Below are positions 1-64,000 of a DNA stretch of 64,000 nt, piece after piece. The stretch is taken from assembly GCA_963812945.1 (NCBI GenBank), contig CAWEXD010000008.1:3348001-3412000 (forward strand), written 5' to 3'. Position 1 is the stretch's first letter. Every line of letters starts with the position of its first letter. This DNA comes from DASRDR01 sp963812945 [NCBI: uncultured Candidatus Rokubacteria bacterium]. GTDB taxonomy: Bacteria; Methylomirabilota; Methylomirabilia; Rokubacteriales. The notes beneath the pieces are model-generated. The model saw nothing but the letters and a program-made list of their open reading frames with translations, was not told where the DNA came from and did not search any database. The translations under genes were made by a program, and so were the position numbers.

Positions 1-320
1 TCGCCTTCCTTGAGGATCTGGGACATCTCGCGCGCCGCCGCGCTGGAGCTGCTCCCGGTCGACGCGACCGTGGCACTGGCCGGCGCCGAGTACATGCGGA
101 GATCGCCGGACTGGCTGGACCCCTCGATCCGCCGGATGTCGGACTTGTGGATCCGGATGATGCCGCCGCCGCGGGCGAACTCCACCGCGTCACCGACGTC
201 GCGCCAGGCGTCCACTTGGATCGTGTTGCCATTCGTCAGATGGATGACGTCGGCGTGCGCCGCGGGCGCGGTCGCCGCCACCACAAGCCCGACCGTCGCT
301 GCCAGCCTTGCGCTCTTCAC
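1..320 (-). CDS. Secreted protein of unknown function, 3' part cut by window edge
   Basis: The reading frame starts with GTG at 318-320 on the minus strand and stays open to base 1, giving 106 residues. The first 23 residues form a Sec-type signal peptide (Lys-Ser-Ala-Arg start, Ala/Val-rich core, A-H-A before the likely cut site). The next segment, with the motif HLTNGNTIQVDAW and then IRIHKSDIRRIEG, looks like a small beta-rich domain found near the N-terminus of many short exported hypothetical proteins. A Ser/Ala-rich linker follows. No catalytic motif is visible and I do not recognise a named family. It follows the acyl-CoA mutase gene in the same direction after a 38-bp gap, so it may be cotranscribed. 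Confidence 0.6.
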   Translation of the reverse strand, partial: MKSARLAATVGLVVAATAPAAHADVIHLTNGNTIQVDAWRDVGDAVEFARGGGIIRIHKSDIRRIEGSSQSGDLRMYSAPASATVASTGSSSSAAAREMSQILKEG

Positions 321-358
321 CGCTCCGCCTTCCTCCGGCGACGTTCCGTCGCCGGCTC

Positions 359-1984
359 TCAGAATATGATGGGCTCCCGGTACCGCCCGAGGGTCTCGCG
401 ATACACGTCGGCGAGCTCCCCGAGCGAGGCGTGCGCCTTGACCGCGTCGACGAGGATGGGCATGAGGTTCTCCCCGCCTCGGCACGCGTCCGCGACGCGG
501 CGCAGCTGGCGGGTGACCTCGGCGTGGTTCCGGCCCGCCTTGATCGCGCGGAGGCGCTCGACCTGATCCCGCTCGAGCGCCTCGTCCAGCCGAAGGTACG
601 AGATCGGCTTCTCGTCGGCCTGGACGTAGCGATTCACGCCGACCACGACGCGCGCCCCGGCATCCTCCTGCAGCTGCGTGCGGTAGCCCGAGTCGGCGAT
701 CTCCTGCTGCGGGAAGCCGGTGTCCAGCGCGCGGATCATGCCGCCCAGCTCGTCGATCTTCCGGATGAGCCGCCAGGCCTCGGCCTCCATCCGGTCGGTG
801 AGCGCCTCCACGAAGTAGGCGCCGCCGAGCGGGTCCACCGTGTGGGTGACCCCCGTCTCCTCGGCGAGGACCTGCTGGGTCCGGAGGGCGAGGGTGACGG
901 CCTCCTCGGTCGGAAGCGCCCACGTCTCGTCGTAGGAGTTCGTGTGCAGGGACTGCGCCCCCCCGAGCACGGCCGCCAGGGCCTGGATGGCGACCCGGGC
1001 GACGTTGTTGAGCGGCTGCTGCGCGGTGAGGGAGACGCCCGCCGTCTGCGTATGCGTCCGGAGGAGCATGGCCCGCGGGTCGGTCGCGCCGAACCGCTGC
1101 TTCATGATCGTGGCCCACATGCGTCGCGCCGCGCGGAGCTTCGCGATCTCCTCGAAGAAGTCCGAGTGGATGTCGAAGAAGAACGAGAGCTGCGGGGCGA
1201 AGCGGTCCACGGGCAACCCGCGCGCCACACAGGCCTCGACGTACGCGATCCCGTCGGCCAGCGTGAACGCGAGCTCCTGGACGGCGGTCGACCCCGCCTC
1301 GCGGATGTGGTAACCCGAGATGGACACCGGATGGAACTTGGGGACCGAGCCCATGCAGAACTCGATCATGTCCACGACGATCCGCACGGCCGGCACCGGC
1401 GGGCAGATCCACTCCTTCTGCGCGCTGAACTCCTTCAACATGTCGTTCTGGATCGTGCCGCCCACCTCGCTCCAGGGCACGCCCTGCCGCTCCGCCACCG
1501 CGAGATACATCGCGAGGATCACGGACGCGGTGCAGTTGATCGTCATCGAGGTGGTGACCTGCCCGAGCGGAATGCCCTCGAAGAGCCGCTCCATGTCCGC
1601 GAGCGTCGAGACCGACACGCCCTCGCGGCCCACCTCGCCGCGGGCTCGCGGGTGGTCGGCGTCGTACCCCATGAGGGACGGCATGTCGAACGCGGTCGAC
1701 AGGCCCGTCTGGCCCTGCTCGAGCAGGAACCGGAACCGCCGGTTCGTGTCCTCCGGACGGCCGAAGCCGGCGAACATCCGCATGGTCCAGAGCCGCCCCC
1801 GGTACATGGTCGGGTAGACGCCACGGGTGAACGGGTACTCGCCCGGAGAGCCGAGGCGCTCGGCGTGGCGCCACCCGGGCAGGTCCGCCGGCGTGTACAC
1901 CCGCTCGACCGGCAGCCCGGACATGGTCTCGAACGCCGGCTTCCGCTCCGGAGGCTTCTGGCGCCGGGAGGGCTCTTCCGTCAT
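359..1984 (-). CDS. Coenzyme-B12-dependent acyl-CoA mutase, large (catalytic) subunit, isobutyryl-CoA mutase-like
   Basis: At 541 aa this is the (beta/alpha)8 substrate-binding half of the methylmalonyl-CoA mutase family, without the C-terminal B12-binding domain of the one-chain enzymes; a separate small subunit must supply it and none lies next door. The family signature regions are clear: [11 protein letters not shown] near residue 70, [11 protein letters not shown] near 98 and [12 protein letters not shown] near 181. In methylmalonyl-CoA mutase the residues that read the substrate carboxylate are Tyr89 and Arg207; isobutyryl-CoA mutase has Phe80 and Gln198. Here the matching positions are Phe71 and Gln189, with the same 118-residue spacing. 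That argues for a branched C4 or related acyl-CoA substrate rather than methylmalonyl-CoA. It is the last clear member of the etfB-etfA-acd operon. Confidence 0.9.
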
Positions 1985-2063
1985 CCGGCCGCCCTGACGC
2001 CCTGAACCGCGGCGCTCACGTGGAGTTGATCGGACGGCCTTCGGCCTGTGGCGGCCAGTGGGC

Positions 2064-3209
2064 TCACGTGGCCTCGAACAGCGAGCGGGCGACGACCAGC
2101 CGCTGGATCTGCGACGTCCCCTCGTAGATCTGGGTGATCTTCGCGTCGCGGAAGAAACGCTCGACCGGGTAGTCCTTCATGTACCCGTAGCCGCCGTGCA
2201 CCTGGATCGCGTCCGTGGTGACGCGCATGGCGCTTTCGGAGGCGAACAGCTTGGCCATGGACGCGGCCGTGCCGTATGGTTGCCCGCCGTCCTTGAGCGC
2301 GGCCGCGCGCCAGGTGAGGAGCCGGGCCGCGTCGACGGCCGTCGCCATGTCGGCGAGCATCCACTGGATCATCTGGTGCTGTCCGATCGGCACGCCGAAG
2401 GACCGCCGTTCCTTCGCGTAGGCCACCGACGCCTCGAGGGCCGCCCGTCCGATGCCGACGGCCTGCGCGGCGATACCGATGCGGCCGCCGTCGATCGCCT
2501 CCATGGCGACCTTGAACCCCTGGCCCTCGGCCCCGAGACGGTGGGCCGTGGGCACCCGGCAACCCTCGAACACGAACTCCGCCGTGTCCGAGGCGCGAAG
2601 CCCGAGCTTGTCCTCGACCTTCGGGACGAGAAACCCGGGCGTGCCCCTCTCGATCAGGAACGCCGAGATACCACGGTGCGCGCGCGCCGGATCGGTCTGG
2701 GCGAAGACCAGGGCCATCGTCGACTCCCGGCCGTTCGTCACGAACATCTTGCGCCCATCGAGCACGTAGTGGTCGCCGTCGCGCCGGCCGCGCGTCGTCA
2801 GGTTCGTGGCGTCCGAGCCCGCCTGGGGCTCCGTCAGGGCGAAGCAGCCGAGCCCCCGGCCCGAGGCCAGAGGCGCGAGGAACCGCTCATGCTGCTCCGC
2901 CGTGCCGAACTTGAGAAGCGGGTCACACACGAGGGAGTTGTTCACCGACATCACGACGGCGTGGGAGGCACAGGCGACCGCGACCTCCTCGAGGGCCAGC
3001 GTGTAGGCGAGCGTGCCGGCACCAGCGCCACCGTGCTGCTCGGGGATCCCGATCCCCAGAAGGCCCAGCTCGCCCATTCGCTTCACGGTGGCGTGGGGGA
3101 AGCGCGCCTCCCTGTCGCACTCGGCCGCGATGGGCTTGACCTCCTGCTCGGCAAACTCCCGAGCGAGGGTTTGCACCATCTGCTGCTCCTCGGTCAGCTC
3201 GAGCCTCAT
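2064..3209 (-). CDS. Acyl-CoA dehydrogenase (short/branched-chain type)
   Basis: This 381-aa flavoprotein has the full length of soluble acyl-CoA dehydrogenases. It catalyses FAD-dependent alpha,beta-oxidation of acyl-CoA thioesters and passes electrons to ETF. The N-terminal helical domain, the middle beta domain with the [13 protein letters not shown] signature, and the C-terminal four-helix domain are all present. The catalytic base is Glu363 in the [10 protein letters not shown] motif. The gene lies between etfA and the acyl-CoA mutase, so its electron acceptor is encoded in the same operon. The substrate is probably a short or branched acyl-CoA, which would fit the mutase, but chain length cannot be read from the sequence. 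Its start at 3209 is followed upstream by a palindromic repeat that separates it from etfA. Confidence 0.95.
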
Positions 3210-3220
3210 CGCAACCCTAC

Positions 3221-3301
3221 GGGGTCAGACTTTGACTTCGGGACAATCCCTCGCCGCAGCGCGGTCAGGGCCGAAGTGTCCGGAAGTCAAAGTCTGACCC
3301 C
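3221..3301. repeat. REP-like palindromic element (REPIN-type)
   Basis: Two 25-bp arms face each other: GGGGTCAGACTTTGACTTC at 3221-3239 and its exact reverse complement at 3283-3301, extended inward by one mismatch and a further 5 paired bases (GGACA/TGTCC), around a 31-nt loop. The GGGGTCAGACTTTGACTT word resembles, from memory, repeats mobilised by REP-associated tyrosine transposases (RAYT). The element fills the acd-etfA gap and touches the etfA stop codon. As RNA it would form a strong hairpin that could reduce transcription into the downstream genes or protect the etfBA message. I saw no second copy and no transposase gene in the window. Confidence 0.75.
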
Positions 3302-3302
3302 A

Positions 3303-4289
3303 TCAGCGCTTCAGCTTGCGGAACTCCTCCGTGAGGAGCGGCACGACCTCGAAGAGATCCCCCACGAGTCCGAAGTCCGCGATCTTGAAGATCGGCGCGT
3401 CCGGGTCCTTGTTGACGGCGCAGATCACCTTGGACGTCCGCATCCCGGCCAGGTGCTGGATCGCTCCCGAGATCCCGCAGCCGATGTAGAGCTTCGGGGA
3501 GATCGTCCGGCCGGTCTGACCGACCTGGAAGCGGTGCGGCTTCCACCCGGCGTCGACCGCGGCGCGGGAAGCCCCGACGGCCGCCCCGAGGACCCCCGCC
3601 AGCTCCTCCAGCAGGACGAAGTTCTCGGGGCCCTTGAGTCCTCGGCCGCCCGAGACGACGATCTCCGCTTCGGTGAGCTCCGGCAGCCCGGTCTGCGTCT
3701 CCTCCCGCCGCTCGACGAACCGCGCGACGGGGGTGACGCTGCCGAGGCTCGGCCGCTCGACCGTCGGCGCGCGCCCGGACTCCGCCGCGGCGGCCTTGAA
3801 GACGTTCGGGCGCAGCGTGGCCACCCACGGGCCGCTCGTCCAGCGGACCCGCGAGACGAGCTTTCCGGCGTACACCGGGCGGGTTGCGACCAGGTGTCCG
3901 TCCGCCACGGCGAACGCGACGCAGTCGGCGGCGATTCCCGCCCCGAGCCGCGCCGCCAGCCGCGCCATCAGCTCACGGTGCCGGCTGGTGACGGCGCCCC
4001 AGATCGCGCGCGGCGACTCCCGCCCGGCCAGGTCGGCGATCGCCGGCACCCACGTCTCGCCACGGTAGGGCTCGAGCGCCGCATCCTCCCACAGCCAGAT
4101 CCGCGACGCGCCCCACGCGGCGAGCTGGTCGAGCCCTTCGGGCGCCGCCCGGTCGGTGACCCAGACCGCCTCGACGGTCCCTCCGAGCTCGGCGCTCCAG
4201 CGGCGCGCCTCGCCGATGAGCTCCGCGGTGACCTTCTTCGGGTGTCCCTGTCGGTCGTCCTCGACCACGCACCAGAACGCGCCTGCCAT
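3303..4289 (-). CDS. etfA: Electron transfer flavoprotein alpha subunit
   Basis: This 328-aa protein is the FAD-carrying subunit of ETF, which takes electrons from acyl-CoA dehydrogenases and hands them to ETF:quinone oxidoreductase. The N-terminal Rossmann-like domain is followed by the FAD-binding domain, recognised by VVSGGRGLKGPENF near residue 212, GQTGRTISPKLYIGCGISGAIQH and the closing AVNKDPDAPIFKIADFGLVGD. Length and motif order are normal for the family. It starts 17 bp after etfB, as is usual. The stop codon abuts a REP-like palindrome, after which the operon continues with an acyl-CoA dehydrogenase and an acyl-CoA mutase. Confidence 0.97.
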   Translation of the reverse strand: MAGAFWCVVEDDRQGHPKKVTAELIGEARRWSAELGGTVEAVWVTDRAAPEGLDQLAAWGASRIWLWEDAALEPYRGETWVPAIADLAGRESPRAIWGAVTSRHRELMARLAARLGAGIAADCVAFAVADGHLVATRPVYAGKLVSRVRWTSGPWVATLRPNVFKAAAAESGRAPTVERPSLGSVTPVARFVERREETQTGLPELTEAEIVVSGGRGLKGPENFVLLEELAGVLGAAVGASRAAVDAGWKPHRFQVGQTGRTISPKLYIGCGISGAIQHLAGMRTSKVICAVNKDPDAPIFKIADFGLVGDLFEVVPLLTEEFRKLKR

Positions 4290-4306
4290 CGCCGCTCTCC
4301 CGTCCC

Positions 4307-5101
4307 TCAGATCGCTTTCACGTCCTCGCGGAGCGTCCGCACCAGCTCCCGGGCCATCTCCTTCGGATCGCCGGTGAGGATGCGCCCCGGCGGACGGGGC
4401 GGCAGAGCCTCGAGCATCACGACCTCGAGCACCGGGGTCCCCCCCTCGAACCCACCCGCGGAGAGGTCAGCGGCCTTGAACTCCTTGACCTCCTTCTTCT
4501 TGGCCCCCATGATTCCCTTGAGCGTGGGGTACCGGGGCTCGTTCATCCCCTTCTGCGCCGTGACGACGCACGGGATCGGCACGTCGAAGACCTCGAGGCC
4601 GCCCTCCACCTGCCGGCCCACGCGGATCTGGCTCGCGTCCTGCGCGACGGCCTCCTCCATGATCCAGGACATGCACGGCCAGCCGAGGATCTCGGCCACC
4701 TGCGCGCCGGTCGCGCCCATGTCGTCGTCGATCGCCTGGCGGCCGGTCAGCACGAGCTGCGGGCTCTCGAGCTTCACCACCGCCGCCAGCGCTCGGGCCG
4801 CGGTCAGGGTGTCGGCTCGCTCGAAGGCCCCGTCGTTCACGTGGATGGCGCGGTCCGCCCCCATCGCGAGGCACGAGCGCAGCGCTTCCTTGGCCCGCTC
4901 GGGGCCGAGGGTCACCGCCACGACCTCGTCCGCGCCCTGACCCCGCTTCTCCTTGATCCGCAGGGCCTCCTCGAGCGCGAACTCGTCGTAGGGTGAGACG
5001 ATCCAGGTGATGCCGGTCTGGTCGATGGCCCGCGGGTCGCTCCCGACCTTGACCTGCGTGGCGGTGTCCGGTACCTGCTTGACCAGAACGAGCATCTTCA
5101 T
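4307..5101 (-). CDS. etfB: Electron transfer flavoprotein beta subunit
   Basis: This is the AMP-binding subunit of ETF. It begins MKMLVLVKQVPDT, the family's usual N-terminus. I chose the ATG at 5099-5101 because AAAGGAG sits 9 nt upstream; an in-frame extension to 5161 is possible but would add an Arg/Ser-rich stretch the family lacks. The chain is 264 aa, about the normal length, and carries the expected DEFALEEALRIKE and LTGRQAIDDDMGATG motifs. It heads the operon etfB-etfA-acd-mutase. A sigma-70-like promoter lies about 60 bp upstream. Confidence 0.97.
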   Translation of the reverse strand: MKMLVLVKQVPDTATQVKVGSDPRAIDQTGITWIVSPYDEFALEEALRIKEKRGQGADEVVAVTLGPERAKEALRSCLAMGADRAIHVNDGAFERADTLTAARALAAVVKLESPQLVLTGRQAIDDDMGATGAQVAEILGWPCMSWIMEEAVAQDASQIRVGRQVEGGLEVFDVPIPCVVTAQKGMNEPRYPTLKGIMGAKKKEVKEFKAADLSAGGFEGGTPVLEVVMLEALPPRPPGRILTGDPKEMARELVRTLREDVKAI

Positions 5102-5163
5102 TCCGTCGGGCTCCTTTGAGCGATGCGACCGAGACGGTCCCGGACTCTCGCGGTAACGCATTG

Positions 5164-5193
5164 ATTTTATTCACGCGGCACCGCTGAAGTCAA
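5164..5193 (-). promoter_or_regulatory. Sigma-70-type promoter of the etfBA-acd-mutase operon
   Basis: On the minus strand TTGACT (5188-5193) is followed after 18 bp by TAAAAT (5164-5169), about 60 nt before the etfB start. It stands out as an AT-rich island in a GC-rich region between divergently oriented genes. Confidence 0.65.
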
Positions 5194-5233
5194 TGACGCG
5201 AGGCACGAACTCGACTGCCCTGAGCCCCTGATC

Positions 5234-6694
5234 GTGCACGTCGACCCTCGACCGCTCACCTCGTGCCTGGACGATCCCCTGGCCCAGCGGCTCGATCAGG
5301 GCGACCGGCACGCGCTGCGCGCGGCCCTCGCGGGAACGCCGGCCGCTGCCGCAGTGTCTCCGGGGGACCTGATCGGCGCTGACGGCCAGGCCGTCGGGCG
5401 CGTCCTGCCCTACGGATCCTTGGCGCTCTACCGGCCCGATCGGCGGGCGCCTCTGGCGCGTCTGCTCCTCGAAGTCGACCCGGGCGGCCGCGTCACGACC
5501 GTGGTCAGCCGGGATCGGCGGGGTGACCTCGAGGCCCTGTGGATCGCCCTCGGGGACGGCAGCGCGGTGGGCCTCCTCCCCGGGGGAGCCGACCATCCTC
5601 TCTGGGGGCCCTCCGACCGCCTGGTCCACGCGTCCGCCAGCGACGCTCGGGCGGCACTCACGATCGCCGCGGCCGTGTCGTGGACCGGCGTGGACTTCAT
5701 CCCGCCCATCGCCGAACCCGCCCGGCTCCCCGCCGGCGGCGGCGCGGCGCTCCTCAACGTCCTCGCGACGCTCGCCCGGGACCAGGGTCGCCCCGCGCTC
5801 CGCTACTGCGGCCCGTTTCCGAGCGAGCAGCTCTTCTGGAGTCTCACCGAGTCCTTTCGCTTCGGTGCGCTCGGCCCCGGCCTCGACCCGCTCGCGCAAT
5901 TCCTGGCGAACGCCGAGGCGACGTTCGCGCGGGGCGCGCCACGCGAGGCGCCGCTCGACTGGATCCCGGCCCCCCACGAGCGGTACCTCCACGCGGACGG
6001 CCTCGTCGTCCAGCTGCGAGACGGCGTCGAGCGCATCGCCTGGCATGGGCGCAGCTACCATCGGACCGAGGCCCAGGGGTTGCTCCGCCGGGAGCACCGC
6101 GTCGTGCGGGTCGTCGGGACGGCCAGCGCGACGCAGTACGTCGCGTCGCTCGAGGCGCTCGGAACCGTCGTGGAAGATCACATCGTGCTCGACGCGCGCG
6201 GGGCGCCGCTCGAGCGGCGCGCTCCGGCTCCGGAAGACGCTCCGGAGCACCCGGCGACCGCGCCGTGGCATGGGGCGCTCGGCGCCCTCCTGCCGCTCGA
6301 GGCGACCCCGCTGCTCGCGGGCGCGATCGAGACCGTCTGGCCGGAGATGGGGCTCGCGTGGGGCCCGGTTCCCGGCGACCTCGTCGAGGCCCGGGGGCTC
6401 CGGCTCCGGCTCTCTCCGAAGCTGGCGCGCGTCTACCGGACGGCGCGGGCGGCGGCGCCGGGCGGGACGCGGCGTGCCGTGGCACGACGACTGGTGCGCG
6501 AGGTCCTCGGACTGATCGGCCCCAGCGTCCGCGAGGCCGCGGTGGCCTGGCTCCTGACGCTGGACCCCGCGCGGCAGGAAGCGGAGCTGGCGGGCGCCGC
6601 GCGCCGCGACCGCGTCGAGCTCGCCCGGGCCGCGCTCGCGCCGCTCGGGCGCTTGCTCGACCTCTTGGAGGCGGACGCGGGCCTCCCGGAGTGA
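5234..6694 (+). CDS. Conserved-looking hypothetical protein, 486 aa
   Basis: I do not recognise a family. The frame starts at GTG 5234 (the frame is closed by a TGA at 5162, so little room exists for an earlier start) and ends at 6694. The protein is soluble-looking with no signal peptide or membrane segment. It is rich in Ala, Leu, Arg and Pro; a possible beta-rich N-terminal half (residues 1-200) has alternating short hydrophobic runs, and the last 120 residues look helical. It is transcribed divergently from the etfBA operon and precedes a membrane glycosyltransferase. The longer minus-strand frame across the same bases is Arg/Gly-rich and without any recognisable domain, so I take this strand as coding. 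Confidence 0.7.
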   Translation: MHVDPRPLTSCLDDPLAQRLDQGDRHALRAALAGTPAAAAVSPGDLIGADGQAVGRVLPYGSLALYRPDRRAPLARLLLEVDPGGRVTTVVSRDRRGDLEALWIALGDGSAVGLLPGGADHPLWGPSDRLVHASASDARAALTIAAAVSWTGVDFIPPIAEPARLPAGGGAALLNVLATLARDQGRPALRYCGPFPSEQLFWSLTESFRFGALGPGLDPLAQFLANAEATFARGAPREAPLDWIPAPHERYLHADGLVVQLRDGVERIAWHGRSYHRTEAQGLLRREHRVVRVVGTASATQYVASLEALGTVVEDHIVLDARGAPLERRAPAPEDAPEHPATAPWHGALGALLPLEATPLLAGAIETVWPEMGLAWGPVPGDLVEARGLRLRLSPKLARVYRTARAAAPGGTRRAVARRLVREVLGLIGPSVREAAVAWLLTLDPARQEAELAGAARRDRVELARAALAPLGRLLDLLEADAGLPE

Positions 6695-6802
6695 CCGCCT
6701 TCCACGATGGCGGCCATGGCGTGGCCCCCGCGCGGCCGATGTATCTTGGGAGCCGATGCGTCCGGAGCGCCCCGACGAGCCCACAGGCCGCAGGCCCAGG
6801 TC

Positions 6803-9184
6803 GTGAGCGAGGCCGAACTCCCCGCGCCCGGGCGCGGGGCTCCCGGGATCGGGCTCGGCGCGCTGCTGCTCAGCGGCGCGGCGGCCCTCGCCGCCGGCCT
6901 CGTCCTGTGGAAGGTCTGGTGGTGGGCCGGCTACCCCCTCGGCACCTTCAGGCCAGGGCTGGACGGGCACGGGCCCGATCCGTACGCGTGGCCCCGGCTG
7001 CTCGCCCTCTGGGTCCCCGCGGCCCATGGGCTGTTCGCGCTCGCCTACGCTGTCCTCGCGCGTTGGGCGCGTTGGGACCCCCGGGGCACGTTCGGGCGGC
7101 ACTTCCGGGCCGACCAGTGGAGCCTCGTTCTCGTGGTCCCGCTCGTGGCCGGGCTCCTCCTTCTCGGCGGGAACGGTCTATGGCGGCCGATGATCGGCGT
7201 CTGGTTCACGCTCTTCGTCGGCGTGAAGACAGGCATCCTCCTGACGGGCCTCTGGCGCTGGATGAGCCGCGAGCCTGGACCGGCGCACCGGGCGAGCATG
7301 GGCATCTTCCTGGGCGCGCTCCTCCCCTACGTCCTCCTGGGCGCCCACGTCACCACCGCCATGTCGACCAGCAGCGACGAGCCCTACTACTTGGTGGTCG
7401 CCCACAGCCTGCTCCACGACCGTGACGCGGATCTCGCGAACAACCTCGCCGCGCGCGACTACCTGGCCTTCTACTGGGGCCCTCTTCCCCGCGACCGTCG
7501 GGCGATTCGGACGACCCTGGACGGGCAGATGTACGCGCGCCTGTACCAGGGTTTCCAGTCCGTCCTCCTTCTGCCCGGCTATGCCCTGGCGGGACGGAGC
7601 GGCGCCGTCGTCACGACGAACGTGCTCGCCGCGGCCGCGCTGGCACTCTCGTTCAAGCTCGCGCTGGCCAGCGGGATCCGCCTTCGCTCGGCGTTCCTGG
7701 CCTGGCTCGGCGCGGCCTTCAGCGTGCCGTTCCTCGTCTACTCGGCGTCACCGTTCCCAGAGGTCTCCGGCGCGTTCTTCGCCACGGCCGCCGCCTACTT
7801 CCTCTGGACTCCGCGCTTCACTCGCGCCGCCGCGGCCATGGCGGCCTTCTGTCTGGTGGCGATGGTGGCGGCCAAGACCCGTCTCTTTCTGCTGCTACCG
7901 CCGATCGCCCTGGGCTTCCAGCGACGATTCACCTGGACGAGCCTGGCGCTCATCCTCGGAGCGCTGGGCGCGGCCGGCGCCGTCGCCTCGGTCTACGACG
8001 CCGTGTTCCTGAGCGGGCACGTGATCTGGCAGACGCGGGGCGGAGGATTTCTCCAGGTGATCCGCTGGTTCCTCAACTGGACGATCTGGGCGCCGCTTCA
8101 CTACCGAGGTCATCTGGGGCTGCTCTTCGACCAGGAGTTCGGACTTCTCGTGGCGGCGCCCGTGTTCGCGCTCGCGCTCGCCGGGATCGTCGTGGCGCTC
8201 GCCCAGCGGCGCTGGCGTCTCGTGCTGCTCGCCGGCGGCCCCTTCGTGTGTGCGTGGTACTACCTGGGCGCCGCGGTCCTCGGGGGCATGCACATGCGGG
8301 GCGTCTCGCAGTGGTACGGAGGCTTCAGCCCTCCCGCGCGGTTCCTGATGGCGAGTCTGCCCCTCCTCGCGATCCTCGGGGCGGTGGCGCTCGACCACGT
8401 TCGTGGGCGGCTGGCCTGGAGCCTGACGGCGACACTCTTCGTGCTGACCCTCGGGCACGGGGCCCTCATCTCGGCGTGGCCGGCCTGGCGGTTTCAGTCC
8501 GGCATCGGGCGGGCCGTTCCCTTCCACGCCGCCTTCGACCGGCTCGGCATCGATTCCGGCCGCTGGCTTCCCACCTTCATCGCCCCTGGCAGGGAATGGG
8601 AGTGGCCAGCCCTGGTCGTGCTCGCCCTGACGCTGCTGGCGGGGTACGCGCTCGCCTCTCGACCGGGACGTGACGCGCCCCGGGCGACGTGGCTGACGGG
8701 AGCGACGGCGGCCGTGCTGTGCGCGGGCATGCTGACCGGCATGGCGTGGCTCGATCCCGTCGGGGCGTACCCCGCCGTCCTGGGAACGGGACGCGGCGGC
8801 CAGACGTTCTGGGGATACCTCGCCGTGACCAACGGGCGGGACACGGTGACCCGCGAGCGCCTGGTCTGGGCGACCCAGAGCGATGGGGTCCTGGAGCTTG
8901 CCCCGAGGCTGGGCCCCGGCCACTATCGCGTGACCGTTCGCGTGGGGGCCCAGGGAATCGAGTCCGGGCCCTCGCTGGCGATCCAGCTCGCGACGGATCC
9001 CCCGCAGCGCGTCGGCCTCGAGAGCGCGGCGCCGCCCGGCTGGCGGGAACGAGAGTACGTGTTCGACGTTCGCTGGTCGGGAGGCCGGCTCCCGATCCGC
9101 CTCGAGCTCAGGCAGGTCTCACGCCAGGAGCCGGTGCGCCTGGCCTACGTCGACGCCGTCGAGATCCGGCGTCTGCCCCCCTGA
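6803..9184 (+). CDS. GT-C-type membrane glycosyltransferase with C-terminal beta domain
   Basis: This 793-aa integral membrane protein has 11-13 predicted hydrophobic helices starting with ALLLSGAAALAAGLVLW. An early extracytoplasmic loop carries SSDEPYYLVVAHSLL, which matches the acidic pair plus aromatic motif of polyprenyl-phosphate-dependent GT-C enzymes (ArnT/PMT type). The last 130 residues, with LAPRLGPGHYRVTVRV and a final LAYVDAVEIRRLP, resemble a beta-sandwich carbohydrate-binding domain outside the membrane. I chose the GTG at 6803 because the frame before it (open from 6707) is unlike an N-terminus; the start is uncertain. Substrate and product are unknown; glycan or cell-envelope assembly is likely. 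A fragment similar to its last 16 codons recurs near 39.37 kb. Confidence 0.75.
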   Translation: MSEAELPAPGRGAPGIGLGALLLSGAAALAAGLVLWKVWWWAGYPLGTFRPGLDGHGPDPYAWPRLLALWVPAAHGLFALAYAVLARWARWDPRGTFGRHFRADQWSLVLVVPLVAGLLLLGGNGLWRPMIGVWFTLFVGVKTGILLTGLWRWMSREPGPAHRASMGIFLGALLPYVLLGAHVTTAMSTSSDEPYYLVVAHSLLHDRDADLANNLAARDYLAFYWGPLPRDRRAIRTTLDGQMYARLYQGFQSVLLLPGYALAGRSGAVVTTNVLAAAALALSFKLALASGIRLRSAFLAWLGAAFSVPFLVYSASPFPEVSGAFFATAAAYFLWTPRFTRAAAAMAAFCLVAMVAAKTRLFLLLPPIALGFQRRFTWTSLALILGALGAAGAVASVYDAVFLSGHVIWQTRGGGFLQVIRWFLNWTIWAPLHYRGHLGLLFDQEFGLLVAAPVFALALAGIVVALAQRRWRLVLLAGGPFVCAWYYLGAAVLGGMHMRGVSQWYGGFSPPARFLMASLPLLAILGAVALDHVRGRLAWSLTATLFVLTLGHGALISAWPAWRFQSGIGRAVPFHAAFDRLGIDSGRWLPTFIAPGREWEWPALVVLALTLLAGYALASRPGRDAPRATWLTGATAAVLCAGMLTGMAWLDPVGAYPAVLGTGRGGQTFWGYLAVTNGRDTVTRERLVWATQSDGVLELAPRLGPGHYRVTVRVGAQGIESGPSLAIQLATDPPQRVGLESAAPPGWREREYVFDVRWSGGRLPIRLELRQVSRQEPVRLAYVDAVEIRRLPP

Positions 9185-9216
9185 TCGGGGGAGTCGCCAC
9201 TCGGACGGGGCAGGCC

Positions 9217-9858
9217 TCAGGCCGAGCGGGGACGGCCCGGCGGGCTCGCCCGCCCGCCGCGCCGCACGCGGCCGACCGCGACCCACGCACGGCGACCGAG
9301 CCACGCGACGAGGGTCACGGCGACGGCAAGCACGACCAGCGCCGCCACCAGGGCGAGCAGCGGGTGCGTCAGCGCCAGCCACACGGCCCCGGCCACGAGG
9401 CCGTTCTCGGCCAGGCTGACCAGGACGTTCGACACCGGCTCCGGGCTCGCGTTCACGGCGACCCGGGTCGTCGCCTTCGCCGCGTGGGTCGCGAGCGTCG
9501 CCCCGCCCAGCAAGAGGAACGCCAGTACCTCGGCGACCGGAGACAGGTCGCCCAGCGCACGGCTCGCCAAGAGCGCGCCACCAATGGGCCGGATCAGCGT
9601 GTGAATCGCATCCCACACGGAATCGACCACCGGGATCTTGTCCGCCAGGAACTCGACGAGGAACAGCACCCCCGAGATCGCCAGCACGAGGGTATCCCCC
9701 AGCACGGCGAGGGACGCCCAGCTCGGCCCCAGGTGGACCCATTCCATCCGGATGGCGAGTCCCGTCACGAAGACCGTGCCGTAGAGCGACAGCCCCGACG
9801 CGACGGCCAGGGCGAGCGCGGCGCCGATCGGGCCCGCGGTCGTTGCCAGTGGGGCCAC
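9217..9858 (-). CDS. DUF4126-family membrane protein
   Basis: This 213-aa protein has five to six hydrophobic segments and reads like DUF4126: GTVFVTGLAIRMEW, then a conserved LVEFLADKIPVVDSVWDAIHTLIRP block near residues 66-90, then glycine-rich helices. The family has no established biochemical function; the conserved Asp/Lys/Asp loop hints at a transport or channel role, which is speculative. It ends convergently with the glycosyltransferase and begins 3 bp after the trpD stop, so the two are probably cotranscribed. Confidence 0.85.
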   Translation of the reverse strand: MAPLATTAGPIGAALALAVASGLSLYGTVFVTGLAIRMEWVHLGPSWASLAVLGDTLVLAISGVLFLVEFLADKIPVVDSVWDAIHTLIRPIGGALLASRALGDLSPVAEVLAFLLLGGATLATHAAKATTRVAVNASPEPVSNVLVSLAENGLVAGAVWLALTHPLLALVAALVVLAVAVTLVAWLGRRAWVAVGRVRRGGRASPPGRPRSA

Positions 9859-9861
9859 GCT

Positions 9862-10935
9862 CTACGCCTTCTCCGGGGTCAGCTCGCGGGAGAGGCTGAC
9901 CAGCGCCTCCAGCTTGCCGCGAGCCGCACCCCTATCGATCGACTGGGCCGCCAGCTGGGCCCCCTCCTTGAAGTCGCGCGCCCGCCCGCCCGCGACCAGC
10001 GCGGCCCCCGCGTTGACCAGCACCATGTCGCGCCGCGGGCCGGGCTCCCCGTCCAATATCCGGCGGATGATCGCGGCGTTCTCTTCCCGGTCTCCCCCGC
10101 GGAGATCGCCGATCGTGGCCCGCGGCACCCCGAAGTCCTCGGGGCGCACGACGCTCGTCCGGACCATCCCTTCCCGAACCTCGGCCACCGAGCTGTCACC
10201 CGTCGTGGAGATCTCGTCCAGGCCGTCGGCGCCGTGCACCACGAAGGCGCGGATCGTCCCGAGCTCGGCCAGGACGCGCGCGAGCGGCTCGACCAGGGCG
10301 CGGCTGTAGACGCCGATGACCTGCGCATTGGCGCCGGCCGGGTTCGTCAGCGGGCCGAGGACGTTGAAGACGGTGCGGATCCCCATCTCCCGGCGCGCCG
10401 GCATCACGTGCTTCATCGCGGTGTGGAGGAGGGGCGCGTAGAGGAACCCGATCCCCACCTGATCGATGCACTGCGCGACCTTGGCCGGCGTGAGGTCGAG
10501 GCTCACGCCGAGCGTCTCGACCACGTCAGCCGACCCGCAGAGACTCGAGACCGAGCGGTTGCCGTGCTTGGCCACCTTGAGCCCCGCGCCGGCGACGACG
10601 AACGCGGTGGCGGTGGAGACGTTGAACGTGCCGGTCGCGTCACCCCCGGTCCCGCAGGTGTCGATGAGCATCTCGCGATCGGTGCCGGCGAGCGCCGTCT
10701 CGACGTCTCCCCGGGTACGGACCCGGACCGCCTTGAGGCGCATGACCTCGGCCAGCCCGATCAGCTCCTCCACCGTCTCCCCTTTCATCCGGAGCGCGGT
10801 GAGGAACGCGGCAACCTGGACCGAGGTCGCGGCCCCGGACATCAGGGCCTCCATCGCGGCGGCTGCTTCGAGTCGCGTCAAGTCGCGCCGATCGATCAGC
10901 GCGCGGATGGCCTCGACGATGACGGGGCTGCTCAT
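9862..10935 (-). CDS. trpD: Anthranilate phosphoribosyltransferase
   Basis: This 357-aa enzyme transfers phosphoribosyl from PRPP to anthranilate in tryptophan synthesis. Key motifs are present: CGTGGDATGTFNVST (residues 94-108) for PRPP and metal, KHGNRSVSS (123-131), and the acidic AFVVHGADGLDE region. The length is normal for the family. No other trp gene is nearby; its neighbours are DUF4126 downstream and a hybrid kinase upstream in the same direction (17 bp apart), so trp genes are dispersed in this genome. All recognised catalytic motifs are intact, so I see no reason to assign it to a TrpD2-like side family. Confidence 0.95.
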   Translation of the reverse strand: MSSPVIVEAIRALIDRRDLTRLEAAAAMEALMSGAATSVQVAAFLTALRMKGETVEELIGLAEVMRLKAVRVRTRGDVETALAGTDREMLIDTCGTGGDATGTFNVSTATAFVVAGAGLKVAKHGNRSVSSLCGSADVVETLGVSLDLTPAKVAQCIDQVGIGFLYAPLLHTAMKHVMPARREMGIRTVFNVLGPLTNPAGANAQVIGVYSRALVEPLARVLAELGTIRAFVVHGADGLDEISTTGDSSVAEVREGMVRTSVVRPEDFGVPRATIGDLRGGDREENAAIIRRILDGEPGPRRDMVLVNAGAALVAGGRARDFKEGAQLAAQSIDRGAARGKLEALVSLSRELTPEKA

Positions 10936-10952
10936 GGACGGTCCCCCTCGCG

Positions 10953-13900
10953 CTACGCCGGATCGGTATCGCCGGCCTCGCGAAAGCTCGCGACGACTTC
11001 CTGGACGTCTTCGAACCGGAAAGGCTTGGTCATCACCCGATCGACGCCGTGCGTGTGGAGCTCGTCCGCCTGTACCTCGACACCCCAGCCCGTCACGAGG
11101 ACCACCGGCACTTGCGGTCGCACCGCCTTCACCGCCTGGGCGACCTGCCAGCCGGACATGCCGGGCATCGCCAGGTCGGTCATGACCAGGTCGAAGGCGC
11201 CTTCGCGGAACCGCGCGAGGCCCGAGACGCCATCGTCCGCTATCACCACGTCGTGCCGCTGCTGCCGCAGGATCTCCCCGAGCGTCTCGCGGACGAAGGG
11301 CTCGTCGTCGATGACCAGCACGCGCACCGACTCGGATCCGAGCGTCGACGCGTGCCGCCTGGGCGGGGGCGTCGTGCGGCCCACCGGGAGGCGGATCGTG
11401 AAGGTCGAGCCCACGCCCTCGGTCGAGTCCACCAGGATCTCACCACCGTGCCGGGAGACGATGCCGTAGACCATCGCGAGTCCGAGCCCGGTGCCGCTCG
11501 GCCCCTTGGTCGAGAAGAAGGGCTCGAAGATCCGCCGCCGCACCGAGTCCGACATCCCCACCCCGGTATCGGCGACACTCATCTCCACCTGGCCGTCACG
11601 CAGCCGGGTCGCGATGCGGATCTCCCCACCCCGCGGGAGCGCGTCCACGGCGTTGAGGACGAGGTTCGTCAGCACCTCCCTCAGCTCGGAGGGTTGACCG
11701 TCCACCGTCGGCACCACCCCGAGGTCGAGCGCCAGGCGGATCTCGATGCCACGAGACTGCGACTCGTCCCGCCACCGTGTGCGCGTCATCTCGACGGCGT
11801 CCCGGACCGCCTGGTTCAGGTCGACCGTCTGGGTCGGCTGGTCGCGGCGCACCCGCGTGAACTCCTGGATCTGGCGCACCGTCTGGGCGCCGTCGAGCGC
11901 CGCCTGCTCCACGATCGAGAGCCAGCGGCGGAAGGTCGGATCCTCGAGCTTACGGAGGAGGAGCTGGACCCGCCCCAGGATCACGGCCAGCACGTTGTTG
12001 AAGTCGTGGGCCACGCCCGAGGCCATCTCGCCGAGGGCCCGGAGCTTCTCCATGCGGACGAGCTGCTCCTGGGTCCGCTTGAGCTCGTCGAGCGCGCGCC
12101 TCGCCTCGATCTCGTGAGCGCGCGCCTCCTCGTAGAGGCGGGCGTTCTGGATCGCCACCGCCGCCTGGCCGACGAGCGCCTGGAGGAGCGCCTCGTCCGC
12201 CTCGCCGAGGGGACGCCCGCCGCGGCCGCTGACCGCCAGGACCCCCAGCAGGCGGTCGCCGAGCATCACGGGCAGGCCGCTGAACGTGCGAACGCCGTGG
12301 TCCAGGAGGGCCTCCCGGGCCACGATCTGCGTGTCGCCCTCCACCGGAACGTTGAGCCGGAGCCGGCGTTGCTCCGCCACGACGCCCACGCCGCCTTGAC
12401 CAAACTGGAGCCGCACGGGGAGCTGGGCCCGGATCTCGGGGGCGCCGTGAAACGCCCGGCGCACCAGGGTCCGCTCGGCCTCGTCCGCGAGCCAGACCGT
12501 GGCCAGCGGGGCGTCGCACAGGGCCCCGGCGGCGCGCGCGATCTCGTCGAGCACGTCGTCCAGGCGGAGCGACGCCGACACCGCGCGGTTGACGTGGTTG
12601 AGGCGCTCGAGCCGCTCGACCTGGCCGCGCGTCGCATCGTACAGCCGCGCGTTCTCGATCGCGACCGCGGCGAGCGTGGCGAGGGACGTCAGGCTCTGCA
12701 CCTCGGCGGCCGTGGGCTCGTGCGGCTCCCACCAGTAGGTCGCCAGACAGCCGAACGGGGCCCCCTGCGTGAGGATCGGCACCGACAGGACGGCGCGATA
12801 GCCCTCGCGCTCGACCAGGCTCCGCACCGCCTCGTCCCGGACCATGTCTCCGGCGAGGATGTCCGCCGTCCACACCGGCCGCCGCTCGGCCACGGAGCGC
12901 CCCGACGTCCCGTCGCCGGACGCCACGACCATCTCGCGCACGAACTCCTGGGAGAGGCCGGCGCCGCGCGCATAGCGGAGCAGGCCGTCCGAGTCGAGGC
13001 GAAAGATCCCGCACGCACGCACGTTCATCAGCTCGAGGACCCGCTCGACGATGCGGTCGAAGACGCGGTCCGGGTCCAGGGTGGAGCTGATCAGGCGCCC
13101 CACCTCGAACAGGGCCCGCGCCTCCGCCTCCCGGTCGCGGGCTTCCTGGTAGAGCCGCGCGTTCGCCACGGCGACGGCCACGACCCGGGCGAGATCGGTC
13201 GCCAGGCTGACGTGCTCGTCGGGCACGTCCACCGGCTGGCTCCAGAAGGCGTAGAGCACGCCGACCACCTCGCCCTGGAGGAGGACCGGCACCGCCAGCA
13301 CCCCGCGGATCCCGGCCTGGTGGATCTCGGGGATCAGGGTCTCGGTGATGCGAGGATCGCGCGCGTAGTCGGACGTGTGGAAGGCCTGCCGGGTTCGGAG
13401 GACCCAGCCCGTCACGCCCTTCCCCGGGGCCACGACGAGGCGGCGCAAGGTGTCGGCCCCCAGCCCCTTGCGGGCGGCGAGCCGCATCGCCCCGCCGGGC
13501 GTCACGAGCCCGATCGAACCACCGTCCGCGCCGAAGAGCTCACGGATCGCGTCCGCCACGCGCGGGAGCACGGTCCGGAGGTCGAGCGAGGCCGTCAGCG
13601 TCTGCGTGATGGCAGCGAGGGTCTCCGCCGTCTCTTGCCGCCGCCGGGACTCGGCGAACAGCCGAGCGTTCTCCAGCGCGAGGGCGGCGTGCGTGGCGAG
13701 GCTCTCCAGGAACTCCACTTCCTCGGCGGGGATGCGGAAGCCGACGGGATGGTAGATTGCGAGCACGCCGAGGACACGGTCGCTCGCCAGGATCGGGACG
13801 GCGGCGACGGCACGGGAGCCCATGCCCTCGACTCGGGTCCGCCCGCCGGGAGACAGCTCGATGTCGCGGTCACGCAGGATGTCCACGGTCTCCACGGCCC

Positions 13901-15185
13901 GGCGGTCGAGCGCCGCCTTCCCCACCACGCCCTCGCCGAGCGCGATGGTGTGCGCCTTCTGGAATCCCTCGTCGAGCCCGAATCCCCGGACGTAGAGAAG
14001 GTGGTCGCGATCGAGCCGGAACAGCCCGAACGCCTCCGCCCCCAGGATCTCCCGGCACTTCTCGGCGATGAGATCGAGGATGCGGTCGGCATCCCGCGTC
14101 GACGCGAGCAACTGGCCCACCTGGGCGGCCGCCTTCACTCGCTCCGCGCGCGCGGACGCCAGCCGGAGCAGGCGCGCGTTCTCGAGCGCGATCGACGCTT
14201 GCACCGCGAAGTCCGCCAGGATCACGAGATCGGCCGGCGTGAACGCGCGCGTCGAGACGTCACGGGTGACGACGATCACGCCCCGGAGCGTGCGGCCGGC
14301 GACCAGCGGCTGCGTCGCCATGGCGCGATGCAGCTCCCGGAACGGCGGGAGCGCGAGGGGCGAGCGCGGGAACTCGTTGACGATCATCCCCTCCCGGCGC
14401 GCGGCCGTCATGCCGACGACCCCCTCCCCCAGCGGGATCGTCACGCTCCGCGTCCACTCCGGCCAGTTGAAGGCCGCGTGTGGGCGGAGGACCTTGCCGG
14501 CCTCGTCCAGCAGGTACACGCCCCCGGTGTCGGCCTCGAGCAGCTCGGCCACGCGGCGGCTGATCGTCGCCAGCAGCGCGTCCGGGTCGTGCTGGCCGGA
14601 GATCTCCGCCTCGATCTCGCGAAGGGTCTCGAGGCGGCGCAGCCGCCTCGAGGCGACCTCGAGGAGGGCCACCCCCTCGATGGCCATCGCCGCATGCGCG
14701 GCGAACGACCGGAGAAAATCGACCTCGAGCGGCGTGAAGGAATGCGGCTCCCACGTCAGAAGGCACAGCGCGCCGAGCGTGCGATCCCCCCGAGCGAGCC
14801 GGACGCCGGCGAGCGAGCAGACACCCTGATCGCGCACCCACGCGGGGTTCGTGAGCCGTGGTTCCTGGGCCAGCACCGGGACGATCACGGGCTCCGCGCT
14901 CCGCACGATCGCCCCCAGGAGACCTTGGCCCATCGGCATCGTCCGGCGGACCTCGACACCCGTCCGGCCGGGCCGGGCTCCGGTCTCGGTGGCGAGCCTG
15001 ATCTCGCGCTCGTCCTCGGCGGTGAGCCAGACGTGGACCAGCGCGCCCGGCACGAGCGTCGCCGCGGCGCGGGCCACGCGGTGCAGGACCTCGGCGAGGC
15101 TGGCCCCCGCCCCCGCCGCCTCGGCCAGCTCGATCAGGGCCCGCTGGGCGGACTCTCCGCGCGGGGGCTGCGCGCTGTGCTCCAC
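10953..15185 (-). CDS. Hybrid sensor histidine kinase with six GAF domains and a C-terminal receiver
   Basis: Starting at the GTG at 15185 the protein has 1410 residues. Six consecutive GAF modules of about 167 residues each fill positions 17-1020; each ends in an ENARL-like helix that leads into the next. Then come HisKA with the phospho-acceptor His in GEMASGVAHDFNN, a HATPase_c domain with VLNAVDALPRGG, DTGVGM and GTGLGLAMVYGIV, and a receiver domain with LVIDDEP and the phospho-Asp in VMTDLAMPGMSG. There is no membrane segment or output domain, so signals are cytoplasmic and output goes by phosphotransfer. Ligands of the GAFs cannot be read from the sequence. TACAAT lies 7 bp before the chosen GTG, so the message may be leaderless; a TTG at 15248 is a less likely start. 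Confidence 0.92.
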   Translation of the reverse strand: MEHSAQPPRGESAQRALIELAEAAGAGASLAEVLHRVARAAATLVPGALVHVWLTAEDEREIRLATETGARPGRTGVEVRRTMPMGQGLLGAIVRSAEPVIVPVLAQEPRLTNPAWVRDQGVCSLAGVRLARGDRTLGALCLLTWEPHSFTPLEVDFLRSFAAHAAMAIEGVALLEVASRRLRRLETLREIEAEISGQHDPDALLATISRRVAELLEADTGGVYLLDEAGKVLRPHAAFNWPEWTRSVTIPLGEGVVGMTAARREGMIVNEFPRSPLALPPFRELHRAMATQPLVAGRTLRGVIVVTRDVSTRAFTPADLVILADFAVQASIALENARLLRLASARAERVKAAAQVGQLLASTRDADRILDLIAEKCREILGAEAFGLFRLDRDHLLYVRGFGLDEGFQKAHTIALGEGVVGKAALDRRAVETVDILRDRDIELSPGGRTRVEGMGSRAVAAVPILASDRVLGVLAIYHPVGFRIPAEEVEFLESLATHAALALENARLFAESRRRQETAETLAAITQTLTASLDLRTVLPRVADAIRELFGADGGSIGLVTPGGAMRLAARKGLGADTLRRLVVAPGKGVTGWVLRTRQAFHTSDYARDPRITETLIPEIHQAGIRGVLAVPVLLQGEVVGVLYAFWSQPVDVPDEHVSLATDLARVVAVAVANARLYQEARDREAEARALFEVGRLISSTLDPDRVFDRIVERVLELMNVRACGIFRLDSDGLLRYARGAGLSQEFVREMVVASGDGTSGRSVAERRPVWTADILAGDMVRDEAVRSLVEREGYRAVLSVPILTQGAPFGCLATYWWEPHEPTAAEVQSLTSLATLAAVAIENARLYDATRGQVERLERLNHVNRAVSASLRLDDVLDEIARAAGALCDAPLATVWLADEAERTLVRRAFHGAPEIRAQLPVRLQFGQGGVGVVAEQRRLRLNVPVEGDTQIVAREALLDHGVRTFSGLPVMLGDRLLGVLAVSGRGGRPLGEADEALLQALVGQAAVAIQNARLYEEARAHEIEARRALDELKRTQEQLVRMEKLRALGEMASGVAHDFNNVLAVILGRVQLLLRKLEDPTFRRWLSIVEQAALDGAQTVRQIQEFTRVRRDQPTQTVDLNQAVRDAVEMTRTRWRDESQSRGIEIRLALDLGVVPTVDGQPSELREVLTNLVLNAVDALPRGGEIRIATRLRDGQVEMSVADTGVGMSDSVRRRIFEPFFSTKGPSGTGLGLAMVYGIVSRHGGEILVDSTEGVGSTFTIRLPVGRTTPPPRRHASTLGSESVRVLVIDDEPFVRETLGEILRQQRHDVVIADDGVSGLARFREGAFDLVMTDLAMPGMSGWQVAQAVKAVRPQVPVVLVTGWGVEVQADELHTHGVDRVMTKPFRFEDVQEVVASFREAGDTDPA

Positions 15186-15192
15186 GAGAGGA

Positions 15193-15198
15193 ATTGTA
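15193..15198 (-). promoter_or_regulatory. -10 element (TACAAT) 7 nt before the hybrid kinase start
   Basis: TACAAT on the minus strand is spaced so that transcription would begin at or next to the GTG start codon at 15185. No Shine-Dalgarno sequence is present. A -35 match is weak. Confidence 0.45.
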
Positions 15199-15285
15199 GT
15201 CCCCTGCCGATTGACCGTCCCGACGATTTCCGGGACGCCTCCGGGCAAAGGGCGGAGGCGAAGCCCGGTGGCGGCTCGCCCGGGA

Positions 15286-16434
15286 CTAGCGAAGCCCGAG
15301 GAGTTCGCGCGCGATGACGATCCGCTGGATCTGGTTGGTCCCCTCGTAGATCTGCATGATCTTGGCGTCCCGCATGAATCGCTCCACCGGGAACTCCCGG
15401 GTGTAGCCGACGCCCCCGAAGACCTGGACCGCGTCGGTCGCCACCTTCATCGCCGCGTCCCCCGCGAAGCACTTCGCCATCGAGGCCTCGAGCACGGTGC
15501 CCGCGGCACCCCGGTCGACGAGGCTCGCGACGTGATGGACCATGAGTCGCGCCCCGTGGACCTGCATCGCCATGTCCGCGAGCATGAACTGAATCGCCTG
15601 GAACACCGCGATGGGCTGCCCGAACTGCCGGCGCTCCTTGGCGTACCCCGTGGCCGCGTCGAGGGCCGCCTGGGCGACTCCCACGGCCGTCGCGCCCGTC
15701 ATGGGCCGCGTGAAATCCAGGGTCCGCATGGCGATCCGGAAGCCCTCACCCTCCTCCCCGAGGCGGTTCTCCGCGGGGACCTCGCAATCCTGGAAGTGGA
15801 GCGCGACGGTCGGCGAAGCGCGGATGCCCATCTTGCGCTCCTTCTTGCCGACCGCGAAGCCGGGAAAGCCGGGCTCGACGAGGAAGGCCGTGATGCCCCG
15901 GGGGCCCTTGCCCGGATCCACCGTGGCGAACAGCGTGATCACCCCCGCGTGCGAGCCGTTGGAGCACCAGAGCTTGGTGCCGTTGAGAACGTACCGGTCG
16001 CCCTTCCGGACCGCCACGGTCCGGAGCGACGCCGCGTCGGAACCGGCGTCCGGCTCGGACAGGGAATAGGCGGCGAGCAGCTCGCCGGCGGCGATGCGGG
16101 GCAGGTACCGGCGCTTCTGCGCTTCGGTGCCCGACAGCAGGATCGGATACCCGCCGAGCGCCGACGCGCCCCAGTTCGTGGCGGTCGCGGCGCACGCCCA
16201 GGCGATCTCCTCCGCCACCAGCGCGACGGCCAGGGCGCCCATGTCGCTGCCCCCGTACGCCTCCGGGATCCAGGTGCCCATCAGACCCTGCTGCGCGAGA
16301 AGCCGCATCGGCTCCTCGGGATAGGTCTCCGTCTCGTCGTGGTGCGCGGCGACCGGGGCGATCTTCTCCCGCGCGATCGATCGCGCGAGCTCCATCACCA
16401 TGCGCTGCTCGTCGGACAGATAGAAGAGCTGCAT
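15286..16434 (-). CDS. Acyl-CoA dehydrogenase
   Basis: This 382-aa FAD enzyme belongs to the same broad family as the one at 2064-3209 but is clearly diverged. The N-terminal segment [20 protein letters not shown], the central [15 protein letters not shown] signature and the catalytic Glu364 in [10 protein letters not shown] are all present. GGGAGCAGGTC precedes the ATG. It sits upstream of (5' to) the kinase gene and downstream of a small exported protein and a 3-hydroxyacyl-CoA dehydrogenase, so it likely serves a beta-oxidation-like route. Its ETF partner could be the etfBA pair at 3.3-5.1 kb. Substrate chain length is not predictable. Confidence 0.95.
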
Positions 16435-16491
16435 GACCTGCTCCCGTTGCCCGGGGCGAGGGGCGGCGCAGCCCCCTCGTCCCCGCGATGG

Positions 16492-17157
16492 TCACCGGAG
16501 CCGGAAGCTCCGCAGGATGGTGTCGAACGTGCCCGCCTCTCCGTCGAACTCGGCGGCGAGCGCCTGGCCCGCGACCACGAAGGCGCGGCGGTCCTGGAAG
16601 GTGCAGAGCGCGGTGGCGCGCACCAGCGCCCCGTCCACATAGCCCTTGAAGTCGAGCCGCGCCGCTTTGCGTCCGTCGATGGCGACGGGGCGTGTCGGCG
16701 TCACGGTTTCCGGCTCGTTCATCCCGCTCCGCAGTCGCTCGCAGGCCTCCACCACGTCCGTCGGGGCCCGCGGCAGATCGTGGACCATCAGCACGACCTG
16801 CGGGACCACCTCGCGGCCGAGAACGGGGACCTTGGACACGATGACGGCAAAGCCGGCCGCCTTCACGGGGTCGACGTCGCTGCCGAGCGACGGCATGCCG
16901 GCCGCCTTCCGGGCGACGTCGATGATCGTGGCGGCCGTGATGAAGTGCCATCGCGCCGGCTTCTCGATCTCGACGCCGTAGCGTGGGTTCTGGTACCGGT
17001 TGCCCTCGACCCGATCCTGGGCCGCGGCGAGGTCCAAGAACCCGGTGACGAGCGAGAGGGCGAGCGCCGCGAGGGGTCCGGCGACGCGGCGCCGCGCGCG
17101 CGTCCGGCGCCCGCGCCGGGACCGGTCGGCGAACGGCTCGAGACTCCGGAGCGCCAT
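16492..17157 (-). CDS. Exported protein with PsbP/DUF1795-like fold
   Basis: The 221-aa product begins with a basic N-region (many Arg), a hydrophobic core LAALALSLVTGFLDLA and AAAQ, a likely signal peptide cut near residue 46. The mature part starts NPRYGVEIEKPARWHF and ends GTFDTILRSFRL, a pattern typical of PsbP/DUF1795-type small beta proteins that often occur as envelope lipoproteins or exported proteins. Catalytic residues are not expected in such folds. It lies 10 bp after the 3-hydroxyacyl-CoA dehydrogenase gene, so cotranscription is likely, but a functional link is not evident. Confidence 0.65.
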   Translation of the reverse strand: MALRSLEPFADRSRRGRRTRARRRVAGPLAALALSLVTGFLDLAAAQDRVEGNRYQNPRYGVEIEKPARWHFITAATIIDVARKAAGMPSLGSDVDPVKAAGFAVIVSKVPVLGREVVPQVVLMVHDLPRAPTDVVEACERLRSGMNEPETVTPTRPVAIDGRKAARLDFKGYVDGALVRATALCTFQDRRAFVVAGQALAAEFDGEAGTFDTILRSFRLR

Positions 17158-17167
17158 CGGGCCCCTC

Positions 17168-18025
17168 CTACCGCGCGGGATGGTCGTAGAACCCCTTGCC
17201 GCTCTTCCGGCCGAGGTGCCCGGCCATCACCATGCGCCGGAGAAGCGGGGGCGGGGCGAAGCGCGGCTCGCGGAACTCCTGGAACATCACCTCGGCGACG
17301 TACATCGTCGTGTCGAGGCCCACGAGGTCCAGGAGGGTGAACGGGCCCATCGGGTAGCCGCATCCGAGCTTCATCGCCTGGTCGATGTCCTCCTTCGAGG
17401 CGACGCCGGACTCCAGCAGGCGGATCGCCTCCAGGAGGTACGGCACGAGGAGCCGGTTCACGACGAACCCCGTGGTGTCCTGGGCGGCCACCGGCGTCTT
17501 GCCGAGCGACTGGATGAAGGTCCAGGCGGTCTTGAAGGCCGGGTCCCCCGTGAGGATCGTCCGGATGACCTCGACGAGCTTCATCACCGGGGCAGGGTTG
17601 AAGAAGTGAAGCCCGAGCACCTGCGGGGGCCGCTTCGTCGCGGCGGCCAGCTCCGTGATCGTGCAGGACGAGGTGTTCGAGGCCAGGACGGCATGGGAAG
17701 GGCAGATGCGATCGAGGCGCGCGAACGTTTCCTTCTTGAGCGCCGGGTTCTCGGTGATCGCCTCGATGACCAGGTCCGCGTCGCCGAGATCCTCGAGGCG
17801 GACCGATCCGGCGAGCCGGTCCCGGGCGGCGTCGCGCTGGGCGGGCTCGAGCCGCCCCTTGTCGACCAGCCCGTCCAGACTCCGGTGGATCGCCCGGAGC
17901 CCGCGGTCCAGCAGCGCCTGCTCCGCCTCGACCACCGTCGTCGCGTATCCCGCCTGGGCGACCACCTGGGCGATGCCCCCGCCCATGAGCCCGCACCCGA
18001 CCACGCCGACCTTCGCGATCGCCAT
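17168..18025 (-). CDS. 3-hydroxybutyryl-CoA dehydrogenase family
   Basis: This 285-aa NAD-dependent enzyme oxidises (S)-3-hydroxyacyl-CoA to the 3-oxo compound (beta-oxidation) or works in reverse. The Rossmann motif GVVGCGLMGGGIAQ is at residues 7-20. The dyad residues lie in LGLHFFNPAPVMKLVEV (catalytic His) and the downstream conserved Asn of the VVNRLLVPYL segment, followed by the substrate domain with GCGYPMGPFTLLDLVGLD. Length and domain order match PaaH/Hbd. GGAGGGCCG precedes the ATG. The gene lies in a run with an acyl-CoA dehydrogenase, giving two of the four beta-oxidation steps here. Confidence 0.95.
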   Translation of the reverse strand: MAIAKVGVVGCGLMGGGIAQVVAQAGYATTVVEAEQALLDRGLRAIHRSLDGLVDKGRLEPAQRDAARDRLAGSVRLEDLGDADLVIEAITENPALKKETFARLDRICPSHAVLASNTSSCTITELAAATKRPPQVLGLHFFNPAPVMKLVEVIRTILTGDPAFKTAWTFIQSLGKTPVAAQDTTGFVVNRLLVPYLLEAIRLLESGVASKEDIDQAMKLGCGYPMGPFTLLDLVGLDTTMYVAEVMFQEFREPRFAPPPLLRRMVMAGHLGRKSGKGFYDHPAR

Positions 18026-18049
18026 CGGCCCTCCGTCGGGAGCCGCGGT

Positions 18050-18775
18050 CTACAGGGGCACGCCGGTGTCGGCGGAGCGTCGCGGCGCCGGCGCGCCACC
18101 AGGCCCTCCCCGGGGCCCGTGGTGGTGCATCCCGCTCAGCACCGTCTGGAGGCGGGTCCGCTGCTCGGGCGTGAGGACCGCCTTCCCCTGCTCGATCACC
18201 CGGAGCCGCGCGATCCGGAGATCGTCCCTCAGCTGCGAGAGCTCCCGCACCTTCGGCTCCACCTTCGCGAGATCCATCGGTTCCTGCTCGAGCAGGGCGG
18301 TCAGGTCGAGCTCCGCGATCCGGATCTCGGCGTCCCGGCGGATCGCCTCCCGGGAGAACTCCCCGCGGAGCGTCTCGAGCCGGCTCACCTGCTCCGGGCT
18401 GAGCCCGAGCTCGCTCCGGTGATGCAGCATGATGGTGATGAGCGGCCGATCGGGCTCGCTCATCGCGCGCCCCATCCTGCCGCCGGGGCCAACACGACCC
18501 TGCATCTGCTGGGCAAGCTCGGCGCCCAAGCTCCCGAGCCGCTCCGTCAGCTGATCGACCAGGCGCCCGGCCTCCTCGGCCGAACGCGGTCGTCCGCGCC
18601 CTTGAAGCTGCTGGGCCAAGTCGGCGCCGACGCTCCCCAGGCGGCCCGCCCACTGGTCGACCAGTCGCCCGGTTTCCTCGAAGGAGCCGGGCCTGGCGGG
18701 CGTGTCGGCCGTGGCCGGCCCGACGGCCGTCACCAGCGCCAGGGCCACGAAGAAGACAAGCACGATCGGTCTCAT
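18050..18775 (-). CDS. Spy/CpxP-like periplasmic protein with internal duplication
   Basis: The 241-aa product has a clear signal peptide (VLVFFVALALVTAVGPATA). Its second half has the LTXXQ-type motifs of the Spy/CpxP family: LGLSPEQVSRLETLRGEF near residue 123 and AVLTPEQRTRLQTVLSGM near 198, joined by long amphipathic helices. Such proteins act as periplasmic chaperones or stress sensors. The N-terminal half is unusual: two copies of an approximately 36-residue unit (EEAGRLVDQ.. GRLGS.GADLAQQ.QGR) follow one another. The C-terminus is Pro/Gly/His-rich (MHHHGPRGG) and might bind metal. It is followed downstream by the 3-hydroxyacyl-CoA dehydrogenase. Confidence 0.75.
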   Translation of the reverse strand: MRPIVLVFFVALALVTAVGPATADTPARPGSFEETGRLVDQWAGRLGSVGADLAQQLQGRGRPRSAEEAGRLVDQLTERLGSLGAELAQQMQGRVGPGGRMGRAMSEPDRPLITIMLHHRSELGLSPEQVSRLETLRGEFSREAIRRDAEIRIAELDLTALLEQEPMDLAKVEPKVRELSQLRDDLRIARLRVIEQGKAVLTPEQRTRLQTVLSGMHHHGPRGGPGGAPAPRRSADTGVPL

Positions 18776-18809
18776 GAGCGCCTCCTGCCTGTCCCGCGCC
18801 GCCCCCGGA

Positions 18810-19334
18810 TCACTCGTAGATGATCAGGGACGTAATCGGGTAGTTCTTCAGCTTCGCACGGCCGTTGAGGAACGCCAGCTCGATCAGGAAGGCGAGCCCC
18901 ACCACGACTCCGCCGGACTGTTCGACGAGCCGGAGGGTCGCCCCCATCGTGCCCCCCGTGGCCAACAGGTCGTCCACGACCAGGACGCGCTGGCCGGGCG
19001 CGATCGCGTCCTCGTGCATGGCCAGGGCGTCCCGACCGTATTCCAGCTCGTACTCCACGGAGATCGTCTTGGCCGGGAGCTTCCCGAGCTTCCGGACCGG
19101 CACGAAGCCCGCGCCAAGCTCGTGCGCCAGGGCGCCCCCGAAGATGAATCCCCGGGACTCGACCCCGACGACGATCTCGACCCCTGCCTGGATGTAGCCC
19201 GTGGCGAGCTCGTCCAGGACGCACTTGAAGGCCTTCGGGTCCTTCAGGAGGGTCGTGATGTCCTTGAAGAGGATGCCCTCGGTCGGGAAATCCTTGATGT
19301 CCCGGATCTTGGCCCTCAGCTCGGACAGGTCCAT
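18810..19334 (-). CDS. apt: Adenine phosphoribosyltransferase
   Basis: This 174-aa enzyme salvages adenine to AMP with PRPP. The start ATG at 19334 gives MDLSELRAKIRDIKDFP, the standard Apt N-terminus, with GGGGAG 7 nt upstream; the open frame further upstream (to 19433) is not family-like. The PRPP loop RVLVVDDLLATGGTM, the flexible loop ELEYGRDALAMHEDAI and the ESRGFIFG segment are all present. Length is normal. It is preceded by a promoter-like pair (TTGCGC-18-TATGAT). Confidence 0.97.
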   Translation of the reverse strand: MDLSELRAKIRDIKDFPTEGILFKDITTLLKDPKAFKCVLDELATGYIQAGVEIVVGVESRGFIFGGALAHELGAGFVPVRKLGKLPAKTISVEYELEYGRDALAMHEDAIAPGQRVLVVDDLLATGGTMGATLRLVEQSGGVVVGLAFLIELAFLNGRAKLKNYPITSLIIYE

Positions 19335-19404
19335 GTCGAGTCTCCCCCTCTCGGGACCGGCGGCGGACGGACGGCGGCGCGCCTCGGCGCCACACGGGGC
19401 CTCA

Positions 19405-19434
19405 TCATATCCCCCTGACGCAACGCGGCGCAAC
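19405..19434 (-). promoter_or_regulatory. Probable sigma-70-type promoter of apt
   Basis: TTGCGC (19429-19434) and TATGAT (19405-19410) on the minus strand are 18 bp apart, about 70 nt before the apt start. Confidence 0.5.
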
Positions 19435-19499
19435 CGAACGGACGCCGGGCGCGAGCCGGCCTGGCGCAGGAGCCGAGCAGGGCGGGCGAACGGCGGTGG

Positions 19500-20300
19500 C
19501 TACTTGACCTCGACGGTCCCCTTCATCGCGGGGTGCAGGCCACAGATGTACTCGTAGACGCCCGCCGCCGCGAAGGTCTGGGTGTGGCTCTGTCCCTTCA
19601 TCAAGAGCGGCGAGCGCGGCAACCCGGTGACCGTCACCTGGTGGGGCGAGTCGTCGGCGTTGACCCACGTCACGGCCTTGCCCGAGGCCACGGTGAGCTT
19701 GTTCGGGCCGAACACGAACCCCTGGATCGTCACGTCCGTCGCCGGCGTCGCCGCCGGCATGGCCGCGGCCATCTGTCCGGCGATGCTCGAGTACGAGATC
19801 ACGAAGTCGAGCTTCTCGTGCGGCTTGTGGCACTGGAAGCAGGCCTTGTAGTTGGCCTGGGTGTTGAGCTTCCCGTCGAGCGAGAACGCGGCGTACTCCC
19901 ACTCGCCGTTGCGGAGATCGTCGGGATACTCGGTCCCCCACCCCGCGCGCTTCTCCATGACGGTGAGCGCGAGCGGATCACCCTTGACGAACCGGCCCTT
20001 GGCGTCCTTCACCGGGTTCCCCTGAGCGTCCACCTGGGCCTTGTACTGGGCCAGGACCAGCACCGTCCCGTTGGGCAGGGGCTTCCCGGCCTTCGCCGCG
20101 TCCACGGCTTCTTGGGTCGAGGCGTAGAGCTCCCGGTACTGCTTGTTGTCGTACCGATCGACGACGTTGTAGAGGACGAACTTCTCCCAGCCCGCGGGGA
20201 ACGAGATCTTCTCCGGCCCGGCGCTCCCTCCGGTGGCGAGCAGGGTGATCACGACGAGGACGGCAGCCGCGACGACGGGACCCAATCGGCTCATGGACAC
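19500..20300 (-). CDS. Cytochrome P460 domain fused to a cupredoxin
   Basis: After a signal peptide (VVAAAVLVVITLLATGGSAG) residues 30-172 match the cytochrome P460 family: a FPAGWEKFVLYNV opening, a charged middle, and a haem c motif C154-F-Q-C-H158. P460 proteins carry a haem cross-linked to Lys and oxidise hydroxylamine or bind NO in known cases; which Lys would cross-link is not obvious. After an Ala/Pro linker, residues 188-266 form a plastocyanin-like cupredoxin with type-1 copper ligands His220, Cys253, His256 and Met259 (C-x2-H-x2-M). The copper site would be a natural electron acceptor for the haem. AGGAGGTG precedes the ATG. A tight link to neighbours is not seen. Confidence 0.8.
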   Translation of the reverse strand: MSMSRLGPVVAAAVLVVITLLATGGSAGPEKISFPAGWEKFVLYNVVDRYDNKQYRELYASTQEAVDAAKAGKPLPNGTVLVLAQYKAQVDAQGNPVKDAKGRFVKGDPLALTVMEKRAGWGTEYPDDLRNGEWEYAAFSLDGKLNTQANYKACFQCHKPHEKLDFVISYSSIAGQMAAAMPAATPATDVTIQGFVFGPNKLTVASGKAVTWVNADDSPHQVTVTGLPRSPLLMKGQSHTQTFAAAGVYEYICGLHPAMKGTVEVK

Positions 20301-20523
20301 CTCCTGGTGTAGAGAGACGTACCGTGATCCTAGTGGAGGTCGGCGGCCCGCGCACCCCTCCCCTGCCCTGACTACGTAACCCGCGGCGGGGTCGGATTGG
20401 TCCCCAGAGGCCCCCGCCTCCGCAGAGCTGGCGTTCGGGCCCGGTCAGACATGACGGGCGGGCTGACGTCTCCGGCGCCGGCGATGGTCCGGACGCCCCC
20501 CCGTGGTCCGTGACGCGCCGGAG

Positions 20524-21261
20524 TCAGGACGACTGGAGCCGGGCGACGACGTCGGGCAGGTCGGCGAAGCGCCGCAACACGGCGTCGGCGGAGGCCAGCT
20601 GGACGGCGGCGGGGACGAAGTGGATCGCGCGCATCCCGGCGTCCCGCGCGCCGGCCACGTCGGCCGCGGCGTCGTCGCCGACATGCACGCCTGCCGTGGC
20701 GTCGATCCGCACGTGGTCCAGCACCCGCCGGAAGATCGCCGCCGCCGGCTTGCGGATTCCTGCCTCGTCGGAGAAGACGAGGGTGTCGAAGCACGGCAGG
20801 ATGCCGGCGTCGGCAAGGAGCCGTCGGAGCACCCGGCCCGGCGTCCGTCCGGTGTTCGAGATCAGGCCGAGCGCCAGGCCCCGGGCTCGGAGCTCGTGCA
20901 CGGCCTCCGCGGCCCCGGGAGTGATCTCCGGGCGGTGGGTCAGGGCCGGCTCCTGGTAGGCTCGGGCCGCACGCTCCAACGCCAGCGGTCCGAGCATGCC
21001 CTGGAGGGTCGGGTCGAGCCCGCCGAGAAACACCCGGATCTGCTCGTCGGCCGCCATGTCGCGGTGCTCCCGCCACACCGCGGCCAGGGCCTCACCGGCC
21101 CGCGCATCGGCCGCAGCCAGCTCGACGGCGTCGTAGCAGTGCCCCGCCTCGGCCAGGGCCGCGCGGACTCCCTCGAGACGAAGCGCGTGGGCGCGGCGAA
21201 GGTCGTCGGGGGTGTCCGCGAACAGCGTGTGCCAGAAGTCGAGCGTGACGAGACGGATCAT
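20524..21261 (-). CDS. HAD-superfamily hydrolase with atypical motif I
   Basis: This 245-aa protein has the Rossmannoid HAD core with a C1-type helical cap (residues 15-95). Motif I is LDFWHTLF: the nucleophile Asp8 is present but the usual second Asp at +2 is Trp. Motif II is GLISNTG, motif III the Lys of GIRKP and motif IV GDDAAADVAG. Haloacid dehalogenases have Tyr at +2, so an acid/base role different from a standard phosphatase is possible. It is the last gene after GH88 (13-bp gap) in the sugar ABC operon. Substrate unknown. Confidence 0.85.
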   Translation of the reverse strand: MIRLVTLDFWHTLFADTPDDLRRAHALRLEGVRAALAEAGHCYDAVELAAADARAGEALAAVWREHRDMAADEQIRVFLGGLDPTLQGMLGPLALERAARAYQEPALTHRPEITPGAAEAVHELRARGLALGLISNTGRTPGRVLRRLLADAGILPCFDTLVFSDEAGIRKPAAAIFRRVLDHVRIDATAGVHVGDDAAADVAGARDAGMRAIHFVPAAVQLASADAVLRRFADLPDVVARLQSS

Positions 21262-21274
21262 CGGCGATCCGCGC

Positions 21275-22387
21275 TCACTCGGGCGCCCTCCCCTGCCAGC
21301 GGAGCAGCGCCTCGAGGAGGAAGTAGTCGCCCCAGACCAGCTCGTCGTCGGGGGCCTCGCCGCTGTAGAGGTTGTAGCAGCCGTGGAGCAGCATGCCCGG
21401 GGGGCGCTCGTCGGCGTGACCCAGGGGCGTGAGGTAGTCCCGGGCCAGCGCCGCGACGATCCGCCCGCCTTCCAGTCGGAACCGCTCCTCCCCGGTGAGA
21501 CGCGCGAGCTCGATCGCCGCGGACGCGAGGATCGCCGCGGCAGAGGTGTCGCGGGGCGCGGCCGGAATCCGCGGGTCGTCGTAGTCGTTGAAGGTCACGG
21601 GGTCCGCCGGGGTGGCGTCCACGTGGTACTCGAGGGCCCGGCGGGCAATGCCGAGGAAGTCGCGCCGCCCCGTCGCCCGGTGGGCCTCGAGAAAGCCGTA
21701 CGCACACCAGCCGAGCCCGCGCGCCCAGCACCCGTCGGGCGAATACCCCTGGTGCGTGTGCTTCTTGTAGGGCTCGCCGGTCCCCGGATCGAAGTGGACG
21801 GACTGGTAGCAGGACCCATCGCCCCGCACGTGCCAGGCCGCCGTGCGCTCCGCGTGGGCCACCGCCACCTCCCGGTAGCGAGCGTCGCCCGTCTCCGCCG
21901 CGGCCCACCAGAGGACCTGGAGGTTCATCAGGCAGTCGATGGTCACGTCGTCGAGGCCCGAGGAGACCTCGGCGTGCGAGCCGACCGGGATCACGCGCGC
22001 ACGGGGGTGCCACATGGCGACGAGCCGGTCCGCGGCCGCCAGCCCCAGCTCGCGGAGCAAGGGCTCGCGCACGGTCTGCCAGCCCAGCACCGCGCCGTAC
22101 TGGAAGAGGAACCCGATGTCGTGGCTCGCCTGCCGCTCTCGACCGGCGAGCCGCTCCGCCCACTCGAGGCCCCACGCGCGATACCGCGGCGCGCCGGTCG
22201 CCGCGTGCGCCAGCCAGAGGAGGCCGACCCAGAAGCCGTCGGTCCACGCGCCGCCCGGCTTCGCCCGCCAGCGCCCGGTGGCGAGGTCCGCCGCGTGGGG
22301 GAAGCCGTCGGGGGGCGCCGCGGCGGTGGCCTCGACCCGCGCCAGGAGGCGCCGCTCGGCGTCGCGCGCGAGCTCGTCGGTCAGCAC
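21275..22387 (-). CDS. Glycoside hydrolase family 88, unsaturated glucuronyl hydrolase-like
   Basis: GH88 enzymes hydrate the C4-C5 double bond of unsaturated uronic acids at the non-reducing end of oligosaccharides made by polysaccharide lyases. The (alpha/alpha)6-barrel pattern is seen in repeated helix pairs. Typical segments include GAWTDGFWVGLLWLAH, SHDIGFLFQYGA with the first Asp, SGLDDVTIDCLMNLQVLWWA with the second, and the HQGYSPDGCWARGLGWCAYG stretch. Start: the GTG at 22387 is favoured since GGGGAGGA lies 8 nt upstream, giving 370 aa, the usual size; the frame further upstream is not family-like. It has no signal peptide, so it acts on imported oligosaccharides, in keeping with the ABC importer of the operon. 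Confidence 0.85.
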   Translation of the reverse strand: MLTDELARDAERRLLARVEATAAAPPDGFPHAADLATGRWRAKPGGAWTDGFWVGLLWLAHAATGAPRYRAWGLEWAERLAGRERQASHDIGFLFQYGAVLGWQTVREPLLRELGLAAADRLVAMWHPRARVIPVGSHAEVSSGLDDVTIDCLMNLQVLWWAAAETGDARYREVAVAHAERTAAWHVRGDGSCYQSVHFDPGTGEPYKKHTHQGYSPDGCWARGLGWCAYGFLEAHRATGRRDFLGIARRALEYHVDATPADPVTFNDYDDPRIPAAPRDTSAAAILASAAIELARLTGEERFRLEGGRIVAALARDYLTPLGHADERPPGMLLHGCYNLYSGEAPDDELVWGDYFLLEALLRWQGRAPE

Positions 22388-22413
22388 GACACGGTCCTCC
22401 CCCGCGCCAAGCG

Positions 22414-22857
22414 CTACGCCTCCACCACCTTCAGGATGTGGGTGGCGACCGCGACCACCTCGCCCCGCTGGTTGGTCACGGTCACCTTGGCGAACGACTT
22501 TCGGGCCGCCTCGTCCCGCTCGGCGATCTCGTAGGTGACGCTGACCGTGTCGCCGATGAACACCGCGCCCGGGAACCGGATGCGGTCGTAGCCGTAGGAC
22601 ACGATCGTGCCCGGGAGACTCGCGCACATCTTCGTCGAGGCCTGGGACATGTACGCGACCATCAGGGCGCCGTGGGCGATCCGGCGGCCGTAGCGCGTCG
22701 CCTTCATGTACTCCTCGTCGACGTGGTTCGGGCTGAAGTCGCCCGAGATGCCGGCGAAGAGGTACACGTCGGTCTCACCGACCGTCTTGCGGACGGTGAC
22801 CGACTTGCCGATGGTCAGGGCCGCCATCGCCGAGGTGGCACCGGTGTGGGTGGTCAT
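22414..22857 (-). CDS. MaoC-like (R)-specific enoyl-CoA hydratase
   Basis: This 147-aa hot-dog-fold protein carries the hydratase-2 motif in SGDFSPNHVDEEYMKATRYG, followed by RRIAHGALM; the Asp and His are the expected catalytic pair that adds water to trans-2-enoyl-CoA. The ATG at 22857 is preceded by GGGAGGGAG; an upstream in-frame ATG would add a Gly/Pro-rich tail. It sits between SDR and GH88 genes in the sugar-importer operon, where an SDR-MaoC pair suggests (R)-3-hydroxyacyl chemistry rather than sugar chemistry. Its substrate is unknown. Confidence 0.9.
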   Translation of the reverse strand: MTTHTGATSAMAALTIGKSVTVRKTVGETDVYLFAGISGDFSPNHVDEEYMKATRYGRRIAHGALMVAYMSQASTKMCASLPGTIVSYGYDRIRFPGAVFIGDTVSVTYEIAERDEAARKSFAKVTVTNQRGEVVAVATHILKVVEA

Positions 22858-22925
22858 GATCGTCTCCCTCCCTTCATTCTCGCCTGGCTCGCCTGGCCCG
22901 CCCCGGCTCGCGCCGGGCGCGGTCG

Positions 22926-23705
22926 TCACGGATGTCCGATGTAGTCCATGCGACCGCCGTCCACGGTGAGGATCTGGGCGGTGATGAAGCCGGACTCCGG
23001 GGACGCCAGGAACGCGACGGCGTTCGCCACGTCCTCGGGCTCGCCGACGCGTCGGACCATCGACTTGGCCGCGATCGCGGCGAAGTCGGCCTCCGTCCGG
23101 CCCGCCGCGGCCATGTCCGTGCGGACGAATCCCGGGGCGACGGCGTTGACCGTGATGCCGTGCGGTCCCAGCTCCAGCGCGAAGCGCCGGGTCAGGACCA
23201 CGACGGCGGCCTTCGTCGCGGCGTAGAACGTCGTGCCGGCCATGGCCGTCCCCAGGGCCGCGATCGACGTCACGTTCACGATGCGCCCGAAGCCGCGCCC
23301 TTTCATGCCCTCCACCACCGCGCGCGTCACCGTGATCAGGCCGTCGACGTTGATCCGCCGCATCTCCTCCATCTGCTCGGAATCGAACTGTGCGAGATCC
23401 CCGGCTCGCGAGACACCGGCGTTGTTGACCAGGATGTCCACGGGGCCGAGCTCTCGCGTGACGCGCCCGACCATGTCGTGCACCTGGACGGCGTCGCCGA
23501 CATCGGCTCGAACCGCCAGCGCGCGGCCGCCGCCGGCCCGGATCTCTCCCACGACGGCGTCGGCCGCCTCGCGTCGCTCGCGGTAGTTCACCCCCACCGC
23601 GACGCCCGCTCGCGCCAGCCGCAGCGCGATCGCCCGGCCAAGGCCGCGGGAGGCGCCGGTCACGAGCGCCGTTCGCCCCTCCACCGTTGCTCCCGCGGCC
23701 GTCAC
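22926..23705 (-). CDS. SDR-family oxidoreductase (3-oxoacyl-reductase/sugar dehydrogenase type)
   Basis: The 259-aa product is a classical short-chain dehydrogenase: cofactor motif TGASRGLGRAIA, NNAGVSRAG, catalytic Ser in VTSIAALG, YAATK with Tyr and Lys, and PGFVRTDM. The GTG start at 23705 overlaps the stop of the upstream permease by 4 bp (GTGA), so translation is coupled. The arrangement of Arg residues after the second strand suggests NADP(H). FabG-like reductases, 2-deoxy-gluconate dehydrogenases and glucose dehydrogenases all look like this, so the operon context (sugar import, GH88) leaves both fatty-acyl and uronate substrates open. Confidence 0.92.
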   Translation of the reverse strand: MTAAGATVEGRTALVTGASRGLGRAIALRLARAGVAVGVNYRERREAADAVVGEIRAGGGRALAVRADVGDAVQVHDMVGRVTRELGPVDILVNNAGVSRAGDLAQFDSEQMEEMRRINVDGLITVTRAVVEGMKGRGFGRIVNVTSIAALGTAMAGTTFYAATKAAVVVLTRRFALELGPHGITVNAVAPGFVRTDMAAAGRTEADFAAIAAKSMVRRVGEPEDVANAVAFLASPESGFITAQILTVDGGRMDYIGHP

Positions 23706-24532
23706 AGCCGGAGCCCCGACACCACGTAGCGCTGCGCGAAGAGCGTCACCAGGAGCGCGGGGATCATGGCCATGACGGCGGTGGCGCTCATGAGGTGCCA
23801 CTCGACCCCGAGCTCGTGCACGAACTGCGCCATGGTCACGGTCAGGAGCGGCGTCTGGCTCCCCGTGAGGATCAGGGCGAACAGGAACTCGTTCCACGTG
23901 AACAGCCAGCACAGGATGGCGAGCGCCATGATCCCCGGGAGGGCCTGCGGGAGGATGATGCGGAGGAACGCCCCCCAGTGGGAGCACCCGTCGAGGTAAG
24001 CGGCTTGCTCGAGCTCGGGCTCCACCCCGTCGAAGAACCCCTTCATCACCCAGCTGAAGAAGCACACGTGCACCGCGACGTGCGGCAGGAGGAGCCCGAG
24101 GTACGTGTCGTAGAGCCCCATCGATTGCGTCAGCAGGTAGAGGGGCATCACCCAGGTGATGTACGGGACGGTCCGGAAGAGGTAGATCGCCGTGAACCAG
24201 ATCTTGTTCGTCGCCCCCTTGAAGCGCGACAGCATGTAGCCGCTCATCACGGTGACCTGGAGCGAGAAGAAGGTCGCCAGGATGGCCAGCACCGCGCTGT
24301 TGAGGAACGACTCCTGGATCTTGGGCGACTGCCACGCCTTGAAGAAGTTGGTCAGCGTGAGGTGGGTCCCCCGGTGGACGTAGAACACCTCCGACTCCGG
24401 ACGCAGCGCGGTGAGCGTCAGCCAGAAGACCGGGAAGAGGAAGAGGCCGAGGACGCCGGCCAGCGCGAGACCGACGAACGCCTGGCGCCAGCCCTTGGCC
24501 AGGGCCCCGCCGGACGCCGCCCGGGCCTTCAT
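23702..24532 (-). CDS. Carbohydrate ABC transporter permease (MalG-like)
   Basis: This 276-aa inner-membrane protein has six predicted helices and the EAA loop EQAAYLDGCSHWGAFLRIIL, followed by PQALPG, that docks the ATPase. It belongs to the CUT1 group of sugar importers. The ATG at 24532 overlaps the stop of the preceding permease by 4 bp (ATGA). It forms a heterodimer with the upstream permease; the binding protein gene leads the operon. No ATP-binding subunit is encoded here, so a shared MsmK-type ATPase elsewhere is implied. Confidence 0.93.
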   Translation of the reverse strand: MKARAASGGALAKGWRQAFVGLALAGVLGLFLFPVFWLTLTALRPESEVFYVHRGTHLTLTNFFKAWQSPKIQESFLNSAVLAILATFFSLQVTVMSGYMLSRFKGATNKIWFTAIYLFRTVPYITWVMPLYLLTQSMGLYDTYLGLLLPHVAVHVCFFSWVMKGFFDGVEPELEQAAYLDGCSHWGAFLRIILPQALPGIMALAILCWLFTWNEFLFALILTGSQTPLLTVTMAQFVHELGVEWHLMSATAVMAMIPALLVTLFAQRYVVSGLRL

Positions 24533-25473
24533 CGCGACACCTCGGTGACCCGGCGCAACACCCAGTACAGCACCACCCCCACCACCATGATGATCACCGC
24601 GCCGATCAGCGAGGCCGCCGCCCCCCGGTCGAGGTTCAGGAAGACGAAGGCTTCCTTGTAGGCGTAGATGCTGAACACTTCGGTGGCCCGGCCCGGCTCC
24701 CCCTTCGTGATGGTCCACACCGTGTCGAAGACGCGGAAGGCGTCGATCGAGCGGATCACGATCGCGACCAGCAGCACCGGACGGAGGAGCGGCAGGGTGA
24801 CGTTGCGGAAGATCTGCCAGGCGTTGGCGCCGTCGACTCGAGCGGCCTCGAACGGCTCGCGCGGTAACGTCTCGAGGGCGGCCAGGATGATGATGACGTA
24901 GAACGGGGTCTGGAGCCAGACGTCCGTCAGGACGACGATGCAGAGGCTGAGCCACGGTTTCACGAGCCACGCCACCGGCGGGAAGCCGAGCGCCGTGACG
25001 ATCACGTTCGCGATCCCGAACTGGTCGTTGAAGATCCACGCGATCATGATGGACGCCACCACCGGCGCCACCATGAGCGGGAAGACGATCAGCGTCCGCA
25101 CCAGGGCGCGGCCCGGGAACGGCTGCTTCAGCAGCATCGCGATCGCCAAGCCCAAGACCACGCCGCCCGCCACCGAGGCGAACATGAAGAAGAAGGTGTT
25201 GGGGAGGACGACCCCCAGGAACTGGACGTCAGCGAGGATCCGCCGGTAATTGCGCAGTCCGATGAAGGGGTGCTCCTCGTCGGTCAGGGAGAATCGCCGG
25301 AGGCTGGCATCCACGCCCATCAGGATGGGCAGGACCTGGAACACGAGCAGGATGAGGGCGGCCGGCGCGATCAGGGTCAGCGTGAAGCGCCGCCGCTCCC
25401 GGAACAACGACGCGGCGGTCTCGCCGCCCGGCGAGCCGCCGCGCCTCACTGTGTTCGTGCGGACCTCGGTCAC
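24529..25473 (-). CDS. Carbohydrate ABC transporter permease (MalF-like)
   Basis: The 314-aa protein has six hydrophobic helices and the EAA motif EPFEAARVDGANAWQIFRNV. It starts with GTG at 25473, 76 bp after the binding-protein gene. A cytoplasmic N-terminal stretch rich in Arg precedes the first helix LTLIAPAALILLVFQVL. Together with the second permease it forms the membrane channel of a CUT1-type importer. The specific sugar is unknown; the GH88 gene in the same operon makes unsaturated-uronate oligosaccharides a plausible cargo. Confidence 0.93.
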   Translation of the reverse strand: MTEVRTNTVRRGGSPGGETAASLFRERRRFTLTLIAPAALILLVFQVLPILMGVDASLRRFSLTDEEHPFIGLRNYRRILADVQFLGVVLPNTFFFMFASVAGGVVLGLAIAMLLKQPFPGRALVRTLIVFPLMVAPVVASIMIAWIFNDQFGIANVIVTALGFPPVAWLVKPWLSLCIVVLTDVWLQTPFYVIIILAALETLPREPFEAARVDGANAWQIFRNVTLPLLRPVLLVAIVIRSIDAFRVFDTVWTITKGEPGRATEVFSIYAYKEAFVFLNLDRGAAASLIGAVIIMVVGVVLYWVLRRVTEVSR

Positions 25474-25549
25474 GCGCTGGTCAGGGCGAGAGCGTCACGG
25501 GCTCCGCCGTCGTCTCCTCCCCAGCGCGGACCGGCGAGTCCACGCGCAC

Positions 25550-26866
25550 CTACTTCATGATCTCGGACAGCTTCTTGGCGCCGTCGGCCAGGACCTTGCC
25601 GATGTCCTCGCGCTTGCCGATGAGCGCCTTGGACGCCACGTCCGAGAACGTCGCGTGCACCTCCGGCCACTGCTTGAAGTAGTAGGCCGGGACGATGTGG
25701 TACGGGGCGTCGATCAGCGTCGCCTTCATCTGCGCGAACAGGGGCTCCTCCTTCGCGAGGGCCTGCTGCACCTTCGTGATCGGGGGAATCCCCGCCGTGG
25801 CCTTGAAGATGTCGCGCTGGACTTCCTCGCTCTCGCCCATCCACGTCAGGAGCTCCTTCGCGAGCCTCTTCTGCTCCGGCGCGTTCGCCTTCGGGATGGC
25901 CCAGAACCAGGCGGCGCGCCAGGCGAGCCCCTTCTTCGTCGAGCTCGGGCCGAGCGGGAACTTGCCCATCGCGACCTTCCCGGCGACCTTCGACGCGGCC
26001 GGGTCGTTGTACTTCCCGTAGAGCGGGGTGTCGTTCATGGTCATGAACGACTCGCCGGCCATGAAGATCCCGTCCGACTCCGTCCGCGTGTAGCTGACGA
26101 GCGCCGGGGGCGAGATCTTGTGCGTGTTGATGTTGTCCCACCAGAACTCCATGGCCTCGCGCGCGCACTTCTCGCTCAGCATGCTCTTCCAGTCGTTCTT
26201 CGCGAGAACATCGTTGTCCCGCTCGTTGTACGGCGAGAAGAGGTCGCAGTCGTTCGTCCACATGGACCAGAGGAGCGTGAACCACGTGTGCGGGTACTTC
26301 AGCCCGCCCACGAAGCCCCACTTGACCTTGCCGTCCTTCTGGAGCTTCTGGGACACGCGGACCAGGTCGGCCCAGGTCTTCGGGTACTCGGCCTCCGAGA
26401 TGAGGTCCTTCCGGTAGAAGAAGACCCCCAGCGTCTCGTTGAACGGGATTGCGGTGGCGGCGCGCTTGCCGTCGGGCTGCTTCCATAGCATGGCCGGGTC
26501 GACGAGCACCTTGCGGTCCATGGCGGCCAGGATCTTCACGTCCTCGACGGGCTCCATGAAGGCGCCCCAGAGCTGGCCCCAGTCGTCATTGTGCCAGATG
26601 ATGTCGTACTCCTGGGACTTCGCGAGGAAGCTCGCCGTCAGCTTCTCGACGTAGACCTCGTAGGAGATCGGGGTGGGCTTGATCTCGACGCCCTTCATCT
26701 CGCCCCACTTCTTCATCCACTTCATCTGCTGCTCGTGGATCGGGTGGGGCATGTAGGCGATCGACAGCTTGCCCGCAGCCAGCGCAGGTCCCGCCAGCAG
26801 CAGGAGCCACGCACCCGCGGCCAGCGCCGCGAGCGCCCTGAACCCATTCGTGCGGAGCCTCGTCAT
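25550..26866 (-). CDS. Extracellular sugar-binding protein of a CUT1 ABC importer
   Basis: The ATG at 26866 (AAGGAAGG upstream) gives 438 aa with a clean signal peptide (RALAALAAGAWLLLLAGPALAAG). The mature protein is a cluster-B/family-1 solute-binding protein: it opens KLSIAYMPHPIHEQQMKWMK, has the two-lobe pattern and a WGEL-like GESFMTMNDTPLYG segment in the second lobe. Many Trp residues could stack on sugar rings. It leads the operon binding protein-permease-permease-SDR-MaoC-GH88-HAD. The frame upstream of this ATG is not family-like. Confidence 0.92.
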   Translation of the reverse strand: MTRLRTNGFRALAALAAGAWLLLLAGPALAAGKLSIAYMPHPIHEQQMKWMKKWGEMKGVEIKPTPISYEVYVEKLTASFLAKSQEYDIIWHNDDWGQLWGAFMEPVEDVKILAAMDRKVLVDPAMLWKQPDGKRAATAIPFNETLGVFFYRKDLISEAEYPKTWADLVRVSQKLQKDGKVKWGFVGGLKYPHTWFTLLWSMWTNDCDLFSPYNERDNDVLAKNDWKSMLSEKCAREAMEFWWDNINTHKISPPALVSYTRTESDGIFMAGESFMTMNDTPLYGKYNDPAASKVAGKVAMGKFPLGPSSTKKGLAWRAAWFWAIPKANAPEQKRLAKELLTWMGESEEVQRDIFKATAGIPPITKVQQALAKEEPLFAQMKATLIDAPYHIVPAYYFKQWPEVHATFSDVASKALIGKREDIGKVLADGAKKLSEIMK

Positions 26867-27050
26867 GCTGCACCTTCCTTCCAGCAGTGGCCAGCCTCGG
26901 CCGGCTGGGGTCCGGACGTGGAACGCTGAGTCGCCACGCCGCGTGGGTCTCGCGGACGGCCCCGGTCGGAGCCTCAGGCGATCTTGGGCGGAGCCTTCGC
27001 GCCTTGTCAATGGGGGGCGCTCCATCACGGGTGCAGTTCAGCGCCGGCGG

Positions 27051-27203
27051 TCAGATCACCTGAGCGCGCCGGCTGACTCGAGGCCAGGCGCGGTCCGCCG
27101 TCAGCACCGTGTCCGCCCCGAGCATCTCTCCCGTGGCGAGCACGAGCGCATCGGGAAGTCTCCGGCTGGCGTGACAGCGGTAGAGGTTCGCCCTACGCGA
27201 TCT
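27051..27203 (-). pseudogene. C-terminal remnant of a VapC-type PIN-domain toxin
   Basis: Between the two binding-protein operons the minus strand encodes an open stretch of 50 codons ending at TGA 27051. It reads ...RRLPDALVLATGEMLGADTVLTADRAW, which is the C-terminal third of a PIN-domain RNase: LPDAL.LA with one catalytic Asp and TADRAW with another. The upstream part is missing; the frame runs straight into the end of the peptide-binding gene (stop at 27193). No start codon or antitoxin is present. The toxin gene was probably disrupted when the neighbouring gene arrived or by deletion. The rest of the 326-bp gap (26867-27050) shows nothing I can name. Confidence 0.7.
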
Positions 27204-28788
27204 TCACGTTCCAGAAGACCGGCGCGGTGAACTTGAGGATGCCCTGGACCTCCTTGCGGTAGGCCGTGGGCGCGAACCATTCCCCCCACGGCACGTACGT
27301 CACCTCGCCGAGGGCGACCTTCTGGATCTCCTCGGCAAGCTGCCTGCGTCGTCCCTGGTCGGTCGTGCGCATCCAGTCGGTCAGGAGCTTTTCGAGCGGG
27401 GGAACGTCGGGCCACCCGAACCACGCGCCCGGGCCCGCCCCCGAGACGCCGAAGTGGACCACGGGGCTGAACACGTCGCCCGCCGCCCACCACGTGTGCA
27501 GGATGTTCCAACCGCCCTTATCGGGCGGCTCCTTGTTGGCGCGCACGGCGAGGTGCGACGACCAGTCCATCGGTCTGAGGACCACGTTGAAGCCGATGGA
27601 CTCGAGCCGCTGGCGCGTGACGATCGTCGCCGCGTTGATGAACGGCACGTCGGTGACGTGGATCACCACGACCGGCCGGCCGTCGTAGCCCGACTCCTTC
27701 ACGAGCCGCCTCGCCCGGTCAAGGTCGTGCTTCATCATGGGCTCGGCGCCGGCCTGCGTCACGTAGGGACTGCCGCAGGCGAAGACCGAATAGCAGGGCC
27801 GGAAATACTTCGACTGTCCGTGAGCCCAAGCCAGATATGTCACCTGATCCATCATGTGGAGCAGGGCCTGGCGCGCCTTCCTGTTGTTGAACGGCGGGTG
27901 GAGGAAGTTGGGCCGGAGCCAGCCCTGCATCCCGAGGGGATCGACGAGGAACGTCCGCAGGGCCGGGTTCTGCTCCATCTTCGGGATGAAGTCGAGCGGC
28001 GGCTGCTCATACCAGTCGACGTCGCCCGCCGCGAGCGCGTCCGCCGCGGCCGCGGGGTCGGGAATGTATCGCCAGACCACCTTGTCCAGGTATGCCTTCT
28101 TGCCGCCCGTCGAGCCGCTCGGCTCCTCGTCACGGGGGACGTAGTCGGGGTTCCGCACGTACACGACCTGGGAGCCCGGTTGCCACTCTTCCTTGACGAA
28201 CCTGAACGGTCCCGAGCCCACGACCTCCTTGATCGGCTCGTCCGGGGAGGTCGCGGCGATCCGCGCCGGCATCATGAAAGGCACGTTGCTCGACGGCTTT
28301 CCCAGGGCGTCCAGCACGGGGCCGAAGGGCTCGGCGAGCTCTAGCGTGAACGTCTTCTGGTCGACGGGCAGGATCTTCCCCGTGTGCGCCATGAGGAGCC
28401 GGCCGAAGCGATCCCTCTTGCCCCACCGCTTGAGCGATTCCACGCAGTCTTCCGCCCGGACTGGCTGCCCGTCGTGCCACCGGAGCCGGTCGCGCAGCGT
28501 GAACGTGTACTTCATGCCGTCCGCCGACACAGTGGAGCGCTCGACCATCTGCGGCCTGATCTGAAGCTGCTCGTCGGTGCCGAAGAGGGTGTCGTACACC
28601 AGGTACCCGTGGTTGCGCGTGATGTAGCCGGTCGTCCAGATGGGATCCAGAATTTTCAGGTCGGCCTGCGCCACGAACCGGAGGGTCCGACGCCCCTTCT
28701 GGGCATGGACCGCTGGCGCGCCCAGCGTCAGGGCCGCGGCGGTCGCGACTCCACCTGCGAGGACCTGTCTCCGATGGAGACTCTTCAT
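27193..28788 (-). CDS. Family-5 (peptide/nickel-type) ABC solute-binding protein
   Basis: The 531-aa product starts at ATG 28788 (GGGGAG 6 nt upstream). Residues 1-30 hold a twin-arginine-like leader, LHRRQVLAGGVATAAALTLG, ending in AVHAQ, so export may use Tat. The mature protein has the SBP_bac_5 pattern: YDTLF near residue 65, a strand-rich lobe with YTFTLRDRLRWHDGQPVRA, and the lobe II opening LRPNFLHPPFNNRKARQAL. No permease or ATPase genes follow, so it is an orphan binding protein. Ligand could be an oligopeptide or another small molecule. Confidence 0.9.
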   Translation of the reverse strand: MKSLHRRQVLAGGVATAAALTLGAPAVHAQKGRRTLRFVAQADLKILDPIWTTGYITRNHGYLVYDTLFGTDEQLQIRPQMVERSTVSADGMKYTFTLRDRLRWHDGQPVRAEDCVESLKRWGKRDRFGRLLMAHTGKILPVDQKTFTLELAEPFGPVLDALGKPSSNVPFMMPARIAATSPDEPIKEVVGSGPFRFVKEEWQPGSQVVYVRNPDYVPRDEEPSGSTGGKKAYLDKVVWRYIPDPAAAADALAAGDVDWYEQPPLDFIPKMEQNPALRTFLVDPLGMQGWLRPNFLHPPFNNRKARQALLHMMDQVTYLAWAHGQSKYFRPCYSVFACGSPYVTQAGAEPMMKHDLDRARRLVKESGYDGRPVVVIHVTDVPFINAATIVTRQRLESIGFNVVLRPMDWSSHLAVRANKEPPDKGGWNILHTWWAAGDVFSPVVHFGVSGAGPGAWFGWPDVPPLEKLLTDWMRTTDQGRRRQLAEEIQKVALGEVTYVPWGEWFAPTAYRKEVQGILKFTAPVFWNVKIA

Positions 28789-28934
28789 CTCGCGCTCCCC
28801 GGCACGCCCGATCGAGGCTGTGAGATGCACCGAGCGCGCTTTCGCAGGGAGGTACCGAGGCAACGTGACTTCAACCGGCCATGCGAAAGTGGCTCACGCG
28901 TCGGCCGATTCTGCACCACGTTCAGCCAGCGGCT

Positions 28935-28998
28935 CAAGCTCGATCTTTCCCCGGCCAGGCGCCGGTCAAGCTCGATCCCTCCGCGGCCAGGCACCAGT
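28935..28998. repeat. Imperfect 32-bp tandem direct repeat
   Basis: Two adjacent 32-bp units, beginning CAAGCTCGAT and sharing CGGCCAGGC, match at 27 of 32 positions. They lie in the 301-bp gap between the binding protein and the SDR pseudogene; I see nothing else in that gap. Confidence 0.7.
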
Positions 28999-29089
28999 CA
29001 ACCGAATCCACGCCGATCACCATGCGCGCAGCCTCGCCCAGTGCGGCCCGTTCGTCGCGAGGCTCCTCTGCGACCCGGGGCGCCGGGAG

Positions 29090-29877
29090 TCAGTGCATCC
29101 AGAGGCCGCCGGTGACGTTGAGGGCCTGGCCGGTCATGTAGCGCGCGTCGTCGGACGCGAGGAAGGCGACCACGCCGGCGACGTCATCGGGCTCGGCGAG
29201 CCGCGCTATCGGGATCCAGCTCACGCGGTCGGTCGAGGTCGGACGCCCGAGAGCGCGCGACTCGGCGTCGACGCGGGCTCGCATCTCGGTGCCGGCCACG
29301 ATGCCGGGACAGACGGCGTTGACCCGGATGCCCTGGGCCGCGACCTCCTTGGCGAGAGACTGGGTCAGGCCGATGACGGCGAACTTCGACGCGCAGTAGG
29401 CGCCGAAGTAGGCCGCGCCGCGCCGGCCTTCCCGCTCCAGGAGGCGAGGTTGACGATGCTCCCCTGCCCGCGCGAGAGCATGTGGGGAAGCACGGCCTGG
29501 CAGCAGAAGAAGACGCCGTCGACGTTGACCCGGAACGTCGCGCGCCAGTCGGCCTCCGCGAACTCCGCCACCGGGCCGAGCCGGCACACGCCGGCGTTGT
29601 TCACCAGGAGATCGACGGCGCCGAGCGCACCGATCGCCTCCGCCACCATGCGCCGGGCCGCCGCCCGGTCGCCGACGTCCGCCACGACCGCCGCCCCGCG
29701 AGCGCCCGTCGCGCGCACCTCGGCGGCCACGGCGGCGGCCCGGTCCGGCGCGACGTCGTTGACCGCGACCCCCCACCCGTCCCGGGCCAGCCGGAGCGCG
29801 ATGGCGCGGCCGATGCCGGTCCCCGCGCCCGTGATCAGCGCGATCCGGGGCGCCGAGGACGATCCGGGCGCGGTCAT
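29090..29877 (-). pseudogene. SDR-family oxidoreductase split by a frameshift
   Basis: The 5' part, from ATG 29877, reads a normal SDR N-terminus (ITGAGTGIGRAIALRLARDG, then NNAGVCRLG, SIVNLASWSGKAG). The second part is in another frame: YFGAYCASKFAVIGLTQSLA with catalytic Tyr and Lys, NAVCPGIVAGTEM and a normal C-terminus to 29090. The switch lies in the GC-run at 29411-29430; adding one base would restore a 262-aa SDR. It may be a real mutation or a sequencing or assembly error in a GC-rich homopolymer-like tract. The following gene is a CoA-transferase, so the intact enzyme may act on hydroxyacyl-CoA or a related alcohol. Confidence 0.8.
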
Positions 29878-29986
29878 CGGCCCGCCCCGCCACCCCCCAA
29901 CCCCCCTCCCCACCGACCGGAGGAAGGGGGGCCGGAAGCGGAGGCGTGCCGGGTCGACCCGGAGTGTCTCATCGCCCTTCCTCTGG

Positions 29987-31183
29987 TCAGATGACCCGCT
30001 GCTCGCGGAGGCGCCGCACCTCCGCGTCCGGGTACCCCAGCTCCCGCAGGACCTCGTCGGCGTGCTGGCCCGGCATGGGCGCCTGCCGGCTCATTGTGGC
30101 CCGCCCCGACGAGAGCTCGAGCGGGAACCGGAGGAGGCGCACCCGCCCCGCGACGGGGTGGTCGACGTCCTCCACCGCGTCCGCCGCGCGGACGGCCGGG
30201 TCGGCGAGGGCCTCCGCGGGCGTGCGGACCGGCGCCACCCAGACCCCGAGCGGCGCCAGGAGATCGACCCACTCCTGCGTCGTCCGCGTCCGCATCACCG
30301 GCTCGAGCAGGCGGGCGATCTCCTCCCGGGCCGGGTAGTTGTACGGGACCGCGGTGTAAGGCGCGAGCGCCGGCAGGTCGAGCGCCTGCTCGAGAATCTT
30401 GAGCGGCGACATCGACAGGACCAGCCAGCCGTCCCGTGTCTCGTAGCAGCCGTAGGGGCCGGGGTGGAACATGCTGGCGAGGCTGGTGGGGCTCTTCGAG
30501 AGCTGCGCGCCGTTCAGGACGTACGTGACGATCTCGAGCTGGAGATCGAGCGCGGCGCGCAGCATGCTCACCTCGACATGGAGCCCCTGGCCGGTGCGCC
30601 CGCGCTCGAGCAGCGCGGCGAGCACTCCCATCGCCAGAAGGGTCGCCCCGTGCTGGTCCACGACCGCCGTGCCGACGGGCGTCGGCGGCTGCCCGGCCCG
30701 GCCCGAGATGCTCGCGAGCCCGGAGAGCGCCTGGAGCAGGAGGTCCTGCCCCGGCCGGTCGCGATACGGACTCGTTTCCCCGTAGCCGGAGGCCGAGACG
30801 TAGACCAGCCGCGGGTTCCAGGCCCGCACCGTCTCCCAGCCGAGACCGAGCCGCGCCATCACCCCCGGCCGGAAGTTCTGGACCAGCACGTCGGCGCCCT
30901 CGACGAGGCGCCGCGCCACGGCGAGCCCGTCCGGGTGCTTCAGGTCGAGCGTGAGGCTCCGCTGGTTCCGATGCGTGGAGAGGAAGAAGGTGCTGACACC
31001 GTTGAGATAGAGATCGCCCCCGGCCCAGTTGCGCTCCCACAAGGTCCCGCCCGGCGGCTCGATCTTGATCACGTCGGCGCCGAGGTCGGCGATGAACTGC
31101 ACGCCGGAGGGGCCCAGCAGGAATTGCGTGAAGCTCAACACCCGGACCCCGGAGAGCACGGCGAGCGGTGGCCGGGCGTCCAT
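29987..31183 (-). CDS. CaiB/BaiF family (class III) CoA-transferase
   Basis: This 398-aa enzyme moves CoA between carboxylic acids through an aspartyl-CoA thioester. The family hallmarks are present: GVRVLSFTQFLLGP at the N-terminus, ADLGADVIKIEPP, the LDLKHPDG stretch, ENF-like QNFRPGVMARLGLG, and the catalytic Asp147 in RPGQDLLLQALSG. The length matches formyl-CoA transferase relatives. It follows the enoyl-CoA hydratase gene with only a 3-bp gap, so the pair likely activates and then hydrates an unsaturated acid. Substrate not predictable. Confidence 0.93.
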   Translation of the reverse strand: MDARPPLAVLSGVRVLSFTQFLLGPSGVQFIADLGADVIKIEPPGGTLWERNWAGGDLYLNGVSTFFLSTHRNQRSLTLDLKHPDGLAVARRLVEGADVLVQNFRPGVMARLGLGWETVRAWNPRLVYVSASGYGETSPYRDRPGQDLLLQALSGLASISGRAGQPPTPVGTAVVDQHGATLLAMGVLAALLERGRTGQGLHVEVSMLRAALDLQLEIVTYVLNGAQLSKSPTSLASMFHPGPYGCYETRDGWLVLSMSPLKILEQALDLPALAPYTAVPYNYPAREEIARLLEPVMRTRTTQEWVDLLAPLGVWVAPVRTPAEALADPAVRAADAVEDVDHPVAGRVRLLRFPLELSSGRATMSRQAPMPGQHADEVLRELGYPDAEVRRLREQRVI

Positions 31184-31186
31184 GGA

Positions 31187-31957
31187 TCAGCTCTCCGCCC
31201 GCCGGGCGGCCGCGCGCCGGTCGAGGAACGCCTGCATCGCCCGGCGCGGCTCGCCCGTCGCGTAGGCGCGCGCGAAGACGTCCGTCGAGAGCGCGATCGC
31301 CGTGTCCAGATCCACCCGGCGCCAGCGCGCGAGCAGCGCCTTCTGCAGCCGCACGGCGTCCGGCGGGAGCGCGCAGAGCCGCGCGACCCACGCGTCGACC
31401 TCCCCGTCGAGCGCCGGTTCCTCGACCGCGCGGTTCACCAGTCCCCAGCGCTCGGCCTCGCGGGCGTCGATCGGCTGACCGCCCAGCAGGAGCTCGGCCG
31501 TGCGGCCCCAGCCGATGAGCCCGGGCAGGAGCGCGGCCTGGATGACCGAGGGAATGCCGACGGTGATCTCGGGCATCCCCAGGCGGCACGAGGCGGCGGC
31601 GATCCGGAGGTCGCAGGCGAGGACGAGCTCGAGGGCGCCGCCGAGCACGTGGCCGTGGAGCCGCGCGATCGTGGGAACGGGCACCTCCTCGAGGGCGCGG
31701 ATCGTCGCCCGGAGCCCCTCGATGAGCGCTCGCGCGCCGGCCACGTCGAGATCCCGCATGGCCCCGACGTCGACGCCCGCCGAGAACGCGCGTCCCGAGC
31801 CGGCCAGGACCACGACGCGCAGCGCCGGGTCGGCGCCGAGCTCCCGGAAGGCGCTCCCGAGGGCATCGATGAGAGCCGGCGTGAGGACGTTCAGCGGGGG
31901 GCGCTCGAGCGTGACGCGAGCGACCGCGCCCTCGCGCGCGACGTGACACTCAGTCAC
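31187..31957 (-). CDS. Enoyl-CoA hydratase/isomerase family
   Basis: The 256-aa crotonase-fold protein starts with GTG at 31957. The oxyanion-hole segments AGSGRAFSAGVDVGAM and LHGHVLGGALEL are present, and both catalytic-type glutamates appear: in GGALELVLACDL and in RLGMPEITVGIPS. That favours hydratase activity, though isomerases of the family can look alike. It overlaps functionally with the adjacent CoA-transferase (3-bp gap). The next upstream gene is a rhodanese domain protein, 53 bp away. Confidence 0.92.
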   Translation of the reverse strand: MTECHVAREGAVARVTLERPPLNVLTPALIDALGSAFRELGADPALRVVVLAGSGRAFSAGVDVGAMRDLDVAGARALIEGLRATIRALEEVPVPTIARLHGHVLGGALELVLACDLRIAAASCRLGMPEITVGIPSVIQAALLPGLIGWGRTAELLLGGQPIDAREAERWGLVNRAVEEPALDGEVDAWVARLCALPPDAVRLQKALLARWRRVDLDTAIALSTDVFARAYATGEPRRAMQAFLDRRAAARRAES

Positions 31958-32010
31958 GAGACGCTAGCCGCCTTGGGGCCGAAGAGGTGCGACGGCCATC
32001 GGGCGCGGCG

Positions 32011-32334
32011 CTAGTACCGGCTCAATGCCGGGTCTACCTCGGCCGCCCAGGCGTCGATCCCGCCGCGCAGGTTCACGGCCGGGATGTCCTGGCGCCGGAG
32101 CCACTGGACCACGGCCGCCGAGCGTTGCCCATGGTGGCAGTAGACGACGACCTCCCGCTCCGGGTCCAGCTCGGTGACGCGCCACTGGAGCTGGTCCATC
32201 GGGATGAGCCGCGCCCCTGGGATCGCGCAGAGCTCGTGCTCCCAGGGCTCGCGGACGTCGAGGATCACGGAAGGCTCACCGGCATCGAGCCGGCGCTTGA
32301 GCTCGGACGGCGGGATCTCGGCGTACGGCTCCAC
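32011..32334 (-). CDS. Single-domain rhodanese (thiosulfate/persulfide sulfurtransferase)
   Basis: This 107-aa GlpE-like protein has a single rhodanese fold: ILDVREPWEHELCAIPGA near residue 24, the active-site loop VVYCHHGQRS with persulfide-forming Cys66, and VNLRGGIDAW near the end. It transfers sulfane sulfur to cyanide or thiol acceptors. The Cys-His-His-Gly-Gln-Arg loop is typical of the GlpE/adenylyltransferase-linked group. No signal peptide. Its direct neighbours are an enoyl-CoA hydratase and an Ldh2 dehydrogenase, giving no strong functional hint; a second sulfur metabolism locus lies at 52-61 kb. Confidence 0.92.
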   Translation of the reverse strand: MEPYAEIPPSELKRRLDAGEPSVILDVREPWEHELCAIPGARLIPMDQLQWRVTELDPEREVVVYCHHGQRSAAVVQWLRRQDIPAVNLRGGIDAWAAEVDPALSRY

Positions 32335-32407
32335 GAGCCCGGAGTGTACCCCCGCACCCCGACGAGTGCCAAGCCGGCCGGGCCGCGGCGGAGGGGTGGG
32401 ACGCGCC

Positions 32408-33457
32408 TCAGAGTCCCGCCGGCAGGGGCACCCGCAAGCGCGCGGCCGCGCTGCGCAGGTTCTCCACGGTGCCCGCCGGCAGTGGAATGCCGTGGCGGCC
32501 CCGCTCCTCCGCGGAGCGGTCCTCCGGCTCCCCGGGAACCAGGACCTCCCCGACCCCTTCGGCGCGCGGCAGGGCCTTGAGACCGTCGATGAGCCGATCC
32601 ACCTCGGCGCGGTACTGGGCGAGATCGGTGAACGCGGCGATGTCGACGGCCGCGACCACGCTGTTCTGGCGATGACGGCCCGCGCCAGTCTCGTGGAAGA
32701 GCGCCGGACCGAGCAGCGGGTTGCCGACCATCAAGCTCGTGAGCGTCTCGAACATCATGGCGAGCCCGGAGCCCTTGGGACCGCCGAACGGCACCAGGAT
32801 CTTCGCCCGCTGCGCATCGGTCGTCGGCTGACCGGCCTCGTCGAGGGCCCATCCCGGCGGCAGCGCGACGCCCTTGTCCCGAGCGAGGCTCAGCTTTCCC
32901 CCGGCCGCCACGCTCGTCGCCATGTCGAGGCACAGGCGCCGATGCCGGCCGGCCGGGACCGCGATGGCGATCGGACTGTTGTGGACCCCCGCGGCGCGCG
33001 CCCCGTGGGGCGCCATGTTGGGGGGACTGCACACGATGGCCAGGCCCACCATGCCGGCGTCGACGGCCATCAGGGCGTAATAGGCCATCGCTCCCTGATG
33101 CGTGGTGTTGCGGATGACCACCCAGCCGATCCCGGCCCCGCGGGCCTTGTCGATCGCCCTCCGCATGGCGAAGGTCGTCACCACGGGACCGAAGGCTCGG
33201 TCGCCGTCGACCAGGACGGTCGCCGCAGTCTCCCTCTCCACCCGGATCGCCGGACGCGGATTGATGTCGCCCCGATCGAGCATCTCGAGGTACGCCGGGA
33301 TGCGCAGCACGCCGTGCGAGTCGACGCCCCGGAGGTTCGCCCACACGAGGACCTCCGCCTCGAGCGCCGCGTCCTCCGACGGCAACCCCGCCGCCATGAA
33401 CACCGCCTTCGTGAACTCCTGGAGCTCGGCCGCCGGAACGCGGATCTCCGCGGTCAT
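32408..33457 (-). CDS. Ldh2/YbiC-family NAD(P)-dependent 2-hydroxyacid dehydrogenase
   Basis: The 349-aa protein belongs to the Ldh_2 family (malate, ureidoglycolate, 2,3-diketogulonate or sulfolactate dehydrogenases and DpkA-type imine reductases). Motifs: WANLRGVDSHGVLRIPAYL with the catalytic-region His, GDRAFGPVV, VIRNTTHQGAMAYY with the second His, and GGPKGSGLAMMFETLTSLM for the cofactor. Length is normal. It is followed upstream by a PLP enzyme 11 bp away. The substrate within the family cannot be told from motifs. Confidence 0.9.
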   Translation of the reverse strand: MTAEIRVPAAELQEFTKAVFMAAGLPSEDAALEAEVLVWANLRGVDSHGVLRIPAYLEMLDRGDINPRPAIRVERETAATVLVDGDRAFGPVVTTFAMRRAIDKARGAGIGWVVIRNTTHQGAMAYYALMAVDAGMVGLAIVCSPPNMAPHGARAAGVHNSPIAIAVPAGRHRRLCLDMATSVAAGGKLSLARDKGVALPPGWALDEAGQPTTDAQRAKILVPFGGPKGSGLAMMFETLTSLMVGNPLLGPALFHETGAGRHRQNSVVAAVDIAAFTDLAQYRAEVDRLIDGLKALPRAEGVGEVLVPGEPEDRSAEERGRHGIPLPAGTVENLRSAAARLRVPLPAGL

Positions 33458-33468
33458 CGGGGCTGGCG

Positions 33469-34476
33469 TCAGGCGGACGGCGCGTCCAGGAGCCGGGTCA
33501 GCGGCTCCCGGTACGGGAAGACCCCGAAGCCGCCGCCCGTGTGGAGGAAGAGGACCCGGCGGCCCAGGAGGCCCGGGGCACGGCGCGCGGTGTCCTCGAG
33601 CGCGAGGAATGCCTTCGCCGTGTAGACCGGGTCGAGCAGGAGCCCGTCGCGGGCCGCCCGCGCCACGACGGCGAGCTCCTCGGGACGCACGCCCCCGCGG
33701 CCGGCGCCCTGGTATCCGTCGAGGAGCCGGATGGCGCCCCGGTCGACGTGGACGTCCGCGCCGATGCGCGCGGCCGACTTCCGCACGGTCGCCCAGACCG
33801 ACGCCCGGATGGTCTCGGCATCGAACTCGACCGGCACCCCCCAGATCTCGGCGCTGAGCCCGAACAGCGCCTTGCCGAGGTAGAGGCCCGCCAGGCTCCC
33901 TCCGCTCCAGGACGCGACCACGACCGCATCCGGGGGATCGAGGACGCCCGCCGCGATCTGACCCTGGAGCTCTTCGACCGCCACCGCGTAGCCCAGCGCC
34001 CCGAGCTCGTTCGAGCCCGACTCCGGGATGACGTAGGGACGCCCGCCCGCCCCGCGCACCTCCTCGCAGAGGCGCGTGAACAGGGCCTCGGGGCGGTCCA
34101 CCGCTTCCGGTGGCACGTGCACGGCCCGGGCCCCGAAGAGCCGCGCCAGGAAAAGGTTCCCGTCGGGCACGTCCGGCGCCGTCCCGCGGATGCCGAGGAC
34201 GCAGCGGAGCCCGAGGCGCGCCGCGACGGCCGACGTCGCTCGCGCGCAGTTCGACTGGAGCGCGCCCACCGTGATCAGCGTGTCGGCGCCCTGCTCGAGC
34301 GCGTCGTGGGCGAGGAACTCGAGCTTGCGCGCCTTGTTCCCGCTCTCACCGAACCCCGTGAGATCGTCGCGCTTGACCGACAGCTCGAGGCCGAGCGCCG
34401 CGCCGAGCCGCGGCAAGGGCTCGATCGGCGTGGGACAGGCGGCGAGGCGGATCCGGCCCGGCAGCTGGACATTCAT
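33469..34476 (-). CDS. D-cysteine desulfhydrase/ACC deaminase family PLP enzyme
   Basis: I set the start at ATG 34476 rather than the TTG just before it; the chain is 335 aa. The PLP lysine is Lys48 in GESGNKARKLEFL, exactly as in E. coli DcyD. The next conserved block reads GALQSNCARATSAVAA, where many homologues have QSNHARQ; the His-to-Cys change is unusual. The C-terminal block HTGGGFGVFPY binds the PLP phosphate region. The enzyme would release ammonia and pyruvate plus sulfide from D-cysteine, or deaminate ACC to 2-oxobutanoate; D-cysteine desulfhydrase is the commoner activity in this branch. An intrinsic terminator lies upstream of its start for the previous gene. Confidence 0.88.
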   Translation of the reverse strand: MNVQLPGRIRLAACPTPIEPLPRLGAALGLELSVKRDDLTGFGESGNKARKLEFLAHDALEQGADTLITVGALQSNCARATSAVAARLGLRCVLGIRGTAPDVPDGNLFLARLFGARAVHVPPEAVDRPEALFTRLCEEVRGAGGRPYVIPESGSNELGALGYAVAVEELQGQIAAGVLDPPDAVVVASWSGGSLAGLYLGKALFGLSAEIWGVPVEFDAETIRASVWATVRKSAARIGADVHVDRGAIRLLDGYQGAGRGGVRPEELAVVARAARDGLLLDPVYTAKAFLALEDTARRAPGLLGRRVLFLHTGGGFGVFPYREPLTRLLDAPSA

Positions 34477-34516
34477 CAACCGTCAGCCTACCGGGAGCCC
34501 GAGGAGAGGGCATCCC

Positions 34517-34552
34517 AAAAAAACTCGGGCCCGGTTGGCCGACCCGGGCCCG
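34517..34552 (-). terminator. Intrinsic terminator downstream of the His-rich exported protein
   Basis: On the minus strand a perfect 9-bp GC stem (CGGGCCCGG/CCGGGCCCG) with a 9-nt loop is followed by AG and seven Ts. It ends the transcript of the gene at 34579-34962. Confidence 0.9.
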
Positions 34553-34578
34553 TCTCGATCAGGGGACCGACGGAACGC

Positions 34579-34962
34579 CTAGCGGCAGAACTGCGCCCAG
34601 TACCCCGGCACCCACTGGACGCCGTTCCACTGCGCGGGCACCCACTGGTTCCAGCACGCCGCCTGCACGACCACGGGGGCCGGCTGGACGAACACCGGCG
34701 CCGGCTGGACAACCACCGGCGCGGCAATCACGGGCGGCGCGAAGATGCTCCCCACGACGAGTCCCGTCACGGCGCCCACGGCGAGCCCACCCCAGAAGTA
34801 GCCACCATTGGAATGCCCATGGGAGTGCCCGTGGGAATGCCCATAGGAGCGACCGTGATTCCAGTTGCGGCCACCCGCCTCGGCGGCCGGGGGCACCATC
34901 ACGAGGGTCGCCAGGAACCCCGCGATCACGGCCCCTGCAATCAGCTTCTTCGTGAGCTTCAT
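34579..34962 (-). CDS. Small exported His-rich protein with Pro/Val repeats
   Basis: The ATG at 34962 (GGAGGAG upstream) gives 127 aa. A signal peptide (KLIAGAVIAGFLATLVMVPPAAEA) is followed by GRSYGHSHGHSHGHSNGG, a run of His at every second position that could bind Ni, Zn or Cu. Then comes a glycine-zipper-like helix (GGLAVGAVTGLVVGSIF), two VVQPAPV repeats and an aromatic C-terminus with WVPAQWNGVQWVPGYW that suggests a small beta domain. A Cys pair might form a disulfide. I do not recognise a named family; the type is often found in envelope or stress contexts. It has its own intrinsic terminator. Confidence 0.8.
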   Translation of the reverse strand: MKLTKKLIAGAVIAGFLATLVMVPPAAEAGGRNWNHGRSYGHSHGHSHGHSNGGYFWGGLAVGAVTGLVVGSIFAPPVIAAPVVVQPAPVFVQPAPVVVQAACWNQWVPAQWNGVQWVPGYWAQFCR

Positions 34963-35073
34963 GGCCCGCTCTCCTCCCGGCACTCTGCGCTGCCGTGCCC
35001 TGTTGCCGCGTTGGACGGGGGGTCGGGGGGCCCTATTCGGGCCGCGGGCACAGGACTGTCAGGCAGTTGACAG

Positions 35074-35484
35074 TCAGGCTCCCAGGATCTTCGCCGTCCG
35101 GTTGACGTCCCGGGCCTTCACCCAGAGGATCGCCCCGAACCGACCCGCCCCGGCGACGACTGCGTCGCTCGCGGTGATGTTGATCCGGGCCGCGGCCAGC
35201 TTCGCGTAGAGATCCGCCATGACCCCCGTCCGGTCATCACCCTCGATCAGGAAGCCGGTCTTCGGGCCGGTCACCTTCCACTTGGCCTTCCGGGCCGCGG
35301 CGCGGAAGGCGGCCGGATCCTCGGGGACGAAGTCGAGCTGGGCTCGCCTGCCCGCAGGAAACCCCGAGAACGCCAGCAGGCTGACCCCCGCGTCCTTGAG
35401 CGTCTGCAGGGCTCGCGCGCCCTCGCCGGGCTTGTCGGGCGCCATCACGTAGAAGTACTGGACACGCCGGATGCTCTCCGCCAT
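35074..35484 (-). CDS. ACT-domain protein
   Basis: The ATG at 35484 (GGGGAGG 6 nt upstream) gives 136 aa. Two ACT-like beta-alpha-beta units are visible: residues 6-60 (VQYFYVMAPDKPGEGARAL, then DAGVSLLAFSGFP) and 72-133 (GFLIEGDDRTGVMADLYAKL, then RINITASDAVVAGAGRFGAI). The DKPGEGA and DDRTGVMA turns are the usual ligand-binding loops for amino acids. There is no enzyme domain, so it is a stand-alone ACT regulator. Partner and ligand are unknown. Confidence 0.85.
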   Translation of the reverse strand: MAESIRRVQYFYVMAPDKPGEGARALQTLKDAGVSLLAFSGFPAGRRAQLDFVPEDPAAFRAAARKAKWKVTGPKTGFLIEGDDRTGVMADLYAKLAAARINITASDAVVAGAGRFGAILWVKARDVNRTAKILGA

Positions 35485-35689
35485 CTCACACCTCCCCGTC
35501 GCCCAGTGGGGCGACGTCGCCGTGGCGGCGGCCGCGTGGCCGCCGAATTCGCGCCGCAACCCTACGCGACCACCCTGATGCCGTCAAGGCGACGGGGAAG
35601 GGGTGAACGGTTGGCCGGCCACCCCCGTCCAACCCCCCAGCGATACCGAAAGCGCGGAGCGGGCCGATCCCGCTCGGGGAGGCAGCGAC

Positions 35690-36136
35690 ATGACGAATCT
35701 CCACGCGAAGTGGCCGTTGGCGGCGGTGCTCGGCGGCCTGGTGATCCTGGCCAGTGGCGCGACGCCCAGCGAGGCGCATCGGGGCCGGCGGGTCGCTCCG
35801 ATCGAGCGCCGGGCGCTCCAGGCCGAGCTCGGATTGACCGAGGACCAGGTCAAGGCGATCCGGGACATCCATGCCCGCCACCGGGATTCGATGCGCGAGA
35901 CGTGGCGGGCGCTCCGTGAAGCGCGCCGCCTGCTCCGGGACATGACCCTGAGCGACACGGACGAGGCCACCTTGAACACCAAGGCCGCCGAGGTCCAGGG
36001 GCTGGCGGGCCAGCTCCTCGAGGCGCGGATCCGGACGCTGCAGGAAGTCGCCGGAGTGCTGACGCCGGAGCAGCGGGCGAAGCTGCGCGAGCTCCGGCCC
36101 CACCGACCCCACCGCCAGGCGCCGCTCGCCGGCTGA
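35690..36136 (+). CDS. Spy/CpxP-like exported protein
   Basis: The ATG at 35690 with GGGGAGG upstream gives 148 aa. A signal peptide (KWPLAAVLGGLVILASGATPSEA) precedes a four-helix Spy-like protein: LGLTEDQVKAIRDIHARHRD near residue 48 and VLTPEQRAKLRELRPHRP near the end are the two LTXXQ-type motifs. It would be a periplasmic chaperone-like or stress-sensing protein, like the longer paralogue at 18050-18775. It is convergent with the helicase gene, with a hairpin terminator between them. Confidence 0.85.
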   Translation: MTNLHAKWPLAAVLGGLVILASGATPSEAHRGRRVAPIERRALQAELGLTEDQVKAIRDIHARHRDSMRETWRALREARRLLRDMTLSDTDEATLNTKAAEVQGLAGQLLEARIRTLQEVAGVLTPEQRAKLRELRPHRPHRQAPLAG

Positions 36137-36157
36137 GACAGCTCTTCGACAGCGGCT

Positions 36158-36179
36158 CGGGGAGCGCCGCCGCTCCCCG
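36158..36179. terminator. Hairpin between convergent genes
   Basis: A perfect 9-bp inverted repeat CGGGGAGCG/CGCTCCCCG with a 4-nt loop lies between the Spy-like gene and the helicase gene. There is no T-run, so it is a possible bidirectional terminator rather than a clear intrinsic one. Confidence 0.5.
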
Positions 36180-36197
36180 GGCTCCCCGCCAGCGCCC

Positions 36198-39100
36198 TCA
36201 GACGTCCCGGCTCGCGGTGTACGGGCAGATCTGGCTGTAGGCGCAGTATCGACAGGCCTGATACGAGGGCGTGGCGGTGAAGCGCCTCGCCCGGATGCCC
36301 GCCGCGGCCGCGCGCACGGCCGACAGGGCTGTCTCGGCGTCCTCGTCAGTCGGCACGTGGCGGCCCACGACGCCGGACTCGAGGAACCTGAGCTCGACCC
36401 GGACCGGGAGTAGGTTCTCCTGCTCTCGCTCATGCGCTTGCGCCTGCTCTTGCTTCCGCTTCCGCTCCAGCTCGCGCCACACCATCGCGTAGATCTGGAG
36501 CTGGAGGCTCTCCGCCGCCCGCTCGTCAGCCCGCTCGACCTCCCGGACGTCTGAGGACTTGTAGTCCACGATGATGGGGCCCTGCGCCGTCTCGTCGACG
36601 CGGTCCCACCTACCACGGACCTTGATGGGTCCGTTCACATCTGGCAGGTCCACCCGGAACTCTAACTCGACGTGCTTCGGCCGGCTCCCCGACGCCTCCT
36701 CCTCGTACCAGAAGCGCCGGATGGCCTCGCGCCCCGCATCGCGACGCGCCTCCTCGTGGGCGCGCGTGAGGAAGCCTTCGTTCTTCCACTCGTGGTCGTA
36801 GGTCTTGAGGAGATCTTCGAGAGACACGTATTGGTCCTTCGCGCGCTGGCCCAGGTAGTGTTCCACCACGCGGTGGAGCATCTCCCCGTACACCACCGTG
36901 TGGTGCCGTCGGATTGGGACCCTCAGGACGTGCACGTAGCGGTACTTCAGCGGGCACGTCTGGTAGTCGTCGACCTGCCGGTGGCTCAGCTCGAGGACGA
37001 TGTCGGGGCCGAGGGGCGCCTCGGCCTCCGCATCGGCCTCGGCCGGCGGGGCGTAGGCGCGGAGCTCCTCCAGCGGCGCACCCTTCACCGGCTGAGCGGC
37101 ATCAGCGGGGAGATCGAGGGCCTCCAGGACGAACTGGCTCACTTTCCGCGAGCGCCGGCCGCCATAGTTGTGCGCGGCCGTCAGATGGAGTACCTCTTTC
37201 GCCCGCGTCATTGCGACGTAGAAGAGGCGTCGCTCCTCCTCTAGCCGGTAGTCCTCCGACGCGCGGCGGTCCCGCAGGAGGGCCTCGGGAAACGCCAGGA
37301 CGTCACCGCGGCTCGGCCAGGGAAAGCGCCCCTGGACCAGTCCCACGACGAACACCACCGGGAACTCAAGACCCTTGGCCTTGTGGACCGTCAGGACACG
37401 CACCGCCGGTGCATCGATGTCAGCCTCGGCGACGGCCGGATCCTCGCCGGCCTGAATCAGTGCGTCGAGGTGGCTCACGAACTCGCGCACGTGGTCCCGC
37501 GGCAGGATCTTCGTCGCGTCCTCGAGCCGGCGGAAGAACCGCGCGACGTTCGGGACCTCGGCCTCCTCTCGGGCTGTGCTCGCGCGCGACATGCGGCCGA
37601 GCCAGCCGCTGTCCGCGAGGAACTGGTAGAGCAGGGCCCCGGTGCCCAGCTCCGCCGCCAGCCCCATGAATCGCTCCAGCTCCTTCACGAGGCGGCCGAT
37701 CGCCTGGGCGCCCTCGTCGGACAGCGCCGCGCGGAGCTCGGGCGTCTCATCGAGACCCCGCAGGACGTCGAAGAGCCACCGGTTCCTTCGGTCCGCGTGG
37801 GCTCCGCAGCGGGCCAGGTCCACGGGCGGCACCGCGAAGAGCCAGGATGCCGCCAAGTGATAGAGGCTCACCGAGTCGTCCGGACGGGCGATCACCCGCA
37901 GGAACGCGATGCAGAGCCGCACTTCGGGGCGGCCGTAGAGCCCCTGGTTCCCGGAGAACGTCCAGGGAATCCCGCGCATGTTGAGCGCCCGGAGGAACGG
38001 ATCTGCATCCGCGTTGGCCCGAACCAGGATCGCGAAGTCCCGATACGCGCGCCGGCCGGCATCCGTTTCTTCCTCGATCGTCCGAGCGACGGCGTCGGCT
38101 TCCTGGGTGACGGTCTCGTATGGGCGAAAGTCCGCCGCCACCCCGGGCCCGGCCTCCGCCGTTAGTTGCTTGTTGAATTCCTCCCTGCTCTCGAGCCGCT
38201 CCTTGTTGTTCCGGATGAGTTTGTAGGCCGCATCGAGAAGGCGCTGGCCCGAGCGGTAGTTGCGGTCAAGGACCACACGGCGCGCGTCGGGATAGGTCGC
38301 GCGGAACCCGAGGATGTTGCTCATCGAGGCGCCGCGGAACCGGAAGATCGCCTGGTCGTCGTCTCCCACGACCGTCACGTTGCGGTGCCGGCTCACGAGG
38401 AGCTTCACGAGCTCGAACTGGGCGTGGTTCGTGTCCTGGAACTCGTCGACCAGGACGTAGCGGAACCGCCGCTGGTAGTGGGCGAGCACGTACGGCCGCT
38501 CACGGAGGAGGCGCAGCGCCAGGGAGATCTGGTCGCCGAAGTCGATGAACCCCTCGCGGGCCATGAGGTCTTGATACGCCGCGTAGACGCGCGCCAGCTC
38601 GAGCGTCCGGGTCGCGAGGTCGCGCCGCTCCGCGTCGTCCGGATGCGTCTCGGCCTCCGCCTGGAGCGCCGCCGCGTGAGCCAGATACTCGGCGGGCGCG
38701 ACGTCCTCGTCCTTGGCGCGCCCGAAGAGGCCTGTCAACGCCTGGAGGTGCCGCGTGGGATCGCCGAGCGGCCGGAAGTGGTCGAGCGGCAGCTCGAAGA
38801 GCCGTGTCCGGAGGAACAGCACCTGCTCGGCCCGGTTCAGCACCCGGAAGGCCGGCGTGAGCCCGAGCTCGAGCGCGTGCTCTCTGAGCAGCCAGTCGCC
38901 GAACGCGTGGAAGGTCGAGATGCGAACGTCGGCGTAGCCGTAGGGGACCAGCACGTCGACGCGCTCCTCCATCTCGAGCGCCGCCTTGTCCGTGAAGGTG
39001 AGCGCGAGGATCTCCTCGGGGCGCGCCCGGCGCGTGGCGATGAGATAAGCGATGCGGCGCGTGAGGACGGTGGTCTTGCCGGTCCCGGCTCCCGCGACGA

Positions 39101-39227
39101 TCAGGAGCGGCCCCTGGTCGTGGGTGACCGCGTCGACCTGGGCGGGATTCAGTCCGTCGAGAATGCGGGCCGCGGCGTCATCCGGTTCCGGGCGTGCGCT
39201 CACTCGAGGAGTCTCGGGGCGGGACAC
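36198..39227 (-). CDS. UvrD/PcrA-type helicase fused to a Fe-S PD-(D/E)XK nuclease
   Basis: The 1009-aa chain from GTG 39227 has SF1A helicase motifs: Walker A AGAGTGKTTVLTRR (45-58), Walker B VLVDEFQDTNHAQ, GDDDQAIFRFRGA, NYRSGQRLL and motif VI VAMTRAKEVLHL. The last 250 residues are a RecB-like nuclease with Asp875, Asp888 and Lys890 (DYKSS). Cys758 together with C992-x2-C995-x5-C1001 is the four-Cys pattern of a 4Fe-4S cluster, as in AddB, AdnAB and Cas4. It therefore looks like a single-chain end-processing helicase-nuclease for recombinational repair. TAAGAT lies 5 bp before the GTG, suggesting a leaderless message; the frame is open to 39299, so the start is not certain. Confidence 0.92.
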   Translation of the reverse strand: MSRPETPRVSARPEPDDAAARILDGLNPAQVDAVTHDQGPLLIVAGAGTGKTTVLTRRIAYLIATRRARPEEILALTFTDKAALEMEERVDVLVPYGYADVRISTFHAFGDWLLREHALELGLTPAFRVLNRAEQVLFLRTRLFELPLDHFRPLGDPTRHLQALTGLFGRAKDEDVAPAEYLAHAAALQAEAETHPDDAERRDLATRTLELARVYAAYQDLMAREGFIDFGDQISLALRLLRERPYVLAHYQRRFRYVLVDEFQDTNHAQFELVKLLVSRHRNVTVVGDDDQAIFRFRGASMSNILGFRATYPDARRVVLDRNYRSGQRLLDAAYKLIRNNKERLESREEFNKQLTAEAGPGVAADFRPYETVTQEADAVARTIEEETDAGRRAYRDFAILVRANADADPFLRALNMRGIPWTFSGNQGLYGRPEVRLCIAFLRVIARPDDSVSLYHLAASWLFAVPPVDLARCGAHADRRNRWLFDVLRGLDETPELRAALSDEGAQAIGRLVKELERFMGLAAELGTGALLYQFLADSGWLGRMSRASTAREEAEVPNVARFFRRLEDATKILPRDHVREFVSHLDALIQAGEDPAVAEADIDAPAVRVLTVHKAKGLEFPVVFVVGLVQGRFPWPSRGDVLAFPEALLRDRRASEDYRLEEERRLFYVAMTRAKEVLHLTAAHNYGGRRSRKVSQFVLEALDLPADAAQPVKGAPLEELRAYAPPAEADAEAEAPLGPDIVLELSHRQVDDYQTCPLKYRYVHVLRVPIRRHHTVVYGEMLHRVVEHYLGQRAKDQYVSLEDLLKTYDHEWKNEGFLTRAHEEARRDAGREAIRRFWYEEEASGSRPKHVELEFRVDLPDVNGPIKVRGRWDRVDETAQGPIIVDYKSSDVREVERADERAAESLQLQIYAMVWRELERKRKQEQAQAHEREQENLLPVRVELRFLESGVVGRHVPTDEDAETALSAVRAAAAGIRARRFTATPSYQACRYCAYSQICPYTASRDV

Positions 39228-39232
39228 GTCCG

Positions 39233-39238
39233 ATCTTA
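39233..39238 (-). promoter_or_regulatory. -10 element (TAAGAT) 5 nt before the helicase start
   Basis: TAAGAT on the minus strand lies so close to the GTG at 39227 that the transcript would have almost no leader. Confidence 0.35.
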
Positions 39239-39341
39239 GCCCCCGCCTCCACCCGGGACAAGCGACGGCGCACGCGCGGGAGCCAGGACGAGCCGCCACC
39301 TTGACGAGCGCAACCGCGGACGATCACCCTGCAGGGGCCGA

Positions 39342-39395
39342 GATCTCGCCTACGTCCGCGCGATCGAGATCCGGCGCCTGCCGTCCCCGCCGTAG
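39342..39395 (+). pseudogene. Short 3' fragment resembling the glycosyltransferase C-terminus
   Basis: In the 219-bp gap between helicase and BCAT genes the plus strand reads DLAYVRAIEIRRLPSPP then TAG. The membrane glycosyltransferase at 6803-9184 ends LAYVDAVEIRRLPP. The DNA shares GCCTACGTC and TCGAGATCCGGCG at the same spacing. The stretch has no start codon of its own and is probably the last trace of a deleted paralogue. Confidence 0.5.
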
Positions 39396-39446
39396 ATCTC
39401 GAGCCGGCGGGCCCGGGCCGCGCTCCGATCGGTAGGCGGCCCTGGT

Positions 39447-40364
39447 TCAGCGCCCGTAGACGGGGGTCAGCCAGTGACGGTAGGCGGGCTTCTCCCCCCG
39501 CACCACCGCGAAGTAGCACGCCTGGACCGCCCGCGTCACCGGGCCCGGCTGCACCCCGTCCCCGAGCGGCATCCGGTCGATCGAGACCACCGGCGTGATC
39601 TCCCAGCCGCTCCCGCAGAGGAAGACCTCGTCGGCGAGATACAGCTCCGTCCGGTCGATGTCCCGCTCGACCGGCGCCTGCCCGAGCTCGGTGCGGCAGA
39701 GCTCGAGAAGCGTGGCGCGCGTCACCGACTCCAGGATGTCGGCGGTCACCGGCGGGGTGACCGGCACGCCGCCCCGCAGCATGAAGCAGCACGCCCCCGG
39801 CGCCTCGGCCAGCTTCCCGCGGGTGTTCAAGAGGAGCGCGCCGTCGTACCCGTTCGCCTTCGCCTCGAGCGTGGCGAGGCGCCCGTTCTGGTAGTTCGCG
39901 GAGCACTTGATGCGGGGAGGCATCGAGCCGTCCGCGATCCGGGTCCACGACGACACGCCGACGTTGATGCCCGGCTTCGACGTCGCCTTGCGCGGCCGCG
40001 CGTCGACCGCCAGCCCGACGGGCCCGGTGTCATCCATGTCGCCGTCGCTCATCAGATAGGCCGTCTGCCGGATGTGCACGTCCTCGCGCGCCTGGTTCTT
40101 CCGGAGAACGTCCAGGATCGAGCGTCCGATCTCCTCGCGCGTCATCTGGTGGACCATCCGCATGAGGCGCATCGAGCCGAGGAGCCGGTCGATGTGCTCC
40201 TGGAGGCGGAAGACGTAGAGCTCCGCGTGCGCGGGGTTCCAGTAGGCCCGGAGGCCCTCGAAGACCGACCCACCGTACTTCACCGCGGTCGACTGCACGT
40301 GGATCTTCGCGTCCGCGTACGGCACGAGCTCACCGTTCAGATAGACGTACCGACCCGTCGTCAC
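39447..40364 (-). CDS. ilvE: Branched-chain amino acid aminotransferase
   Basis: This 305-aa fold-type IV PLP enzyme interconverts Leu, Ile, Val and their 2-oxo acids. Motifs: VYLNGELVPYADAKIHV at the start, YGGSVFEGLRAYW, LQEHIDRLLGSMRLM, the PLP-binding Lys in RIKCSANYQNG, and the phosphate-site ITPVVSIDRMPLGDG. The block that normally reads NEVAEGT-like is LAEAPGACCFML here, a modest change. Length is normal. It is the last of a four-gene minus-strand set with a PfkB kinase and a hydroxyacid dehydrogenase. Aminotransferases for D-amino acids or 4-amino-4-deoxychorismate are less likely given the length and the N-terminal motif. Confidence 0.9.
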   Translation of the reverse strand: MTTGRYVYLNGELVPYADAKIHVQSTAVKYGGSVFEGLRAYWNPAHAELYVFRLQEHIDRLLGSMRLMRMVHQMTREEIGRSILDVLRKNQAREDVHIRQTAYLMSDGDMDDTGPVGLAVDARPRKATSKPGINVGVSSWTRIADGSMPPRIKCSANYQNGRLATLEAKANGYDGALLLNTRGKLAEAPGACCFMLRGGVPVTPPVTADILESVTRATLLELCRTELGQAPVERDIDRTELYLADEVFLCGSGWEITPVVSIDRMPLGDGVQPGPVTRAVQACYFAVVRGEKPAYRHWLTPVYGR

Positions 40365-40404
40365 AGGGAAGCCTCCTCTTTCCGCCCGCCCCGGGGGGCG
40401 GGCC

Positions 40405-41376
40405 TCACCGCCGGATGCGCGGGTCCGGCTGGGCCAGGAGCTCCTCGAGCTCGCCGGGCCGGACGACCGCGATGTCGCCCCACATCGTACACTTCAGCGC
40501 CGCGAGGGCCGTGCCGAGATCCTGGGCCCGCTGCGCGTCCCCGGTCGTCAGCCATCCGTGCAGGAACCCCGCGGCAAACGCGTCACCGGCGCCCACCCGG
40601 TCCGCCACGACGTCGAGCGTGTACAGACGCGTCGGGCGGCGCAGCCGGTCGCTCAGCACCACCGAACCCTGGTCACCGAGGGTCAGCGCCACCACCGCCT
40701 CGGGCGCGAGCCGGCGCAGCGCCGCGGCGACGGCCTCGGGCTCCCCCGTGAGCCCGAAGACGCGCCGCGCGTCCTCGATCCCCACGAACAGGAGCCCGAC
40801 GCGCGGCAGGATGGGCTCGAGGTAGGCGCGTGCCGCCTCGGGCGTCCAGAGGGCGCTCCGGTAGTTCACGTCGAGCGACAGGAGGGCGCCGCTCGTGCGG
40901 GCCGACGCCACCGCCCGCTCGAACAGCCCGCGCGGCCCCGGACCGAGCGCGGCGGTGATCCCCGTGACGTGGACCACACGGCTCCGGGAGACGGCCGGCC
41001 AGTCGACCTCCGACTCGTCCAGCGACGCGAAGGCGGAGTCCTTCCGGTCGTAGACCACCCGGATGGGCCGCGGGGCGACGCCGTACTCGATGAAGTACGT
41101 GCCGATCCGGCCCCCCTCGCGCCACTGGACGTGGCCGACGTCGACCCCGTGGCCCCGGAGCTCGCGGGCCAGCCGCTCGCCCCAGACGTTCGCGGGCAGC
41201 GCCGAGATCCACGCCGTGCGGTGTCCGAGCCGCGCCAGGGCGCAGAGCACGTTGGCCTCGGTCCCGCCGTAGGAGACGTCGAGCTCCCGCGCTTGCTCGA
41301 GACGCGTGGGGGGCCGCGACGCCAGCCGCAGCATGACCTCGCCGGGTGCGACGACGTCGAACGAGGGCTCGGCCAT
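40405..41376 (-). CDS. PfkB-family sugar kinase, 2-keto-3-deoxygluconate kinase-like
   Basis: The 323-aa ribokinase-fold enzyme starts FDVVAPGEVMLRL and has the substrate-site VSYGGTEANVLCALARLG, close to the KDG kinase version of this motif, and DRVGAGDAFAAGFLHG with the catalytic Asp and anion hole. The middle part with RIGTYFIEYG also fits KDG kinases. It would make KDPG for the Entner-Doudoroff or uronate route. A GH88 and sugar importer occur 18 kb away; the neighbouring hydroxyacid dehydrogenase (8 bp upstream) could act in the same sugar-acid pathway. Confidence 0.85.
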   Translation of the reverse strand: MAEPSFDVVAPGEVMLRLASRPPTRLEQARELDVSYGGTEANVLCALARLGHRTAWISALPANVWGERLARELRGHGVDVGHVQWREGGRIGTYFIEYGVAPRPIRVVYDRKDSAFASLDESEVDWPAVSRSRVVHVTGITAALGPGPRGLFERAVASARTSGALLSLDVNYRSALWTPEAARAYLEPILPRVGLLFVGIEDARRVFGLTGEPEAVAAALRRLAPEAVVALTLGDQGSVVLSDRLRRPTRLYTLDVVADRVGAGDAFAAGFLHGWLTTGDAQRAQDLGTALAALKCTMWGDIAVVRPGELEELLAQPDPRIRR

Positions 41377-41384
41377 GCGCGCGG

Positions 41385-42392
41385 TCAGCCGGCGGCCGCC
41401 GGCGGCCGGCGCGGACGCCCCAGTGCATCCGGGTTGACGCAGTGGCGCGGCCGCTCGCCGCGGAGAACCCGGACGGCTTCCTCGGCGGCGCGGCGCTTGA
41501 GGTCGGAGCGCCCCTCCTCCGAGTACCAGGCGGCGTGGGGGGTCACGATCACCTGCTCCATCCGGAGAAGCGGGCTCGCCGGGTCGAGCGGCTCCTCTTC
41601 GAGCACATCGAGCCCCGCGCCCGCCAGGAGCCCCGCCTGGAGGGCGTCAACGAGCGCCGCCGTGTCGACGATGCCCCCGCGCGCGGTGTTGATCAGCACG
41701 GCGGTGGGGCGCATCCAGCCGAGGGACTCCGCGTCGAAGAGATGCCGGGTCTCGGCCGTCAGGGGGCAGTGGATCGTGATGTAGTCCGACTCGTTGACCA
41801 GCCGCTCGAAGGCGACCGGCTGCACGCCGGGCGGGAAGGTGGTGACGTGCGGATCGCAGCCGAGGAGGCGCAGGTCGAACCCGCTGAGCTTCCGCGCGAC
41901 GGCCGACCCGATCCGCCCGCATCCGACGATACCCACCGTCTGGCCCGCCAGTCGCGTGACCGGACCGACGCGGAAGACGTCCCAGCCGCCGCCTCGCGTC
42001 TGCCGGTCGAGCCGGGCGAGCTTGCGCGCCAGGGCCAGGAGGAGCGCCACCGCGTGGTTCGCGACCTCGTCGGTCCCGTAGTCCGGCACGTTGACCACCG
42101 GCACGCCCTGGTCCGTCGCCGCCGCCAGGTCGATGCCGTCCACGCCCACGCCGTACCGGACGAGCACGCGCAGGCGCGGCAGCCCTTCGAGCACGCGCCG
42201 CGAGACGTCGCCGTACTGGACGAGCAGCGCGTCGGCCCCGGCGCACCGCTCCAGGTACTCGGCCTCGGTCCGGGCGGGCACCACGACGAACCGCACGCCG
42301 GCCCGCGTGAGGACGTCCTGCTCCTCCGCGATGTTGGCGTGATCGAGACCGCAGATCACCACGAGCGGCGTGGTCGGGGCCGCCTGGCTCAT
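41385..42392 (-). CDS. D-isomer-specific 2-hydroxyacid dehydrogenase (CtBP/SerA-like)
   Basis: This 335-aa NAD-dependent enzyme has the two-domain FDH-like fold. Cofactor motif: VGIVGCGRIGSAVARKL. Catalytic residues: Arg in LINTARGGIVD, Glu in LDVLEEEPLD and His in VTPHAAWYS. The region DYGTDEVANHAVALLLAL is typical of the C-terminal-binding-protein-like bacterial subgroup. It probably reduces or oxidises a sugar-derived or small 2-hydroxy acid. It lies 8 bp upstream of the PfkB kinase; a good promoter and a tiny Cys-rich ORF precede it. Confidence 0.9.
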   Translation of the reverse strand: MSQAAPTTPLVVICGLDHANIAEEQDVLTRAGVRFVVVPARTEAEYLERCAGADALLVQYGDVSRRVLEGLPRLRVLVRYGVGVDGIDLAAATDQGVPVVNVPDYGTDEVANHAVALLLALARKLARLDRQTRGGGWDVFRVGPVTRLAGQTVGIVGCGRIGSAVARKLSGFDLRLLGCDPHVTTFPPGVQPVAFERLVNESDYITIHCPLTAETRHLFDAESLGWMRPTAVLINTARGGIVDTAALVDALQAGLLAGAGLDVLEEEPLDPASPLLRMEQVIVTPHAAWYSEEGRSDLKRRAAEEAVRVLRGERPRHCVNPDALGRPRRPPAAAG

Positions 42393-42461
42393 GGACGCGG
42401 GAGGCTCAGGTGGCGCGCGGAGCGAAAGGTCGAAGGCAACGGCCGAGGGTCGGGGCCAACG

Positions 42462-42545
42462 CTAGCCCCGCTTCATCGGCCGCCCGCAGCACACCTTCTG
42501 CACGGGGGCCGTCTTCAGACACTTCGGGCAGTGGAATCCCGGCAT
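42462..42545 (-). CDS. Tiny Cys-rich (zinc-ribbon-like) protein, 27 aa
   Basis: Starting at ATG 42545, the frame encodes MPGFHCPKCLKTAPVQKVCC followed by GRPMKRG. The C-x2-C and C-C pairs, 8 residues apart, plus His5, could hold one zinc ion. A promoter (TTGCGG-17-TATGAT) lies 9 nt before the ATG and no gene competes for these bases. There is no Shine-Dalgarno, which would fit a near-leaderless message. A 69-bp gap separates it from the hydroxyacid dehydrogenase. It could be a leader peptide, a small metal-binding protein or chance; I do not recognise a family. Confidence 0.5.
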   Translation of the reverse strand: MPGFHCPKCLKTAPVQKVCCGRPMKRG

Positions 42546-42554
42546 CGCGAAGCC

Positions 42555-42583
42555 ATCATACCGGCGCGCCCGAGGGGCCGCAA
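42555..42583 (-). promoter_or_regulatory. Sigma-70-type promoter before the tiny ORF and hydroxyacid dehydrogenase operon
   Basis: On the minus strand TTGCGG (42578-42583) is 17 bp from TATGAT (42555-42560). The -10 is a strong match. Confidence 0.55.
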
Positions 42584-42609
42584 CGGGGCGCGGAGCGCGG
42601 GCGCGCGCG

Positions 42610-45375
42610 TCAGACCTCGTCGGGCGCGGCGAGAGCGTCGCCCACACGATGCAGGACCTCGGCGGCCTCGAACGGCTTGGCGACGACGAACCGGACCCCG
42701 TGCCGCTCGAGCTCGGCGGCGTCGAGCCGGTCGCCCCAGCCCGTGATGAGACCCACCGGAACGTGCGGGAACCGGGCGTGGAACGCCTCGGCGACCTCCC
42801 AGCCCGACATACCCGGCATCGACACGTCGCTCAGGACGAGATCGACGGGCTCCGTCTCGGAGAGCGCGAGCCCGGCCCGGCCGTCCGGCGCGTCGAGCAC
42901 CGTGTAGCCCTCTCCGCCCAGGAGGTCGCGCAGCACGTCGCGGACGCCGGCCTCGTCGTCGACGACGAGGACGCGGGCGGGCCGCATGGGACGGAGCTCG
43001 ACGGACCCTGGCGGCGGCTCCGGCAGCGACCGGGCGACGGGGAGGCGCACCGTGAACGTGCTCCCTTCCCCGGGGCGGCTGTCCACCTCCACCGTCCCGC
43101 CGTGCCTCGTCACGATGCCCCACACGACGGAGAGCCCGAGCCCACTGCCCTGCGGCCCTTTGGTCGTGAAGAACGGCTCGAAGACCCGCTGCGCGGTCTC
43201 GCGCGCCATCCCGGCACCGGTATCGCGGACCGCCACGGTCGCCACGCCGGCCTCGGTGCCCAGCACGAAAGCCAGACGGCCGCCGCCGGGCATCGCCTCG
43301 AGCGCGTTGGCGAGCAGGTTGGTGAAGACCTCGCGTAGCTCCTCGGGCCGCCCGGCGACCCACGGGACCGGCCCCCCCTCGATGCCCACCTCGTAGGCGA
43401 CACCGCGGCTCTGGGCCTCGTCCTTCCACCGCGGCCGGGTCATCTCCACGACCTCCCGGACCACGTCCAGGAGGTCCACGCGGCGGAAGGGCCGGGTCCG
43501 GCGGGTACGGGTGAACTCCTGGATGCGCCGGACCGTCTGGGCGCCGTCGAGCGCGGCTTGACGGATCGTTTCGAGGCCGCGGGCGAGATCCGGCGCGGGC
43601 GCCCGGCGCAGCAGGAGCTCGGCACGGCCCACGATGACGGCCAGGAGGTTGTTGAAGTCGTGAGCCACGCCCGCCGCCATCTCGCCGAGCGCCCGCAGCT
43701 TCTCGGTCCGCACCATGTGGCCCTGGGCCAGGGTGAGCTCGCGGTACGCCGCCGATCGCTCCTCGTAGAGCCGCGCGCTCCGGAGCGCCAGCGCCGCCAG
43801 GCTGGCGATGTTGATCAGGAGGCGCTCGTCGGCCTCCGTGAACGGCCGGGCGGCGGTCGACAGGGTCAGGGCGCCCAGCACTTCGTCGCCGACGATCATC
43901 GGCACGCCCAGCCAGTGCGGGAACGCCAGGGATTCCGGAACCGGCGCGACGCCCTCCCGCTCGCAGGCCAGGGCATAGTCGGTCGTGCGCAGCGGCGCGC
44001 GCCGCGTGACGACAGCACTGGCCAGCCCGATCCCGAGCGGGCGGCGGCGGGGGAGGTCCGGCTCCCGCGTCCCGCCCCATTCGCGCAGGGCGACCTCCAG
44101 CTCGCCGCGGCCCGGATCGTAGAGGAAGACGGCCAGGTTGTGGACGTCCAGCACCCGGGCGACCTCGCGCTCGACGGCCTCGACGAGCTGGGCCGTGTCC
44201 AGCTGTCCCGTGACGGCACGCGAGAGCTCGTAGAGCACGGACAGCTCCGCGAGCTTGCGCCGGTCGCCCTCGAACAGGCGGGCGTTCTCCAGCGCCATCC
44301 CCGCCTGAGTCGCCATCGCCTCGACCAGCGCGACCTCACGGGCGCCGCAGGTCGGTTCGCGCTCCCACCAGACGGCGATCAGCGCGCCGACGAGACGTTC
44401 GTTCGCGACGATGGGCGCGAAGAGCTGGGCCCGGTGCGGTGCGATGGTCGTGAATCCCGGGTCCAGCCGTTCGTCGTCGCGCGCACTGTCCCAGGTCGCC
44501 ACGGCGCGGTTCGCGATCGCGTCCGCGTAGAGGGGACTCCGGCCAGGATCGATGCGGTACCCGCGCAGCCGCTCGAGGACGTCCCGGGGAACGTGGTAGC
44601 CGGCGAATGGCTCGAGCGCGCCCGTGGCGGGATCGGCGAGCCACACGCCCGCCGAGTCGGCGCCGGTCGTCCGCGTGACCTGCCGGAGCAGGGTTCGCAG
44701 GAGCGGGCCCAGCTCGATGGTCGACGACAGGGCACGGCTGACGCTGAGCAGCCGCTCCATCTCGCTCAGCTTCTCGGCCGTCTGCCGGGCCAGATCGGCG
44801 TTCTCCATCGCCAGAGCCAGCTGAGACGCCACGCCCTCGACGAGACGGATCTCGGCGGCATCGAAGGCGCGGCCAGGTTGCCACCACACCAGGAAGATCC
44901 CGCCGACCGCCTCTCCGCGGACGAGGGTCGGCGCGAAGAGCACAGCCCCCGGGCGGACCGCCGTCATGAACGGGAAGTCGAAGTGCGAGTCACCGAGGAA
45001 GTCCGACGTCCAGATGGGTCGGCGTTCCACGAACGACTCGCGAAGGAGATCCATGGGAAACGGGGTCTCGACGAACGCGGAGAGGAGGCGCTTCGGCACG
45101 TGGTAGCCCGCCACCGGCACGAGGGTCTTCCGGGCGGCATCGAGGGAGTAGATCCCCACCATGTCGGCGACGAACGCGCGGCCCACCTCCCGCGCCACGC
45201 GCCGCATGGCCTCCTCGACGGGCAGCGGCCGGGAAAGCACTCCGGCCACGCCGAGGAGCGTCTCTCTTTCGGCCGCCTCGCGCTGGCGGCGGGCGACCTC
45301 CTGCTCGAGCTCGACGATGCGGGCGCGAAGCGCGTCGAGCTGGCGGTCGGACGGATCCGGAGACGTTGGCGGCAT
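42610..45375 (-). CDS. Hybrid sensor histidine kinase with three GAF domains and receiver
   Basis: The ATG at 45375 gives 921 aa. A short coiled coil (LDALRARIVELEQEVARRQR) precedes three GAF modules (about 35-200, 205-370, 375-535), HisKA with the acceptor His in GEMAAGVAHDFNN, HATPase_c with LLANALEAMPGGG, DTGAGM and GSGLGLSVVWGI, and a receiver domain with LVVDDEAG and the phospho-Asp in VLSDVSMPGMSG. It lacks membrane segments. The domain plan and many motifs match the six-GAF kinase at 10953-15185, so the two are paralogues with different numbers of sensory modules. It is divergently arranged with a HAD gene. Confidence 0.92.
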   Translation of the reverse strand: MPPTSPDPSDRQLDALRARIVELEQEVARRQREAAERETLLGVAGVLSRPLPVEEAMRRVAREVGRAFVADMVGIYSLDAARKTLVPVAGYHVPKRLLSAFVETPFPMDLLRESFVERRPIWTSDFLGDSHFDFPFMTAVRPGAVLFAPTLVRGEAVGGIFLVWWQPGRAFDAAEIRLVEGVASQLALAMENADLARQTAEKLSEMERLLSVSRALSSTIELGPLLRTLLRQVTRTTGADSAGVWLADPATGALEPFAGYHVPRDVLERLRGYRIDPGRSPLYADAIANRAVATWDSARDDERLDPGFTTIAPHRAQLFAPIVANERLVGALIAVWWEREPTCGAREVALVEAMATQAGMALENARLFEGDRRKLAELSVLYELSRAVTGQLDTAQLVEAVEREVARVLDVHNLAVFLYDPGRGELEVALREWGGTREPDLPRRRPLGIGLASAVVTRRAPLRTTDYALACEREGVAPVPESLAFPHWLGVPMIVGDEVLGALTLSTAARPFTEADERLLINIASLAALALRSARLYEERSAAYRELTLAQGHMVRTEKLRALGEMAAGVAHDFNNLLAVIVGRAELLLRRAPAPDLARGLETIRQAALDGAQTVRRIQEFTRTRRTRPFRRVDLLDVVREVVEMTRPRWKDEAQSRGVAYEVGIEGGPVPWVAGRPEELREVFTNLLANALEAMPGGGRLAFVLGTEAGVATVAVRDTGAGMARETAQRVFEPFFTTKGPQGSGLGLSVVWGIVTRHGGTVEVDSRPGEGSTFTVRLPVARSLPEPPPGSVELRPMRPARVLVVDDEAGVRDVLRDLLGGEGYTVLDAPDGRAGLALSETEPVDLVLSDVSMPGMSGWEVAEAFHARFPHVPVGLITGWGDRLDAAELERHGVRFVVAKPFEAAEVLHRVGDALAAPDEV

Positions 45376-45422
45376 GGCTCGCGTCGCGGTGAGGCCGCCT
45401 TGACCCCGACCACACCGCGGGC

Positions 45423-45428
45423 TAGGGT
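45423..45428 (+). promoter_or_regulatory. -10-like TAGGGT 8 nt before the HAD gene start
   Basis: TAGGGT followed after 8 bp by the GTG at 45437 would give a leaderless transcript; no Shine-Dalgarno is seen. It lies in the 61-bp divergent gap with the three-GAF kinase. Confidence 0.3.
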
Positions 45429-45436
45429 ACCCCGTC

Positions 45437-46084
45437 GTGCAGCCCCCCACCAAGACTTCCCTCACCTCCGGTTCGCCCATCCGTGGGGTCATCTTCGACT
45501 TCGGCGGCGTGCTGGTGGACATGCGGTGGGATGTCGCCGAGGCGCTGGAACGGGCGCACGGGCTCCCTCGTCACGCTCTCCTCGAGACCCTGTACCGGAC
45601 GCCGACCTGGCTGCACGTCGAGCGGGGTCAGGGCGACCTCCTCGCCTGGCGCGCCGAGGCGCACCGGCTGCTCGAGGAGCGTGCTGGTCATTCCCTGCCC
45701 AGACTCCACGACGCCTGGATCGCGGCCCGGCAGGTGATCCGGGCCAATGTGGCCCTCGCCCGGCGCCTCCGGGGGGCGTTCCGCACCGCGATCCTGTCGA
45801 ACGCCGACGTGAGCTTGCGCGGCCGGCTCCGCGAGCTCGGCATCCACGATCACTTCGACACGGTCCTCTCGTCGGCGGAGGAAGGCGTGGCGAAGCCGGA
45901 CGCCGAGATCTACCGGCGGGCGGCGGAGCGAATCGGGCTCTCTCCCGAGGCCTGCGTCTTCGTGGACGACGCCGAGGTCAACGTGCGGGCGGCCGAAGCC
46001 GTCGGAATGCGCGGCATCGTCTATCGCGTGGACCGCGGGCAGGACCTGGCGGCGCTTCTCGCCGAGCTCGGCGTCCCGTCCTGA
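45437..46084 (+). CDS. HAD-superfamily hydrolase (subfamily IA)
   Basis: This 215-aa protein starts with GTG. Motif I is IFDFGGVLVDM (Asp nucleophile; Gly at +2 as in epoxide-hydrolase-type and related HADs), motif II AILSNADV, motif III the Lys of GVAKPDAEIY and motif IV VFVDDAEVNVRAAEAVG. A four-helix cap lies between motifs I and II. Substrates of such enzymes range from phosphosugars to haloacids and are not predictable. It is convergent with the large sigma-54/STAND regulator. Confidence 0.9.
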   Translation: MQPPTKTSLTSGSPIRGVIFDFGGVLVDMRWDVAEALERAHGLPRHALLETLYRTPTWLHVERGQGDLLAWRAEAHRLLEERAGHSLPRLHDAWIAARQVIRANVALARRLRGAFRTAILSNADVSLRGRLRELGIHDHFDTVLSSAEEGVAKPDAEIYRRAAERIGLSPEACVFVDDAEVNVRAAEAVGMRGIVYRVDRGQDLAALLAELGVPS

Positions 46085-46126
46085 CCGGGCCGGTCTACTG
46101 CCCGAGCCGCGCCCCGTGCGCGACGG

Positions 46127-49100
46127 TCACGCCTCGTCGCACATCGCGTACGCGACCGCCTGATCGAGCGTCATCAGCGCGCCGAGCCCGGAGACACGCT
46201 CGTACTCCTCGCCTCCCAGTGCGTCCCGGACCGCCGCGACCGCGCGATCGTGGCCCCCGCGCTCGCCGGGCGGGAAGGTCCAGCCGATGACCTCGAGGAG
46301 CCGCTCCGCCGCCCCGAGGAGCCGCGCAGCGCGCGCGGGGCGGCCCTCGGCGAGCGCCACCCGGGACAGCGCCGCGAGACACATCGCGGCGCCCTGCCGG
46401 TCGCCGATGGTCTTCACGGTCGCCAGGCTCTCCCGATAGAGGCTGGCCGCTCGCGCGTGCTGGCCCTCGCGCCGGGCCATGTTCCCGAGCAGCAGCTGCG
46501 CGGCCGCGGTGCCGGAAGTGTCTCCGGTCTCGTTCGAGACCAGCAGGCTCTCCTCGAACAGGGCCATCGCGCGCGAGCGGTCTCCCTCGCTCCTCGCGAC
46601 CACCCCGAGGCCCCGCAGCGTATGCGAGAGGCCCCACACCTCGCCGAAGTCGCGGAAGAGCTCCAGGCTCTTCTCGAGCATCGGTTTGGCCCGGGCGAGG
46701 TCACCCTGCTTCCGGAGGGCGTTGCCCAGACAGTAGTAGGACTTGGCGAGTTCCCAGCCGCCCAGCTCCTGGAACGCCGCCAGGCTCTCTTCGTGCGTCG
46801 AGACCGCCTGGCCGACCTGCCCCCAGGCTTCCTCGACGTGGGCCCGGAAGTGGAGCGCGTAACCCGCCACGCGGCCGTCCCCGAGCTGGCGGCCCAGGGT
46901 CAGGCCCTCGTCGAGCGCCTCCCACGCTTGCCGGTAGTCGTCGAGGCGCCAGGCGTAGGCGCCGAGCCCCATGAGGCACTTGGCCCGCGCGGCCGGGGAG
47001 ATGCCGGTGCCGGCCGCGAGCAGGGTCTCGAGCCACTGCCGGCCGTAGGCCAGCTGGTCGCGCATCAGCCAGTACCACCACACGGCACCCGCCAGGCGCG
47101 CCCCGGCCTCGACGCGCTCCGGACGCTGCGGCCGCTCCAGGCTCCACTGAAGCGCCGCCTCGAGATTGTCCGGCTCGGCATCCAGCCGCGCGAGCCACTC
47201 GCGCTGCGTCGGGCCGCGGAGGGCGTCCTCGCTCTGCTCGGCGAGCGCTCGAAAGTACGCCAGGTGGGTAGCGCGCAGTTGGTCGGCCTCGCCCGCCTCG
47301 AGCAGGCGCTCCTGCGCGTACTGGCGGATCGTCTCGAGGAGCCGGTAGCCCGCGCGCCGTTCCGTGTCCTCGAACACGGCCAGCGACCGATCGACGAGCT
47401 GGACGAGCAGATCCAGCATCTCCCCGGCCTCGAGCCCTGGGCCGACGCACACGTGCTCGACGGCGTCCAGCGTGAAGCCCCCGGCGAAGACGGACAGCCG
47501 GCGAAGGAGGACCCGCTCGGCGTCCGACAGCAGCTGGTGGCTCCAGTCGAGGACGCCGCGCAGCGTCTGGTGGCGGGGCAGCGCCGTCCGGCTGCCGCCG
47601 GTCAGGAGCCGGAAGCGGTCGTCGAGCCGGCCGGCGATCTCCTCCACCGTCATGGCGCGGATCCGGCCGGCGGCGAGCTCCAGCGCCAAAGGGATGCCGT
47701 CGAGACGGCGGCAGACCTCCGCGACGGCCCCGGCGTTTCGCTCGGTGACCGTGAACCCGGGACTGAGGTCGATCGCCCGGGACGCGAACAGCCGCACCGC
47801 CTCGAACCGCAGGAGCTGGTCCAGGGACAGCGCCCCCTCGGACGGCGGCACGGCCAGCGGCGCGATGACCTGGAGCGTTTCGCCGCTGACGCCGAATCCC
47901 TCGCGGCTCGTCGCCAGGATCCTGAGCCCGGGGCACTCGCGCAGCAGCTGGTCGGCGAGGATCGCAGCCGCGCCGAGGAGGTGCTCGCAGTTGTCCAGCA
48001 GAAGGAGCAGCGTCTTGGATCGGAGGAAGTCGAGCAGGACGTCGCTCACGGCGCGCCCCGGCTGCTCGCGGACCCCGAGCGCCGCCGCCACGGCGTGCGG
48101 CACCCGCTCGGGGTCGCTCAACGGCGCGAGATCCACGAGCCAGGCTCCATCCTTCAACACGGGCATGAGATCGAGCGCCACCTGGATAGCGAGGCGCGTC
48201 TTGCCCACCCCGCCTGCTCCGGTCAGCGTGACGAGGGCCGAGGAGTCCAGGGCGGCCTTCACCCGGCTCATCTCGCCCTCGCGCCCGATGAAGCTCGTGA
48301 GCTGGCGCGGCAGGTTCGTCGCCCGGACCGGCCGCGCGGGCGTCGGCTGCGGGTCGCGAGGACGCGGCATGATGCTCGTCGGCGCGGGCGCGAGCCCGTG
48401 GCGGGCGATCCGGTACCGGAGCGTGCCGCGGGGCAACCCGAGCTGCGCCGCCGCCTGGGAGATGTTCCACTCGCTCTCGGTCAGCGCCCGCAGCAGCCGT
48501 TCCCGCTCCACCGCATCGAGCGTCTCCCGGAGGGAGCCGACCCCGTCGCCCTCGGCGCCCGGCGCCTTTCCTCCGTCCTCGACCGCCGGCCAATCCGCCA
48601 GGTCCAGCATTTCCGGCGTCACTCGCGCCCCGTCCGTCAGGATGGCCACCCGCTCCATCACGTTCGCGAGCTCGCGCACGTTCCCCGGCCATCGATGGCC
48701 CTCGAGGACGGCCACCGCCGCCGGGGTCAGCTCCTTCGCCTCGACCCCGTACTCGGCGCACGCCCGCTCCAGGAAGTGCGCCGCCAGCCGCCCGACATCG
48801 CCCTCCCGCTCCCGCAGCGGCGGCACCTCGAGCGTCAGCACCGCCAGCCGGTGGTAGAGGTCCTCCCGGAACCGCCCCTCCCGCATCGCCGCCGCCAGCC
48901 CTCGGTTCGTCGCCCCCAGCACCCACACGTCCACCGGCCGGCTCCGCGTGCTCCCCAGCCGCCGCACGACCTTCTCCTCGATCGCCTTCAGCAGCTTCGC
49001 CTGCGCCCCCTCCGGCAAGAGCCCGATCTCGTCCAGGAACAAGGTCCCCCGCTCAGCCGCCTCGAACAGCCCCGGCTTCGCCTCCCGCGCGTCCGTGAAC

Positions 49101-49366
49101 GCCCCCCGCTCGTACCCGAACAGCTCCGCCTCCAGCAAGCTCTCCGGGATTGCCGCGCAGTTCACCTCCACGAACGGTCCCCCGCGCCGCCCGCTCCCCC
49201 GGTGAATCGACCGCGCCAGGAGCCCCTTCCCCGTCCCCGTCTCCCCCTCGATCAGCACCGTCGGCAGCCGCGCCGGCCCCGGCCGCCCCTCCAGCAGCCG
49301 GCGCACCGTCTCCTTCAGCGCCCCGATCGCCGCGCTCTCGCCAATCAGCTCGTTCAGGGCTTCCAT
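46127..49366 (-). CDS. Sigma-54 activator AAA+ domain fused to Fis-type HTH, STAND ATPase and TPRs
   Basis: The 1079-aa protein begins directly with the sigma-54 activator domain: Walker A GETGTGKG (41-48), GAFTDA (88-93, the sigma-54 contact loop), Walker B LFLDEIG (109-115), NRGLAAAMREGRFREDLYHRL and the WPGNVREL sensor II block (227-233). A Fis-type HTH follows (288-325, NISQAAAQLGLPRGTLRYRI). Then comes an NB-ARC-like STAND ATPase with a second P-loop GAGGVGKT (383-390), LLLLLDNCEHLL and LRILATSREG, a winged-helix-like arm, and TPR repeats from about 700 to the end. Standard activators have a sensor before the AAA+ domain; here the sensor seems to be the C-terminal STAND-TPR part, as in MalT/AfsR-type switches. 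It starts 33 bp after the stop of its AAA-less paralogue. Confidence 0.9.
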   Translation of the reverse strand: MEALNELIGESAAIGALKETVRRLLEGRPGPARLPTVLIEGETGTGKGLLARSIHRGSGRRGGPFVEVNCAAIPESLLEAELFGYERGAFTDAREAKPGLFEAAERGTLFLDEIGLLPEGAQAKLLKAIEEKVVRRLGSTRSRPVDVWVLGATNRGLAAAMREGRFREDLYHRLAVLTLEVPPLREREGDVGRLAAHFLERACAEYGVEAKELTPAAVAVLEGHRWPGNVRELANVMERVAILTDGARVTPEMLDLADWPAVEDGGKAPGAEGDGVGSLRETLDAVERERLLRALTESEWNISQAAAQLGLPRGTLRYRIARHGLAPAPTSIMPRPRDPQPTPARPVRATNLPRQLTSFIGREGEMSRVKAALDSSALVTLTGAGGVGKTRLAIQVALDLMPVLKDGAWLVDLAPLSDPERVPHAVAAALGVREQPGRAVSDVLLDFLRSKTLLLLLDNCEHLLGAAAILADQLLRECPGLRILATSREGFGVSGETLQVIAPLAVPPSEGALSLDQLLRFEAVRLFASRAIDLSPGFTVTERNAGAVAEVCRRLDGIPLALELAAGRIRAMTVEEIAGRLDDRFRLLTGGSRTALPRHQTLRGVLDWSHQLLSDAERVLLRRLSVFAGGFTLDAVEHVCVGPGLEAGEMLDLLVQLVDRSLAVFEDTERRAGYRLLETIRQYAQERLLEAGEADQLRATHLAYFRALAEQSEDALRGPTQREWLARLDAEPDNLEAALQWSLERPQRPERVEAGARLAGAVWWYWLMRDQLAYGRQWLETLLAAGTGISPAARAKCLMGLGAYAWRLDDYRQAWEALDEGLTLGRQLGDGRVAGYALHFRAHVEEAWGQVGQAVSTHEESLAAFQELGGWELAKSYYCLGNALRKQGDLARAKPMLEKSLELFRDFGEVWGLSHTLRGLGVVARSEGDRSRAMALFEESLLVSNETGDTSGTAAAQLLLGNMARREGQHARAASLYRESLATVKTIGDRQGAAMCLAALSRVALAEGRPARAARLLGAAERLLEVIGWTFPPGERGGHDRAVAAVRDALGGEEYERVSGLGALMTLDQAVAYAMCDEA

Positions 49367-49398
49367 GTCGATTCGCGGCCGAACGGCAAGCCGCCGCG

Positions 49399-51894
49399 CT
49401 ACGGCGCGGCCGGCCACACCTCAGCCACGATCGCATCGGCCGACAGCCCCCGGCCCTCGGCGACCGCGGCCTCGAATCCGTCGTCCCCGAGGACTGCGCG
49501 GGCCCCGGCGACCGTGGGATGGTGGTCCGGTCGGTCCACGGGACGAAGCGTGGCCCCGATCGCGCGATGCAGGGTCTCGGCGACACCGAGAATCCGCGCG
49601 GTCGCCTGGGCCCGCCCCTCCGCGAGAGCGAGCGCCGCCAGGCCCTCGAGCACCCGCGCCGCCTCGTACCGGTCACCCTGATCCCGGAGCATGTCGAGGC
49701 CGGCCCGGTAGCGGGCCAGAGCCTGGTCGTGATCGCCCCGCCCGCGGGCGATGTGGCCCAGCTCGCGCTGTGCAACCGCCAGGTTGTACCGGTCGCCGAT
49801 CTCGGTCCAGATGGCCAGGCTCTCTTCCACCAGCGCCTCTGCGCGCGCGTAGTCCTTCTGTTCCCTGGCGATCGCGCCGAGGCTGTAGAGCACGTGGCCG
49901 ATGAGCCATTCGTCGCGGATCTCGCGCAAGAGCGCCAGGCTCTCCTCGAGCCGCCGGATGGCGCGGTCCGGAGTTCCCTGGGCTCTCAGGTTGTCGCCCA
50001 GGCAGCGCAGCGACCACGCGGTGCCCCACCGGTCGCCGATCGCCTGGAAGCGCGTCGTGCTCTCCTGCCACATCTCCGCCGCCCGGACGAGGCCTTCGGA
50101 GACGTGCATGACCTGGACGTGCGCCAGGTGGTGGAGGGCGAAGGCCACCGTCGACTCGTCACCGATGGCGCGCGCGAGCGCCAGGCTCTCCCCGAGGGCG
50201 CGCTCTGCCTGCGGGAAGTCGTTGACGCGCCAGGCGAGCATGCCGAGGCCGGCGAGGGCCTTCGCGCGGGCCGGGATCCCGGTCTCGAGCTTGCGCGCGA
50301 CCGCCCGTTCCAGCCACCGCCGGCCTTCCTCCACGGGCGACCGCAGGAACCAGAACCACTGGAGCGCGGCGGCCAGCCGCAAGCCCGCCTCGGCCGTGTC
50401 AGGCTGCGCCAGGCTCCACGCCAGCGCCGCCTGGAGGTCCTCGCGCTCGGTGGCAAGCCGCGCGAGCCACGTCATCTGGGCCGGGCCTCGGAGGAGCGGC
50501 TCCGCGCGCTCCGCGAGATCGAGGTAGTAGGCCAGGTGCGCCCGCCGCATGGCCTCCGCCTCGCCGGAGTCGAAGAGCTTCAGCTGGGCGTAGTGCCGGA
50601 TGGTGTCGAGGAGGCGGTAGGGGGGATGGCCCTCCGCGGGGTCGAACACGACCAGCGACCGCTCCACCAGGCGCGTCAGCAGATCGGCGACGTCCGGCCC
50701 GGACAGTCCCGCGCCGGCCGAGATCCGCTCGAGCGCATGGAGCGTGAACCCGCCGGCGAACACCGAGAGCCGGCGGAGCAGGATGCGCTCCGGGTCGGAG
50801 AGCAGCTGGTAGCTCCAGTCGAGCACGCCACGGAGCGTCTGGTGCCGCGGCAGCGCCGTCCGGCTCCCTCCCGTGAGCAGCCGGAACCGGTCGTCGAGCC
50901 GGGCGGCGATCTGGTCCACGGCCATCGCCCGGGCCCGGGCCGCGGCCAGCTCGATCGCCAGCGGAATGCCGTCGAGGCGCCGGCAGATCTCCTGCACGGC
51001 CACGGCGTTGCGCTCCGTGACGCGAAACTCCGGATGGACGCCGGCGGCCCGCTCGGCGAAGAGCTGGACCGCCTCGAACCGCAGCAGCTCGTCCGGGGGG
51101 GCCGCGCCCCGGGGCGCGGGCACGGCCAGCGGCGGGACCACCTGCAGGGCCTCGCCGGACAGGCCGAGCCCCTCGCGGCTCGTGGCCAGGATGCGGAGAC
51201 CGGGGCATTCGCGCAGGAGCTGCTCGGCGAGCGCCGCGGCGGCCTCGAGCAAGTGCTCGCAGTTGTCCAGCACCAGGAGGAGGCTCTTGGGGCGCAGATA
51301 GTCCATGAGCGCGTCAAACAGCGCGTGACCCGGCTGCTCGCGCACGTCCACCACCGTCGCGACCGCGTGCGCCACGCGATCGGGATCGCTCAGTCGGGCC
51401 AGGTCGACCAGCCAGACGCCGTCATCGAAGCTTGCAAGGAGCTCCGTCGCGACCCGCACGGCCAGGCGGGTCTTTCCCACGCCACCCGCCCCGGTCAAGG
51501 TCACCAGCGGAGAGGCGGCGAGCGCGGCCGTGACCTTCTCTACCTCCCGTTGGCGGCCGATGAAACTGGTCAGCTGCCGGGGCAGATTCGTGCGGGGCGG
51601 CCCCGGCGCGTTGGGCCCGGATGTCGCGTCGCGCGCCTTCGGGGTCGCTCCCGCAGCCGGGGTGAGTCCATGCCGGGCGATCCGGTACCGAAGCGTGCCG
51701 CGCGCGAGTCCGAGACGCGCCGCTGCACGGGAGATGCTCCAGTCGCTCTCGGTCAACGCGCGCAGCAGGCGCTCCCGCTCCGCCGCGTCGAGCGTCTCAC
51801 GGTGCGAGCCCGGCCCCTCGCCCGCGCGCCCCCGCGCCGCCCCCCCGTCCTCGACCGTCGACCGGTCCGTCAGATCCTGCATCTCCGGCGTCAC
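49399..51894 (-). CDS. Fis-type HTH-STAND ATPase-TPR regulator lacking the AAA+ domain
   Basis: The 831-aa protein is a paralogue of the downstream gene but begins at the point matching VTPEM just after the AAA+ domain. It keeps the Fis-type HTH (about 40-77, SISRAAARLGLARGTLRYRI), the STAND P-loop GAGGVGKT (135-142), LLLVLDNCEHLL, LRILATSREG and a TPR tail. It therefore can bind DNA and hydrolyse ATP but cannot activate sigma-54 RNA polymerase. It could compete with, or heteromerise with, the full-length paralogue. The start is GTG 51894; ATG 51882 is an alternative. A TAGAAT -10 lies 115 bp upstream and a 15-bp palindrome between them. It is the first gene of a two-gene operon. Confidence 0.88.
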   Translation of the reverse strand: MTPEMQDLTDRSTVEDGGAARGRAGEGPGSHRETLDAAERERLLRALTESDWSISRAAARLGLARGTLRYRIARHGLTPAAGATPKARDATSGPNAPGPPRTNLPRQLTSFIGRQREVEKVTAALAASPLVTLTGAGGVGKTRLAVRVATELLASFDDGVWLVDLARLSDPDRVAHAVATVVDVREQPGHALFDALMDYLRPKSLLLVLDNCEHLLEAAAALAEQLLRECPGLRILATSREGLGLSGEALQVVPPLAVPAPRGAAPPDELLRFEAVQLFAERAAGVHPEFRVTERNAVAVQEICRRLDGIPLAIELAAARARAMAVDQIAARLDDRFRLLTGGSRTALPRHQTLRGVLDWSYQLLSDPERILLRRLSVFAGGFTLHALERISAGAGLSGPDVADLLTRLVERSLVVFDPAEGHPPYRLLDTIRHYAQLKLFDSGEAEAMRRAHLAYYLDLAERAEPLLRGPAQMTWLARLATEREDLQAALAWSLAQPDTAEAGLRLAAALQWFWFLRSPVEEGRRWLERAVARKLETGIPARAKALAGLGMLAWRVNDFPQAERALGESLALARAIGDESTVAFALHHLAHVQVMHVSEGLVRAAEMWQESTTRFQAIGDRWGTAWSLRCLGDNLRAQGTPDRAIRRLEESLALLREIRDEWLIGHVLYSLGAIAREQKDYARAEALVEESLAIWTEIGDRYNLAVAQRELGHIARGRGDHDQALARYRAGLDMLRDQGDRYEAARVLEGLAALALAEGRAQATARILGVAETLHRAIGATLRPVDRPDHHPTVAGARAVLGDDGFEAAVAEGRGLSADAIVAEVWPAAP

Positions 51895-51965
51895 TCGCCC
51901 CCGTCCGTCAGGATCGGCGCCCGCGCCCTCGCGTTCACCGGCTCGCGCGCGTTCTCCGCCACCGG
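51895..51965 (-). pseudogene. Remnant of the 3' end of a sigma-54 AAA+ domain
   Basis: Immediately upstream of the AAA-less regulator the minus strand reads AENAREPVNARARAPILTDG. The downstream paralogue has GNVRELANVMERVAILTDG at the same place before VTPEM. The DNA alignment is nearly gap-free apart from one missing base in the ACTCGC(G)CCCCG tract, which puts the remnant out of frame. Homology stops near 51965; the rest of the AAA+ domain has been deleted. Confidence 0.75.
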
Positions 51966-51970
51966 GACGC

Positions 51971-51985
51971 GTGCAAGGCTTGCAC
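51971..51985. promoter_or_regulatory. 15-bp palindrome, possible operator
   Basis: GTGCAAGGCTTGCAC is a perfect 7-1-7 dyad lying about 17-31 bp downstream of the predicted start point set by TAGAAT, between promoter and the AAA-less regulator gene. A regulator bound here could block transcription. Confidence 0.4.
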
Positions 51986-52008
51986 CGCCTCGAGCGGGAG
52001 TGGCGCCG

Positions 52009-52014
52009 ATTCTA
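52009..52014 (-). promoter_or_regulatory. -10 element (TAGAAT) of the STAND-regulator operon
   Basis: TAGAAT on the minus strand, about 115 bp before the GTG at 51894. A -35 match is weak. The 527-bp gap 51895-52421 holds this element, the palindrome and AAA+ remnant on one side and the sigma-54 promoter of the peroxiredoxin operon on the other. Confidence 0.4.
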
Positions 52015-52351
52015 GCCCGGGCGGCGAGTCTTGACCATCCGGCGGCCCTCGGCGGCGCGCCGGAGATCCGTCTAACACGGCGATTTCATTGATGTGCACG
52101 TGGCACACCCGTCGCCTCGTCCTGGGCGTGATCCAGTCAGCGCTGCGGCGCGGCGCGGTCCCGTTCGGAAGCCGGGCGGCCGGGGCCGCGCGTCCACGCA
52201 TCGTGGTGCGCACCCCGGAGCGCCTGTCCGGCGGCGATGCGGTGGTGGTGATGCCACCGGAGAGCGGTCCGGCCGGCCAATCTTCGCCGCTGGCGGCCAC
52301 CCGGCGCGGGCCGGCCACCCGCGCAAGCATCGGATTTCGCGGCACTGGCCA

Positions 52352-52368
52352 TTGGCACGGCGCTTGCC
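52352..52368 (+). promoter_or_regulatory. Sigma-54 promoter of the peroxiredoxin/sulfide operon
   Basis: TTGGCACGGCGCTTGCC matches the -24/-12 consensus TGGCACG-N4-TTGC without a mismatch, with GG at 52354-52355 and GC at 52366-52367 (exactly 10 bp between). Transcription would start about 40 bp before the first peroxiredoxin ATG. About 100 bp upstream, CGGTGG-N8-CCACCG (52240-52259) is a candidate activator site. The divergently encoded neighbour is a sigma-54 activator. Confidence 0.8.
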
Positions 52369-52421
52369 CCGCGTACCGGCGTCGCGACGCCGTCGCGACC
52401 AACCCGAAGAGGAGGACCGGC

Positions 52422-53054
52422 ATGGCGCTTCGACTGGGCGACCTCGCACCGGACTTCACGGCGGAGACCACGCAGGGGCCGATCCGGTTTCACGAGTGGC
52501 TCGGCGAGCGCTGGGGCGTCCTGTTCTCGCACCCGAGGGACTTCACCCCCGTCTGCACCACCGAGCTCGGAGAGGCCGCGCGTCTCAAGCGGGAGTTCGA
52601 GCGGCGCAACGTCCGGATCATCGGGCTCAGCGTCGATCCGCTCGACGCCCATCACCGGTGGGCCGAGGACATCCGGGAAACCCAGGGCCAGGACCTCAAC
52701 TTCCCGGTGATCGCCGACGGGAAGCGCGCGGTCTCGAGTCTCTACGACATGCTCCATCCGAACGCGAGCGACACCTTCACCGTCCGCTCCATGTTCGTCA
52801 TCGACCCGAAGAAGCGGGTGCGGCTGACGATCACGTATCCGGCCAGCACGGGCCGCAACTTCGACGAGGTCCTGCGCGTCATCGACTCGCTCCAGCTCAC
52901 CGACAGGCACGGAGTGGCGACGCCGGTGAACTGGCGGCCGGGCGAGAACGTGATCATCGTCCCCTCGATGTCGGACGAGGACGCCCGGCGCCGGTTCCCG
53001 GGCGGCTTCAAGACCCTCAAGCCGTACCTGCGCGTCGTCGCGCAGCCGATGTGA
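52422..53054 (+). CDS. 1-Cys peroxiredoxin (Prx6 type)
   Basis: The ATG at 52422 has GAGGAGG 6 nt upstream and gives 210 aa. The peroxidatic Cys45 sits in DFTPVCTTELG. The C-terminal extension with ATPVNWRPGENVIIVPSMSD and FPGGFKTLKPYLRVV is typical of Prx6-class enzymes, and no resolving Cys is visible. Such enzymes reduce H2O2, organic peroxides or possibly hydropersulfides with an external thiol. It is the first gene behind the sigma-54 promoter and is followed 82 bp later by a paralogue. Confidence 0.95.
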   Translation: MALRLGDLAPDFTAETTQGPIRFHEWLGERWGVLFSHPRDFTPVCTTELGEAARLKREFERRNVRIIGLSVDPLDAHHRWAEDIRETQGQDLNFPVIADGKRAVSSLYDMLHPNASDTFTVRSMFVIDPKKRVRLTITYPASTGRNFDEVLRVIDSLQLTDRHGVATPVNWRPGENVIIVPSMSDEDARRRFPGGFKTLKPYLRVVAQPM

Positions 53055-53136
53055 GGAGCCGGGAGGCCGGGCCCCGGCGTCGCGGCAGAGTCGTGGCTTC
53101 ACGTCCTGACAACCATTCACCAGCCGGAGGCGATTC

Positions 53137-53796
53137 ATGGCACTGAGAATCAACAGCGAGGCGCCCAACTTCACCGCCGAGACCACCCAGGGCCCGATCG
53201 ATTTCCACCAGTGGATCGGCGACGGCTGGGCGATCCTCTTCTCGCACCCGAAGGACTTCACGCCGGTCTGCACGACCGAGCTCGGCTACATGGCCGGACT
53301 TCGGCCCCAGTTCGAGAAGCGCCACTGCAAGATCATCGGGCTCAGCGTCGACCCCGTCGCCGACCACCGGCGATGGGCCAAGGACATCGAGGAGACCCAG
53401 GGCCACGCCGTGACCTACCCGATGATCGGCGACCCCGAGCTCCACGTGGCCAAGGCCTACGACATGCTGCCCGAGGCGGCCGGAACCACGGCCCAGGGCC
53501 GCACCGCCGCCGACAACGCGACGGTCCGGTCGGTGTTCGTCATCGGGCCGGACAAGAAGGTCAAGGCGATGCTCACCTATCCGATGAGCACGGGCCGCAA
53601 CTTCGACGAGGTGCTGCGGCTGCTCGACTCCTGCCAGCTGACCGCGAAGCACAAGGTGGCGACGCCGGTCAACTGGAAGCAGGGCGACGACGTGATCATC
53701 GTGCCCGCGGTCTCCGACGCCGAGGCCAAGGAGCGGTACCCGGGGGGCTGGAAGTCGCCGAAGCCCTACATCCGCGTCGTCCCACAACCGAAGTGA
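53137..53796 (+). CDS. 1-Cys peroxiredoxin (Prx6 type), tandem paralogue
   Basis: This 219-aa protein is a tandem duplicate of the previous gene. It shares MALR.....P.FTAETTQGPI, the peroxidatic Cys45 in DFTPVCTTELG, GLSVDP, STGRNFDEVLR and ATPVNW. It has extra Cys residues (KRHCKIIG, LDSCQL), which could resolve the sulfenic acid, and an insertion (EAAGTTAQGRTAADN) in the loop before the TVRSVFVI strand. GGAGG lies upstream of the ATG. Both would serve peroxide or persulfide defence in the same operon. Confidence 0.95.
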   Translation: MALRINSEAPNFTAETTQGPIDFHQWIGDGWAILFSHPKDFTPVCTTELGYMAGLRPQFEKRHCKIIGLSVDPVADHRRWAKDIEETQGHAVTYPMIGDPELHVAKAYDMLPEAAGTTAQGRTAADNATVRSVFVIGPDKKVKAMLTYPMSTGRNFDEVLRLLDSCQLTAKHKVATPVNWKQGDDVIIVPAVSDAEAKERYPGGWKSPKPYIRVVPQPK

Positions 53797-53813
53797 GAAA
53801 GGGGGAGCCGGCC

Positions 53814-55082
53814 ATGGAGCACATCTCGAGACGATCGCTCCTGGGCGCCGCGGGGGCGGGGCTCGGCGCGCTCGTGGCCGGCTCTCTGACCGGCTGCGCG
53901 GCGACCGTGAAGGGCGACCTCGCGCCCCGCTCGGGCCGGCGGGTCGTGGTGGTCGGCGGCGGCTGGGGTGGCGCGACCGCCGCGAAGTACGTCCGCCTCG
54001 GGGACCCGACGATCGAGGTCATCCTGCTGGAACCGAGCCGGCAGTTCGTGTCCTGCCCGTTCTCGAACCTCGTCCTGAGCGGCGTCGAGTCGATCGACGC
54101 CCTGACGTTCGGCTACGACCGGCTCCGGGCTCATGGAGTCCGGATCCGGCACGAAGCCGCCACGGCCATCGAGCCCGACCGGAAGCGCGTCCGGATCGGG
54201 GAGGGATACCTCGAGTACGACCGGCTGATTGTCGCTCCGGGCATCGACTTCCTGTGGGATCAGGTGGACGGGATCGCGGGCGCCGAGGACCGGGTGCTCC
54301 ACGCCTGGAAGGCGGGGCCCCAGACCGTCGAGCTCGCCCGCCAGCTCCAGGCCATGCCCGACGGCGGGGTCGCCCTCATGACCGTGCCCCCGATGGCCTA
54401 CCGTTGCCCGCCCGGACCGTACGAGCGGGCGTGCCAGATCGCGTGGTTCCTCAAGACACGGAAGCCACGGGCCAAGCTGGTCGTTCTCGACGGCAACAAC
54501 GACGTGGTGTCCAAGCCCGGCCTCTTCAAGGCGGCCTTCCGCGGCTATCCGAACCTCGAATACCGGCCGACCAGCAAGCTGGAGAAGGTCGACCTCGGGA
54601 CACGGGAGGTCACGCCGACGGTCGGCGACCGCGTCCGGTACGACGTGCTCAACCTGATCCCGCCCCAGCGGGCGGGCGCCATCGCCGTCCAGGCGGACCT
54701 GGTGAACGCCGACCGCCGCTGGTGCGAGGTCGACCACGTGACCTACGAGTCGCTGAAGCACCCGGGGATCCACGTCATCGGCGACGCGACGACGGGGCTG
54801 CCCGTCCCGAAGTCGGGCAACATCGCGAACGCCATGGGGAAGATCTGCGCCACCGCCGTCGTCCACCTGCTCGGCGGGAAGGAGCCGCCGGTCCTCGCGC
54901 CAGGCAACACTTGCTACAGCTGGGTCAGCGACACGGAGGCGATCGCCGTGGTGAACGCGTACCGGATCGACAACGGCAAGGTGGTCCAGATCGAGCAGAA
55001 GCTGACGCCGCGCCCGAGCGCGGCCGTCGCGCAGAACTCGATCGGCTGGCGCGCCAGCATCTGGGCCGACGTGCTGGGCTGA
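53814..55082 (+). CDS. fccB: Flavocytochrome c sulfide dehydrogenase flavoprotein subunit
   Basis: This 422-aa flavoprotein starts at ATG 53814 (GGGGGAG upstream) with a Tat leader (SRRSLLGAAGAGLGALVAG). The FAD motif is VVVVGGGWGGATAAKYVRLG. Three Cys match the functional ones of Allochromatium FccB: Cys81 (VSCPFSN; the 8-alpha-S-cysteinyl-FAD position, Cys42 there), Cys198 (YRCPPGPYERA; Cys161) and Cys367 (NTCYSWVS; Cys337), the last two forming the sulfide-oxidising disulfide. LIPPQRAG and HVIGDATTGLPVPKSG are also conserved. It would oxidise sulfide to polysulfide in the periplasm and pass electrons to the cytochrome c encoded next. It lies 17 bp after the second peroxiredoxin. Confidence 0.93.
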   Translation: MEHISRRSLLGAAGAGLGALVAGSLTGCAATVKGDLAPRSGRRVVVVGGGWGGATAAKYVRLGDPTIEVILLEPSRQFVSCPFSNLVLSGVESIDALTFGYDRLRAHGVRIRHEAATAIEPDRKRVRIGEGYLEYDRLIVAPGIDFLWDQVDGIAGAEDRVLHAWKAGPQTVELARQLQAMPDGGVALMTVPPMAYRCPPGPYERACQIAWFLKTRKPRAKLVVLDGNNDVVSKPGLFKAAFRGYPNLEYRPTSKLEKVDLGTREVTPTVGDRVRYDVLNLIPPQRAGAIAVQADLVNADRRWCEVDHVTYESLKHPGIHVIGDATTGLPVPKSGNIANAMGKICATAVVHLLGGKEPPVLAPGNTCYSWVSDTEAIAVVNAYRIDNGKVVQIEQKLTPRPSAAVAQNSIGWRASIWADVLG

Positions 55083-55112
55083 CGGGCGGAAGCGCTCGAG
55101 GAGGTGACGCCG

Positions 55113-55709
55113 ATGCGACGGATTCTCCTGATGATGGTCGTGGGCCTGGGTCTCCTGGGCGCCGATGGGATGGCGGGACAGACGATGGGAGGCTCGCCGG
55201 CGGCGCCAGCGGCGATGGTCTGCAGCGCCTGTCACGGCCAGGCGGGCCAGAGCCCGTCCGACACCATGCCCATCCTGGCCGGCATGTCGCCGGCCTACTT
55301 CAAGAAGGCGATCGCCGACTACGCGGCGGGACGTCGGCCGTCCCCGGAGATGGAGCCCTACGCAAAGATGACGACCCACTTCGGGGTGGACGGCATCGCG
55401 GCGTACTTCGCCGCGCAGCCGCGCCGGGCCACGCCGGTCAAGGCCGACGCCGCCGCCGCGGGGCGGGGCAAGGCGGCCGCCGCCCAGTGCGCGGAGTGTC
55501 ATGGCGCTCAGGGCCGGGGGGACCCGGCGAAGCTCGGCCCCGCCCTGGCCGGCCAGCCACCGGGATACCTGAAGAACCAGATGCTCCTCTTCAAGCACGA
55601 CCAGCGGAGTCCCGGGGACCCCGCGCTGAAGGCTCAGAAGGCGCTCATGCAGACGATCCCGGATGACACGCTCGCCGACCTCGCGGCATACTATTCGAGC
55701 GTCCGGTAG
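55113..55709 (+). CDS. fccA: Dihaem cytochrome c (c4/FccA-like)
   Basis: I chose ATG 55113 (GAGGAGG upstream) over the GTG at 55104. The 198-aa product has a signal peptide (RRILLMMVVGLGLLGADGMA) and two haem c motifs, C37-S-A-C-H41 and C126-A-E-C-H130, each in a cytochrome c4-type half. Possible axial Met ligands are in ILAGMSPAY and the LMQTIP segment. It stands directly after fccB (30 bp), so it is the likely electron acceptor of the flavoprotein, as FccA is in known flavocytochromes c. The gene name rests on position and haem count. Confidence 0.88.
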   Translation: MRRILLMMVVGLGLLGADGMAGQTMGGSPAAPAAMVCSACHGQAGQSPSDTMPILAGMSPAYFKKAIADYAAGRRPSPEMEPYAKMTTHFGVDGIAAYFAAQPRRATPVKADAAAAGRGKAAAAQCAECHGAQGRGDPAKLGPALAGQPPGYLKNQMLLFKHDQRSPGDPALKAQKALMQTIPDDTLADLAAYYSSVR

Positions 55710-55730
55710 ACGGTCCGGCGGGCCGGTGAG

Positions 55731-56090
55731 ATGAAGGTCCTGATCAAGAGCGCCTGGGGGTCCGACGATCCGACGAAGGCCGCCTTCCCGTTCCTGCACG
55801 GCAACGCCTTCGCCGAGGCCGGGCACGAGGTGCAGATCTTCCTGCTCGGGGAAGCCGTCTCCCTGATGCGCACGCCGGTGGCGTCCGCGGTGGTGCCTGT
55901 GGGGTGGCCCCCGCTGGCCGAGATCCTGAGCCGGACCTGCTCGCTGAAGATCCCGATTCACGTCTGAACCGCGTGCTCCAGGGCCCGTGGGGTCCTCGAC
56001 ACGGATCTCGCCGGGAAGAACGCGACCTTCGCGATCCCGCCGACCCTCGTCGCCCTGACCGAGTGGTCCGACAGGATCCTGAGTGAGTGA
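55731..56090 (+). CDS. DsrE-family protein with in-frame UGA, candidate selenoprotein
   Basis: The frame starts MKVLIKSAWGSDDPTKAAFP and reads as a typical small DsrE/DsrF-like protein. TGA at 55965-55967 interrupts it after residue 78 (KIPIHV), but the same frame then continues TACSRARGVLDTDLAGKN to ALTEWSDRILSE and TGA at 56088, giving 119 residues, the family's usual length. In relatives the sequence after the I/V strand is C-x2-C-x-x-ARG; here the first Cys is UGA, the second is Cys, a U-x2-C pattern common in selenoproteins. The next gene's GTG (56083) overlaps the end of the read-through frame, as expected if it is translated. DsrE-like selenoproteins are a known family. A nonsense mutation or base-call error is the alternative. 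Confidence 0.65.
55965..56003 (+). promoter_or_regulatory. Candidate bacterial SECIS element
   Basis: Directly after the UGA, 55980-55986 (AGGGCCC) pairs with 55990-55996 (GGGTCCT; one G-U pair) around a GUG loop whose first G is 20 nt past the UGA. A lower stem (55972-55975 with 56000-56003) extends it across a 4x3 internal loop. Position, small loop and loop-start GU fit bacterial SECIS rules. Confidence 0.55.
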
Positions 56091-57386
56091 CGGCGGCGCC
56101 GCGCCCGGTGCGGCCCCGACGCTCGTCGACGCCCGGGACGCCGCGCACGCGGCTCCGGCCGCCCGGGACGCGCCGCGCCGGAACGTCCTGCTCCTCGCCC
56201 TGTGTCAGGCGGCGTTCATGAGCTCGGTGTCGCTGGTGGCGACCGTCGGGAGCCTGGCCGGGCATGCGCTCGCCAGCGACAAGGCGCTGGCCACGCTCCC
56301 GGCAACCGCGGTGGTCGTCGGCACCGCCCTCGGCACGATCCCGGCCTCGCTCCTCATGCGGCGGGCCGGCCGCCGGCTCGGGTTCATCGCGGGGACCGGG
56401 TTCGCCATCGCCGGGGGCCTCGTCGCGGCGGCGGCGATCGGGATGGCGAGCTTCTGGCTCCTGGCCCTCGGCAGCGCCCTCGTCGGCACGTCCTCGGCGT
56501 TCGGGCAGCTGTACCGCTTCGCAGCGGCCGAGGCCGTCCCCTCGGCGGCGCGGAGCCGGGCCATCTCCCTCGTGCTGGCCGGCGGCCTGCTGGCGAGCTT
56601 CGTCGGGCCGCAGCTGGCGCGCCTGACGTCCGACCTCCTCGCGACGAGGTTCGTCGCGTCCTTCCTCGCCGTGCCGGTGCTCGCCCTTGTCAGCATCCCC
56701 CTCCTGCTCGGGCTTCGGCTCCCGGCGGTGGTCTCGGACCATGCAGCGGGGCCGACGCGCCCTCTCCGGGCGATCGTGCGGCAGCCGACCTTCCTCGCGG
56801 CGGTCGTCAGCCAGATGGCCGGGTACGGAGCGATGAATCTGCTCATGACGGGCACGCCACTCGCGATGACCGCGCACCACGGACACGCACTGGGGGACGC
56901 GGTGTTCGTGATCCAGTGGCACATGGTGGGAATGTTCCTCCCGGGTTTCTTCACCGGGACGCTGATCCAGCGGATCGGCGAGCGGGCAACGATCCTGCTC
57001 GGCATCGCGCTGAACGGCGCGAGCCTCGCCGTCGCCTTCGCGGGCGTGGGGGTCTGGCACTTCTGGCTGGCCTTGGTCCTCCTCGGCGTGGGCTGGAACC
57101 TCATGTTCGTCGGCGGGTCCACCCTGGTGACGCGGACGTACGCCAGCGCGGAGCGCGCGAAGGCCCAGGCGGCGAACGACTTCCTCATCTGGGCGACGGT
57201 GGCGGCGACGTCGCTCTCCTCGGGACAGCTCCTGCACCGCCACGGCTGGCACGCCGTCGTCACGACCACCCTGCCGCTCCTCGGGCTGGCCGCAGCCGCG
57301 CTGCTGGCGGGCTCCGGGGTATCATGGCCCAGGATGTTCACCGGACGAGGCGCGGTCTCGCATCCCGACCGCTCCGGAGGACCGCG

Positions 57387-57390
<4 letters not shown>
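56083..57390 (+). CDS. Major facilitator superfamily transporter
   Basis: This 435-aa integral membrane protein has about 12 hydrophobic helices and the MFS loop motif in LMRRAGRRLGFIAGTGFAI between helices 2 and 3. Its N-terminal 30 residues are an Ala/Pro-rich cytoplasmic tail. The GTG start overlaps the end of the DsrE read-through frame by 8 bp and its stop overlaps the start of the next gene (ATGA), so translation is coupled within the sulfur operon. Its cargo is unknown; export of a sulfur compound or import of a substrate such as thiosulfate are both possible. Confidence 0.88.
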
Positions 57391-58805
<1,415 letters not shown>

Positions 58806-58822
58806 GCGACGGAGGATCCCCG

Positions 58823-58840
58823 CCCGGCCCGCCGGCCGGG
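58823..58840. terminator. Hairpin between convergent genes
   Basis: CCCGGCC/GGCCGGG with a CGCC loop in the 43-bp gap between the sulfur operon and the convergent MBL gene. No T-run. Confidence 0.35.
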
Positions 58841-58848
58841 GCCGGCGG

Positions 58849-59649
58849 TCAGCCGCCCAGCTCCGCCTCCAGATCCAGGCGCCAGCGGTCCCGGGCCGCC
58901 AGCACCCGCACCCCCGTGTCGCGCGAGAGCGTCTCCGCCAGATCCCAGGGCCGCGCCCGCAGCATGGTCAGCCCGAAGTGCGTGATGACGGCCAAGCGCG
59001 GGCGCATCGCGGAGATGAGCCGGTGCGCGTCGGGCATCGCCAGATGGATCTCGTCCCGCGGCTCGCGGTACACGACGTTGAGGATCAGAAGATCCGCGCG
59101 CAGCGCCGTCTCGATCTCCGGCACGTACCCCGTGCAGGCGACGAGCGCCACGCTGAAGCGACGCCCGACGAAGCGGAGGCCGTAGGTCTCGACGGGGTGC
59201 TTCAACAGGATCGGGGTCTCGAGCACGGGCCCCCCGTCCCCGCCCAGCGGATAGCGGCCGCCCGGCGCCAGCATCTCGGTGGCCGCCGGGTAGCTCCGCA
59301 CGTACTTCAGGATCACCGGATCCTCGTCGTACGCGTCGCGGGGAGCGAGAACGACGCCGCGCTTCTTGGTTCCACCCTGCGTCATCGCCTCGATCATGGC
59401 GTTGACGTCCCCCGAATGGTCGAGGTGCTTGTGGGTGAGAACCACGGCGGCGAGGACGCCCGGATCGAGGTTGAGCGCGCGGCCGCGGGCATGGGCGAGC
59501 GCCCCGGGGCCCGGATCCACCGACACCCAGACCCCGTCGAGGCACACCCAGAGGCCTCCCGTCGCGCGAGCCTGGAACGCCGTGGTCATGCGTCCGCCGC
59601 CGGTGCCGACGAACACGACCTGGTCGGTGTCGAGGTGGGGGGGCGGCAC
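58849..59649 (-). CDS. MBL-fold metallohydrolase (RNase Z/AtsA-like)
   Basis: The 266-aa product starts at GTG 59649, 14 bp after the thiolation enzyme. Metal ligands: LTHKHLDHSGDVN (H-x-H-x-D-H), the His/Asp regions of VALVACTGYVPE and the ITHFGL segment near residue 235. The opening VVFVGTGGGRMTTAFQARAT resembles RNase Z and arylsulfatase-like members with a substrate exosite missing. Its substrate is unknown. It is in one operon with the TtuA-like and TtuB-like genes, which suggests a link to tRNA or sulfur-transfer work, but this is inference. Confidence 0.85.
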   Translation of the reverse strand: MPPPHLDTDQVVFVGTGGGRMTTAFQARATGGLWVCLDGVWVSVDPGPGALAHARGRALNLDPGVLAAVVLTHKHLDHSGDVNAMIEAMTQGGTKKRGVVLAPRDAYDEDPVILKYVRSYPAATEMLAPGGRYPLGGDGGPVLETPILLKHPVETYGLRFVGRRFSVALVACTGYVPEIETALRADLLILNVVYREPRDEIHLAMPDAHRLISAMRPRLAVITHFGLTMLRARPWDLAETLSRDTGVRVLAARDRWRLDLEAELGG

Positions 59650-59663
59650 GGAGGACGTGCCCG

Positions 59664-60671
59664 TCAGGGCGCGTGGATCTCGGACGCGGCGTGGAGGTCC
59701 GAGATCAACCCGCGCGCGGCCGGGGGGTCTTCGGAATCGGCCGCCGCGGCGATCGAGGCGTGGTCCGTCCCGACCGCCCGCTTCACCTGGTCCCGGAGCT
59801 TGCAGAAGGCGCAGACCTCGCCCGTCGTCGTCTGGCCGCACCGCACGCACTCCACGAGCGTGACGCTCTCGCCCTCCTGGAAGCGGCCGCGCGCCTTGTC
59901 GAGGAACCCCTGGAGGAAGGTCGCCTTCGAGCCGGGGGATGTGTGCTCGAGGCGATTGAGCAGCTCCTTGTGGGCGATCGACGTCGCGCCGCGCGAGAAC
60001 GGGCATTCCTCCACGATGTAGTCGATGCCTCGCAGGAACGCGTAGGCGGCGGTCTCGCGCTCGCTCATCCGGAAGAGCGGCTTCACCCGGCGCACGAGCT
60101 TCGGGTGCGTGGCGGCCAGGACGGGCGACTGGCGTCCCAGCGAGGATTCGTCCCAGCGCAGCGTGGAGCCGAACAGCGTCGCGGCCTCGTCGTCGAGATT
60201 GTGCCCGGTCGCCACCACCGGGAACCCGCCCTCGAGCGCGGCGCGATTCATGATGTAGCGCTTCGAGAGCCCGCAGGCGGAGCAGGTCGGCCGCCGGGTC
60301 GCTTCCCTCACGGCGGGGATGGGCGCGCCCGCCGCCTCCGCCACCGCCACCACGCGCAGATCGAGCCCCCGCTCGGCGGCGAACGCCTCGCACCGGGCCT
60401 TCGAGGCGCGCGAGTAGTCGAAGATCCCGAGGTCGATGTAGAGTCCCGTGGCCTGGTAGCCGGCTCCGTGCAGCACGTCCCAGAGCGCCAGCGAGTCCTT
60501 CCCGCCCGAGACCGCCACCAGCACCGGCTCGTCGCGCGCGAGCATCCGCCACTTGCGGATCGTCTCCAGCACGTGGCGCTGGAAGAACTCGATGAAGTCG
60601 GGCCCGCAGAAGGCCGTGTTGTGGCGCCGGAGCTCCAGTGTCGCCCGGCCGCCGCACTTCCGGCACTTCAC
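59664..60671 (-). CDS. TtuA/CTU1-type tRNA 2-thiouridine synthetase
   Basis: This 335-aa PP-loop ATPase starts at GTG 60671, overlapping the sulfur-carrier gene by 4 bp. N-terminal zinc Cys (C3-x2-C6, C22) are followed by the PP-loop SGGKDS (55-60). Cys130, Cys133 (TCSACGLSKR) and Cys223 (EECPFSRG) match the Fe-S cluster ligands known for Thermus TtuA (130, 133, 222). A C-terminal zinc ribbon (CVRCGQTTTGEVCAFC) closes the protein. It would activate a uridine with ATP and accept sulfur from the ubiquitin-like carrier encoded just upstream. Whether the target is U54 or U34 cannot be told. Confidence 0.9.
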   Translation of the reverse strand: MKCRKCGGRATLELRRHNTAFCGPDFIEFFQRHVLETIRKWRMLARDEPVLVAVSGGKDSLALWDVLHGAGYQATGLYIDLGIFDYSRASKARCEAFAAERGLDLRVVAVAEAAGAPIPAVREATRRPTCSACGLSKRYIMNRAALEGGFPVVATGHNLDDEAATLFGSTLRWDESSLGRQSPVLAATHPKLVRRVKPLFRMSERETAAYAFLRGIDYIVEECPFSRGATSIAHKELLNRLEHTSPGSKATFLQGFLDKARGRFQEGESVTLVECVRCGQTTTGEVCAFCKLRDQVKRAVGTDHASIAAAADSEDPPAARGLISDLHAASEIHAP

Positions 60672-60868
60672 GGGCGCCCTCCCGAGATGACCGGGCGCAG
60701 CTCCACCTCGTCGTCCTCGGTCACGACCTCGTCGATCGTCAGGAGATCCCGGCCTCGGATGACCAGGACGGTGTCCGGGAGCACACCGAGCTCCGCCAGG
60801 AGCTCTCGCACTCGGCGGCGACCGTGAAGCTCGACCTCTCGTCCCTGGTTGCGCAGGATGACCTTCAT
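60668..60868 (-). CDS. ThiS/MoaD/TtuB-like sulfur carrier
   Basis: The ATG at 60868 gives 66 aa: MKVILRNQGREVELHGRRRV with a beta-grasp pattern and ending VELRPVISGGRP. The Gly-Gly that carries the thiocarboxylate is present, but two residues (Arg-Pro) follow it, so the tail may need trimming before activation. Its gene overlaps the TtuA-like gene, making a TtuB role the best guess; ThiS or MoaD roles are less likely given the neighbours. No activating E1 (MoeB/ThiF/TtuC) is in the window. TATAGT lies 10 bp before the ATG. Confidence 0.85.
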   Translation of the reverse strand: MKVILRNQGREVELHGRRRVRELLAELGVLPDTVLVIRGRDLLTIDEVVTEDDEVELRPVISGGRP

Positions 60869-60878
60869 TGAGGGACTC

Positions 60879-60884
60879 ACTATA
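60879..60884 (-). promoter_or_regulatory. -10 element (TATAGT) 10 nt before the sulfur-carrier start
   Basis: TATAGT on the minus strand would set a start point about 3 nt before the ATG at 60868. No Shine-Dalgarno is visible. Confidence 0.4.
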
Positions 60885-60973
60885 CACCCGCCCTTCGACG
60901 GGCGGCCGGGGCGCCCGCGCACGCGCACCCACGACAGCGCGCGGCCCGCGGACTGGCACCGCGTTGCGCGCGC

Positions 60974-62578
60974 TCAGGCCGGCTGACCGAGTCCGAACCG
61001 GGCCCGGTGCAGATGGAGAACCTTGCCCGATATCGTCGTCTGCGGCGCGCGGCGCTCGACCGTGAGCAGACCGGCATCGCGCCAGACCTGCGTCATGATG
61101 GCGGCCGTTCCTCCCGCCGCGCCGAGGGCCGAGAAGAACGCCTCCGACGCCGCCCGGGGATCGACCGGCCCCACGCCCGGGTGGACGAAGAGCCGGAGCC
61201 GGGCGCGCCCGTCCGGCGCCTCGTCCTCCACGAGCTGGTAGTCTCCGGGGCTGCCGCCGAACCGCGCCGGGAGCGCCTCCTCGAGGACGCGCGCCACGTC
61301 CGCGTCGAGGAACGTCATCCCTTCCGCGGTCAGCTTCTCGAAGCTCCGGATCGCCCGGAGGCGGGTCGTCCAGCCGAGCCCGCCGAGCGGGCACCCGCAG
61401 GCGCGCGCGTCCAGCGTCCCCGTGTCGCCGAGCGACGCGTTCAGGAGCACGAGGGGCGCCGTCGCGCGGAGGGCCGATACGAGCAGCGCCCCGGGCGGAA
61501 GGACGGGGTGCGGCAGCGCGTCATCGGGCTGGATCACGGCGACCAGGTCGCTCACGACGTGGACGTCGTCGGATCCCTCGGGCCGGAGGCACCCTTCCCC
61601 CACGAGGCCCGCCTCGATCACGGCATAGCGCGGGAACACACGCATGCCCGCGCGGCGCATCACGGCGACGCGCGCGGTGGTGATGGGCTCGCCGCCGGTG
61701 ATCACCTCGAACCCGTCGAGGCGGACGCCGGCCCGCAGCGCGGTCTCCGCGAGACGCAACATTGCGCTCGGATAGCCGAGGATCTCGGGCGTGTCGCCAT
61801 CTCCGAGGACCTCCGCAAGCCAGCGGAGGACGGGCTGCGGGTCGTCGAGCGGCGCATGGGTCGGCGACGGCAGGCGAACGCCCGCGAGCCGGGCGGCCAG
61901 GCGCAGGACGCGGACGCTCGCTCGGTACCGCGCCCGGACCACCGGGCTTCGTGGATCCACCTGGGAGAACCAGCGCTCGGGCACGGCGCCGCGCGCGGCC
62001 ACGTCCAGCAGATGCGCGATCGCTCCGCTGCCGGGCACCCCCCAGACGCCGAACCGCCGCCGGGCCGGTCCGCGAGCCGCCTGGGCAAGGCAGAGGTCCA
62101 CCGCGCGGTCCCACACGTACGCGAGGTTCCAGCCGACGGGCGTGCCGGTAGTGCTGCGGCTCCCGCCGGAGTGGACCGGCAGATCACAGCCCGCGAGCGG
62201 GTTCCGCAGCTTCATGGGGTCGGCCTCGACCGTCGTGCCGCCGCGCCGGACCGGCTGCCGCCCCTTGAATTCCTCCACCGTGAGGTACACGCCCTCGGCC
62301 AGTAGAGCCTGGAGCGCCTCCTCGACGCCGTCCCGGCGGACCAGACGCTCGAGGTCCCCGTACTCGCAGCCGGCGTGACGCAGGAGCCGCACGTACGGGC
62401 TCTCTCTGCGCGCGTAGATTGCCTGCCGAACGAGGCCGAGGAAGGCCGCGTCGCGCGAGGCGAGCCGCCGCGCCAGCTCCCGTCTCGCCTCGTCGACCCC
62501 GACCGGCCGGCGCAGGTAGCGGGGCAGCCGCGCGAGGAGTCGCGCCGCCGAGCGAAGGTCCGTCAGGACGTCCGGCAT
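60974..62578 (-). CDS. PaaK-like adenylate-forming protein, divergent
   Basis: The 534-aa protein resembles the phenylacetate-CoA ligase/LuxE side of the adenylate-forming superfamily. The P-loop-like region reads HSGGSRSTTGTPV (136-148) instead of the usual SSGTTG form. GYPSAMLRLAETAL, FEVITGGEPITTARVAVMRRAG (about 285-306), YAVIEAGLVGEGC and a C-terminal GKVLHLH follow the PaaK order. The first 120 residues are helical and unusual. It may activate an acid with ATP or may have lost CoA ligation. It precedes nothing obvious: a 105-bp gap separates it from the sulfur-carrier gene. Confidence 0.7.
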   Translation of the reverse strand: MPDVLTDLRSAARLLARLPRYLRRPVGVDEARRELARRLASRDAAFLGLVRQAIYARRESPYVRLLRHAGCEYGDLERLVRRDGVEEALQALLAEGVYLTVEEFKGRQPVRRGGTTVEADPMKLRNPLAGCDLPVHSGGSRSTTGTPVGWNLAYVWDRAVDLCLAQAARGPARRRFGVWGVPGSGAIAHLLDVAARGAVPERWFSQVDPRSPVVRARYRASVRVLRLAARLAGVRLPSPTHAPLDDPQPVLRWLAEVLGDGDTPEILGYPSAMLRLAETALRAGVRLDGFEVITGGEPITTARVAVMRRAGMRVFPRYAVIEAGLVGEGCLRPEGSDDVHVVSDLVAVIQPDDALPHPVLPPGALLVSALRATAPLVLLNASLGDTGTLDARACGCPLGGLGWTTRLRAIRSFEKLTAEGMTFLDADVARVLEEALPARFGGSPGDYQLVEDEAPDGRARLRLFVHPGVGPVDPRAASEAFFSALGAAGGTAAIMTQVWRDAGLLTVERRAPQTTISGKVLHLHRARFGLGQPA

Positions 62579-62667
62579 GCGCAGGGGTCGGCTCTCAGTC
62601 CGCGTCGATCAGGGGCCCGCCCTCCACCCATCTTGGGGGGCGCCCGGCCCCTGCGGGCCCGCGAGCC

Positions 62668-64000
62668 CTATTGGGAGTTTCCCGAAAGGCTGTAGAGCTC
62701 CCGGATGAGGGGCGCGCGCTCGAGTCCGGCCCGCAGGTTGGGGTGCTGCAGTCGGGCCTTCATGGCCTCGACGATCGCCGCGCCGGCGCCGAACGCCTGC
62801 CGGGCGAAGTCGGCCTCCTTCCGGGCCGCGTGGAGGCGGCCGAGCGCCGCGTGACTCCGCCAGAGCTGGGGCGGGTTACCGATGGCCTGCGCCATGGCCA
62901 CCGATCTCCGGAGCTCGTGCTCCGCCTCCGCCCACTGGCGGCGGGCGAGCGCGATCTCGCCCTGGAGCCGCCAGATGCGGACGAGGTACTTGCGCGCGTT
63001 GGTACGCGTCGCGATGTCCAGGCTCTCGCGGGCGTACTCGCCGGCCCGGGCCGCATCCCCTCGCGCGAGGGCCAGCTCGGCCTGGCTGATCCGGAGGTGC
63101 ATGGCGTATCGCCACTTCATCCAGGGGTACGTGGCCGGGTCCTCGACGATGCGTCGCGCCTGCTCCAGGAACTCCCCGGCCAGCGTGAGGTCGCCCTTGT
63201 CCAGGAAGACGTCAGCCCGGTTGACCTCGCAGTAGGCCGTGATCTCCACCCCGACCGCATGCGGCCACTTGCGGGCCCGCTCGGCGGCCGCGTTGAACAT
63301 CTCGATGGCGCGGTCGTAGTCGCCGCATTCGCTCAAAAGCCACGCCAGCGAGTTCTGGCAGCGTGGGATGGAGTTGACGTCACCGACCCGCTCGCCCAGG
63401 GCGAGACTCTCCTCGAACGCCGCCTGGCCCGCCTCGTAGTCGCCCTTGCCGGTGAGGACGACGCCCTGGGTCCAAAGGCCCCGGATGAGCGGGGCCAGCA
63501 AGCCGTGCTCGCGGGCGATCCGGAGCGCCTCGGCCGCGACGTCGGCCGCCTGGCCCCATTCCCCCTGCCAGCTGTGGAGGAACGAGGTGAGCTGAAGCGC
63601 GATTGAGAGGTTCGTCGTGTCGCCGGCGGCGGCCGCGTTCTCGACCGCCAGGGGCAGCGTCTCCTGCGCCTGCGGAAACCGCCCCGCCAGCGCGTGAATG
63701 TATCCGGTGGTCAGGTAGCCGCTGCCGAGTGGCGCCGCGGCGCCTGCCGCCCGGGCGGCCGCAACGGCCTGGCCCGCGTAGTCCAGCGCGCCGTCGAGGT
63801 CCTGGGCCCACAGCGTGGCAAAGCCGATCGAGGCCAGGGCGCTCGCCTCGGCCACCTTATCACCCGCCTCCCGGGCCAGCGCCAGGACCCGCTGCCCTTC
63901 CGCCTGGGCGTGGGCGAACTCGCCCAGGACGAAGTGCTGGGCGGCCTTCGCGCGATGCATCGCCAGGCGGCGCTCGACGGGAACTTCGGCGCCCAGGTGC
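62668..64000 (-). CDS. TPR-rich regulatory protein, 5' part cut by window edge
   Basis: The frame runs from 62668 to the end of the window with no start; the visible 444 residues are a string of TPR-like helix pairs (for example GEFAHAQAEGQRVLALAREA, KGDYEAGQAAFEESLALGER and GDYDRAIEMFNAAAERARK). The C-terminus ELYSLSGNSQ ends the chain. Such tails are found on adenylate/guanylate cyclase-ATPase-TPR and STAND-TPR regulators; which N-terminal domain it carries lies beyond base 64000. The Met at 63960 is not necessarily a start because the frame stays open upstream with family-like sequence. Confidence 0.8.
   Translation of the reverse strand, partial: HLGAEVPVERRLAMHRAKAAQHFVLGEFAHAQAEGQRVLALAREAGDKVAEASALASIGFATLWAQDLDGALDYAGQAVAAARAAGAAAPLGSGYLTTGYIHALAGRFPQAQETLPLAVENAAAAGDTTNLSIALQLTSFLHSWQGEWGQAADVAAEALRIAREHGLLAPLIRGLWTQGVVLTGKGDYEAGQAAFEESLALGERVGDVNSIPRCQNSLAWLLSECGDYDRAIEMFNAAAERARKWPHAVGVEITAYCEVNRADVFLDKGDLTLAGEFLEQARRIVEDPATYPWMKWRYAMHLRISQAELALARGDAARAGEYARESLDIATRTNARKYLVRIWRLQGEIALARRQWAEAEHELRRSVAMAQAIGNPPQLWRSHAALGRLHAARKEADFARQAFGAGAAIVEAMKARLQHPNLRAGLERAPLIRELYSLSGNSQ

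What the first reader, a model, noticed from the sequence alone, without database searches (positions are those of the whole stretch)
55731..56090. DsrE-like gene with in-frame UGA at a CxxC cysteine: candidate selenoprotein
Seen: TGA at 55965 stands where DsrE relatives have the first Cys of CxxC; the second Cys is kept; the frame stays open for 40 more family-like codons to the normal end; the next gene overlaps that end by 8 bp; a 7-bp hairpin with a GUG loop places its G 20 nt after the UGA. Known: DsrE-like proteins are an established selenoprotein family, and U-x2-C is a common redox motif. Inferred: UGA encodes Sec here and the product handles persulfides with the neighbouring FccB and CstB-like enzymes.
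Basis: partly seen in the sequence, partly recalled or inferred. Interest (0 to 1): 0.92.

Follow-up and report, generated by a model that had tools for sequence, protein, structure and literature searches.

The report
DsrE-like selenoprotein gene, Rokubacteria-like host
A small bacterial sulfur-handling gene carries an in-frame UGA exactly where many relatives carry cysteine, followed by the RNA hairpin expected for inserting selenocysteine, so it is almost certainly a real selenoprotein gene of an already known kind and not a broken gene.

Summary
A DsrE-like frame starts at ATG 55731, meets TGA at 55965-55967 and stays open to the stop at 56088-56090. The TGA is the first position of a C-x-x-C site. 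Of 80 relatives found with the upstream piece alone, 72 could be read there: 54 Cys, 18 TGA, no TAA or TAG. In the phylum of the nearest relatives, 48 of 48 loci aligned over the site have TGA; five of them repeat earlier loci. A hairpin follows, with a 3-nt GUG loop 19 nt after the TGA, within the published bacterial SECIS limits. It is kept by paired changes across 61 UGA genes and not kept in the Cys genes. The nearest genome has SelB and tRNA-Sec on one contig. I read it as a UxxC selenoprotein. DsrE-like UxxC selenoproteins have been in print since 2005, so this is a new member of a known kind. Neighbours (FccB/FccA-like, MBL-rhodanese) suggest sulfane-sulfur handling, which is inferred. 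In passing: 19 of the 48 loci carry TGA at both positions (TGA-x-x-TGA), a motif not listed for DsrE-like proteins in the review passages I saw.

The parts
55731..55964 (+). DsrE-like gene, piece before the UGA (78 aa, ATG start)
   Evidence: 80 relatives found with it alone
55965..55967 (+). in-frame TGA at the first position of the C-x-x-C site
   Evidence: Cys in 54 and TGA in 18 of 72 readable relatives
55968..56087 (+). DsrE-like gene, piece after the UGA (40 aa, holds the second Cys)
   Evidence: dN/dS 0.24 against L101
55977..55999 (+). bSECIS-like hairpin: 7 uninterrupted bp, 9 of 10 pairs in all, GUG loop at 55987-55989, 19 nt between UGA and loop
   Evidence: covariation over 61 genes; published model
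56088..56090 (+). stop of the DsrE-like frame; overlaps the start of the next gene
53838..55082 (+). flavocytochrome c sulfide dehydrogenase, flavoprotein subunit (FccB-like)
   Evidence: PF21706 and PF09242; 1fcd_A E 1.5e-98
55104..55709 (+). diheme cytochrome c (FccA/c4-like)
   Evidence: two CxxCH sites; 3vrd_A E 6.4e-12, 6q2u_A E 3.2e-14
56083..57390 (+). MFS transporter, GTG start inside the last codons of the DsrE-like frame
   Evidence: PF07690 E 3.8e-22
57393..58805 (+). metallo-beta-lactamase plus rhodanese protein (persulfide-handling type, by inference)
   Evidence: PF00753, PF00581; 3tp9_A E 1.4e-87
53137..53796 (+). peroxiredoxin; a second one at 52395-53054
   Evidence: PF00578

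Best explanation
The gene is a selenoprotein gene. Inferred step: SelB with Sec-tRNA binds the hairpin 10-32 nt after the UGA, and the ribosome inserts selenocysteine there, giving a small DsrE/DsrF-fold protein with a U-x-x-C motif at the N-terminal end of a helix. Shown by sequence: UGA in place of the conserved Cys, a covarying hairpin, purifying selection on both sides of the UGA, and Sec machinery in the nearest relatives. Function is inferred at about 0.45: a cytoplasmic sulfane-sulfur carrier or persulfide reductase that takes sulfur from the sulfide-oxidising neighbours, using the Sec/Cys pair in place of the DsrE persulfide cysteine. The second choice (about 0.35) is a general thiol-disulfide or peroxide-linked oxidoreductase.
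For: Codon: 54 Cys, 18 TGA, 0 other stops in 72 readable of 80 loci; 48 of 48 loci aligned over the site in the phylum of G002 have TGA, five of them repeats of earlier loci, whereas their true ends use TAA, TAG and TGA. Hairpin: 8.1 of 10 pairs in the 19 UGA genes against 5.2 in the 54 Cys genes. CGT at the loop codon in 18 of 19 against 8 of 54 (Fisher 5e-10). In 61 UGA genes (54 distinct), 58 cells changed on both sides against 27.9 shuffled, 0 of 500 shuffles as high; slid controls are lower on four of five measures. Published bSECIS limits met: 3-9 nt loop with G in the first two places, at least 4 bp, 16-37 nt spacing, MFE at most -7.5; here GUG, 7 bp, 19 nt, -18.3. Selection: dN/dS against L101 is 0.20 before and 0.24 after the UGA. 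Machinery: SelB in 84 and tRNA-Sec in 79 of 95 genomes of the phylum; nearest genome G138 has both on contig C299. Fold of a Cys relative: YchN, DsrE, TusD. Neighbours.
Against: Single-sequence energies do not separate: window z -0.97 (32 of 200 shuffles as good), L101 +0.25, while the Cys gene L002 has -2.03 by another fold. The window's pair number is borderline against a synonymous-codon null (0.057). With the first 19 UGA genes alone covariation was weak: 7 two-sided cells against 4.0, 10 of 500 as high, and slid versions reached or passed the covariation score at +1 to +3. In the 61-gene set the number of pairs with two-sided change (5) is reached by 66 of 500 shuffles and by one slid version. 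No genome of the host is held; SelA and SelD were not searched. Two of 17 UGA genomes (G001, G006) lack SelB and a tRNA-Sec of 60 bits (G001 has 47.5, just over gathering), as do two of 39 in the phylum (G107, G123). Rfam finds nothing at gathering score. The neighbours are not kept: in the stretches held around 80 relatives only one weak Prx hit (24%, L026) turns up, and none in L151, which weakens the functional reading.
Confidence: 0.94

Rival explanations
1. A broken gene: the TGA is a nonsense mutation and only a 78-residue stub, or nothing, is made.
For: By table 11 the frame stops at 55965. Damage does exist in some relatives, such as the shifted frame of L106.
Against: TGA at the identical codon in 48 of 48 phylum loci aligned over the site (five repeats) and in 18 of 72 loci titled to several phyla, with no TAA or TAG; piece after the TGA under purifying selection; covarying hairpin; next gene overlaps the distal stop at 56088.
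Confidence: 0.02
2. A base-calling or assembly error at a TGC codon.
For: A single-base difference would do it, and relatives have TGC.
Against: Independent genomes share the TGA, and the hairpin goes with the TGA and not with Cys.
Confidence: 0.01
3. UGA is reassigned in this organism (to Trp, Gly or Cys) and no Sec is involved.
For: None found.
Against: TGA ends the FccB-like gene at 55080 and this gene at 56088, and by the scan no other TGA in the window looks to lie inside a coding frame.
Confidence: 0.01
4. Function: a general redox selenoprotein (thiol-disulfide or peroxide-linked) and not a sulfur carrier.
For: Two peroxiredoxin genes lie upstream; UxxC motifs are typical of thiol redox selenoproteins (PMC1088965, passages); many relatives bear a Tat-like leader, which would place them outside the cytoplasm.
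Against: DsrE/TusD fold, FccB-FccA and MBL-rhodanese neighbours.
Confidence: 0.35

Closest known systems
DsrE-like selenoprotein (PF02635, UxxC) of the Sargasso Sea, GOS and Desulfovibrio vulgaris sets
   Same: DsrE-like family, one UGA at the first position of C-x-x-C, predicted hairpin after the UGA (PMC1088965, PMC1794560, PMC2398784, PMC9312934, PMC13188914, passages)
   Different: Direct sequence comparison with those members was not made. A Rokubacteria-like host and a sulfide-oxidation neighbourhood are not mentioned in the passages I saw.
Cys form of the same subfamily in Acidobacteriota, Verrucomicrobiota, Bacteroidota and Pseudomonadota MAGs and isolates (L002 etc.)
   Same: 59-79% identity before the site apart from L079 (38%); in most, the same 40-residue length after it
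   Different: Cys in place of the UGA, hairpin not kept; 49 of 54 have a Tat-like leader by my motif rule, which the window gene lacks
DsrE of DsrEFH / TusD of TusBCD
   Same: Fold (2hy5_A, 2d1p_A). DsrE-Cys78 carries persulfide (PMC3397948, abstract and passages).
   Different: No DsrF or DsrH neighbour, 16-17% identity, U/C-x-x-C pair
UxxU selenoproteins (Prx-like, NF041115, FmdB-like)
   Same: Double in-frame UGA as in 19 DsrE-like loci found here
   Different: Other protein families (passages); the window gene itself has one UGA

Membership tests
Bacterial selenoprotein | In-frame UGA aligned with a conserved Cys of homologues | tested here: met
   54 Cys and 18 TGA of 72 readable loci
Bacterial selenoprotein | bSECIS: 3-9 nt loop with G in the first two, 4-16 bp stem, 16-37 nt from the UGA, MFE at most -7.5 | tested here: met
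   GUG loop, 7 bp, 19 nt, -18.3 kcal/mol; covariation
Bacterial selenoprotein | SelB and tRNA-Sec in the host | tested here: inconclusive
   Own genome not held. Nearest genome G138 has both; SelB in 84 and tRNA-Sec in 79 of 95 of the phylum.
Bacterial selenoprotein | Selenocysteine in the native protein | not testable with these tools
   Needs native protein
DsrE/DsrF-like family PF02635 | Profile score over Pfam's cut-off | tested here: inconclusive
   Window piece cut at the stop: 13.3 bits against 22.7. Cys relatives: 38 of 38 scanned match at E up to 0.1, best 1.3e-14; L002 48.8 bits.
DsrE/DsrF-like family PF02635 | DsrE/YchN fold | tested here: met
   For the Cys relative L002 only: pLDDT 88.8, 1jx7_A E 7.6e-07, 2hy5_A E 7.2e-06
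DsrEFH / TusBCD complex | dsrF and dsrH (tusC, tusB) next to it | tested here: not met
   Neighbours from 52395 to 58805 are Prx, FccB-like, cytochrome c, MFS and MBL-rhodanese
DsrE2 sulfur carrier (NF047629) | Score over the NCBIfam cut-off | tested here: not met
   Window piece 14.1 bits against 210; L002 14.7 bits; 22 of 38 Cys relatives match only weakly, best E 0.0029

The most novel reading that the evidence does not exclude
In the Methylomirabilota/Rokubacteria a DsrE-like sulfur-carrier family is mainly a selenocysteine family, in two forms: UxxC (as in the window) and a double-UGA UxxU form held by 19 genomes. In the window's host the UxxC form works in a sulfide-oxidation operon, carrying sulfur on selenium between flavocytochrome c sulfide dehydrogenase and a rhodanese-type persulfide enzyme. 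In the wider subfamily the site has switched between Sec and Cys at least twice, probably including a regain of Sec and a return to Cys in Acidobacteriota.
Probability: 0.3. Interest if true: 0.65.

Novelty: new member of a known kind. Interest (0 to 1): 0.5.

Why it matters
By table 11 this gene reads as a 78-residue stub, so its product would be missed. It is one of 62 UGA-bearing DsrE-like genes seen here (the window, 18, and 43 more, repeats taken out). A 2026 review says that aerobic bacteria rarely keep selenoproteins (PMC13188914, passage); whether these hosts are aerobic was not tested. Closely matched Sec and Cys forms, with at least two switches between them, make the family a good place to ask why selenium replaces sulfur, and whether DsrE-type sulfur carriage can run on selenium.

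Tried and rejected
Rejected: broken gene, base error and reassigned code (see rivals). Rfam over the window gave nothing at gathering score. The profile of 38 Cys relatives found no PDB sequence at E up to 1; the fold search did. Conserved gene neighbourhood: not found in the stretches held around 80 relatives, apart from one weak Prx hit in L026, nor in L151. The FccB-like gene was searched in 14 genomes and found at 69-72% in five; in their 4.2-kb stretches L091-L095 the cytochrome is next to it, no DsrE-like piece was hit, and L091-L093 have weak rhodanese-type hits at one edge. Folding energy alone does not separate the window hairpin from shuffles. Sec machinery as a discriminator in the first set is weak: SelB 14 of 17 UGA genomes against 18 of 33 Cys genomes, Fisher 0.067; tRNA-Sec at 60 bits or more, my own cut, 13 of 17 against 14 of 33, Fisher 0.036. 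SelA and SelD were not searched.

Rows dropped: of 80 loci, five end before the site and three (L072, L077, L080) match only elsewhere. Of 58 matches, 55 were looked at: L127 ends early, L150 is weak (it has TGA-x-x-TGC and was left out of the 48), L152-L155 match only other parts or not at all (L153 has TAG as its first stop, aligned to residue 66 only) and were left out; three weak ones (G098:C53, G116:C144, G134:C22) were not fetched. The 48 include five repeats loci (L102, L103, L105, L107, L135), judged by genome and sequence. L106 was left out of A3 for its shifted frame. L069, L076, L078 and L079 were left out of the second tree. A1 holds 38 of the 54 Cys loci; L006, L010, L023, L029, L039, L040, L041, L044, L051, L053, L057, L065, L068, L069, L076 and L079 were left out, some as broken or cut, some only to keep it short. 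One search scored 52 of the 54 Cys genes.

Papers: only passages were seen unless said; section 5 of PMC13188914 was read whole. In PMC12013277 none of the terms was found. PMC7539508 and PMC6054048 were not opened. Searches.

Full report
Observation. The DsrE-like frame starts at ATG 55731, meets TGA at 55965-55967, is open again in the same frame from 55968 to 56087 and stops at TGA 56088-56090. The codons at the site are TGA ACC GCG TGC, so the TGA sits at the first position of a C-x-x-C spacing. I read nothing through; the two pieces were treated apart. A codon-use scan of both strands found four TGAs in the window with coding-like, stop-free flanks of 30 codons on both sides. The other three I read as two ordinary gene ends (55080, 31189) and an antisense frame (17607); this one has scores of 9.6 and 10.5.

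Relatives and the codon. The 78-residue upstream piece alone found 80 loci in GTDB genomes, the most the tool returns. In 72 the site could be read: 35 TGC, 19 TGT, 18 TGA, no TAA and no TAG. The TGA loci are titled Rokuibacteriota, Acidobacteria/Terriglobia/Vicinamibacteria, Deltaproteobacteria, Eremiobacterota and other Proteobacteria; some titles may belong to misbinned contigs. In the phylum of G002 (the genome of L003, Rokuibacteriota), 45 of 95 genomes match the piece. Of 58 matches 55 were looked at; 48 loci align over the site, and 48 of 48 have TGA; five of the 48 repeat loci. Their true ends use TGA, TAG and TAA. Chance stops would not be one codon only.

Hairpin. From column 13, counted from the T of the TGA, the 19 UGA genes of the first set (window included) form on average 8.1 of 10 pairs, the 54 Cys genes 5.2. 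Against synonymous randomisation the UGA genes average 8.1 against 5.9 expected, the Cys genes 5.2 against 5.0; 9 of 19 UGA genes and 0 of 52 Cys genes are at or under 0.05. The exact string GCCCGTGGGGTC is in 13 of 19 and 0 of 54; CGT at the loop codon in 18 of 19 and 8 of 54. Mean energy z against simple shuffles is -0.88 for the UGA and +0.26 for the Cys pieces. Over 61 UGA genes (54 distinct) 82.6% of cells pair and 58 cells are changed on both sides against 27.9 in shuffles, 0 of 500 as high; covariation score 0.237 against 0.117, 0 of 500. The number of pairs with such a change, 5, is not unusual (66 of 500), and one slid version ties it; on the other four measures all slid versions are lower. 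With the first 19 alone it was weaker: 7 cells against 4.0, 10 of 500 as high, and the covariation score of slid versions +1 to +3 was as high. Window: 7 uninterrupted base pairs, GUG loop, 19 nt between UGA and loop, -18.3 kcal/mol, which meets the four limits of the bSECIS model in PMC13188914, section 5. Its energy alone is not unusual (z -0.97), L101 has +0.25, L003 -2.94, and the Cys gene L002 -2.03 by another fold; the window's synonymous null is 0.057.

Selection. Against L101, the nearest relative (86-87% identity), dN/dS is 0.20 before and 0.24 after the UGA; in the wrong frames the pattern is lost. Against ten other UGA relatives the downstream value is 0.13-0.68. The next gene starts at 56083, inside the last codons, which fits translation to 56087.

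Host and machinery. No genome is held for the window. A branched-chain-aminotransferase-like protein of the window (name by eye) has its best match in the phylum in G138 at 76%, the genome that also holds the nearest DsrE-like gene. So the host is most likely a relative of the Rokubacteria/Methylomirabilota (the second name is mine); window GC is 71.9%. In that phylum SelB is over its cut-off in 84 of 95 genomes and tRNA-Sec over gathering in 79 of 95. Ordinary tRNAs can pass that gathering score, as 5 of 14 control genomes did, but the best hits of the 79 are 56 bits or more. G138 has both on contig C299. Of the 39 genomes behind the 48 loci, 37 have at least one of the two; G107 and G123 have neither. 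In the first set 15 of 17 UGA genomes have SelB or a tRNA-Sec of at least 60 bits; G001 and G006 do not.

Family and fold. 38 of 38 Cys relatives scanned match PF02635. The model of one (L002, pLDDT 88.8) matches YchN 1jx7, DsrE of DsrEFH 2hy5 and TusD 2d1p. The Cys that corresponds to the UGA is residue 79 of that alignment, the last residue of a strand (76-79) before a helix (80-86). DsrE-Cys78 of Allochromatium carries persulfide (PMC3397948, abstract and passages); that it is the same site is my inference.

History. In the tree of 78-residue upstream pieces the UGA/Cys state needs three changes, at least two forced by well supported branches: one group of 12 UGA genes with the window (support 96/98) and one mostly acidobacterial group of seven UGA genes that also contains one Cys gene, L070. 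L070 looks like a return to Cys. A wider quick tree of 113 rows, with UGA genes on all deep branches but a weak root, leaves open whether UGA or Cys came first. Both trees have few columns. Tat-like leaders by my own motif rule: 49 of 54 Cys genes, 10 of 19 UGA genes, not the window.

Neighbourhood and function. On the same strand and closely spaced: two peroxiredoxins, FccB-like flavoprotein (1fcd_A, E 1.5e-98), diheme cytochrome c (3vrd_A), this gene, an MFS transporter and an MBL-rhodanese protein (3tp9_A, E 1.4e-87). I read this as a sulfide-oxidation setting. It is not kept near the gene in the relatives, nor is the gene near FccB in L091-L095. I therefore give the sulfur-carrier reading about 0.45.

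Known or new. DsrE-like selenoproteins with UxxC are in print: two sequences in the Sargasso Sea (PMC1088965), D. vulgaris (PMC1794560), DsrE 1 and 2 in GOS (PMC2398784), and both reviews (PMC9312934, PMC13188914). So the window gene is a new member of a known kind. A Methylomirabilota MAG with 63 predicted selenoproteins is cited in PMC13188914; I could not see its list, which may hold such genes. The TGA-x-x-TGA form, 19 of 48 loci in 19 genomes, is not listed for DsrE-like proteins in the passages of those reviews.

Noticed in passing
L119, L121, L126, L128-L130, L136, L138-L149: DsrE-like genes with TGA at both positions of the C-x-x-C site (TGA-x-x-TGA): 19 of 48 loci, 19 genomes. 18 of 19 form 7 or more of the 10 hairpin pairs in the same register (L121 forms 4), though for many the best single fold is another one. 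A UxxU form is not listed for DsrE-like proteins in the review passages seen.
   Followed up: partly
L070:353-706: A Cys gene nested inside the mostly acidobacterial UGA group that still has CGT GGG at the hairpin loop codons: looks like a return from Sec to Cys with a fading SECIS.
   Followed up: partly
L002, L005, L049, L061 and others, just before residue 1: Tat-like leaders (RRxFL type, crude motif rule) on 49 of 54 Cys and 10 of 19 UGA genes: much of the subfamily may be exported folded; the window gene and 8 of the other 11 of its group of 12 lack the leader.
   Followed up: partly
L106 (G101:C128) and L078 upstream piece: Copies with a shifted frame, after the UGA in L106 and near the start in L078: broken copies or assembly errors. 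Not mended.
   Followed up: no
L148 (G075, contig C1 of 2752854 bases): Contig length equals what I recall for Candidatus Methylomirabilis oxyfera; it holds a TGA-x-x-TGA DsrE-like gene. The name is recalled and comes from no call.
   Followed up: no
window 52395-53796: Two peroxiredoxin genes in a row next to the sulfide-oxidation genes.
   Followed up: no
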